Positions 1 through 39,998 of a DNA stretch of 39,998 nucleotides are shown in pieces. The DNA comes from Candidatus Merdivivens pullistercoris (GTDB taxonomy: Bacteria > Bacteroidota > Bacteroidia > Bacteroidales > UBA932). Location: assembly GCA_017694935.1 (NCBI GenBank), contig JADIME010000036.1, positions 1-39,998 of the forward strand. The letters are read 5' to 3'. Position 1 is the first letter of the stretch. The number at the start of each line of letters is the position of its first letter. The notes beneath the pieces are model-generated. The model searched no databases. It had not been told where the DNA came from and saw nothing but the letters and a program-made list of their open reading frames with translations. The translations under genes were made by a program, and so were the position numbers.

Positions 1-130
1 GTGGCATCCTTCCGGCACGTTTTCGCCATTTTTATCGTAAAATAGCGCTGCTATTCTCCTCAAAAAACGACAAAAACCCGCGCGGAAGCCTGTCTCAAAT
101 ATTCTGAGAAAAAATTTTAAACAGCTTCTA
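1..130. mobile_element. Dispersed inverted-repeat element, copy A (right part; left end outside window)
   Basis: Positions 1-98 align without gaps to 39901-39998 with 81 of 98 bases identical. The right end, about 107-129, is GAAAAAATTTTAAACAGC followed by TTCT. It is the reverse complement of the 22 bp that open copy B at 39868, so the full element has 22-bp perfect terminal inverted repeats and an inferred length of about 162 bp. Internally there is a small palindrome, AATAGC-GCT-GCTATT (41-55), in a longer imperfect fold. No reading frame is evident. The end lies 8 bp before the promoter of the 168-941 gene. A non-autonomous (MITE-like) element is the best guess; no transposase is seen nearby. 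Confidence 0.75.
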
Positions 131-137
131 AAAATAT

Positions 138-145
138 TATCTTTG
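138..145 (+). promoter_or_regulatory. Bacteroidota -7 promoter element (TATCTTTG)
   Basis: TATCTTTG matches the Bacteroidota TAnnTTTG -7 box and lies 22 bp before the ATG at 168. There is no clean TTTG at -33, because the upstream bases are the AT-rich end of the dispersed repeat. The repeat may therefore supply or have replaced the -33 part. Confidence 0.6.
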
Positions 146-167
146 CGGCGGAATATATTTTATCGTC

Positions 168-941
168 ATGACTACGTACAATATCATACTCGTTTCAATG
201 ATTGCGCTCGCCATCGTGGTGTTCATCGCGCTGTTCCATGTCAAGGCAGGCTACGGCTACCTCGCGAACGGGAAATGGGGACCGAAAATCAACAACAAAC
301 TCGGATGGGTACTGATGGAATCCCCGGTGTTCCTGCTCATGCTGTATATGTTCCTCGATTCGCCGCGCTCGACATTCGAAAAGGAAAACATCATATATTT
401 CGCGCTTAGCGCACCGTTTTTCATCCATTACTTCCAGAGGTCGTTCATCTTCCCGTTCCTGATAAAGGGCAATGGCAGGATGCCGGTCGCAATCATCCTC
501 ATGGGGGTAGTCTTCAATTGCATAAACGCCTACCTGCAAGGTGAATGGCTATACTACCTGTCCCCTTCGGGATATTACACGAACGAGTGGCTGACAGATC
601 CGCGCTTCATCATAGGAGCCCTTACTTTCATAGCCGGCTTTTACATCAACCTCCAGTCCGACTATATCATAAGGCACCTCCGCAAGCCGGGAGACACCAA
701 ACACTATATTCCCAAGGGAGGCATGTTCAAATACGTATGCTCGGCCAATTATTTCGGGGAACTCACCGAATGGATCGGTTTCGCAATCCTCACATGGTCT
801 GTTCCGGGAGCCGTGTTCGCGCTCTGGACCTTTGCCAACCTCGGTCCCCGTGCAAAATCCCTGGACGAAAGGTATGCACAGGAATTCGGGAGCGAATATA
901 CCGAATTGAAAAGAAAATACATCCTGCCCAATATCTGGTAA
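168..941 (+). CDS. Steroid 5-alpha-reductase family membrane protein (5AR-like)
   Basis: A 257-residue polytopic membrane protein with about six or seven hydrophobic segments. It ends in the characteristic C-terminal block of the 3-oxo-5-alpha-steroid 4-dehydrogenase family: a WTFANLGPRAKSLDERY stretch, then FGSEYTELKRKYILPNIW. This family uses NADPH to reduce the delta-4 double bond of 3-oxo steroids. The start at 168 follows a good -7 box and leaves a short leader. The next gene, 33 bp downstream, is an Old-Yellow-Enzyme-type flavin reductase. In gut Bacteroidota such a 5AR gene is known beside a 5BR flavoenzyme in bile-acid and steroid reduction, the isoallolithocholate route. The family call is strong; the substrate is inference, and an isoprenylcysteine-methyltransferase-like or fatty enoyl substrate role cannot be excluded. 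Confidence 0.82.
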   Translation: MTTYNIILVSMIALAIVVFIALFHVKAGYGYLANGKWGPKINNKLGWVLMESPVFLLMLYMFLDSPRSTFEKENIIYFALSAPFFIHYFQRSFIFPFLIKGNGRMPVAIILMGVVFNCINAYLQGEWLYYLSPSGYYTNEWLTDPRFIIGALTFIAGFYINLQSDYIIRHLRKPGDTKHYIPKGGMFKYVCSANYFGELTEWIGFAILTWSVPGAVFALWTFANLGPRAKSLDERYAQEFGSEYTELKRKYILPNIW

Positions 942-974
942 AGACAGGAAAAAAGAAGGACTTTATTCTGAAAA

Positions 975-2237
975 ATGGAAGAAAACAAACTCTTTACGCC
1001 CTACAGGATAGGGCCGGTGGAACTCAGGAACAGGACTATCCGGTCCGCTGCATTCGAAGGAATGGCGGAACACAATTCCCCTTCGAAAACCTTGTATGAC
1101 TACCATACTTCCGTTGCAAGGGGAGGAATAGGAATGACAACGGTGGCATACGCGGCGGTATGCCGAAGCGGCCTGTCGTTCGAAAGACAATTGTGGATGA
1201 GGGAGGAAATCGTGCCGCAGCTCCGTGAACTGACTGACGGGATACATGCGGAAGGGGCAAAGGCATCGATACAGCTCGGCCATTGCGGGAACATGTCGCA
1301 CAAGAAGATATGCGGTTGCCGGCCATACGGGGCGAGCAGCGGTTTCAACCTGTATTCCCCTACCCTCGTGCATGGAATGACCCGCAGGGAAATAGACGAA
1401 GTCGTGGAAGCATACGGACATGCCGTGGAACTGGCCATAGAAGCCGGATTCGATGCTGTCGAGATACATGCCGGACACGGCTACCTGATATCGCAGTTCC
1501 TGTCCCCATATACCAACAAACGGAAAGACGAATTCGGGGGCTCCCTTGAAAACAGGATGAAATTCATGAAAATGGTCATGGATAAAGTCGTGAAGGCCGG
1601 AAAAGGGAAAGTCGCCATCTTCGTGAAAATGAACACACGCGACGGTTTCAAGGGAGGAATGGAAACAGACGACTGCATCACTGTGGCAAAAGAACTGCAA
1701 AAGGCAGGAGCAGACGCACTGGTGCTTTCGGGAGGTTTCGTAAGCCGGGCTCCCATGTACGTCATGAGGGGAGAATTTCCGGTAATGCCTATCATACACT
1801 ACATGCCGTGGAGACAATGGTGGCTCAAACTCGGCGTACTGCTCGGCGGAAGGCTCGTCTCTCCCACGGTGACATACAAAAGGCTCTTTTTCCTCGAAGA
1901 CGCAAAGAAATTCAGGGAAGCATTGCCTGACATGCCATTGGTATATGTGGGCGGGGTAAACAGCAGGAAAGATGCCGACGAGGTGATGGACGCCGGATTC
2001 GAAATGCTGCAAATGGGGCGTGCCGTGTTGTGCGATCCCGGTTTCGTGAACAAGATGAAGGAAGACAAGGAAGCCTGCAGCGGATGCGAACACTCCAATT
2101 TCTGCATCGGGAGAATGTATTCTCTGGAAATGTGCTGTGAAAAGACATGCGGCGACATCACACCGTGTCTCAGGCGCAGTGTCGCAAGGACAAAGAGAAG
2201 AAACGCACGGCGTGAAGCCGGACTCGGAAAAATATGA
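975..2237 (+). CDS. NADH:flavin oxidoreductase, Old Yellow Enzyme family (5BR-like)
   Basis: A 420-residue protein with the OYE TIM barrel: FTPYRIGPVELRNR at the N terminus, QLGHCGN (the usual FMN-contact QLxHxGR region), the HAGHGYL catalytic region, the FLSPYTNKRKDEFGGSLENR signature, and VGGVNSRKDADEVMDAGFEM for the FMN phosphate site near residues 320-340. The C-terminal 60 residues are cysteine-rich, with CSGCEHSNFC then CC and two more Cys. There is no FAD/NAD(P) domain as in dienoyl-CoA reductase, so it is the short OYE type. It is cotranscribed with the 5-alpha-reductase-like gene. A role in reducing delta-4-3-oxo steroids or bile acids, giving the 5-beta product, fits the known 5AR/5BR gene pair of gut Bacteroidota but is inferred from context. 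The cysteine tail might bind metal or an Fe-S cluster. Confidence 0.83.
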   Translation: MEENKLFTPYRIGPVELRNRTIRSAAFEGMAEHNSPSKTLYDYHTSVARGGIGMTTVAYAAVCRSGLSFERQLWMREEIVPQLRELTDGIHAEGAKASIQLGHCGNMSHKKICGCRPYGASSGFNLYSPTLVHGMTRREIDEVVEAYGHAVELAIEAGFDAVEIHAGHGYLISQFLSPYTNKRKDEFGGSLENRMKFMKMVMDKVVKAGKGKVAIFVKMNTRDGFKGGMETDDCITVAKELQKAGADALVLSGGFVSRAPMYVMRGEFPVMPIIHYMPWRQWWLKLGVLLGGRLVSPTVTYKRLFFLEDAKKFREALPDMPLVYVGGVNSRKDADEVMDAGFEMLQMGRAVLCDPGFVNKMKEDKEACSGCEHSNFCIGRMYSLEMCCEKTCGDITPCLRRSVARTKRRNARREAGLGKI

Positions 2238-2242
2238 TATTC

Positions 2243-2573
2243 AAAGGCGGGACGATCTATCGCTGCCTTGATTTGAAGCAAGGCAGAGGAAAGTCCGGAC
2301 AGGATAGGGCACCGTACTGTGGAAAGCACAGGTAGACGAAAGTTTACGTACAGCGCAGAAGAAAACGACCGCCATGCCCATGCGGCACGGTAAGGGTGAG
2401 AATGCAGGGGTAAGAGCCTGCAGCCCTATATGGCGACATATATGGCGTGCGCACTACGGCCTGCAATGCCAAGTATACTGACAGTCAAGGGCTGCCCGCC
2501 CGTTGTCAGGGGGTAGGCAGCGTAGATAAATGATAGATTTAAAAACAGAACCCGGCTTACGGCCCCGCCTTTT
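2243..2573 (+). ncRNA. rnpB: RNase P RNA, bacterial class A
   Basis: The conserved core is present: GAGGAAAGTCCGGAC near the 5' part (2286-2300), ACGACCG and GGTAAGGGTGAGAATGCAGG in the middle, and ACAGAACCCGGCTTAC at the 3' side (2545-2560). Helix P1 is formed by AAAGGCGGG (2243-2251) and CCCGCCTTT (2564-2572), which fixes both ends within a few bases. Length of about 330 nt is normal. It starts 5 bp after the flavoenzyme stop codon and is followed by a strong hairpin at 2585-2620. Confidence 0.95.
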
Positions 2574-2584
2574 ATTTTAGGGGA

Positions 2585-2620
2585 TGCTCCAAAAGGTGGC
2601 AGAAATTGCCCTTTGGAGCA
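2585..2620. terminator. Hairpin between rnpB and the acyl-CoA synthetase gene
   Basis: TGCTCCAAA (2585-2593) pairs perfectly with TTTGGAGCA (2612-2620). It lies between two converging transcripts and probably ends both. The T run on the plus strand is weak and interrupted. Confidence 0.7.
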
Positions 2621-2627
2621 CCCTCCT

Positions 2628-4310
2628 TTATTCGTAAAGGAACCTCTTGATACTCTTCTTCGGGGTCTTTTCAAACTCGGTGGCCATAACCTCCACCTTC
2701 GACAGTTTGCTGTAGGAAGGCAAAGACTTGTTTATATCCGTGAGCAGGGCATCCATTGCATCGGAAACCACGGCTTCGCTATCCGGTTTCGCATCCGTTG
2801 AATGCTTCTGGTTTTTCTCCGAGGCATCCGAAACAATCGCATCGGTATCGGGATAAACCAGCGCGACAAGCCTGTCATTTCGGGACACCACTATGGATTC
2901 GATTACATGCCTGTGGCAGTTCAGCTTGTCCTCTATTTCCTCAGGATAGATATTTTGGCCGTTAGGTCCGAGAACCATGTTCTTGCAACGTCCTTTTATG
3001 AAAATATTGCCTTCGGCATCCATTATTCCCATGTCTCCGGTATGAAGCCATCCGTCCGGAGTGAAAGCCGCTGAGGATGCATCTTTATTTTTATAATATC
3101 CAGCCATTACATTGTCACCGCGTGTCTGGATTTCACCGACTTCGTTTTCCGGATCCGCTGAAGCGATCCTTACCTCCATGCGGTCCACGGGTTTTCCGCA
3201 AGAGCGGAAGGCAAACTTCGAATAATGTTCATAGCTTATCAGCGGCGCGCATTCGGTCATGCCGTAGCCCACGCAATAAGGCAGGCCGACTTTCCTCATC
3301 GCAGCCTCCACGGCCTCGTTCAGAGGGGCGCCCCCGATGATGATGTATTTCACATTACCTCCGAAGACGGACATCAGCTTGTCATATATCTTCTTGTAAA
3401 TCACCGATGAAATGACCGGCAACCTCAAAGCCCTCTTCATGACCGGCTTGTTCAGGACAGGAAATACCGATGAGTAGAATATCTTTTCGATAATCAAAGG
3501 AACCGCGATGATCATGAACGGCCTGACTTCCGACAATGCATCGAGCAATATCTTCGGCGAAGGAGTCTTGCCTAAAAAGTTCAGCTCATATCCGGCGCAT
3601 ACGGGGAAAAGGAATTCCACCGCCATTCCGTACATGTGCGCCATCGGAAGCATCGACAATGCCTTGTCGCCTTCCTTGCCGAAAATATTATCCTTTATGA
3701 ACACGACATTCGAACTTACTGCACGGTACGACAGCATCACCCCTTTCGGCGCACTCGTGGTACCAGACGTATAATTGATTATCGCTATTTTTTCGAGATC
3801 ATCCGCCGGATAAGACACAGCGTCAGGAGTGAAATTCCCGCCGAAATCCCGGTTGAATTGTTCCGTCGCATCCGCTATCTTCCTTGCCGCATCCTCCCCG
3901 TCAGGTGCGTAGAGCAAGGAGAAATCCTTCAGGCTGAACACGGCTTCGGCCTTTGTTCCTACTATACCGGCCTTTTTCCACAAATCCTCGTCTATAAACA
4001 GGATCCTGCTTTCAGAATGGTCCGTGAGCTGGGCAATGCTTTCAGGATGGAAATCGCTCAGCAACGGCACGGCCACGGCACCGTATGCATTGACGGAAAT
4101 AAAGGCAACTGCCCAATTCGCCCCGTTTTTTCCGCAGATCGCGACTTTGTCACCGTCGGCAAGTCCCAATTCCCTGTAGGCATAATGCAGGCGGGCTATC
4201 TGCCCGGCCATCTGCCCGTAAGTATAGGAAATGCCCCCGCGGTCTTTCAAAGCCCCGCAATCCCATTTTTCTTTGATAGTGTTTTCAATTAGCTTTAGAT
4301 AATTTTCCAT
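2628..4310 (-). CDS. Long-chain acyl-CoA synthetase / AMP-binding ligase
   Basis: A 560-residue ANL-superfamily ligase that activates a fatty acid as acyl-AMP and then CoA thioester. The P-loop is YTSGTTSAPKGVM (around residues 178-190), followed by GGAPL, YGMTE, HTGDMG and the hinge KGRCKNMVLGPNGQNIYPEEIE. The C-terminal catalytic lysine region is KTPKKSIKRFLY. The length is near that of short FadD-type enzymes. The C-terminal lobe carries an odd insertion of about 35 residues, rich in Asp/Ser, with two related segments (AIVSDASEK and AVVSDAMDA) whose DNA is about 76% identical (2758-2786 and 2824-2852), so it looks like a local duplication. It is the last gene of a leftward operon with a Gate-domain membrane protein and a porin-like barrel. 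Substrate chain length is not visible. Confidence 0.88.
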   Translation of the reverse strand: MENYLKLIENTIKEKWDCGALKDRGGISYTYGQMAGQIARLHYAYRELGLADGDKVAICGKNGANWAVAFISVNAYGAVAVPLLSDFHPESIAQLTDHSESRILFIDEDLWKKAGIVGTKAEAVFSLKDFSLLYAPDGEDAARKIADATEQFNRDFGGNFTPDAVSYPADDLEKIAIINYTSGTTSAPKGVMLSYRAVSSNVVFIKDNIFGKEGDKALSMLPMAHMYGMAVEFLFPVCAGYELNFLGKTPSPKILLDALSEVRPFMIIAVPLIIEKIFYSSVFPVLNKPVMKRALRLPVISSVIYKKIYDKLMSVFGGNVKYIIIGGAPLNEAVEAAMRKVGLPYCVGYGMTECAPLISYEHYSKFAFRSCGKPVDRMEVRIASADPENEVGEIQTRGDNVMAGYYKNKDASSAAFTPDGWLHTGDMGIMDAEGNIFIKGRCKNMVLGPNGQNIYPEEIEDKLNCHRHVIESIVVSRNDRLVALVYPDTDAIVSDASEKNQKHSTDAKPDSEAVVSDAMDALLTDINKSLPSYSKLSKVEVMATEFEKTPKKSIKRFLYE

Positions 4311-4336
4311 ATTTGATTTTATAGTTTACAGTCTTT

Positions 4337-5491
4337 TTAAAACAGTGAAAACAGCACGAAAGCCCAATGCGCGAAAATACCCGCGACAAGCCCGCCCACC
4401 GTATGGGAAAGTATCGCTTTAGATGTGAGGTTCCTGTATCCCAACGAATCAAGCATTGCAGTATGTGTGCTGAGATAACCGCTCCAGCACATGCCCATTG
4501 CTGTGAATACCGCTATTGCATTCCCGTCCAGAAGTCCGGCTTCCTGGAATGTCGGAACAAGCCCCATGGCAGCTCCTACCGCGCCGAGAGCCGTAATAGG
4601 GAAGGCGATGAGTTCCGGACTCTTGAAACCGAACAGCCAGTCGAATACAAAATTGATTTTCTCCGCAAACCACGGAAGAAACGCCACGCCTTCGTATGCC
4701 GCCCCCGTATACTCTCCGGTTTCACCCGGACCGAATGTCAATATCATCACTGCAGTCGAAATCACCAACACGCCAGGTATGATTGCAAGGCCGAGTTCCA
4801 CGCCTGTCTTGCCGCCATCGAGTATGGAATTCAACGCACGCAGAAATACACCTCCTTCCGACTTGAAGGATATTTTCTGGTTGTCCCCTTCTTCATTGGA
4901 AACCGGCACATTCAGCTCCGGATGCTTCTTCAGCACAAGCTTTTGCATCATCCTCGTGGAAACTATGCTTCCCACAACCGCTCCCAAAAGCCCTACGAAT
5001 GCAGGGGCCGCATATCCGCGTCCTATCATAAAGACTATGAGCACCAGACCCATGCCGAACGCCGTACCGAAGTTGGTAAGCGAGACCAACTGGTATTTCT
5101 TGAAATAACTGCTGAAATTCTTATCCTTGGCAAGCCCGATTATGGCCGGATTGTCTGAAAGGAAAGTAATGACGGCACCGAGGGCGGCCACGCCAGGAAG
5201 ATTGTAAAGCGGCTTCATCAATGGCCGGAGTATGTTTTCAAGCAAACGCACTACGCCGAACTCGACCAGCAATTTGCCCAAGGCTCCGGACAGAACCGTG
5301 ATGCCCATCAAATAGAACACAGTCTCCATCAGAAGCGCGTAAGACGTGTTCATTATGGTATTCAACATATTCGGAACGCCCATGACAGAACCTATGGCAC
5401 CGAACGCACCGACAAAAAGCACAAGGAATACAAGGGCCTCGATACTACGCTTGGTAGTAAATTTCATGTTTTTGAACAGATTGGGTCTCAT
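4337..5491 (-). CDS. Gate-domain (nucleoside-recognition) inner-membrane protein
   Basis: A 384-residue integral membrane protein with about eight to ten hydrophobic helices and two halves that resemble the nucleoside-recognition Gate fold (GALGKLLVEFGVVRLLENILRP in the first half as two shorter hydrophobic runs, FPITALGAVGAAMGLVP in the second). SDNPAII, GTAFGMG and THTAMLDSLGY are polar breaks inside membrane segments and may line a path. The start at 5491 gives a 4-bp ATGA overlap with the upstream porin-like gene, which argues for translational coupling; an internal Met at 5467 is an alternative. Proteins of this family are poorly characterised transporters, related to the YjiH group. The operon with an outer-membrane barrel and an acyl-CoA synthetase suggests uptake or export of one compound, perhaps a carboxylate or lipid, but that is a guess. 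Confidence 0.72.
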   Translation of the reverse strand: MRPNLFKNMKFTTKRSIEALVFLVLFVGAFGAIGSVMGVPNMLNTIMNTSYALLMETVFYLMGITVLSGALGKLLVEFGVVRLLENILRPLMKPLYNLPGVAALGAVITFLSDNPAIIGLAKDKNFSSYFKKYQLVSLTNFGTAFGMGLVLIVFMIGRGYAAPAFVGLLGAVVGSIVSTRMMQKLVLKKHPELNVPVSNEEGDNQKISFKSEGGVFLRALNSILDGGKTGVELGLAIIPGVLVISTAVMILTFGPGETGEYTGAAYEGVAFLPWFAEKINFVFDWLFGFKSPELIAFPITALGAVGAAMGLVPTFQEAGLLDGNAIAVFTAMGMCWSGYLSTHTAMLDSLGYRNLTSKAILSHTVGGLVAGIFAHWAFVLFSLF

Positions 5492-6546
5492 GATTTATGA
5501 TTTTCGGATTGAAATACATTTATACGCCAGCGGACACCTATATTGAATATATTCGGTACCGGATTGCTGTTGTCCGAATACCAGAAAGCATGGAGCCTGA
5601 GGTCTTTTTTGCCCTTGATTGGGAAAAATTCCACTCCCGCGCCATAAACGAAATATTTTGTTCCGGGAACTACCATCGGGTCGTACGGATTACTGATTCC
5701 GGCTTCCTGCCCGAGGTTCTGATCGTAACCTCCTTTCAAAAATACATTGAATTTTTCCGAAAGCGAGCACGTCACCATGCATGTAAGGGAAAAATCCGAG
5801 AAGAAGCCCCTCTGGTTTCCTCCTACCGCATATCTGTTGGTATAATCTATATCGACGGTAACAGGATTGAACGCGAACCTGTTGCCCAACGCGATGTAAT
5901 TCAGATAATGTCCTCTTTCCCTTTCAACCATATTGACCGAATACAGGGTCTTGAACCACCCCATATTGCCGGACCACAAAAGATTGTAGGCGAACCTGCC
6001 GTCATACGCTGCCGTACTGAAAGGCGAATTGGTGACCTGTGCTTTAAGGCTATGGTCGCCTATGTCATCGACGTATGTCAGTGAAAGCCCCAGCTGGTAA
6101 CAGGTCACATTGTTGCAATACATTGAATAAAAATACACGTCTATCGGATTCATATCATACTCGAATCCTCCTATCGCAATGACATCCTTCCCTGCCGTAA
6201 GCGAAAAGTTCTTGTGAAAACGGTATTTCAGGTAAAGCCAGTCGGTGGCATTGAAGAAAGTCGTCGGATTCAGATCCTTGGTAAACAGCCTCTGCCTGTA
6301 TGCATACGTCAGGTTTTCAGTAATGGCCCCGTCCATGACGAGCGTTATGAATTTTCCTCCGAAACCCAACTCCGTTCCCTTGTCCGGGGAAGCGGAATAT
6401 GCCGTGACCTGACCGTCGAGTCTGGTATCGAGGGCTATATTGATCTTGAAATCGAGCTTTTTGTCTTCTTTTTCCTCCTTCTGGGCGGCGGCCGGCACAG
6501 CGGCCAGTGCCAAAACGGCAAAGAGGGCGAGCAACCGTGTATGCAT
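5488..6546 (-). CDS. Outer-membrane porin-like beta-barrel protein
   Basis: A 352-residue protein with a signal peptide (MHTRLLALFAVLALAAVPAA, cleavage near AAAQ) and then a charged KEEKEDKK linker. The mature part is full of alternating aromatic strands (YAYRQRLF, WLYLKYRFHKNFSLTAGKD, HAFWYSDN), and it ends in IFNIGVRWRINVF plus a short tail, typical of an outer-membrane barrel with a terminal aromatic strand. The GKDVIAIGGFEYDMNPIDVY segment resembles phosphate-selective porin (OprO/P) family proteins. The ATG at 6546 was chosen over the farther upstream start because it begins the signal peptide and lies 26 bp after the -7 box at 6573-6580. It heads a three-gene operon. The substrate is unknown. 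Confidence 0.78.
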   Translation of the reverse strand: MHTRLLALFAVLALAAVPAAAQKEEKEDKKLDFKINIALDTRLDGQVTAYSASPDKGTELGFGGKFITLVMDGAITENLTYAYRQRLFTKDLNPTTFFNATDWLYLKYRFHKNFSLTAGKDVIAIGGFEYDMNPIDVYFYSMYCNNVTCYQLGLSLTYVDDIGDHSLKAQVTNSPFSTAAYDGRFAYNLLWSGNMGWFKTLYSVNMVERERGHYLNYIALGNRFAFNPVTVDIDYTNRYAVGGNQRGFFSDFSLTCMVTCSLSEKFNVFLKGGYDQNLGQEAGISNPYDPMVVPGTKYFVYGAGVEFFPIKGKKDLRLHAFWYSDNSNPVPNIFNIGVRWRINVFQSENHKS

Positions 6547-6572
6547 AATTGTCTTTTTTACGAAACAAGGTG

Positions 6573-6580
6573 CAAAGATA
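6573..6580 (-). promoter_or_regulatory. Bacteroidota -7 promoter element (TATCTTTG) for the porin-like operon
   Basis: Read on the minus strand, TATCTTTG lies 26 bp before the ATG at 6546, with a TTG 16 bp upstream of it. It should drive the porin-like, Gate-domain and acyl-CoA synthetase genes. Confidence 0.6.
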
Positions 6581-6687
6581 GAAAACTTTTCATAAGCAAT
6601 ACACATTTAACTATTACTATAACGATTATCATAATTGCTATTGAGCATGTTCTCTCATCGTTATTTCAAATGTCTGTTTTTTATCAT

Positions 6688-6695
6688 TATTTTTG
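6688..6695 (+). promoter_or_regulatory. Bacteroidota -7 promoter element (TATTTTTG) for the methyltransferase
   Basis: TATTTTTG matches TAnnTTTG in a very AT-rich intergenic stretch (6607-6756) and lies 61 bp before the ATG at 6757. The rest of this gap holds no gene or strong hairpin that I can see. Confidence 0.5.
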
Positions 6696-6756
6696 TAACA
6701 AATTTAAACTTAGTATAATGGTTAAGATTTGCCAAAAGACCGAATAGTTAAATCAA

Positions 6757-7536
6757 ATGCAACACAGACAAACTGACAGAAGACTGTATTTCAAGGAACT
6801 GGCCTCCACGAGCGACAAATATTTCTTCCCCTACATATCGGCATTCATCAGGCCCGGCGAAGGCACCGGGGTCCTTGAAATAGGCTGCGGGGAAGGAGGA
6901 AACCTGCTGCCATTCGCGAAGGCAGGATGCTCTGTCACCGGGGTGGATCTCGCCGAGAATAAAATAGCGGACGCAATAAGGTTTTTTGAGGAAGAAAACG
7001 CCCCCGGAAGGTTCATCGCCTCCGACATATTCAAGATAACCGGATTCGAAAAAAGTTTCGACCTGATAATCTGCCATGACGTGATAGAACACATCTTCGA
7101 CAAAAAGGCCTTCATGGCAAATCTGAAACGGTACCTGAAACCAGGAGGGACAGTATTCATGGCGTTCCCGGCATGGCAGATGCCTTTCGGGGGGCACCAG
7201 CAGATATGCAAAAGCAAGGTACTGTCGCGTTTTCCGTTCATCCACCTCCTGCCTGCGCCTGTCTACAAAAGCCTGCTCAAATCGGCGGGGGAAAAGGAAG
7301 GCTGCATCACCGAACTGCTTGAAATAAAACAGACACGCACGCCGATAGAGCTATTCGAAAAACTGCTTCATGAATACAATGCCGAGCTGCTCGACAGGAA
7401 ACTGTGGTTCATCAATCCGCATTATGAAGTCAAATTCGGGCTCAAACCGAGGAAATTGCCGGCATTCTTGGGAAAAATCCCTTGGCTGAGGAACTTTTTC
7501 ACCACTTCCTGTTTTTACGTGTTCCGGTTCAGGTAG
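6757..7536 (+). CDS. Class I SAM-dependent methyltransferase
   Basis: A 259-residue protein with the Rossmann methyltransferase order. Motif I is VLEIGCGEGG (about residues 35-44), the acidic end of beta-2 is VTGVDLAENKI, the post-I/II motif is DLIICHDVIEHIFDKKAF with the HDVIEH typical of methyltransferase type 11/23, and LKPGGTVFMAFPAW is motif III. The C-terminal third (ELLDRKLWFINPHYEVKFGLKPRK) has no clear homologue that I recognise and probably sets the substrate. It is a single gene with its own promoter, convergent with the serine hydrolase operon 20 bp downstream. Lipid, quinone or sugar substrates are all possible. Confidence 0.82.
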   Translation: MQHRQTDRRLYFKELASTSDKYFFPYISAFIRPGEGTGVLEIGCGEGGNLLPFAKAGCSVTGVDLAENKIADAIRFFEEENAPGRFIASDIFKITGFEKSFDLIICHDVIEHIFDKKAFMANLKRYLKPGGTVFMAFPAWQMPFGGHQQICKSKVLSRFPFIHLLPAPVYKSLLKSAGEKEGCITELLEIKQTRTPIELFEKLLHEYNAELLDRKLWFINPHYEVKFGLKPRKLPAFLGKIPWLRNFFTTSCFYVFRFR

Positions 7537-7555
7537 ATTCTTGGAAACGTCTGGA

Positions 7556-8875
7556 TTAAGAAGCTGTTTCCTGCACATCCTGCAATTCGAACAGATCTCT
7601 TTCCGGCCACTGTCCTACGGTCTTTGAGAGCTGGTTGAAAAGCCGGCTAATGTCTTTTGAAAACATGGAACCTTTCCATGTGCTCGAATTGGTCACGAGT
7701 ATCCAGCAGAAACCGTCCGGATAATACTTGACAAGGGCGCTCGTTCCCGACAGCGTGCCCGAGCGATGCCACTCCCCGTCAGGTTTTATGTCGGCCCATC
7801 CCAGCGGGAAGGTGGAGCGGTCTATATATTCGGTCATCTTTGCCACGCTTTCCTTGGAAATAATGTCCGGTATCCCGTCCCGCCCGTCTATCGAAGCGAC
7901 GAAGCGGGCAAGTTCCGGAACGGATGTTATCCAGCCTCCGGCTCCCAACAGTTTTTCAAAATCGCTGCCACCGTAACACTTCTCGACCATCGTGCCGTCC
8001 AGATGGAAATCCTCCACCGGAACCGCATCCTTGTGCATGTAATACTTCGACTCCCCGTAATGCCTGTCTTCGTAATAATTGCGCCCGAGATACATGTCAT
8101 AACAGCCGCAAGGCGCCAACACGCTGTCCCTTACATAGTCCTCGTATGGCATTCCGGTAACCTTCTCTATCGCAAGCGAAAGGAACATGTATCCCACATT
8201 CGAATACTTCTGCCACGTGCCCGGAGTATAACCCAGCCTGCGCCCGAGGATATATTCGACCAGCCGTTCCATTGTAGGAGGAGTGTCGAGATGCTCCCAT
8301 CTCATGATGTCGGAAGTGCAGAACAGCGGGTCGCCGCGGCTCAGCGTAAAACCGCCCTGATGGCGGAGCAGGTGTTCCACAGTTATGTCGTAATACCTTT
8401 TATCGGAAGCCGACATATACAGGGAATCGTCAAGTATGCCGCCCTCGCCGAACACCAAAGTATCCAACGTCATCCTGCCTTCCTCGCACAGTTTCATTAC
8501 AGTCACCGCCGTAATCAGTTTCGAGACGGACGCTATGCGCAAAAGGTGGTATGGCTGCATGGCCTCGCCCCTCTCCCTGTCCGCCCAACCGTAACCCTTT
8601 GCAAAGAGGAGCGAATCGTTTTTCATAACGGCAAGCGAAACACCTTTTATGTCCCAGAACTTAATCCACGACTCCACTTTCCTGTCCAATTTTTCAAATT
8701 CGGGAAAATCTGAAAAGGAATTGTCCAGAGTATCGTTCAGAGGCCTCAACGACGGCACTTCCTCCACCTGGGCTTTATCCCGTCCGTGAGTACTGAAAAA
8801 CAGCACGGCCGCTACCACGACAAAGACGGCTGTCAATGTTATGACAAGCCTTCCGACAAAACGTTTTCCGCTCAT
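7556..8875 (-). CDS. Serine hydrolase, class C beta-lactamase / penicillin-binding protein fold
   Basis: A 439-residue protein with one N-terminal membrane helix (about residues 9-27), so it is anchored with the enzyme in the periplasm. The active-site set is visible: SxxK as SVSK (Ser116, Lys119), YSN (224-226), and HRSGTLSG near residue 368 in place of KTG, which is common in this AmpC/esterase/peptidase group. Its start overlaps the kinase-like gene by 4 bp (ATGA), and it is the last gene of a six-gene leftward operon. A D-aminopeptidase, carboxypeptidase or esterase role is more likely than antibiotic resistance. The last codons (ETAS-stop) are written by AAACAGCTTCTTAA, which is also the complement of a 12-mer repeated elsewhere in this window. 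Confidence 0.85.
   Translation of the reverse strand: MSGKRFVGRLVITLTAVFVVVAAVLFFSTHGRDKAQVEEVPSLRPLNDTLDNSFSDFPEFEKLDRKVESWIKFWDIKGVSLAVMKNDSLLFAKGYGWADRERGEAMQPYHLLRIASVSKLITAVTVMKLCEEGRMTLDTLVFGEGGILDDSLYMSASDKRYYDITVEHLLRHQGGFTLSRGDPLFCTSDIMRWEHLDTPPTMERLVEYILGRRLGYTPGTWQKYSNVGYMFLSLAIEKVTGMPYEDYVRDSVLAPCGCYDMYLGRNYYEDRHYGESKYYMHKDAVPVEDFHLDGTMVEKCYGGSDFEKLLGAGGWITSVPELARFVASIDGRDGIPDIISKESVAKMTEYIDRSTFPLGWADIKPDGEWHRSGTLSGTSALVKYYPDGFCWILVTNSSTWKGSMFSKDISRLFNQLSKTVGQWPERDLFELQDVQETAS
7557..7568 (+). repeat. Solo TAAGAAGCTGTT motif at the 3' end of the serine hydrolase gene
   Basis: This 12-mer also occurs at 15854-15865 and 37188-37199, always on the plus strand. Its last ten bases equal the ends of the dispersed element at 120-129 and 39868-39877. 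Here it overlaps the stop codon. Confidence 0.5.
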
Positions 8876-9504
8876 TTCGACAAGATGTTTATTTTCTTGT
8901 CAATGAAACTCAATATGTAATCTATCGTCCCGTCTATTCCGAGCACCGACGAGTCTATGCACAGATGGTACGTATGAGCCACGCCCCATTCTCCGAAAGT
9001 ATAGTAATTGTAATACTCGGCCCTCTTCTTGTCCGTCTGCTCTATCAACGACCTTGCCTCGTCCGCGGATATGTTCCTGCGCCTGCTTACCCTCTCTACC
9101 CTCGCCTCGTCCGGGGCCGAAATAAACACATTGGCTATCCTCGGATGATCCCTGAGGATATAATCGGCGCACCTCCCTACGAAAATGGCGGAACCGGCTT
9201 TGGCAAGCGAACGTATGGTCTCGCTTTGTATGCGGAACAACTCATTGCTGTCCATGAAATTGGTGCTTTCATACTGCACTCCCTGCCGGAAAGCCGAAAA
9301 GAGCGAGAATTTTTTTACTTTCTCGTCGCTTTTCATGAAAAACTCGGGGCTGAAACCGCTTCTTTTGGCCGTTTCGGTTATTATTTCCGTATCGTACGCC
9401 TTTATTCCAAGCCTCTCTCCCAGCTTGAATGCGATTTCGCGCCCGCCGCTCCCGTATTGGCGGCCTATGTTTATAACATAATGTTCAGAAGAAAATTCAC
9501 TCAT
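8872..9504 (-). CDS. Cytidylate-kinase-like P-loop protein
   Basis: A 210-residue protein of the cytidylate kinase-like (Cytidylate_kin2) family. The modified P-loop GRQYGSGGREIA lies near residues 14-25, and GSAIFVGRCADYILRDH and NVFISAPDEARVERVSRR with an arginine-rich lid follow. True Cmk is usually a separate gene, so this is probably a paralogue with unknown nucleotide or other small-molecule substrate. The ATG at 9504 was chosen because it begins one base after the MATE stop codon; the alternative at 9519 would overlap it by 14 bp. The 3' end overlaps the serine hydrolase start. Confidence 0.8.
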   Translation of the reverse strand: MSEFSSEHYVINIGRQYGSGGREIAFKLGERLGIKAYDTEIITETAKRSGFSPEFFMKSDEKVKKFSLFSAFRQGVQYESTNFMDSNELFRIQSETIRSLAKAGSAIFVGRCADYILRDHPRIANVFISAPDEARVERVSRRRNISADEARSLIEQTDKKRAEYYNYYTFGEWGVAHTYHLCIDSSVLGIDGTIDYILSFIDKKINILSK

Positions 9505-9505
9505 A

Positions 9506-10903
9506 TCAAATACCTCCAAGTATGGCCGGGTCGTCCCCGTCGTTAAGTTTATCGAATTTGTTCATCAGCCCCTTCAGCATAATGGCCGCCAACACGGAAG
9601 CCAACAGGTCGGATACCGGGAAACTCGCCCACACGCCCTGTATCGGATTTTCCCGGAACAGATAAGGCAAAAGGAAAATGCACGGAAGCAGGAACAGTAT
9701 CTGCCTTGAAAGAGACAGCCATATGGCCTTGCTGACCATGCCCATGGACTGGAAGAAATTGGACGTCACCATCTGGAATCCCACCAACGGGAACATCAGC
9801 ACGGTTATGGACAATCCCATCGCGGACAGGCGCACCAATTCCGCATCCGAAGTAAAAATCCCGGAAACGGTTTTCGGGAAAACAAGCCCGAGCAAGAAAC
9901 CGACACACATGATCATCGTGGCGAATTTCACAGTCTTCCAGAACACTTCACGAACCCTCTTGTATTGCCGCGCCCCGTAATTGTACCCGGAAATAGGCTG
10001 CATGCCCTGATTCAGTCCCATCACAATCATTACAAACAGGAAACTGATCCTGTTCACTATCCCGTACGCGCCTATCGCCAGGTCGCCTCCGTAACGCATC
10101 ATCTGCTTGTTCAGGAATATCACGATCACACAGGCCGCCACATTCATAAGGAACGGGGCAAAGCCTATCGAAAGCGAGTCCTTTGCTATCCTCTTGTCCA
10201 GGATGAGTATCCTTTTCCCGAAATGGACTGCCTTCGTCTTACGGGTAAATTCCCAGAACACATATACGGCCGCGAGCAACTGGGCTATCACCGTGGCTAT
10301 GGCGGCGCCGCTTACCCCCATGCCGAAAACGAATATGAAGACAGGGGCGAGTGCTATGTTCAGTATGACAGTGAAAAGCGTGGCTCCCATGGCCTTCTTG
10401 GGTTCCCCTATGGCACGCTGGAGATTGTTAAGGCCAAGATACAGGTGGGTGATTACATTTCCCAAAAGTATCACCCTCATGTAATCGCGGGCATAGACTA
10501 TGGTATTTTCACTCGCACCGAAAAAGTACAGTATCGGGTCAAGGAAAGACAATGTAAGTATACTGAACGCTATACCTGTTATCAGACACAGGGTTACGGT
10601 ATTGCTGAGGACCTTGGTGGCCGCCTCGTAGTTGCGCTGGCCGAGCAAGACCGAAATCAAAGTCGATGCCCCGACTCCCACAAGCGTTCCGAAAGCCGCC
10701 GCAAGGTTCATCAACGGAAAAGTAACCGCTATCCCGGAAATCGCATACGCCCCTACGCCGTGACCTATGAAGATACTGTCAATCATATTGTACAATGACG
10801 AAGCCGTCATCGCTATGATTGCCGGGATGGCGTATGTCTTCAACAATTTTCCTACCGGCTCTATGCCGAGGACCGTAGGGGAAACCTTGGAACTGTTATT
10901 CAT
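9506..10903 (-). CDS. MATE-family multidrug/small-molecule exporter
   Basis: A 465-residue protein with twelve predicted membrane helices in two homologous halves. The start LLKTYAIPAIIAMTASSLYN is a typical MATE N terminus, and IDSIFIGHGVGAYAISGIAV, NVITHLYLGLNNLQRAIGEPKK and GLNQGMQPISGYNYGARQY are characteristic of the NorM/DinF-like group. These proteins export cationic drugs or metabolites using Na+ or H+. The start overlaps the end of the upstream FKBP gene by 8 bp, so it is part of the same operon. No substrate can be inferred from the neighbours. Confidence 0.88.
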   Translation of the reverse strand: MNNSSKVSPTVLGIEPVGKLLKTYAIPAIIAMTASSLYNMIDSIFIGHGVGAYAISGIAVTFPLMNLAAAFGTLVGVGASTLISVLLGQRNYEAATKVLSNTVTLCLITGIAFSILTLSFLDPILYFFGASENTIVYARDYMRVILLGNVITHLYLGLNNLQRAIGEPKKAMGATLFTVILNIALAPVFIFVFGMGVSGAAIATVIAQLLAAVYVFWEFTRKTKAVHFGKRILILDKRIAKDSLSIGFAPFLMNVAACVIVIFLNKQMMRYGGDLAIGAYGIVNRISFLFVMIVMGLNQGMQPISGYNYGARQYKRVREVFWKTVKFATMIMCVGFLLGLVFPKTVSGIFTSDAELVRLSAMGLSITVLMFPLVGFQMVTSNFFQSMGMVSKAIWLSLSRQILFLLPCIFLLPYLFRENPIQGVWASFPVSDLLASVLAAIMLKGLMNKFDKLNDGDDPAILGGI

Positions 10904-11909
10904 CTTCTTCGTAATCTACCATGGTTATCTGGAATACGAGCGGGGAAAACGGAGGGATGGAGTTTCCGCTGCCATTGGTTCCATAGCCCATCTGCGACCA
11001 GAAGAAAGTCACGACTTCGCCGTTTTCGGGAATCCTGTACAACGCTTCAGCGAAACCCTGGACAACGGAACTTCCGTCCAGCGTTATCTGCTCGACTTCC
11101 GAATTAAGCCCTATCTTGGCCGGGGTATCATAATCTTTCTCGGTACTGTACAGGCCGTATTTTATCGCCGTATCCTTTATATTGGTGTCGAACACGTGCC
11201 CGTTCAGCAATTTTCCTATATACCTTATATATATGGTGGAATCCTTGGGAATCGTGTCCCCGGTCCCGGCATCCAGTACTTTATAGTAAAAGCCTTCCTT
11301 CAAAGAATCAAGGCCATTGTAATATTTCCGGGAATAACTTTCCAAAGTATCCTTTTCCCAACCGTAAATATCATCAGTGGCCTCCACCAACCACACTTCG
11401 TAAATATAGTGCCCGCCCCCGGGATCGTCCTTATAATAATCTTCGATATTGTCGTACTGTTCCGTATTCAGCAGCCACGAAGGAATCAGGGCCTTCATGT
11501 AGCCTCCTACCCTCATCATGTCGAGCATGTCCTCCACCCCGGCATAAAGTGAACCGCTGTTGCGCACGGACACTTTCGCCCCGTAATAATCGGACTGCAC
11601 GAAAGTACCCAAACGCATGTTGATGCTGTCGTCGGTGCTCTCGATATAGTTTCCTTCAAGATCCGTGACATTGTATTCCGTGAATGCGAAATAGGTCGAA
11701 TCGTCCAGTGCCTCTCCCGTCCCTTCCACGGAATCAATCACATAAATACCGCGCCCGGAAGGCAATAAATCGGGATAATTGATCCTGAGCCATGCTTCCA
11801 GAACCTTCTTCGAAGATTCATAAGTATCGGCAGAAGGATTCTTGGCGCAAGACACAGCCGAAAAGGCTAAAACCGCCAGGGCGGCATAACTGATAAATCT
11901 TATATTCAT
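10896..11909 (-). CDS. FKBP-type peptidyl-prolyl isomerase lipoprotein with two FKBP-like domains
   Basis: A 337-residue lipoprotein with a signal peptide ending FSAVSC, the lipidated cysteine being Cys21. The first FKBP-like domain (about 50-180) is degenerate and lacks the usual FDSS element. The second (about 205-335) keeps IYIRYIGKLLNGHVFD, the VVQGFAEAL helix and the MGYGTNGSGNSIPPFSPLVF flap and end strand, so it could be active. It would act in the periplasm or on the outer-membrane inner face, in folding of exported proteins. It is second of two adjacent FKBP-like lipoproteins, with an 18-bp gap to the upstream one, which points to divergence after duplication. Confidence 0.83.
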   Translation of the reverse strand: MNIRFISYAALAVLAFSAVSCAKNPSADTYESSKKVLEAWLRINYPDLLPSGRGIYVIDSVEGTGEALDDSTYFAFTEYNVTDLEGNYIESTDDSINMRLGTFVQSDYYGAKVSVRNSGSLYAGVEDMLDMMRVGGYMKALIPSWLLNTEQYDNIEDYYKDDPGGGHYIYEVWLVEATDDIYGWEKDTLESYSRKYYNGLDSLKEGFYYKVLDAGTGDTIPKDSTIYIRYIGKLLNGHVFDTNIKDTAIKYGLYSTEKDYDTPAKIGLNSEVEQITLDGSSVVQGFAEALYRIPENGEVVTFFWSQMGYGTNGSGNSIPPFSPLVFQITMVDYEEDE

Positions 11910-11927
11910 ATCATTATATTTTCAAAA

Positions 11928-12509
11928 TCAATTTTCAATACTGTGTACCCAAATATGATACATCAAAGATGTCATTTTCGGGATGGCATTGACAGCCTTG
12001 TTCCCGAAACCGTACTGGGCAGAAAAAACTATATAGCATTCTTCTCCGGCATACACTCCGAGCAGACCGTTCTTCAGGCCTTCCAGAAGTTCGTCGCCCG
12101 AAAGCCTCACATCGGCCGGGACGAAAACCGTGCTGTCTCCGGTCCAGATGCCGCCTTCCGTGGCCAGATCCTCCAAAGACGACGAAATCATCGTCCGGGG
12201 CGGAAAACTGTTGTCGAAAATATAGAAAGCATAGTCAAACACTACCCGTCCTTCCGCCTTCAGGGTATCGGACATGTCAAGGCCGGCGGCCACGCTGTCC
12301 GACGGGATCACAGTGATGCGGTTGGAACCCTTGTTCCTGTGTACCTCGTAAAGCGAGGAGTCGGAAAAATTGGACGTGATATACTTGTCTATCGATTCTT
12401 CCAAAGAGGCGTACGTTTCTTCCAGACTCTGCGATTTACAGCCCGCCACGGCGGCCAAGATTGCCACCGATGATATTTGTATTATGATTTTCAATATATT
12501 AGCTTTCAT
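11928..12509 (-). CDS. FKBP-like lipoprotein
   Basis: A 193-residue lipoprotein with signal peptide and lipobox AVAGC (Cys24). The C-terminal half keeps the FKBP helix and flap pattern ELLEGLKNGLLGVYAGEECYIVFSA as two shorter recognisable runs, and YGFGNKAVNAIPKMTSLMYHIWV matches the AYGxxGxxxIPPxTxLxFxVxL end. The FDSS-like catalytic strand is replaced by FDNSFPP, so isomerase activity is doubtful. It is the second gene of the operon that begins with the nrnA-like gene (27-bp gap) and precedes the larger two-domain FKBP protein. Such small FKBP lipoproteins are common in Bacteroidales and of unknown client range. Confidence 0.75.
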   Translation of the reverse strand: MKANILKIIIQISSVAILAAVAGCKSQSLEETYASLEESIDKYITSNFSDSSLYEVHRNKGSNRITVIPSDSVAAGLDMSDTLKAEGRVVFDYAFYIFDNSFPPRTMISSSLEDLATEGGIWTGDSTVFVPADVRLSGDELLEGLKNGLLGVYAGEECYIVFSAQYGFGNKAVNAIPKMTSLMYHIWVHSIEN

Positions 12510-12536
12510 ATCACCATTTTTTTCGCCGAAGTCATT

Positions 12537-13571
12537 TTACAAAACCCATGCCTCCCGGCCGAATTCCCTTACGGTTTTCACAAAATAATCCGGCACTTCT
12601 TCTATCTTCATGAACAGTTTCCCTCCGGCCGCGTTCGGATGTCCGCCCCCGTTGAAATACTTTTTCGCGAAACCGCTTATCTCGGTTCCCTCCTTGCTCC
12701 TCATCGAAACCCTCACGAAATCATCATCCTGGGTAAAAAGCGCGGAGAGGACGACATCCCCGATCTCCAGCGGACGGTTCACGACCCCTTCCACATCGCC
12801 TTTGGAATAACTGTATTTCCGTTGCAGTTCCTTTGTCAGTACCATGTATGAGAACTTCCCGTCCACTATGGTCATCCTGTTTTTCAGAAGTTCCCCTATA
12901 AGCCTCAGGCGGCTCTCCGAAAACTGATTGTAAAGCCTGTACAGGATGGCCGTCCTGTCGACCCCGGCTGCAAGCAATGCCGATGCCATGGAAAACGTGG
13001 ACGGATATGTGGAATTGGAAAAATTGTTAGTATCCGTAGTCATCCCGGTAAAAAGCGCCTCGGAAGCCGCCATCGGAAGCCGTGAGGCGTCGGAAGCCAC
13101 ATCCGGCATCCCTGTCAGAAGCCTGTAAAGCAATTCGCATGTTGAAGAGACATGGGTGTCGGAAATCAGCAGGTCGAAATCGCCAGCGACAGGAGAGACA
13201 TGGTGATCCACCATCATCCTGAATGCAGTGGAAGCCGCTATGATCCTCCCCATCTCATCCACACGGGACAGACTGTTGAAGTCCAGGCACACAATGGCAT
13301 CGGCCGCGCCCAAAGTCTCCGATGCCTTTTCCTTGCATGAATCGTAAATCATAATCGCGCCGTGTGGATCCAGGAAAGAAAGGAAAGCCGGGAAGGCATT
13401 CGGCAGGACTATGACCGCCTTTTTCCCCCTTGATTCAAGATATTCCCTCAAGGCCACGCAGGCACCCACCGCGTCACCGTCAGGTGAGGTGTGGCCGACG
13501 ATACAGAAAAACGTGTGTTTTTCTATCGCATCCCTGAATTTTGAAACATATTCCGTATAAAAATCCGCCAT
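12537..13571 (-). CDS. nrnA: DHH-family phosphoesterase, NrnA-type oligoribonuclease/pAp phosphatase
   Basis: A 344-residue protein with the DHH/DHHA1 layout: GHTSPDGDAVGA (metal-binding DGD), IVCLDFNS, the DHH signature MVDHHVSP, SSTCELLYRL, TDTNNFSNSTY, and the DHHA1 nucleic-acid site GGGHPNAAGG near the C terminus. NrnA enzymes degrade nanoRNA or linear dinucleotides and remove 3'-phosphate from pAp; in c-di-AMP-using bacteria relatives also hydrolyse pApA. A PgpH-type phosphodiesterase, which makes pApA, is encoded at 22067-24109. The ATG at 13571 is preferred to the TTG upstream. The gene follows the -7 box at 13590-13597 and heads a six-gene operon. Confidence 0.86.
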   Translation of the reverse strand: MADFYTEYVSKFRDAIEKHTFFCIVGHTSPDGDAVGACVALREYLESRGKKAVIVLPNAFPAFLSFLDPHGAIMIYDSCKEKASETLGAADAIVCLDFNSLSRVDEMGRIIAASTAFRMMVDHHVSPVAGDFDLLISDTHVSSTCELLYRLLTGMPDVASDASRLPMAASEALFTGMTTDTNNFSNSTYPSTFSMASALLAAGVDRTAILYRLYNQFSESRLRLIGELLKNRMTIVDGKFSYMVLTKELQRKYSYSKGDVEGVVNRPLEIGDVVLSALFTQDDDFVRVSMRSKEGTEISGFAKKYFNGGGHPNAAGGKLFMKIEEVPDYFVKTVREFGREAWVL

Positions 13572-13589
13572 ATTCAAAATTTATGAGTG

Positions 13590-13597
13590 CAAAATTA
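13590..13597 (-). promoter_or_regulatory. Bacteroidota -7 promoter element (TAATTTTG) for the nrnA operon
   Basis: On the minus strand TAATTTTG lies 18 bp before the ATG at 13571. Together with the divergent box at 13630-13637 it makes a compact two-way promoter region of about 100 bp. Confidence 0.55.
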
Positions 13598-13629
13598 AAA
13601 ATTATATTGCGGGAACTAAATAAAATGCA

Positions 13630-13637
13630 TACTTTTG
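13630..13637 (+). promoter_or_regulatory. Bacteroidota -7 promoter element (TACTTTTG) for the rsmD operon
   Basis: TACTTTTG has a TTG (13607-13609) 20 bp upstream, a good match to the -33/-7 spacing, and lies 36 bp before the ATG at 13674. Confidence 0.6.
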
Positions 13638-13673
13638 TGGGGATTTTTACAGAACAAAATTAAATTAACTATA

Positions 13674-14351
13674 ATGAAAAAGGTATTAACTATCGTCATC
13701 TTGCCTATTTTGATAATAGGACTGGCTTATCTGCTCGTTGCGAGCATAATGAAACCTGTTGATTTCCAGAAGGAGCAAAAACAGCGCGAAGCTGTGGGCA
13801 TCGAAAGGCTCAAAGACATCCGTACGCTTCAGGAGGCTTTCAAAAGCGTTTACGGACGTTTTTCTCCTACCATCGATTCCCTGAAAGATTTCTACAACAA
13901 CGGAAAAATCAAAGTCGTAATGCAGATCGGTTCAATGGACGACTCTGTCGCAGTGGCCAACACCGAAGCACTGAAGAAACGCAATCCGCGCATCACCCCT
14001 GAACAGATGATGGAACTCTACCGCCAAGGACAGTCATTGGTCATCAGGATAGACAACGAAATCCCGGTAAAGGACACTTTGTTCAACGGCAGGCCTAATT
14101 TCAACATCGACTCGCTGGCATTCATTCCATTCAGCGGAGACTCCGTAATAATGGCAGCCGTAATAAGCAAGGTTTCCGGCGTGAACGTTCCTTTGTTCGA
14201 AGCATGCATGCCATACAAGAGCCTTCTTAAAGGAATGGACAACCAGTTGCGCATCAATCTGGACGCTGACAGGAAAGACACCGACAGGTATCCGGGTCTG
14301 ATGGTAGGCAGCATCACCACTCCTAACAACAACGCAGGTAACTGGGAATAA
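13674..14351 (+). CDS. Conserved single-pass membrane protein of unknown function
   Basis: A 225-residue protein with one N-terminal membrane helix (about residues 4-24, ILPILIIGLAYLLVASIM) and a periplasmic remainder. The soluble part has a helical start (KEQKQREAVGIERLKDIRTLQEAFKS as two heptad-like runs) followed by a mixed domain containing RFSPTIDSLKDFYNNG, then strands ending in PGLMVGSITTPNNNAGNWE. The KDIRTLQEAFKSVYGRFSPTIDSL pattern recalls pseudopilin-like Bacteroidota proteins, but I do not recognise a named family. The ATG at 13674 is preferred because it begins the membrane helix. Only 5 bp separate it from the DUF3822 gene, so the two are probably translated together, and both belong to the rsmD operon. 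Confidence 0.78.
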   Translation: MKKVLTIVILPILIIGLAYLLVASIMKPVDFQKEQKQREAVGIERLKDIRTLQEAFKSVYGRFSPTIDSLKDFYNNGKIKVVMQIGSMDDSVAVANTEALKKRNPRITPEQMMELYRQGQSLVIRIDNEIPVKDTLFNGRPNFNIDSLAFIPFSGDSVIMAAVISKVSGVNVPLFEACMPYKSLLKGMDNQLRINLDADRKDTDRYPGLMVGSITTPNNNAGNWE

Positions 14352-14356
14352 CGGAT

Positions 14357-15097
14357 ATGACCGCCCAATACGTGGAAAGATACGGAATATCCATTCAAGT
14401 TTTCTTGAATGGATATTCTTATAAAATAACCGACAGTGACGGGAAAACGGTCTCATACAAGGAAGAGGGGACTGTCGAAGAACTGTATTCTTCACGGGAG
14501 CTTTCCTTTCCGTTCGCCGAATATTCCCTGTCATTCAGGACAAATGAATGCGTGCTCGTACCCAATGCCATACTGAAGGAAACATTGCGCCGGGAAAATG
14601 CGGCAGAAGGCAAAAACGAAAAGCCTTGGGAACAGGAGCGGATATTGCGCGGGATATTGTCCGAATATGTACCCATCGACGACAATAGAAAGACAGAATG
14701 CATCGAAGTCCCCGCTTTCGACGCTTCAATCATCTATGCGATCCCAGATAACCCCGTGCTGAAGGCCGTATCCGGGGCGCTGGCACGCGAATGCCGGCCG
14801 CTTCCGGAAATTTACATCATTTTGGAAGAGCTGCACGCCTTGAAATGCCACAACAGGGTAATCGCATCATACAGGGACTCCCTTCTGTCTTTGGCCATCG
14901 CCGAAGAAGACAGGCTGCTGCTCTGCAATTCGTTCCAGGCGGCAGATTTCACCACGGCACTGTATTTCATATTCTCGGCCTTGAAACAGTACAGCCTGAA
15001 CCCCGAAGTCACCACGATAAATTTCATGACCCCTTTGGATGACGAGAAACAGATGTTGCTGTACAGGTACTTTTCAGGAGTGGAGGCAATCAGATGA
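14357..15097 (+). CDS. DUF3822 family protein
   Basis: A 246-residue soluble protein of the Bacteroidota DUF3822 family, which is commonly found beside rsmD. The fold of this family resembles paired actin-like ATPase halves: ASIIYAIPDNPVLKAVSG and IYIILEELHALKCHNRVIASY are strand-helix pairs, and the ending STTINF-type strand is TTINFMTPLDDEKQMLLYRYF. No catalytic set is visible and the function is unknown. Codons 10-21 contain a 15-bp perfect inverted repeat with a TTTT loop (14385-14418), which would fold the start of the message. There is no alternative Met downstream before residue 220, so the 14357 start holds. It overlaps rsmD by 4 bp. Confidence 0.82.
   Translation: MTAQYVERYGISIQVFLNGYSYKITDSDGKTVSYKEEGTVEELYSSRELSFPFAEYSLSFRTNECVLVPNAILKETLRRENAAEGKNEKPWEQERILRGILSEYVPIDDNRKTECIEVPAFDASIIYAIPDNPVLKAVSGALARECRPLPEIYIILEELHALKCHNRVIASYRDSLLSLAIAEEDRLLLCNSFQAADFTTALYFIFSALKQYSLNPEVTTINFMTPLDDEKQMLLYRYFSGVEAIR
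14385..14418 (+). promoter_or_regulatory. Perfect 15-bp hairpin at the 5' end of the DUF3822 coding sequence
   Basis: GAATATCCATTCAAG (14385-14399) and CTTGAATGGATATTC (14404-14418) pair without a mismatch around a TTTT loop. The right arm is followed by TTATAAAATA rather than a T run. It lies 34-67 bp after the stop codon of the upstream gene and inside the reading frame of the next. It could attenuate transcription, pause ribosomes, stabilise the upstream message or be a protein site. Confidence 0.7.
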
Positions 15098-15627
15098 GGA
15101 TAATAGGAGGACAATTGCGGGGACGGCAGATATGCCCTCCTGCCGGTTATGAGGCAAGGCCGACCACGGACTTCGCCAAAGAGGCCCTTTTCAACATCAT
15201 AGACAATGAATACGAATTCGACGGCCTGTCCGTCCTCGATCTTTTCGGAGGCACGGGGAGCATATCATACGAATTCGCCTCACGCGGGGCAAGCCGCATA
15301 ATCTGCATTGAAAACCTTTCCGCAAATGCCGCATTCATAAAAGCCGAGGCCAGACGGTTAGGCATTGACGACAGGGTAACAGTCGTAAGGCGTGACGCTA
15401 TGGAGTTCCTGAACGGCTGTACAGACAAGTTCGACATCATTTTCGCAGACCCTCCGTATGCCATGGAAGGCATAGAAGGCATTCCGGAAAAGGCGACAAG
15501 ACTGCTCAGCGACATCGGCCTGTTCGTTCTGGAGCATTCCGCCGCACACTCATTCGAGGGTTATCCTTTATACAAAAAAGAAAGGAAATATGGGAACGTC
15601 CATTTTTCCTTCTTCTATAAAGAATAA
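15094..15627 (+). CDS. rsmD: 16S rRNA (guanine(966)-N2)-methyltransferase
   Basis: A 177-residue enzyme that methylates G966 of 16S rRNA during 30S assembly. The start MRIIGGQLRGRQICPP, the ARPTTDFAKEALFNII segment, motif I LDLFGGTGSISYEFASRGA (about 49-67), motif III VVRRDAMEFL, and the catalytic DPPY (119-122) are all present. Length is normal. The ATG overlaps the DUF3822 stop by 4 bp. The stop codon lies inside the left copy (15617-15627) of an 11-bp direct repeat that flanks a MITE-like element, so the gene end was preserved or restored by the insertion. Confidence 0.95.
   Translation: MRIIGGQLRGRQICPPAGYEARPTTDFAKEALFNIIDNEYEFDGLSVLDLFGGTGSISYEFASRGASRIICIENLSANAAFIKAEARRLGIDDRVTVVRRDAMEFLNGCTDKFDIIFADPPYAMEGIEGIPEKATRLLSDIGLFVLEHSAAHSFEGYPLYKKERKYGNVHFSFFYKE
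15617..15627. repeat. 11-bp direct repeat ATAAAGAATAA, left copy
   Basis: ATAAAGAATAA recurs at 15841-15851 on the other side of the 15628-15840 element and reads as a target-site duplication. It includes the last two codons and the stop of rsmD. Confidence 0.7.
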
Positions 15628-15840
15628 TACGATTACCCGCAAAATTACCCAAATGAAGATGAAAGTAGTAATTACTACGGACAGTATATCCCTTGGAGCT
15701 CGTAAAATGCTGCTCACTTTCGAATGTCCACCGGACATTCTCATAAACCGTTCACGACCCGTTCACGAGGCCACGGGCGGCCACGCTGTCCGTGGCAATT
15801 ACTGCATGCACACAATCATTTGGGTAATTTTGCGGTAATC
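15628..15840. mobile_element. MITE-like element with 24-bp terminal inverted repeats
   Basis: The left arm 15631-15655 (GATTACCCGCAAAATTACCC then AAATG) and the right arm 15817-15840 (CATTTGGGTAATTTTGCGG then TAATC) are inverted copies with a single one-base gap. The flanks carry an 11-bp direct repeat. The 213-bp body holds no convincing gene but is full of symmetry: the 14-bp palindrome GTAGTAATTACTAC (15665-15678), GAATGTCC-ACC-GGACATTC (15722-15740, loop of 3 bases), CCACGG/CCGTGG (15771-15795), and a tandem CGTTCACGA repeat near 15750-15767. A non-autonomous transposable element, possibly transcribed into a folded RNA, fits best. No transposase is in the window. Confidence 0.75.
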
Positions 15841-15851
15841 ATAAAGAATAA
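15841..15851. repeat. 11-bp direct repeat ATAAAGAATAA, right copy
   Basis: Second copy of the putative target-site duplication. Removing one copy plus the element would join rsmD directly to the terminator at 15870-15900. Confidence 0.7.
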
Positions 15852-15853
15852 CA

Positions 15854-15865
15854 TAAGAAGCTGTT
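15854..15865 (+). repeat. Solo TAAGAAGCTGTT motif
   Basis: Second of three plus-strand copies of this 12-mer. It is intergenic, 3 bp after the right direct repeat and 4 bp before the terminator hairpin. The core AGAAGCTGTT matches the ends of the dispersed element. Confidence 0.55.
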
Positions 15866-15869
15866 AAAA

Positions 15870-15900
15870 GAGTGGACACCGGATTCCCCGCTGTCCACTC
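15870..15900. terminator. Bidirectional terminator hairpin after rsmD
   Basis: GAGTGGACA (15870-15878) pairs perfectly with TGTCCACTC (15892-15900). It lies between the convergent rsmD and truncated TPR-lipoprotein transcripts. Confidence 0.65.
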
Positions 15901-15908
15901 TCCAGAAT

Positions 15909-16454
15909 TCAGAATCTGTATCTCAATGCTCCGCTACCATGAAACGTTTTCATTTCGGAAGGAATTATATATTTATTGATCCTGTCCGGTCTGTCTTCAC
16001 CGGCTTCAAATTTCAGTCCTTTCAGGAAATATTCTATGGCAGTCTCCGAATCGAGTTCATTGCGCTTCGCATAAACTCCGATTGCATTGCATAGCGTTGC
16101 CAAAGCCCAATAGTCCTTATATTCATAAGCCAAAGACATGGCATCATCGAAATAGGAATACGACGAATCGGGCATATCCTTCAACATATAGCCTTGTCCG
16201 AGATAAATCAAAGACACGACATATTCTTGTTTCATCGAAGAAGCCGAGGCCATTTTTTTGAGTCTGTATGACTTTTCTATCGCCGAATCCGCATTGCGCG
16301 AAATAAGTTCGTCCCTGACAGACTCACGTAAATCCAGTATATCTGACTTTGATGCTGCATTCCTCCTGCAAGAACATGAATACATAAAACATATCATGAC
16401 GGCAAAAAATACCGCCATGACTATTGTACGCCTGCCAACACCGGGAAAAGACAT
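15909..16454 (-). CDS. TPR-like lipoprotein, probably C-terminally truncated
   Basis: A 181-residue protein whose start at 16454 follows the pyrF stop by one base. The N terminus has a hydrophobic signal (about residues 10-28) ending in YSCSC, so a lipoprotein or membrane anchor is likely. The rest is helical repeats: LDLRESVRDELISR, SAIEKSYRLKKMAS, VVSLIYLGQGYMLKDMPDSS with YSYFDDAM, then WALATLCNAIGVYAKRNELDS with AIEYFLKGLKF, which read as about three TPR units. Bacteroidota sensors with this start normally continue with more TPRs, a membrane helix and a LuxR or kinase domain. Here the frame ends abruptly with MKTFHGSGALRYRF, 8 bp before a terminator and a cluster of repeats. I take it as a remnant; a short stand-alone TPR lipoprotein is the alternative. 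Confidence 0.6.
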   Translation of the reverse strand: MSFPGVGRRTIVMAVFFAVMICFMYSCSCRRNAASKSDILDLRESVRDELISRNADSAIEKSYRLKKMASASSMKQEYVVSLIYLGQGYMLKDMPDSSYSYFDDAMSLAYEYKDYWALATLCNAIGVYAKRNELDSETAIEYFLKGLKFEAGEDRPDRINKYIIPSEMKTFHGSGALRYRF

Positions 16455-16455
16455 T

Positions 16456-17250
16456 TCAGGCAATCCCCATCTGCCGTACCAAAGATTTTGCGGCTTCGGA
16501 AGCGGCGTATTCGAAATCGTTGATCTTGCTTCCGGCATACAGAATGGAACGGGAAGCGTTTATAAGCAGGCCTCCCATGCTGTTTGAGCCGTATTTTATC
16601 ACGTCGGCCACGCTCCCGCCCTGAGCCCCGACCCCGGGAACAAGCAGGAAATTGTCAGGCACGGCCTTACGCACTTCCGCAAGTTCTGAAACATGAGTGG
16701 CTCCTGTGACAAACATCATGTTGTCAGGGGATGAAATCCCCGCCATCTCTTTCACTACTTTCATGAACAACGGCTCCCCGCCGCAATCCCGGTACTGGAA
16801 CTCCGCGGCGGAAGCATTGGAAGTGACGGCGAGCACTATCGCCCACTTGCCTTTGTATTCAAGGAAAGGCCTTATACTGTCCGACCCCATGTACGGAGCA
16901 AGGGTGACAGCATCGAAATCGAGGTTTCCCAAAAGGGCCTTGGCATACATTTTCGCCGTATTGCCGATATCCCCTCGCTTGGCATCCGCGATGATGAACA
17001 TGCCGGGATAGTTCGCCCTTATGTATCCGACTGTTTCTTCAAGCGTCTTCCAGCCGTCTATTCCCTGAGCCTCGTAAAATGCGAGATTCGGTTTGTATGC
17101 GACGGCGTACTGCGCCGTCGCGTCTATTATCAGCCTGTTGAAATCATACATGGAAATGCCAGCCGGCATTTTTTCGGGATCGGTATCCAATCCTACACAC
17201 AACATGCTTTTCTTCTGTGTAATCTGCCTGTAAAGTTCCGACCTGTCCAT
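16456..17250 (-). CDS. pyrF: Orotidine 5'-phosphate decarboxylase (type 2)
   Basis: A 264-residue enzyme for the last step of UMP synthesis. It shows the type-2 layout: LCVGLDTDPEKMP near residue 17, AVAYKPNLAFYEAQG, the catalytic IIADAKRGDIGNTA with Asp89, Lys91 and Asp94, VTLAPYMG, and VPGVGAQGG at the phosphate site. The Met at 17250 was preferred over 17277 because MDRSELYRQ matches the family start, while the upstream start would add a nine-residue tail. It lies downstream of the M20 dipeptidase gene in the tig-clpP-clpX gene series, with a 36-bp gap. Confidence 0.94.
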   Translation of the reverse strand: MDRSELYRQITQKKSMLCVGLDTDPEKMPAGISMYDFNRLIIDATAQYAVAYKPNLAFYEAQGIDGWKTLEETVGYIRANYPGMFIIADAKRGDIGNTAKMYAKALLGNLDFDAVTLAPYMGSDSIRPFLEYKGKWAIVLAVTSNASAAEFQYRDCGGEPLFMKVVKEMAGISSPDNMMFVTGATHVSELAEVRKAVPDNFLLVPGVGAQGGSVADVIKYGSNSMGGLLINASRSILYAGSKINDFEYAASEAAKSLVRQMGIA

Positions 17251-17286
17251 AATTCCGGAATTTGATACTGTTTTCAATACTGTCCG

Positions 17287-18639
17287 TTAAAAATAGCGAT
17301 AGAACAACACTATGGCTTCCATTCCCGCATCCAGTTGAGAGATCAGGTAGCTCTCGTTCGGCGAGTGGATCGTGTCGCGTTCAAGTCCGAATCCCATCAG
17401 CAACGGGTCTATGCCGAGTATCTGCTGCAGGTCGGCAAGGATAGGGATGCTACCGCCCCCGCGTGACGGAACCGGCTCTATGCCGTAGACTTCTCCCATG
17501 GCCTTGGCAGCCGCCTTGTATGCATCAGAAGAAATCGGGATCAGGAAGCCGTTGCCCCCATGATGCTCGAATACCTTTACTTTCACGCCTTCCGGCGCGA
17601 TGGACTCGATATGTTTGATGAAAAGTTCCGCTATCCTGTGGCAATCCTGATTAGGTACCAGGCGCATTGAAATCTTTGCATGTGCCTTGGAAGGGATGAC
17701 AGTCTTGGCTCCTTCGCCGGTATATCCTCCCCAGATACCGTTCACGTCAAGGGAAGGACGGATACCGGTACGTTCAAGGGTCGTATATCCTTTTTCACCT
17801 TTTACGGCATCTATTTTCAGGAATTCCCTGTATTCTTTTTCATCAAAAGGAGCGCGTGACAGTTGCGCCCTGTCTTCTGCCGACAACTCGACCACATCGT
17901 CATAGAAACCTTTGACAGTAATATGGCCGTCCTTGTCTATCAAAGTGGAAATAATGTCGCACAGGGCGTTGATAGGATTGTAGACCGCACCGCCGTAATG
18001 CCCGGAATGGAGATCCTTGTCCGGTCCGGTCACTTCCATTTCAAGGTATGCCAGACCGCGCATTCCGCAATTGATCGAAGGAACCTTCTCTGAAATCATG
18101 GTAGTATCCGACACAAGGATGATGTCGGCCTTCAGCATATCCTTATGAGCCTCTGCCCAAGCGGCGAGGGACGGGGAACCTATTTCCTCTTCGCCTTCGA
18201 GGATGAATTTTACATTATGGTTCAACTGTCCCGAAGAGACGAGATATTCGAATGCCTTTATATGCATGAAAGTCTGGCCTTTGTCATCATTTGCCCCTCT
18301 GGCGTATATGGCGCCGTCCTTTATGACAGGCTCGAACGGGTCCGAGTTCCAAAGTTCTATCGGATCCACCGGCTGTACGTCATAATGCCCGTAAACAAGG
18401 ACCGTCTTTGCGGAAGGGGCGACAATCTTTTCACCGAACACCACAGGATGCCCTGCAGTAGGATACACATCCGCCCTGTCCGCCCCTGCTGCCATCAGCA
18501 ATTCCGTCAGGCGGGATGCACAGCGCCGCATGTCATCCTTATGCTCCGGCAGGGAACTTACGGAAGGTATGCGCAATAACGAGAACAGTTCTTCATAAAA
18601 ACGCTCCCTGTTCTTTTCAATGTATTGTTTCATGTCCAT
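17287..18639 (-). CDS. M20 family dipeptidase / metallopeptidase
   Basis: A 450-residue di-zinc peptidase. Metal and active-site pieces appear in order: GHYDVQP, RGANDDKGQ, EGEEEIGSP (catalytic and bridging Glu), the VSDTTM Asp, the lid-domain ITVKGFYDD and RMRLVPNQ-like region (here SMRLVPNQD), and the C-terminal DTIHSPNES His. This is the carnosinase/CNDP-like branch, which hydrolyses dipeptides in the cytoplasm. There is a 27-bp gap to clpX upstream. A second Met at residue 3 is a possible start. Whether it helps recycle peptides released by the ClpXP protease next door is attractive but unproven. Confidence 0.9.
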   Translation of the reverse strand: MDMKQYIEKNRERFYEELFSLLRIPSVSSLPEHKDDMRRCASRLTELLMAAGADRADVYPTAGHPVVFGEKIVAPSAKTVLVYGHYDVQPVDPIELWNSDPFEPVIKDGAIYARGANDDKGQTFMHIKAFEYLVSSGQLNHNVKFILEGEEEIGSPSLAAWAEAHKDMLKADIILVSDTTMISEKVPSINCGMRGLAYLEMEVTGPDKDLHSGHYGGAVYNPINALCDIISTLIDKDGHITVKGFYDDVVELSAEDRAQLSRAPFDEKEYREFLKIDAVKGEKGYTTLERTGIRPSLDVNGIWGGYTGEGAKTVIPSKAHAKISMRLVPNQDCHRIAELFIKHIESIAPEGVKVKVFEHHGGNGFLIPISSDAYKAAAKAMGEVYGIEPVPSRGGGSIPILADLQQILGIDPLLMGFGLERDTIHSPNESYLISQLDAGMEAIVLFYRYF

Positions 18640-18666
18640 AGTATAAAATTTTTATTTTATCAGAAT

Positions 18667-19998
18667 TCAGGATAATATTTCACCGGTTATGGTCGAAAGA
18701 TGGTTTTTCGCATAGTCCAAAGTGACATGGAATTCTTTCTTTCCCGATGTCGGAGCCTCATACATGGCATCCGTCATGATAGCCTCGCAGATGGAACGGA
18801 GCCCGCGCGCGCCGAGCTTGTGCTTGATTGCCGTATCGACAATCAGGTCGAGCACCGGGGCGTCCACTTTCAGCTTGATGCCGTCCAACTCGAAAATCTT
18901 CTCGAATTGCTTGATTATGGCATTCTTCGGCTTTGTGAGTATATCCAGCATGGAAGCCCTGTCCAAAGAGGTCAATGTCGCGATGATCGGCAGACGCCCG
19001 ATGATTTCGGGAATCAGCCCGTAAGTGCGCAAGTCCTGAGGGGCTATGTATTTCAGAAGATTGTCCAGATCGATATGATCCCTGATCTTCTGCGCCCCGA
19101 AACCTATCACCTGCGTATTCAGCCGCTGCCCGATGATCTTCTCTATGCCTTCGAAGGCACCTCCGCATATAAACAGGATATTTTTCGTATCCACAGGCAC
19201 CAACGGCTGTTCAGGATGCTTGCGGCCTCCCTTTGGCGGAACATTGACTACCGTGCCTTCCAGAAGTTTGAGCATCGCCTGCTGTACGCCCTCGCCTGAA
19301 ACATCGCGCGTTATGGAAGGATTGTCTCCCTTGCGGGCTATCTTGTCTATTTCGTCTATGAATACAATGCCCTTTTCCGCCATCGGGACATCATAGTCGG
19401 CATCCTGCAAAAGGCGTGTCAGGATATTTTCCACATCCTCGCCGACATATCCCGCCTCGGTAAGCACCGTAGCGTCCACTATCGCGAAAGGGACATTCAA
19501 CAGCCGCGCTATGGTCCTCGCCAGCAAAGTCTTGCCTGTACCCGTAGGCCCGACAAGAAGAATGTTGGATTTTTCTATCTCTATCCCGTCCACAGGCGAA
19601 ACCTCGCGCACTGTTTTCTTTTTCGCCCCTTTTGCGGAATCCTTTTCCGACCCGGAGGAATTGTATGTTATACGCTTATAATGGTTATAGACCGCCACCG
19701 ACAACAGCTTCTTGGCCCTGTCCTGCCCTATCACGTACTGATCAAGGAAATCATGGATTTCCTTCGGGCGGAGAAGCTGCACTCCCTTGGACTTGTCCAC
19801 TCCCGGCGCAATTTCAGGCTCATCCTCGACATCCGGATTAGGCACGCCCATCTTCTTCAGGTAGTCGGCCGCCAGATACACGCAGTCCGAGCAAATATAC
19901 CCGTTATCGCCGCGAAGCAACAGAGCCCCGTCGTCCTCGCTTCTTCCGCAAAAGACGCAATGCGCCTTGTCCATGGTGGAATCAGTTCTTTTGCCCAT
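18667..19998 (-). CDS. clpX: ATP-dependent Clp protease ATP-binding subunit ClpX
   Basis: A 443-residue AAA+ unfoldase that feeds ClpP. The N-terminal zinc-binding domain has Cys14, Cys17, Cys36 and Cys39. Walker A is GPTGTGKT (150-157), Walker B is IVFIDEIDK, the pore loop GYVGED follows TEAG, and the [11 protein letters not shown] sensor region and [10 protein letters not shown] sensor 2 are present. A basic, serine-rich linker (about 112-135, with KGAKKK) is longer than in E. coli. The gene starts 3 bp after the clpP stop, so the pair is one transcriptional unit. Met9 at 19974 is an alternative start. Confidence 0.96.
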
Positions 19999-20001
19999 CT
20001 G

Positions 20002-20667
20002 TCATTTCTTCTTAATAAGCACTTCGTCTATCATCCCGTACTCCAAAGCCTCCTGGGAGGTCATCCAGTAATCACGGTCGCCGTCCGCAGTGATCTTTTT
20101 GATAGTCTGTCCCGTATGCTCGGATATTATCCGGTATAGCTCATGCTTGGTCTTGGAAATCTCCTTTGCCGCTATCTCTATGTCCGAAGCCTGCCCCTGG
20201 GCGCCTCCCAGAGGCTGATGGATCATCACCTTGGAGTGAGGAAGGGCGTAACGCTTTCCTTTAGCCCCCGCACAGAGCAGGACCGATGCCATGCTTGCGC
20301 ACAAGGCCGTATTGATGGTGGCTACGTCGGAACGGATAAGCTGCATGGTATCGTATATGCCGAGCCCGCTGCTTACGGCACCGCCGGGCGAATTGATATA
20401 AAGCTGTATGTCCGAAGAATCGTTCGAATCCAAAAACAACAGCTGGGCCTGTATGATATTGGCCACATCGTCATAGATAGGCACGCCGAGGAATATGATC
20501 CTGTCCATCATCAGACGGCTGAACACATCCATCTGGGCCACGTTCAGCTTCCTCTCCTCGATGATGGTAGGATTGATATAATCATCGCAGAGGGAACGGT
20601 AACGGTGCAGTGACAGGGAACTTATCCCAAGGTGACCGTGCGCGTATTTTTCAAATTCGCTTGCCAT
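20002..20667 (-). CDS. clpP: ATP-dependent Clp protease proteolytic subunit ClpP
   Basis: A 221-residue serine protease that forms the tetradecameric chamber. The catalytic residues are Ser125 (ALCASMAS), His150 (KVMIHQPLGG) and Asp199 (DRDYWM). The YINSPGGAVSSGLGIYD segment and the ALEYGMIDEVLIKK end are typical. The ATG at 20667, five bases after the trigger factor stop codon, was preferred; an upstream ATG at 20688 would add seven residues and overlap tig by 17 bp. The order tig-clpP-clpX is a conserved operon. Confidence 0.95.
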   Translation of the reverse strand: MASEFEKYAHGHLGISSLSLHRYRSLCDDYINPTIIEERKLNVAQMDVFSRLMMDRIIFLGVPIYDDVANIIQAQLLFLDSNDSSDIQLYINSPGGAVSSGLGIYDTMQLIRSDVATINTALCASMASVLLCAGAKGKRYALPHSKVMIHQPLGGAQGQASDIEIAAKEISKTKHELYRIISEHTGQTIKKITADGDRDYWMTSQEALEYGMIDEVLIKKK

Positions 20668-20671
20668 AAGA

Positions 20672-21991
20672 TTAACCGTTAAGCTCACGGAGTTTCCCTA
20701 TGCTTATATCTTCTGTTTTAAGTGAAATACGTTCCTTTATTGCACCTATGCATTTGTCGTCCTCTACCCTCTCTATGATGCGGGAACGTTCCCTTTCGTC
20801 CGAAAGGATGTGTTCGGCAACCGGACGCAACTGTTCCTGCGGTGCGTTTTCAATGCCATACATCGCAAACCTGTAGGACGCGAATTTCATGGCAGTGTCC
20901 ATCAAATCCTCTTTTTCGATCTTGAGGTCGAATTTGTGCATGAAATAGCCGCGTATCATCTGCCAGCGGTAGTCTTTCAGGAAAAGATCGAATTCCTTTT
21001 CGATATCTTCCATCGAGAATTTCCCGTCATTGGCATAATATATCCATCTCTTGAGGAATTTTTCAGGAAGGGAAATGGCCGCCTTGTTTATCAGATACTC
21101 TTTTACATCCAGCATGAAACGGTAATCCCTTTCCTGATCGTATTCATTGCGCAGACGTTCCTCTACCTTCGCATCGAACTGCTCCTCGTTATTGACTACC
21201 CCTTGTCCGAAGATCTTGTCAAAAGTCTCCTGAGTCGGATCGGCAGGCACAAAATGCTTTATCTCTTTGATAGTCATTTTGAAAACGGGAGCCATGCCCT
21301 GCAACTCCTCTTTTGAGAGCTTCAGCATGGAAGCGCGGTCCGTTTCGTTTTCAAACCATTTCACCACGTCCACATCCATGGACTCGCCGGTTTTCTTCCC
21401 CGCTATCTCTTTCTTCCCTTCTTCCGAAATGCTCCTCATGGCAACGTATGTGCCTTCCACCTTTGTCTCTCCCTGCTCGAAATCGGCAGTGAAGAAATCA
21501 TCCTCGCCGACTTCCTCTGCATTTTCAAGACGTCCGAATTGACGGAGCAAGGCGTTGCGCATCTGGGATTTGGCCTCGTCATCGACAGTCACATTGTAAT
21601 ATGTCACGCTGTCGTCTTCGGAAACTTCAAGGTCGATTTTAGGTGAAAGCGCAATGTCGAAATCGAATTCGAAATCAACGTCCGTTTCCCAATTTATTTC
21701 TTTGCGGTCTTCCGAAGGAAGGGGCTCGCCTATGATATTCAGATCATTTTTCTCGATATATTCCTGCAAGGACTTGGAAATAATGTCATTGACGGCCTCG
21801 GAGCGTGCCGATGTCCCATAAATCCTCTTGATCAGGGATGCAGGCGCCATGCCTTTGCGGAAACCTTTTATATCCGCATTGCGCCTGTAAGCGGAAAGCT
21901 TTTTCTTCATATCGTCCGCATAGTCCGCTTCTTTGATTTCCAAACTCAATGCTATGTTGAGATCATCGATTTTGTTACTTTTGAGTTCCAT
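20672..21991 (-). CDS. tig: Trigger factor
   Basis: A 439-residue ribosome-associated chaperone. The N-terminal ribosome-binding domain shows IKGFRKGMAPASLIKRIYG, a variant of the GFRxGKxP signature in which Met replaces Lys. The middle part is the FKBP-like region in the degenerate Bacteroidales form, and the C-terminal chaperone arms are long helices (IEKEFDLFLKDYRWQMIRG and following). The ATG at 21991 (MELKSNKIDD) was chosen over 22030 because it matches the family start and leaves room for the promoter. It is the first gene of the tig-clpP-clpX operon. Confidence 0.93.
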   Translation of the reverse strand: MELKSNKIDDLNIALSLEIKEADYADDMKKKLSAYRRNADIKGFRKGMAPASLIKRIYGTSARSEAVNDIISKSLQEYIEKNDLNIIGEPLPSEDRKEINWETDVDFEFDFDIALSPKIDLEVSEDDSVTYYNVTVDDEAKSQMRNALLRQFGRLENAEEVGEDDFFTADFEQGETKVEGTYVAMRSISEEGKKEIAGKKTGESMDVDVVKWFENETDRASMLKLSKEELQGMAPVFKMTIKEIKHFVPADPTQETFDKIFGQGVVNNEEQFDAKVEERLRNEYDQERDYRFMLDVKEYLINKAAISLPEKFLKRWIYYANDGKFSMEDIEKEFDLFLKDYRWQMIRGYFMHKFDLKIEKEDLMDTAMKFASYRFAMYGIENAPQEQLRPVAEHILSDERERSRIIERVEDDKCIGAIKERISLKTEDISIGKLRELNG

Positions 21992-22027
21992 ATCTTTTTG
22001 TTTTTTAATTTTTTCAAAATAAGGGTG

Positions 22028-22035
22028 CAAAGATA
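22028..22035 (-). promoter_or_regulatory. Bacteroidota -7 promoter element (TATCTTTG) for tig-clpP-clpX
   Basis: On the minus strand TATCTTTG lies 36 bp before the tig ATG, with TTTG (22055-22058) 19 bp upstream, a full -33/-7 match. Confidence 0.7.
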
Positions 22036-22066
22036 GTCAAAGTTGCGCTCAATGCAAAAAGCTTGC

Positions 22067-24109
22067 TTATTTTGCATTCTGGTCACGCTTGGGATATGCT
22101 ATCCTTGCATGGTTTATCTGCATGAGGTAATCTGTCAGCACGGTCTTCAGCACCGATACTTCTTTCAGGGATATGTCGGCATCCAGCAGCTGCCCGTCTT
22201 CCATCTTCATGTTTATGACCCTGTCCACAAGCTCGGTCACGCTCTGCTCCGAATAGCTCTTCAAGGATCTCGAAGCTGCTTCAAGCGTATCGGCGAACAT
22301 CACTATCACCTGCTCCTTGGTCTTTGGCCTGAAACCGTGGTACTGGAACAGACCCGCATTTGAAGGATCCCCTCCGTTGTTCAGGTAAACATTGTAAAAA
22401 TACTCCGTGCGCGTAGTTCCGTGATGGGACAATATGAAATCCGTCACGATCTGCGGAATCTTGTACTTCTTGGCAAGCGCCACGCCGTCATCCACATGCT
22501 TTATGATGTCCCTCGCGCTCTCTTCGGGAGACAGGCCTTTGTGATAATCCACGCCCGGAGCGGCATTTTCAATGAAACACTGAGGATTGACCGTTTTGCC
22601 TATGTCGTGGTAAAGCGCGCCCGTCCTGACCAACTGGACATTCGCATCTATCGCCCTCGCGCAGGCGTCGGAAATATTCATTACCTGCAGGACATGCTGG
22701 AAAGTGCCGGGAGCCTTTTCGGCCATGAGCCTGAGCAGACGGTTGTTCGTATCCGCCAGCTCGACAAGCCTCGAATTGGAAACAAGCATGAATACCCTTT
22801 CAAACAAGAAGATCAAAGGATAACCAGCCACGCACATCAGGCTCGCCATTCCTATATAAAATAAGTTCCGGTATTCTCCGAACTGGCTTATATTCGTATC
22901 CTGCAAAAACGCGAAAGACATGTAAGCCACTGCAAGGGTGAAAAATATGAACAGCGCATTGACAAATTGCAGCCACCCTCTCCTGAATCTCGAATAAGAG
23001 ATTATCGCCACCATTCCGGCAACGACATTAATGAAAAACAGTTCCATCCCCTCTGTGGCTATGACCAGCAAAGGCATGAGCATCGCGGTATACAAAGGGA
23101 AAACATAGTTTCTCTTGAAAAAGGCAAGCATGTAAAGTGCGAACAGCGGGAAAGGCACAAGCAGCATGTAGGCCTCCGACGAGCTGTCGCCCAAGAACTC
23201 GATAATCAGCGTGGACAGAGTGAATAGCGTCAGCAGGAACAGATATTTGCGCATGTCATTGAAAATATTCCTGTCCACGAAAAGAATCGCCACGAAGAAA
23301 GCCATTACGGTGAACAGCAGCAATATGCCGTTCCCAAGCAAAATCCACGCCGACCCTCCTGCCAAACCGAGGCTCATAAGATACTCGGCCTTGTAGGAAT
23401 CCAGAAGCTGCTCTATCTCGGCAGTGACGATCTCCCCTTCGGATACAATCAGCTGTCCGGTATAAATCACTCCTTTTGTCGGTGAAATATAGTTGGAGGC
23501 TTCCTTGTGTATCATATCCATCATGGTCTTGTCCAGCTTCAGGTTAGGCACAAGGTATTCCGAAAGGGACAGAGCACTGTACAGGGAATCCGCCTTGTCC
23601 TTCCCGAACCTTTTTTCAAGGGACGAGGCAAGATATGATTCGGCATGTTTTATATCGAATATGTCTTCAACCGGCACCTCCGTCGCCCTGCGGTCCTTTT
23701 GCACGAAGATGATGCCGTTCCTTACGTCCTGATCCGACAGGTCCGAAACCAGGCCGCTGTCATAAATGGTATTAAGCAACGAAAGCACATAATCGTCATC
23801 CACTATCGAAGAATCGGTGCCTGACTCTGAAAACCTCTGGGTTACGCCCTTTTTCACGCTTTCGTCCAAACGAAAATAGGGAATGATGGAAGAATAACGC
23901 TCCTCCCTCTCCTGCATCAGCTCCCGTTCTGTTTTAAGGATAGGGAAATCTATCGGCGAGATGAGGGTTTCATACATCCACGGACGTCCTTTCTGATAAT
24001 GGTATTTGAATTTTCCCTCTTTAGGAAAGAAAATCAACAATACCGCGAATATCGCGATTAAGGGGACGTAAATCCTCCATCTTTTCAAGGGAAAATCTTT
24101 ATTGCTCAT
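22067..24109 (-). CDS. pgpH: PgpH-type 7TM-HD membrane protein, probable c-di-AMP phosphodiesterase
   Basis: A 680-residue protein with one N-terminal membrane helix (about 12-29), a large extracytoplasmic 7TMR-HDED domain (about 30-255), seven membrane helices (about 260-450), and a cytoplasmic HD domain (about 470-620). The HD domain shows HVLQVMN, the metal-binding YHDIGKT and ILSHHGTTR. Characterised members hydrolyse c-di-AMP to pApA. It starts 16 bp after the SDR stop and so may share the gyrB transcript. An NrnA-type enzyme able to use pApA is encoded at 12537-13571. c-di-AMP is tied to osmotic and wall homeostasis in other bacteria; the exact role here is inferred. Confidence 0.88.
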   Translation of the reverse strand: MSNKDFPLKRWRIYVPLIAIFAVLLIFFPKEGKFKYHYQKGRPWMYETLISPIDFPILKTERELMQEREERYSSIIPYFRLDESVKKGVTQRFSESGTDSSIVDDDYVLSLLNTIYDSGLVSDLSDQDVRNGIIFVQKDRRATEVPVEDIFDIKHAESYLASSLEKRFGKDKADSLYSALSLSEYLVPNLKLDKTMMDMIHKEASNYISPTKGVIYTGQLIVSEGEIVTAEIEQLLDSYKAEYLMSLGLAGGSAWILLGNGILLLFTVMAFFVAILFVDRNIFNDMRKYLFLLTLFTLSTLIIEFLGDSSSEAYMLLVPFPLFALYMLAFFKRNYVFPLYTAMLMPLLVIATEGMELFFINVVAGMVAIISYSRFRRGWLQFVNALFIFFTLAVAYMSFAFLQDTNISQFGEYRNLFYIGMASLMCVAGYPLIFLFERVFMLVSNSRLVELADTNNRLLRLMAEKAPGTFQHVLQVMNISDACARAIDANVQLVRTGALYHDIGKTVNPQCFIENAAPGVDYHKGLSPEESARDIIKHVDDGVALAKKYKIPQIVTDFILSHHGTTRTEYFYNVYLNNGGDPSNAGLFQYHGFRPKTKEQVIVMFADTLEAASRSLKSYSEQSVTELVDRVINMKMEDGQLLDADISLKEVSVLKTVLTDYLMQINHARIAYPKRDQNAK

Positions 24110-24124
24110 ATTAAAAAATGCAGG

Positions 24125-24943
24125 TTATTTCTTTTTAAAAGGCGAATCCGGCTCCTTGGCCATGTGGGCGAAAGTCAGCCTGTCGGTAAGTGAAGGGAAC
24201 ATCCGGTGCATGAACACGGTCAGCTTTCCAATAGGTGTAAGGATTATCCTTGACTTGCGCCTGTCGATGCCCCTTGCCATGATTTCAGCCACTCTTTCCG
24301 CGCTCATCATCTTCGCTTCGTCGCGCGGGGACTCTCCCTGTGCGGAACCGTCGGCCGTCAAGGCCGTATTGCGTATGTTAGATGCCGTAAAGCCTGGAGC
24401 CATGACCAACACATGCAGCCCGTCGTAAAGATGCTCTATCCTCAGCGTATCCAGAAAACCGCGCACCGCGTATTTGGATGCCGAATAGCCGGTACGGGCC
24501 GGAAGTCCGGAATAACCGGCTATGCTTATGACACCGACGACCGAGCCTTTCGTTTCGAGCAGATACGGCAACGCATATTTCGTGCAGTATACCGTTCCCC
24601 AGAAATTCACATCCATGAGCCTTTTGATCACGGACAGATCGAGATCCCTGAACATGGCGCGCATGGATATGCCGGCATTGTTAATCAGTATGTCTATACG
24701 ACCGAATTTCTCCACGCATTTTTCTATAAGGTTACGGCAGTCCGACTCTACCGAGACATCGGTCTTGACACACAGGATATTGTCCGGGTCGCACCCGAAA
24801 GAAGCGGCTTCCTCCGCCAACTTGTCAATGGAACGCGCCGCCATCACGACCCTGTAGCCGCGTGAAGCATATAATTTGGAAGAAGCCAACCCTATACCCG
24901 AGCTGGCTCCAGTAATAATGACGACTTTGTTTGAATCTTCCAT
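24125..24943 (-). CDS. Short-chain dehydrogenase/reductase, candidate 3-keto-sphingoid or dehydrocapnine reductase
   Basis: A 272-residue SDR with nucleotide-binding TGASSGIG (11-18), NNAG (88-91), and the catalytic set Ser140, Tyr153 and Lys157 (YSASK). AARSID after beta-2 and the long C-terminal extension with a hydrophobic LTPIGKLTVFMHRMF segment suit the KDSR/11-beta-HSD-like membrane-associated branch. Its ATG overlaps the stop of the acyltransferase gene by one base (TAATG), so the two are translationally coupled. The product of that acyltransferase is a 3-keto lipid base, and this enzyme is the natural candidate to reduce it. The reaction is inferred from coupling; an SDR acting on steroids is an alternative, given the reductase pair at 168-2237. 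Confidence 0.78.
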   Translation of the reverse strand: MEDSNKVVIITGASSGIGLASSKLYASRGYRVVMAARSIDKLAEEAASFGCDPDNILCVKTDVSVESDCRNLIEKCVEKFGRIDILINNAGISMRAMFRDLDLSVIKRLMDVNFWGTVYCTKYALPYLLETKGSVVGVISIAGYSGLPARTGYSASKYAVRGFLDTLRIEHLYDGLHVLVMAPGFTASNIRNTALTADGSAQGESPRDEAKMMSAERVAEIMARGIDRRKSRIILTPIGKLTVFMHRMFPSLTDRLTFAHMAKEPDSPFKKK

Positions 24944-26205
24944 TATCTTATCGCCCTGTCCTGTATGTCGTCCGCATCATAGACACCCTGCGCAAGCTTC
25001 ACGCGCACTTCCGAGAATGCCTGCAATGTACGGTCCACGTCTTCCAATGTATGAGCCGCCGTAGGGATAATCCTAAACATCAGCAGACCCTTAGGTATTA
25101 CCGGATAGGTAACCACGGAGCAGAATATCCCGTAGTTTTCGCGGAGATCCACTACTATATTGGTGGCCTGAGGTATCGTGCCTTCTATGAATACAGGAGT
25201 CACACAAGCCTGTGCAGGCCCTATGTCGAAACCGAGTTTCCTGAATCCGTCCTGAAGCGCACGGGTAACGACCCACAGTTTCCCCCTCAGTTCGTCTCCC
25301 TCCTTGCTTCTTATGATTTCCAGACGTTTAAGACAGCCTTCCACGATAGGCATCGGAAGGGACTTGGCATATATCTGGGAACGCAGGTTATAACGGAGGT
25401 AATCTATGATATTGTGAGGACCTGCAACAAAGCCTCCGATTATGGCCATCGATTTGGCAAAGGCCCCTATATAAAGATCTATGCCGTCCATGCAGCCGAA
25501 ATGCTCGGAAGTACCGCGCCCGTGTTCTCCCATCACGCCGAAACCGTGGGCATCGTCTATCATGATGCGGAAATCGTATTTCTTCTTCAATTCCACAATC
25601 TGGTCGAGAATGCCGAGTGCGCCGGTCATGCCGTATACGCCTTCAGTGATAAGAAGCACTCCGCCGCCTGTCTCTTCACAGACTTTCAAAGCCCTCTGTA
25701 TGGTCTTCTCGCATTTTTCTATATTGTTATGAGGATACACCATGCGCTTGCCCTGATGCAGGCGGCAGCCGTCGATAAGGCACGCATGGGCTTCCGAGTC
25801 GTAGACAATCACATCGTGACGCGTGCAAAGCGCGTCGATGGTGGAAATGATGCCCTGATAGCCGAAATTGAACAGGAACGCGTCTTCCTTCTTCTCGAAA
25901 TCGGCAAGCTCCCGTTCCATGCGCTCGTGCAAAGAAGTATGGCCGCTCATCATACGGCTTCCCATAGGATAGGCCAGACCCCACCTTGCAGCAGCCTCTC
26001 CGTCCACCTTCCTTATTTCGGGATGGTTCGCAAGGCCGAGGTAGTTGTTCAGGCTCCAACACAGGACTTCCTTGCCGTTGAATCTCATGTGCGGGCCTAT
26101 CTCCCCTTCCAGTTTAGGATACATGAAATAGCCGAAAGCCCTTTTTCTGTACTGCCCGAGAGGACCTCCCGAATCCTTCTCGATCCTGTCGAAAATATCT
26201 GTCAT
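24943..26205 (-). CDS. Alpha-oxoamine synthase: serine palmitoyltransferase or cysteate acyltransferase type
   Basis: A 420-residue PLP enzyme of the SPT/KBL/AONS family, which condenses an amino acid with an acyl thioester and releases CO2. Visible parts: the SLNNYLGLANHPE segment, GSRMMSGHTSLHE, FNFGYQG, the PLP-contact DDAHGFG (217-223), and the Schiff-base lysine Lys251 in FAKSMA. The N terminus with FGYFMYPKLEGEIG differs from the canonical Bacteroides SPT, as I recall it, and fits a second clade found in sulfonolipid-making Bacteroidota. A true 2-amino-3-ketobutyrate ligase is less likely because of the coupled SDR. The pair therefore makes either dihydrosphingosine (from serine) or capnine (from cysteate). 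The choice cannot be made from sequence alone. Confidence 0.82.
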   Translation of the reverse strand: MTDIFDRIEKDSGGPLGQYRKRAFGYFMYPKLEGEIGPHMRFNGKEVLCWSLNNYLGLANHPEIRKVDGEAAARWGLAYPMGSRMMSGHTSLHERMERELADFEKKEDAFLFNFGYQGIISTIDALCTRHDVIVYDSEAHACLIDGCRLHQGKRMVYPHNNIEKCEKTIQRALKVCEETGGGVLLITEGVYGMTGALGILDQIVELKKKYDFRIMIDDAHGFGVMGEHGRGTSEHFGCMDGIDLYIGAFAKSMAIIGGFVAGPHNIIDYLRYNLRSQIYAKSLPMPIVEGCLKRLEIIRSKEGDELRGKLWVVTRALQDGFRKLGFDIGPAQACVTPVFIEGTIPQATNIVVDLRENYGIFCSVVTYPVIPKGLLMFRIIPTAAHTLEDVDRTLQAFSEVRVKLAQGVYDADDIQDRAIR

Positions 26206-26251
26206 AACAAAAAGTATTAAAAATTGGCAAAATTATATAATCAGACCGCCG

Positions 26252-29993
<3,742 letters not shown>

Positions 29994-29999
29994 AGAATA

Positions 30000-32900
30000 T
30001 TAAAGTCCCATTTCGGCAATCCTGTCGAGACGCATCTGCACCTGGGCTGCTATGTCGTCCCCTTCCCCGGAAGCCCTGTAATTGTCCCTTATGCTTTCGA
30101 AAGTAGCCTTGGCCTGTTCCCATTCGTCCCTTTCCGCGAACGAATCGCCCAAAACGATGAAAGATCTGGCAAGAAAATACTGCTGTGACGGCGCGGCGTC
30201 GGAAAAGGCATAGACCATGTTTTCCACATCCTCGAAACGCCCGGAATCATAAACTTCCTGTATCAGGATATATGTCGCTTCCGCCCCTTCGTCGGTCTGC
30301 GGGTCAGCGGCCAGCTTTTCCAAAAGCGGCGCGGCGCTTTCCCTGTCCGACAATGCTATGTAGCTCTTGGCCTTTACATAACAAAGCTCGCGCACGGCCC
30401 GTTCGTCGCAATAAGGGGATTCCTGCAGTTTGTCGGCAGCCGTTATCGCCCCTGCATAGTCTTTCATGCGGAATCTGGAGCGCATGACACCGGTCAGGGC
30501 GGTATACCTGTTATTATCCAATGCCGCTATCTCGGCAAGGGTGGAGTAGCCCTCATAAGCCTGGGCATAGCGTTCAAGGGCATATGACAGTTCCGCGTAA
30601 TTCAACGTTGCGGATTCGGCATACGCCCCCTCGCCTATCCTCATCACCTGATAGTAGGCATCCACCGCCTTTTCGTAACGGCCCAAAGCCTTTTCAGACT
30701 CGGCCATGTAAAAATAAGCCTGGGAACGTTTCGAAGAAGAAGGGTATTCTTTCAGGAACGATTCGAGCGAAGCAAGCGCCGCGGCATAATCCCCTTTCAG
30801 GAATATCTGTTCCGCTGCGCTGAAAATCATGTTTTCTTTCTCGTCGGGCGTCTTGATGAAGGACTTGCCTATACTGTCGATATAAGCCAGATAACCCTGA
30901 GGGTCGTTTTCCAAAGTATAAATAGACTCTATGGCGGCAAGGGCATCCTGCGAATAAACGGACAACGGCATTTTTTCAGCCACTTCCTTGTAATATTCCA
31001 ACGCCTTTCCGTACTCCAGACGGTTCCTGTACAACGACCCCAGTTCTATATTGGACGCGGCTATGACTGTCGTATCCCCAGACATGGATTTAAGGCGGGA
31101 GAAGATTTCCTCGGCCTTGACATCATCGTCGATCTTTATATACGACCTTCCCAATTCGAAAAGCGCGTAATCATAGTATTTCACGCCGGGATTGTATTCC
31201 GACAGCCTTTCCAATACGGATATTTTCTTTGCCTCCATAGGCACGAGCCCGTATGCAATGGCCGCCTGATACACCGGATATATGTCGCTCTTGTCATAAA
31301 AGTCCGTGACACAGCTTTCATACATGGCCGCCGCCTGTTCGTACTCCCTTTGCATGAAAAGGCAGTCGGCCAGCCTCAACCTTGCTTCGCGCCGGTGCGT
31401 GGAAGGGGAAGACGAAAGGAAATTCCTGAAATACTTTTCCGCCGAGGCATAGTCTTCCAATTTGAAATAATCGTAGCCGAGATTGTAATCCAGCATAGAA
31501 TATTCCGGAAGGCGCGAAAACTCCCTTTTTCCCGACAACGACACATTTATCTCTATGGCTTTCCAGAAATTATCATTGCGGTAATATGCTTCCGCCAGCC
31601 AATATTCGGCCATGAAGGCAAGGCCGTCCCCGTCCTTGAGCGACACGACCTGCTTCAAAAGCGGTATGGTACGGCTGTAAGATCCGGCGGAAATCAATTG
31701 CATCGACCTGAGGAACAGAGCCTTGCGGAAAGACTCGCGGACCGAAGACGTAAGAGAGCCTATTTTCATGTACGCATCGATTGCCGAAGAATAATCCCGG
31801 TCAAACATATAGGCAGATGCCATGTAGGCATATATTTCATCAGACCTGCGGGAAGAAGGATACTCTTCCATGTAAGCCTCGAAACCCGAAATGTCTTCAT
31901 TTACATCGAATCTGAGCTTTGCCAGATTGAACATGGCGTCTTCCTTCAGTTCTTTGTCGAAATCCATTGCCGCCGCTTCCCTGAAAGCGTCTATGGCGGC
32001 TATTTTATTGCCGCTTTTAATGTAAGAGTCACCCTGATAATAATACGCCGACTGCGCTATGGAATCACGCGTCCCGGTGACACGGGAAAAATCCCCGACC
32101 GCATCGGCATATTTTCCCAACCCGTACGCCATCATCCCGGCAAAATAATAATCCGTCCTGCCGAAATCTCCCTCGGACTCAAAATATTTTTCATAATAGG
32201 CTCCGGCCTCTTTGTCCATCCCCAACGCCATATAGGACTCGGACAACATTCTCGCCGCATTTTTCCTGTATTCCCCCCGGAAATCCTCCAATCCTTCACG
32301 TCCGATTTCCGTCACATACCGATAATCCTTCATCAGGTAATGGCATTCTATCAGGTAGAAACGGGAAAGCACGCTGAAACGGTGGTCCGCGACACTGTTT
32401 TCAAAATGTGAAGCGGCCTGCCTGAAATCGGCGTTCTTGTAAAAAAGATAGCCGGAAAGATACTCGGCAGGGGCATACAGCCCTTTGAGGCCTTTTTTCC
32501 CGTATGAAGCATGCATCTCTTCCAACAGAGAACCCGCCTCCGTGTCATATCCTTCCATAAAATACGAATACGCAAGCATGAAATCACGCACCGGCCTGTC
32601 TTCCTTGGACAAACAGGAAGGAGGAACACTTTCGAGCAGTTCCATGCACTCCGCATACCTGTGTTCATCGAAACGATTGGAAGCAAGATAGTAATCCATC
32701 ATACGGACGGATTTCGAATAAGGGAACCTCATCCTGAACTCATCCGCCTCGGCTGCAGCCGAACTGTTTCCTGCCCTGAGGGAACTCAACACCGAATAGG
32801 CCGCCACCGTCTCGTTGGACGGGTCTTCCGACAACAGTATATCGAAACCAGACTTCGCGGCCGAATACGCCCCCTTCTCATACAGCCTTACGGCCTGACG

Positions 32901-33002
32901 GTAACGCCTGTCTTTCAGATACTCCGTCTGCGCATAAACGGGACTGGAGAGGATGAAGGCCAAAAAGACCGCCGACAGGCATTTTATCATAGTACATTTC
33001 AT
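30000..33002 (-). CDS. Large secreted TPR-repeat protein
   Basis: A protein of about 1000 residues with a signal peptide (IKCLSAVFLAFILSS, cleavage near VYAQT) and tetratricopeptide repeats along almost its whole length. Examples are AVRLYEKGAYSAAKSGFDIL, AEKYFRNFLSSSPSTHRREA and AVDAYYQVMRIGEGAYAESA. Many units carry the G-Y-A pattern of YbgF/BamD-like TPRs. It should lie in the periplasm, where such proteins act as scaffolds. The next gene encodes an outer-membrane barrel, so the pair may form one complex. The start at 33002 was chosen over 33020 and 32990 because it begins the signal peptide cleanly. It has its own -7 box at 33061-33068. Confidence 0.8.
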   Translation of the reverse strand: MKCTMIKCLSAVFLAFILSSPVYAQTEYLKDRRYRQAVRLYEKGAYSAAKSGFDILLSEDPSNETVAAYSVLSSLRAGNSSAAAEADEFRMRFPYSKSVRMMDYYLASNRFDEHRYAECMELLESVPPSCLSKEDRPVRDFMLAYSYFMEGYDTEAGSLLEEMHASYGKKGLKGLYAPAEYLSGYLFYKNADFRQAASHFENSVADHRFSVLSRFYLIECHYLMKDYRYVTEIGREGLEDFRGEYRKNAARMLSESYMALGMDKEAGAYYEKYFESEGDFGRTDYYFAGMMAYGLGKYADAVGDFSRVTGTRDSIAQSAYYYQGDSYIKSGNKIAAIDAFREAAAMDFDKELKEDAMFNLAKLRFDVNEDISGFEAYMEEYPSSRRSDEIYAYMASAYMFDRDYSSAIDAYMKIGSLTSSVRESFRKALFLRSMQLISAGSYSRTIPLLKQVVSLKDGDGLAFMAEYWLAEAYYRNDNFWKAIEINVSLSGKREFSRLPEYSMLDYNLGYDYFKLEDYASAEKYFRNFLSSSPSTHRREARLRLADCLFMQREYEQAAAMYESCVTDFYDKSDIYPVYQAAIAYGLVPMEAKKISVLERLSEYNPGVKYYDYALFELGRSYIKIDDDVKAEEIFSRLKSMSGDTTVIAASNIELGSLYRNRLEYGKALEYYKEVAEKMPLSVYSQDALAAIESIYTLENDPQGYLAYIDSIGKSFIKTPDEKENMIFSAAEQIFLKGDYAAALASLESFLKEYPSSSKRSQAYFYMAESEKALGRYEKAVDAYYQVMRIGEGAYAESATLNYAELSYALERYAQAYEGYSTLAEIAALDNNRYTALTGVMRSRFRMKDYAGAITAADKLQESPYCDERAVRELCYVKAKSYIALSDRESAAPLLEKLAADPQTDEGAEATYILIQEVYDSGRFEDVENMVYAFSDAAPSQQYFLARSFIVLGDSFAERDEWEQAKATFESIRDNYRASGEGDDIAAQVQMRLDRIAEMGL

Positions 33003-33060
33003 ATTTTCACGGAATTGCATTGTCGCGGCACACGACCGCCATATATCATTTATTAAATGA

Positions 33061-33068
33061 CAAAGATA
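33061..33068 (-). promoter_or_regulatory. Bacteroidota -7 promoter element (TATCTTTG) for the TPR/barrel pair
   Basis: On the minus strand TATCTTTG lies 58 bp before the chosen ATG at 33002. It is back to back with the ftsE promoter. Confidence 0.6.
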
Positions 33069-33101
33069 ATATTTCTTTCATTTATATTCGCGATTTTTAT
33101 G

Positions 33102-33109
33102 TATGTTTG
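33102..33109 (+). promoter_or_regulatory. Bacteroidota -7 promoter element (TATGTTTG) for ftsE-nth
   Basis: TATGTTTG lies 27 bp before the ftsE ATG at 33137 and argues for that start over the upstream in-frame codons. Confidence 0.6.
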
Positions 33110-33136
33110 CATGTTATACGATATTTATTCTACAAT

Positions 33137-33850
33137 ATGGCGGAAGACAGGGAACCTATAGTCAGTTTTTCACATGCCGACATCATGAACGGCGGCAATA
33201 CAGTTATATACGATCTCAATCTGGATATCCGTCCGGGAGAATTCCTGTACCTTCTGGGGAAAGTCGGGACCGGCAAGACATCCATAATCAAGGCAATCAT
33301 AGCCGACAATCCGGTCAGGAAAGGGGACGCATGGGCCTTAGGCTTCAATCTGCGGAGGATAACCCAAAAGGATATACCCCAGCTTAGGAGGAAAATGGGG
33401 GTCGTCTTTCAGGATTTCCAGCTCCTGATGGACCGGAACATAGAGGACAACCTGCGTTTCGTGCTTGAAGCCACGGGGTGGAAAGACAGGGGAAGAAAGG
33501 AAAAACGCATCATGGAAGTGCTCGATGCCGTAGGAATGACGGGCAAGATGCACAAGATGCCGCACCAGCTTTCCGGAGGCGAGCAACAGAGGATATGCAT
33601 AGCACGCGCACTGCTGAACAACCCCGAGATCATACTGGCCGACGAGCCTACCGCCAATCTCGACAGCGAGACCGCGAACGGCATCATGCTGCTTCTGAAA
33701 AAACTGAACGAGGAACTCGACACGGCAATACTGTTGGTGACACACAACCGCCGCCTTTGCGAAGATTTCCCGGCAAAGATGATGATATGTGAAAACGAAG
33801 GCTGCCACGAATTGGAGTCGGCAAGGGAAATAGATTTCGAAATACTATGA
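33137..33850 (+). CDS. ftsE: Cell-division ABC transporter ATPase FtsE
   Basis: A 237-residue ABC ATPase. Walker A is GKVGTGKT (41-48), the Q-loop is FQDF (91-94), the signature is LSGGE (145-149), Walker B is IILADE (165-170), and the H-loop is VTHNRR. The small size, the FQDFQLLMDRNIEDNLRF segment and DEPTANLD fit FtsE, which with FtsX controls peptidoglycan hydrolases at the division septum. No ftsX is adjacent, as is common in Bacteroidota. An oddity is GKVGTGKT, where most FtsE have GxSGAGKST. A lipoprotein exporter LolD-type ATPase is the alternative. Confidence 0.82.
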   Translation: MAEDREPIVSFSHADIMNGGNTVIYDLNLDIRPGEFLYLLGKVGTGKTSIIKAIIADNPVRKGDAWALGFNLRRITQKDIPQLRRKMGVVFQDFQLLMDRNIEDNLRFVLEATGWKDRGRKEKRIMEVLDAVGMTGKMHKMPHQLSGGEQQRICIARALLNNPEIILADEPTANLDSETANGIMLLLKKLNEELDTAILLVTHNRRLCEDFPAKMMICENEGCHELESAREIDFEIL

Positions 33851-34506
33851 CAATGACCCGGAAAGAAAGATACACCGGCATAACCGGATGGTTTCAGGCC
33901 AATATGCCCGATGCGAAAACGGAGTTAGACTATGGAAGCGGATATGAACTCCTCGTGGCAGTGATACTTTCGGCGCAATGTACTGACAAGCGCGTAAACA
34001 TGGTGACACCGGCCTTTTTCAAAAGGTTTCCGGATGCACCTTCGCTCGCCCGCGCCGATTTCGGGGAAGTACTGAAACTCATAAGCTCGATATCTTTCCC
34101 CAACAACAAGGCCCGCCACCTCATAGGCATGGCCCAAATGCTTACCGGACGTTTCGGCGGAATCATTCCGGACGACGTGGAAACCCTGCAGCAGCTTCCC
34201 GGCGTAGGGAGAAAAACGGCGAACGTAGTAGCTTCCGTCATTTACCGGAAACCCGTCATTGCGGTGGACACCCATGTATTCAGGGTCGCACGCCGCATAG
34301 GCCTCTCGGACGGCAAGACAGTGGAAGCGGTCGAAGCCGACCTTACCGCCGGTTTTCCCGAAGCCCTGCGTGCCGATGCCCACCATTGGCTGATACTCCA
34401 CGGGCGCTACGTATGCACCGCCCGCAAACCGAAATGCTCAGAGTGCGGCATCTCTTCCTACTGCCGGGAATATGGGAGGCGTGAACTTCCGGTTACTCAA
34501 TCCTGA
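33847..34506 (+). CDS. nth: Endonuclease III
   Basis: A 219-residue DNA glycosylase/AP lyase for oxidised pyrimidines. The helix-hairpin-helix is LPGVGRKTANVV with catalytic Lys123, and the catalytic Asp is Asp141 in VDTHVFRV. The 4Fe-4S loop is Cys190-x6-Cys197-x2-Cys200-x5-Cys206, exactly the family spacing. Length is normal. The ATG overlaps the ftsE stop by 4 bp. The 3' end overlaps the end of the convergent glnS gene by 14 bp. Met3 is a possible start. Confidence 0.95.
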   Translation: MTMTRKERYTGITGWFQANMPDAKTELDYGSGYELLVAVILSAQCTDKRVNMVTPAFFKRFPDAPSLARADFGEVLKLISSISFPNNKARHLIGMAQMLTGRFGGIIPDDVETLQQLPGVGRKTANVVASVIYRKPVIAVDTHVFRVARRIGLSDGKTVEAVEADLTAGFPEALRADAHHWLILHGRYVCTARKPKCSECGISSYCREYGRRELPVTQS

Positions 34507-36172
34507 ACGAGTCCTTCAGCGTCGTGGTCCTGTTGAACACGGCCTTCTCAGGAGTGGAATCAGGATCCTTGAAGAAATAGCCGATACGCTCGAACTGCAC
34601 GGCAAGGCCGGAATTGTCTTCAAGCAAGGCCGGTTCCGCAAAAGCATCCTGTACTTTCAGAGAATCCGGGTTCAGATAATCCTTGTAATCCTTGCCTTCA
34701 GGGATCTGCCCCATCTGCGCCTCTGTAAAGAGCTTGTCGTAAATGCGGGCTTCCACCTTTACGGCATGCGGCACTGAAACCCAATGTATGGTACCTTTGA
34801 CCTTGCGCCATTCGCCGCCTCCCGGCCTGGAAGCCGGGTCATGAGTGCATTTCAGCTCGATGATATTGCCTTCGGAGTCCTTGACGACCTCCTCGCATTT
34901 TACTATATAGGCATATTTCAGTCGTACTTCCCCGCCAGGACGGAGCCTGAAATATTTCTTTGGCGGTTCTTCCATGAAATCGTCCCTGTCGATGTAAAGC
35001 TCGCCGGTAAAAGGCACACGGCGGCAAGGCCCGTCGGGAGATGCCGGGTTGAGAGGGGCTTCAAACCATTCCACCTTTCCCGGTTCCCAGTCTGTCAGAG
35101 TCAGCTTCACAGGATCGAGTACCGCCATGTAACGGTTGGAACGCTCGTTGAGATCCTGTCTTACGCACCATTCCATCAACTGGAGGTCTATGATGTTCTC
35201 GCGCTTGGCAACCCCCACCTTGTCGGCGAACATGCGTATGCTCTCCGGAGTATAGCCGCGCCTGCGGATGCCGCAGATGGTCGGCATCCGAGGATCGTCC
35301 CAGCCGCTTACATAACCGTTTTTCACAAGTTCCAACAGCTTGCGCTTGCTCATGACAGTATATGTAAGGTTCAGACGTGCAAACTCGTACTGATGTGAAG
35401 GAAAAATCCCAAGTTTTTCTATAAACCAGTCATACAGAGGCCTGTGTACATCAAACTCCAAAGTACAGATGGAATGCGTTATATGCTCTATCGAATCGCA
35501 TTCGCCATGGGCATAGTCGTACATCGGGTATATGCACCATTTATCCCCGGTACGGTGGTGCGAAGCATGGATAATCCTGTACATCAACGGGTCGCGGAAC
35601 AGCATGTTCGGATGCGCCATGTCTATCTTGGCGCGGAGCACCTTCTCGCCGTCGGCGTATTTCCCGTCGCGCATTTCCCTGAAAAGCCGGAGGTTCTCTT
35701 CAACGGAGCGGTTCCTGTACGGGCTTTCCGTACCCGGGGTGCTCACCGTACCCCTTCCGGCGCGTATTTCTTCCTGAGACTGGTCGTCCACGTATGCCAG
35801 GCCTTTCTTTATCAGTTCTTCAGCCCATTCGTACAATTGCTCGAAATAATCGGACGCATAATATTCGCCGGCCCATTCGAAACCGAGCCACTTTATGTCC
35901 TCCTTGATCGAATCCACGTATTCGGTATCCTCTTTGACCGGATTAGTGTCGTCGAAACGGAGATTGGTTTTTCCGCCGTATTTTTTTGCCAATCCGAAAT
36001 TCAGGCAAATGCTTTTTGCATGTCCTATATGAAGATACCCGTTAGGCTCCGGAGGGAACCTCGTCATTATAGATTCATATTTTCCTGAAGCGAGATCGTT
36101 TTCTATGATTTCTTCCAAAAAATTAAGGTTGCGTATCTCATTCACGTCCCTGACGGCAGTCTCAGTAGTCAT
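34493..36172 (-). CDS. glnS: Glutamine--tRNA ligase
   Basis: A 559-residue class I aminoacyl-tRNA synthetase. The RFPPEPNGYLHIGHAKS block contains the HIGH motif, FDDTNP follows, and VMSKRKL is the KMSKS counterpart. The C-terminal anticodon-binding barrels end in DSTPEKAVFNRTTTLKDSF, typical of GlnRS. PPEPNGYLHIGHA and the Gln-specific insertion distinguish it from GltX. The ATG at 36172 was preferred over 36262, since the extra 30 residues read through the promoter region. The -7 box is at 36201-36208. Confidence 0.95.
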   Translation of the reverse strand: MTTETAVRDVNEIRNLNFLEEIIENDLASGKYESIMTRFPPEPNGYLHIGHAKSICLNFGLAKKYGGKTNLRFDDTNPVKEDTEYVDSIKEDIKWLGFEWAGEYYASDYFEQLYEWAEELIKKGLAYVDDQSQEEIRAGRGTVSTPGTESPYRNRSVEENLRLFREMRDGKYADGEKVLRAKIDMAHPNMLFRDPLMYRIIHASHHRTGDKWCIYPMYDYAHGECDSIEHITHSICTLEFDVHRPLYDWFIEKLGIFPSHQYEFARLNLTYTVMSKRKLLELVKNGYVSGWDDPRMPTICGIRRRGYTPESIRMFADKVGVAKRENIIDLQLMEWCVRQDLNERSNRYMAVLDPVKLTLTDWEPGKVEWFEAPLNPASPDGPCRRVPFTGELYIDRDDFMEEPPKKYFRLRPGGEVRLKYAYIVKCEEVVKDSEGNIIELKCTHDPASRPGGGEWRKVKGTIHWVSVPHAVKVEARIYDKLFTEAQMGQIPEGKDYKDYLNPDSLKVQDAFAEPALLEDNSGLAVQFERIGYFFKDPDSTPEKAVFNRTTTLKDSFRIE

Positions 36173-36200
36173 AATCGAACAATTTTTACGAAAAAACATG

Positions 36201-36208
36201 CAAATATA
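36201..36208 (-). promoter_or_regulatory. Bacteroidota -7 promoter element (TATATTTG) for glnS
   Basis: On the minus strand TATATTTG lies 28 bp before the glnS ATG. It overlaps the -33 area of the divergent yicC promoter. Confidence 0.55.
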
Positions 36209-36220
36209 CTCATACTTTTT

Positions 36221-36228
36221 TAATTTTG
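36221..36228 (+). promoter_or_regulatory. Bacteroidota -7 promoter element (TAATTTTG) for yicC
   Basis: TAATTTTG lies 21 bp before the ATG at 36250. Confidence 0.55.
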
Positions 36229-36249
36229 CGCAGCTAAAACAATTCGCGT

Positions 36250-37137
36250 ATGATAAAATCAATGACCGGATACGGAAAATCCGAATGCATCCTCGGCGGA
36301 CAGAAAATCACGATAGAAATCAGGAGCGTAAACGGCAAAAGCGCCGACATAAGCCTGAAATCCCAGATAATCCCGAAAGAAATGGAGACCGGGATACGTT
36401 CTCTCATATCCGAAAAACTGTACAGGGGCAATATCGACCTTTTCGTAACAGCGGAACAGAACAATTCCGCCGAAACAAAGGAAATCAACGGAGACGTGCT
36501 TGCCGCCTACTGGAGGCAACTGCAGAAGCTTTCCACCCGGGAAGACCTTGCAGGACTGTTTTCACCGCAAGCCGATGCCGGGAACATGCTCCAGAACCTG
36601 CTGAGGCTGCCTGACGTCATAGACGTGAAGAAATTCGAACTGGACGAAACCGGAAAGGCCTTGCTCATGGAGTGCATATCCGAGGCCGTCGGCAAATTGG
36701 ACGCATACCGTGCAGCCGAAGGGGTTTCGATAGAGAAAGACTTCCGTACGAGGGTAGCCAATATCCTGAATTACGTGGACGAGGTGGAAAAATACGAGCA
36801 GGAACGTGTAGCCATGATCCGCGAAAGGATAGTCTCCAAGCTGTCCGACCTCCCTGTGGACTACGACCGCAACCGCCTCGAACAGGAGCTTATCTACTAT
36901 ATAGAAAAACTCGACATCAACGAAGAGAAAGTAAGGCTGCGCCAGCACTGCAAATATTTCCTCGAAACATTCGAGGAGGAAAATCCCGGGAAAAAACTCG
37001 GGTTCATCGCACAGGAAATGGGGCGCGAGATAAACACTACCGGCTCGAAAGCCAACCATGCCGAGATCCAGAAAATCGTTGTCCGGATGAAGGACGAGCT
37101 TGAGAAAATCAAGGAGCAGACTTTAAATACTTTATAA
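36250..37137 (+). CDS. yicC: YicC family endoribonuclease-like protein
   Basis: A 295-residue protein with the YicC start MIKSMTGYGKSE and the YicC/DUF1732 end, including LRQHCKYFLETFEEENPGKK and LGFIAQEMGREINTTGSKAN as the most conserved part. YicC proteins are ribonucleases linked to small-RNA turnover in E. coli. In many Bacteroidota the next gene is gmk; here there is no gmk and the following 66 bp contain a solo copy of the TAAGAAGCTGTT motif before a regulator gene. This suggests that 37140 is the left border of an accessory insertion. Confidence 0.93.
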   Translation: MIKSMTGYGKSECILGGQKITIEIRSVNGKSADISLKSQIIPKEMETGIRSLISEKLYRGNIDLFVTAEQNNSAETKEINGDVLAAYWRQLQKLSTREDLAGLFSPQADAGNMLQNLLRLPDVIDVKKFELDETGKALLMECISEAVGKLDAYRAAEGVSIEKDFRTRVANILNYVDEVEKYEQERVAMIRERIVSKLSDLPVDYDRNRLEQELIYYIEKLDINEEKVRLRQHCKYFLETFEEENPGKKLGFIAQEMGREINTTGSKANHAEIQKIVVRMKDELEKIKEQTLNTL

Positions 37138-37187
37138 GCCTTTCCCAACTTTGCAGATAACCATACAATTAATGGCACAAGAAACTA

Positions 37188-37199
37188 TAAGAAGCTGTT
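37188..37199 (+). repeat. Solo TAAGAAGCTGTT motif ahead of the LuxR-type gene
   Basis: Third plus-strand copy of the 12-mer, here extended to AAGAAGCTGTTTA as in the dispersed element end. It ends 4 bp before the ATG at 37204, where a ribosome site would be. Confidence 0.6.
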
Positions 37200-37203
37200 T
37201 ATA

Positions 37204-37899
37204 ATGGAAAGGACTGAAATAAACCACCTATGCGACATAATGGCACGTCTGATACCTTTTCCGGTATATGTAATGGAATTGGATACCGGGCACATCTTAT
37301 ATGCATCCGAAAGCCATTCGGGAGAATTTATCGGAGGCTATCCGGCATCCGATGCCGTAGACAAGGGTTGGAGGTTTCTCCATGAAATAATCAGCCCTGA
37401 AATGAGATCCTTCATTGATGATGCAATAAACGTCATAATGGATTTCTATACAAAAGACCTTGATACAGACAAAAAACATTTTACCATACCGTTCAACTGC
37501 GATATTTTAACTAAAAACAAGGCGTTGAAAGTCACCGTAAACCATAAATTCATCCCGTTCATTATAGATTCCGACGGAAAAACCACTCACATCATGGGCG
37601 TATTTTTCCCGGGAAACATCGCCCAGAAAAACACATTGGTCGCAAGAAACGAAAACGAGGGGAAAAGGTGGATATATGAAAACGGGAAATGGGAAAATGC
37701 CGCGTACATGGAATTGTCCGATATGGAAAAAATAATAATGACATACTCCATCCAAGGTATGAGCATTAAAATGATAGCCTGGAATATAGGCAAATCCGAA
37801 GATACTGTCAAGAAATACAGAAAAGCCATATTCACCAAACTGGGAGTACACAATATCGCCGAAGCCATCACCATCATACTGACGCACAAGATGCTGTAA
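37204..37899 (+). CDS. PAS-like domain plus LuxR-type HTH regulator
   Basis: A 231-residue protein. The first half (about 10-140) is PAS-like: PFPVYVMELDTGHILYASE, then a helix-rich middle, and KVTVNHKFIPFIIDSDGKTTHIMGVFF strands that I break here at residue level. The second half carries a LuxR-type helix-turn-helix, LSDMEKIIMTYSIQGMSIKM then IAWNIGKSEDTVKKYRKAIF and TKLGVHNIAEAITI, close to the canonical GLSNKEIAxxLxxSxxTVKxH form. It is an autoregulating candidate for the nearby peptide maturase, which converges on it across a 313-bp repeat-rich gap. The ATG overlaps the end of a repeat motif. The signal it senses is unknown. The base composition is more AT-rich to the eye than yicC. Confidence 0.8.
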   Translation: MERTEINHLCDIMARLIPFPVYVMELDTGHILYASESHSGEFIGGYPASDAVDKGWRFLHEIISPEMRSFIDDAINVIMDFYTKDLDTDKKHFTIPFNCDILTKNKALKVTVNHKFIPFIIDSDGKTTHIMGVFFPGNIAQKNTLVARNENEGKRWIYENGKWENAAYMELSDMEKIIMTYSIQGMSIKMIAWNIGKSEDTVKKYRKAIFTKLGVHNIAEAITIILTHKML

Positions 37900-38025
37900 T
37901 AACATGCGGCACGGTTTCGGCGCCACAGAAACGAAAACAGAATTTGCGGGAGCAACAAGACTTAACTTACATCAGCATAACTTATTAATAATCTGTTTAT
38001 TATAATATTTCTACCAATTTATAAT

Positions 38026-38063
38026 TGCTCCGGCAACCATGTAAAAACACACATGCCGGAGCA
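38026..38063. terminator. Hairpin with 10-bp perfect stem
   Basis: TGCTCCGGCA (38026-38035) pairs with TGCCGGAGCA (38054-38063), with an inner CATGT/ACATG pair in the loop. It lies downstream of both converging genes; on the plus strand TTAATTTTTATTT follows about 10 bases later. Confidence 0.65.
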
Positions 38064-38131
38064 TCGCGACTTAATTTTTATTTATACAGAACACTGAGTT
38101 ACAATAACTTACAAAAACTTAATAATTCACA

Positions 38132-38145
38132 ACTGCTCCGGCAGT
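38132..38145. terminator. Short hairpin sharing the TGCTCCGGCA core
   Basis: ACTGC-TCCG-GCAGT (38132-38145) followed by TTTTC on the plus strand. It repeats the left arm of the hairpin at 38026 and could be a second terminator or a binding site. Confidence 0.45.
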
Positions 38146-38212
38146 TTTCACAGAGGAAGTCCGCAGAAAGGCTACGCAAATGAAGTCCGCAAACAGCTCC
38201 TATTAAATATTT

Positions 38213-39496
38213 TCACACTCCATTTATAAAAGTCCTCAGCCTCGCCCTCACCGTGCGTTCGACTGCCTCCGGGGAATTGTCCGCCACACAGCCGTCCGGA
38301 TCCCCGGCTTCCAACACGTTCTGAGAACATGTCTGCAAGCATATCGGGAATATCAGGCATTCGCGGCAGGATTTGGATTTGTACTTGCACGACAGCCTTT
38401 TGATGTTTGAATCGTTGTATATGACAGTACCGTCAGGATTAAGGACACCTGCGCTATGCTTCGCCTCAAAGTTCCTCGCGGTGCATTTGTATATCAACCC
38501 GTCGTAATTTATCACAAGGCTGTTCCGTTTGTCTGCATAGCACAATCCTCTCCTGCCTGCATTGTCACCGACATCGTAACCATGATCCTTGAACTTGCCT
38601 TTTACCGCCGCATATTCTTCCCGCAATGCGGCATCTTCTTTTTCCTGCCATATCCTGTGAAACCTGACCTCGAAGCCCGGCAAGGAAGCCACATCCCTGA
38701 AATCCTCCGCCACCTGCATGAACGAGAGGATATTGTCATGAGTATAGTTGCACCTGACTGTCACAGGAAAGCCCGACCTTGCCGCATATATTGCATTATC
38801 CCTGACCTTGGCGTATGTCCCTGAACCGTCTTTAAGATGCTTTGTCTTGTCATGTACCTGCCCGCCTCCGTCGAAAGGAATCTGCAGACCGATTCTGACC
38901 CCCATGGAATCAAGCTCGTCCGTCACTTTCGGGGTAAACAGCCAAGCGTTGGTAGTCATGTAAAAATCGACATTCTTACCTGCAGAACGGCAGACATCCA
39001 AAGAATGCCGGATCAACGGCTTTATTATCTTTCCATAGTACAGCATCGGCTCGCCCCCGAAAAAAGAAATCACCATACGCCTCAGATCCGGCTCACTGAC
39101 ACTACGGTCAATAAAACGTTTTACAGCTTTCACAACATCAGCGCTCATAAAAGAACCAGAAAGGTGGTCTTCATAGCAATACCAGCACCTGAAATTGCAG
39201 TACAGGGTCGGGTTTATGGTAAGATGCAGCCTGTCCATGCTTTCTATTTCCGGTGAGAGGCCATCGATGACGGCGGCATACTCGTCCGTGTCATCATCAA
39301 CTACGAAACCTTTTTCCAAAAGTTTGTCATAAAACGCCGGATGTATCCCGCGTATGGCCTCGGGACTTGAAGAATTGTCCGAAAATATCCCGAACAGTTC
39401 CCCCTGAAGGATGAGAAGCCCGTCGGATGCGGTATTGTACAACAACATCTTGCCGTCCGGGAGAGGCAACGTATAATTGTATTTGCTCGGTTTCAT
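38213..39496 (-). CDS. Radical SAM/SPASM peptide maturase, GG-leader Bacteroidales type
   Basis: A 427-residue enzyme. Residues 1-75 form a small N-terminal, probably precursor-binding, domain. The radical SAM cluster is Cys100-x3-Cys104-x2-Cys107, followed by the SAM-contact FFGGEP (145-150). The SPASM region fits the rule exactly: Cys319, then Gly333-x4-Cys338, then Cys377-x2-Cys380-x5-Cys386-x3-Cys390, and Cys403, so two auxiliary 4Fe-4S clusters are expected. SPASM maturases make thioether, C-C or similar cross-links in ribosomal peptides. The start has a strong Shine-Dalgarno AAAGGAGT (39503-39510), unusual for this genome. Upstream on the same strand is a cysteine-rich GG-leader frame, its likely substrate. 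No transporter or peptidase is in the window. Confidence 0.88.
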   Translation of the reverse strand: MKPSKYNYTLPLPDGKMLLYNTASDGLLILQGELFGIFSDNSSSPEAIRGIHPAFYDKLLEKGFVVDDDTDEYAAVIDGLSPEIESMDRLHLTINPTLYCNFRCWYCYEDHLSGSFMSADVVKAVKRFIDRSVSEPDLRRMVISFFGGEPMLYYGKIIKPLIRHSLDVCRSAGKNVDFYMTTNAWLFTPKVTDELDSMGVRIGLQIPFDGGGQVHDKTKHLKDGSGTYAKVRDNAIYAARSGFPVTVRCNYTHDNILSFMQVAEDFRDVASLPGFEVRFHRIWQEKEDAALREEYAAVKGKFKDHGYDVGDNAGRRGLCYADKRNSLVINYDGLIYKCTARNFEAKHSAGVLNPDGTVIYNDSNIKRLSCKYKSKSCRECLIFPICLQTCSQNVLEAGDPDGCVADNSPEAVERTVRARLRTFINGV

Positions 39497-39502
39497 AGAT
39501 AA

Positions 39503-39510
39503 ACTCCTTT
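39503..39510 (-). promoter_or_regulatory. Strong Shine-Dalgarno site of the maturase gene
   Basis: On the minus strand AAAGGAGT lies 6 bases before the ATG at 39496. Most genes here lack such a site, so the maturase may be of foreign origin or strongly translated. Confidence 0.65.
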
Positions 39511-39559
39511 TGCAGGCACTACTAAATGTTTATACATTAATGTCAAATAAAGACAATCA

Positions 39560-39587
39560 AGGGCGGCATCACGCACCATACCGCCCT
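39560..39587 (-). terminator. Hairpin between precursor frame and maturase
   Basis: AGGGCGG (39560-39566) pairs perfectly with CCGCCCT (39581-39587). On the minus strand it follows the precursor stop codon by 7 bases and is followed by TTGATTGTCTTT. It can act as an attenuator giving more precursor than enzyme message. Confidence 0.6.
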
Positions 39588-39594
39588 GATAAAA

Positions 39595-39867
39595 CTACAA
39601 TTTACATGGATTTGCTGTCACAGGTCCGCTATCATCGTCATTTTCATCAACCTTTTGGACACATAAAGTATTGTACCAACATTGAGGCTTATTATTATGA
39701 CATGTCTCATTGCCGACACAATCACCATTGCCTGAACAATGATTGTTATTAATCTCGCCATCGGCGGCATTTCCACCGATGCTTGCATCGGTAAACCCTC
39801 CGAGCAGCTTTCCTTGCTCGTCATGTGAAAGCGGTTGTACGCTTTCAACTAAATCCTGAAGACTTTT
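39595..39867 (-). pseudogene. Cysteine-rich GG-leader RiPP precursor without start codon
   Basis: A continuous 90-codon frame, read from the Lys codon at 39867 to the TAG at 39595-39597, encodes a leader (KSLQDLVESVQPLSHDEQ, then GKLLGGF) and a core with six cysteines: CSGNGDC, CVGNETC, CHNNKPQC, CWYNTLC, and NPCKL at the end. The GG motif at residues 23-24 is where C39-type transporters cut. No ATG, GTG or TTG occurs in frame; three codons upstream of Lys is TAA, and the codon in the expected Met position is TCT. TCT is the last triplet of the dispersed element end that begins at 39868. The element therefore seems to have replaced the start region. A sequencing or assembly artefact is possible, since the element lies at the window edge. 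Confidence 0.8.
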
Positions 39868-39998
39868 AGAAGCTGTTTAAAATTTTTTCAAAAGTTCTTT
39901 GTGCCACCATTTCGGCATCTTTCTGCCATTTTTATCACACAATAGCGCTGCTATTCTCCTCAAAAAACGGCAAAAACCTGCACAAAAGCGTGTCTCAA
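39868..39998. mobile_element. Dispersed inverted-repeat element, copy B (left part; right end outside window)
   Basis: The left end is AGAAGCTGTTTAAA followed by ATTTTTTC, the 22-bp terminal inverted repeat found reversed at the right end of copy A. From 39901 the sequence matches positions 1-98 with 81 of 98 identical bases and no gaps, and the window stops at TGTCTCAA. The element abuts the first retained codon of the precursor frame. The central 20 bases (AATAGCGCTGCTATTCTCCT) are unchanged between copies, while the flanks vary, so the hairpin core seems conserved. Confidence 0.75.

Follow-up and report, generated by a model that had tools for sequence, protein, structure and literature searches.

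Probable interruption of the precursor gene of a radical SAM RiPP operon by a 160-bp MITE in a Bacteroidales genome

The genome analysed here very probably encodes a radical SAM RiPP operon, consisting of genes for an outer-membrane protein, a precursor peptide and a maturase, in which the precursor gene is interrupted by a 160-bp MITE; the sequence points to an ordinary loss-of-function insertion and not to a switch. The window, i.e. the whole stretch of DNA under analysis, is the entire contig C16 (39,998 bp), which belongs to a genome of 2.12 Mb in 95 contigs. An earlier sequence-only reading of this DNA had proposed that it holds the RiPP precursor of a radical SAM/SPASM system and that gene finders would overlook this precursor. 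The results presented below support the proposal.

The 3′ part of the interrupted precursor gene occupies positions 39595–39867 on the minus strand. Its frame of 90 codons runs from 39867 down to 39598 with the stop codon at 39597–39595, opens with KSLQDLVESVQPLSHDEQGKLLGGF, and retains a leader that ends in LLGGF and is followed by a core with six cysteines. The GG leader and six-cysteine core had already been recognized from the letters alone and were borne out, as were the absence of a start codon (in-frame scanning revealed no ATG, GTG or TTG before codon 83) and the presence of an in-frame TAA three codons 5′ of the first Lys. Using phmmer, we compared the 90-residue frame with a set of 3126 ORFs, drawn from the surroundings of 57 homologous maturases and from a small number of other loci. 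The top matches (E 3.8e-5 to 7e-3) were small GG-leader Cys-rich ORFs located beside homologous maturases, and because the best hits are precursors of this type, the frame appears to be a genuine RiPP precursor, more than a chance ORF. An NCBIfam search with the truncated frame gave no match, the cut-off of the GG-Bacteroidales precursor family TIGR04149 not being reached, and no second copy of the precursor was found in the genome. The remnant is undecayed, its downstream reading frame being still open.

The gene for a radical SAM/SPASM peptide maturase (427 aa) lies intact at 38213–39496 on the same strand, 98 bases separating its start from the precursor stop, and its ATG is preceded by the purine-rich AAAGGAG. 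The protein matched the Radical_SAM model with an E value of 1e-12 and contains the CX3CX2C motif (CNFRCWYC, residues 100–107). Its match to the SPASM model was below the cut-off (14.9 bits, E 0.033); an alignment shows the C-terminal SPASM cysteines to be conserved, and NCBIfam models that include SPASM match the full length of the protein. None of the named maturase families that it matched reached the respective cut-off, including TIGR04463 (151 bits, cut-off 525) and the ranthipeptide family PapB (111 bits, cut-off 340). Judged by the radical SAM motif, the SPASM cysteines and the adjacent leader–core precursor, the locus is assigned to the radical SAM/SPASM RiPP systems.

Between the precursor and maturase genes, a strong G+C-rich hairpin is encoded at 39556–39590 on the minus strand (the 80-nt intergenic stretch has a predicted folding energy of −24.2 kcal/mol). 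It is a possible attenuator or stability element, and might possibly act as a partial terminator, fixing how much precursor is made relative to the enzyme. Convergent with the maturase gene, a LuxR-type (GerE) regulator is encoded on the plus strand at 37204–37899 and is a putative member of the cluster. Paralogues of this regulator are found elsewhere in the assembly. Two lie at 14402–15064 of contig C1 (L100, L104) and at 19–201 of contig C60 (L102); one of them contains an in-frame TAG and is directly followed by a MITE, and the other retains only its C-terminal part, at the start of a contig. A third closes a second RiPP cluster, seemingly complete, on contig C53 (L103, 954–10000), which contains a GG-leader Cys-rich precursor (954–1229), a DUF4932 protein, a radical SAM enzyme (2818–4149), a C39-peptidase ABC transporter (5669–7885), an HlyD-like protein (7925–9241) and the LuxR-type regulator itself (9281–10000). 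No peptidase-containing ABC transporter was seen at the window locus, which the transporter of the C53 cluster could in principle serve.

Upstream of the precursor frame, a MITE of presumed IS5 type, 160 bp in its complete form, is represented by its right-hand 130 bp at 39869–39998 on the minus strand, where the terminal repeat reads ...AAACAGCTTC and the contig stops inside the element. According to internal copies, the complete element has the form GAAGC...GCTTC with terminal repeats GAAGCTGTTTAAA; these are inverted repeats of 21 bp, and the element can fold into one long hairpin. It is flanked by a 3-bp target-site duplication of the type TNA, and in 12 of the 15 intact copies the two sides carry the same trinucleotide. 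In the window, the right copy of this duplication is TAA on the minus strand (39866–39868) and overlaps the first Lys codon of the precursor frame. Thus, a dispersed repeat does abut the frame as had been noticed, but it does not begin exactly where the Met should be. The 13-base end of the MITE occurs 141 times in 2.1 Mb, compared with a single occurrence of the reversed control. A longer end pattern was found 121 times in this genome, 39 and 15 times in the remaining two species of the genus, and twice in 37 other genomes of the family, so that within the family sample searched the MITE has expanded in one genus, that of the window, and is essentially restricted to it. Insertions are mostly intergenic: after joining the empty sites, only 3 of the 15 intact copies crossed an ORF of at least 100 aa, versus 384 of 480 random positions. 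Being short, non-coding and present in many copies, with terminal inverted repeats and a target-site duplication of constant length, the element is a MITE. An element of 544 bp that shares these terminal repeats (L170, contig C78 of G001, 1155–1698) contains extra internal sequence without a transposase and was classed as a MITE.

The MITE also broke the assembly at this point, which is why the window stops there: the right end of C16 sits 130 bases deep in the 160-bp element, and many other contigs of the assembly stop in the MITE too, commonly at about 130 bp. Since the window edge is a contig end within a repeat, the sequence upstream of the frame is invisible from the window. At the opposite end of C16, positions 1–129 also belong to a MITE copy, of a subfamily about 87% identical, so that the contig is bounded by the element on both sides.

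The missing 5′ end of the gene is most plausibly located on contig C32, which begins in the same MITE subfamily as the C16 copy. The terminal 100 bases of the two contigs are identical, and the left copy of the TAA duplication (L019, 131–133, minus strand) matches the right one. Read in the orientation of the precursor, C32 contains the end of an outer-membrane β-barrel gene, 29 bp, an ATG, about four further codons and a partial codon, two bases of which overlap the TAA duplication; the MITE then begins. The codon phase matches that of the frame in the window, and this ATG, six codons upstream and past the element, is the likely start codon. Removal of the start codon itself by the element is not supported: the ATG persists on C32, beyond the 160-bp insertion and its TAA duplication.

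MITE halves were collected from the best matches of each search (about 40 scored in each), so the set of halves may be incomplete. Among these matches, right halves with full or nearly full identity to the window copy were found on C16, C25, C57 and C78, and C32 was the sole left half of this subfamily lacking a right half. The duplication is TAA in C32 and C16, TTA in C25, C78 and C87, and TCA in C57; C25, C57, C78 and C87, being right halves with other duplications, were rejected as the partner of C16. Other left flanks ending in TAA belong to the older MITE subfamily, about 87% identical, lack an in-frame ATG and were likewise rejected. Indeed, among 25 distinct flanks ending in TAA, only that of C32 provides an open in-frame ATG within 36 nt, a test passed by 10 of 72 flanks overall. 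As a counterpoint, C25 and C57 carry an identical right half, and several right halves had no partner among the contigs examined. Given the matching TAA, the codon phase, the sole flank with an in-frame ATG and the order of the outer-membrane, precursor and radical SAM genes, we infer that C32, the element and C16 are contiguous, and consider this join well supported.

Homologous loci in relatives agree with the reconstruction. In the L114 leader (MKKIVRT-SLSDVV...LLRGGF), the conserved stretch is preceded by as many residues as in the reconstructed gene, and the conserved part aligns gap-free; in the closest relatives, about seven residues precede the SLQDLV stretch. On these grounds, the copy on C16 appears to lack roughly the first six residues of the precursor and to be otherwise complete. 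The order of outer-membrane, precursor and radical SAM genes is uninterrupted in L145/L146, from the Paludibacteraceae MAGs RGIG9480 and RGIG9579, with gaps of 57 and 90 bp, and is shared by L177/L178. L145/L146 resemble the reconstructed locus in gene order and direction and in having six cysteines in the precursor, and differ from it in the uninterrupted precursor and a maturase only about 30% identical. Homology to the β-barrel of C32 (Pfam OMP_b-brl_3) was detected at E 1.8e-21 for L145 and 1.1e-10 for L178. Homologous outer-membrane β-barrel genes adjoin such maturases and Cys-rich precursors in L145, L146, L115, L135, L177 and L178, and this recurrence suggests a role for the partner in export, uptake or immunity. 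The comparison with relatives that the sequence-only reading called for yielded the same gene order and leader length in distant ones, but no close orthologue with an uninterrupted gene that would display the empty site; even for the nearest maturases, identity does not exceed about 37%. Searches for the maturase in the remaining two species of the genus gave no hit, and a search of the genus for synteny of the outer-membrane or LuxR-type gene, made to confirm the adjacency of C32 and C16, found no orthologue.

In the mechanism we favour, the MITE would have inserted within codon 6 of the precursor gene and duplicated the target TAA. Translation from the C32 ATG is predicted to yield MESRKTKKLFKIFSQNI, 17 residues followed by a stop; ribosomes starting at this authentic ATG would thus enter the element and halt, and the downstream 90 codons, having no start of their own, would give rise to no leader–core peptide. 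Most likely, the peptide is not made from this copy. The repeat parts the precursor from its start, and of the options offered by the sequence-only reading, loss of the peptide by the strain fits best. The insertion is probably recent, as the downstream frame and the maturase are intact and this MITE shows full identity to copies elsewhere in the genome. As the assembly is a consensus, part of the population may lack the insertion. The element is presumably moved in trans by an IS5-family transposase. C-termini of IS5_3 transposases (NF033580) at the starts of C53 and C55 run to ...AAACAGCTTC followed by TTA, and in G002 an IS5-family transposase gene reaches a near-identical terminus with one base changed; only one end of these copies is comparable, a complete copy with both termini being absent from the assembly. 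A DDE_Tnp_1 gene on C50 was rejected as the mobiliser, as it is a degenerate IS5 remnant without these termini.

The integrity of the locus would also suit a reversible switch, in which precise excision of the MITE would turn peptide production on or off among cells of the population: the flanks and the duplication are intact, so that precise excision would restore an open frame; the maturase and the downstream frame are undecayed; and a transposase gene with a matching terminus is present in the genome, although only its end was assembled. Yet the element belongs to a set of dozens of scattered, mostly intergenic copies that bear the marks of ordinary transposition, and no excised form was seen in the data analysed, a consensus assembly. 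Inversion, which had also been envisaged, would leave the ATG outside the element and so fail to supply the frame with a start, for which precise excision would be needed. We found no evidence for such a switch and consider it very improbable. The more specific idea that the MITE excises precisely at appreciable frequency, and that the peptide is made by only a subset of cells, is likewise very improbable; if true, it would constitute transposon-based on/off control of a RiPP.

Assemblies err in repeats, and C16 ends in one, which raises the question of a mis-joined contig end, with an intact precursor beside its own start and the repeat as an artefact. However, the junction with the unique flank falls precisely at the terminus of the repeat and carries a TNA, like other copies, and a second contig terminating in this element offers a partner flank whose TAA and reading frame both fit. 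Such matches are unexpected from an artefact, and an error of this kind is very unlikely. Genes beside some MITEs obtain coding or promoter sequence from them, and the element could accordingly provide the start of the precursor by fusion or re-initiation. The TAA three codons upstream of the Lys and the lack of an ATG, GTG or TTG until codon 83 speak against this: no alternative start is present in the frame or the element, the sequence contradicts it, and we regard it as extremely unlikely.

Interruption of the precursor gene by the MITE, our preferred reading, means that the repeat conceals the RiPP precursor from gene finders in two ways, since it both splits the gene and terminates the contig. 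What is recovered is a putative six-Cys precursor and an outer-membrane partner for one set of Bacteroidota maturases scoring below every named family. Biologically, the event would be an ordinary loss of function caused by a genus-expanded MITE.

Insertion of a MITE into a RiPP precursor gene is a kind of event already known: in Microcystis, a 95 bp MITE lies in the cyanobactin precursor gene pirE and is predicted to silence it (PMC3428304). In both cases, a RiPP precursor gene holds a short element that is non-autonomous and bounded by terminal inverted repeats, whereas the phylum, the element (95 bp) and the RiPP class of pirE differ from those of the Bacteroidales radical SAM system in the window. 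In Porphyromonas gingivalis, IS and MITE repeats are assembly breakpoints (PMC5771137); there, as here, repeats at least as long as the reads break Bacteroidia assemblies, but the element is a different one, the window MITE being essentially restricted to its own genus in the family sample. Bacteroidales radical SAM RiPP clusters with GG-leader precursors have also been described, some of which include outer-membrane protein genes (PMC10352776). The window locus resembles them in that a GG-motif precursor adjoins a radical SAM/SPASM maturase and differs in having no visible peptidase-containing ABC transporter, which the C53 cluster does encode.
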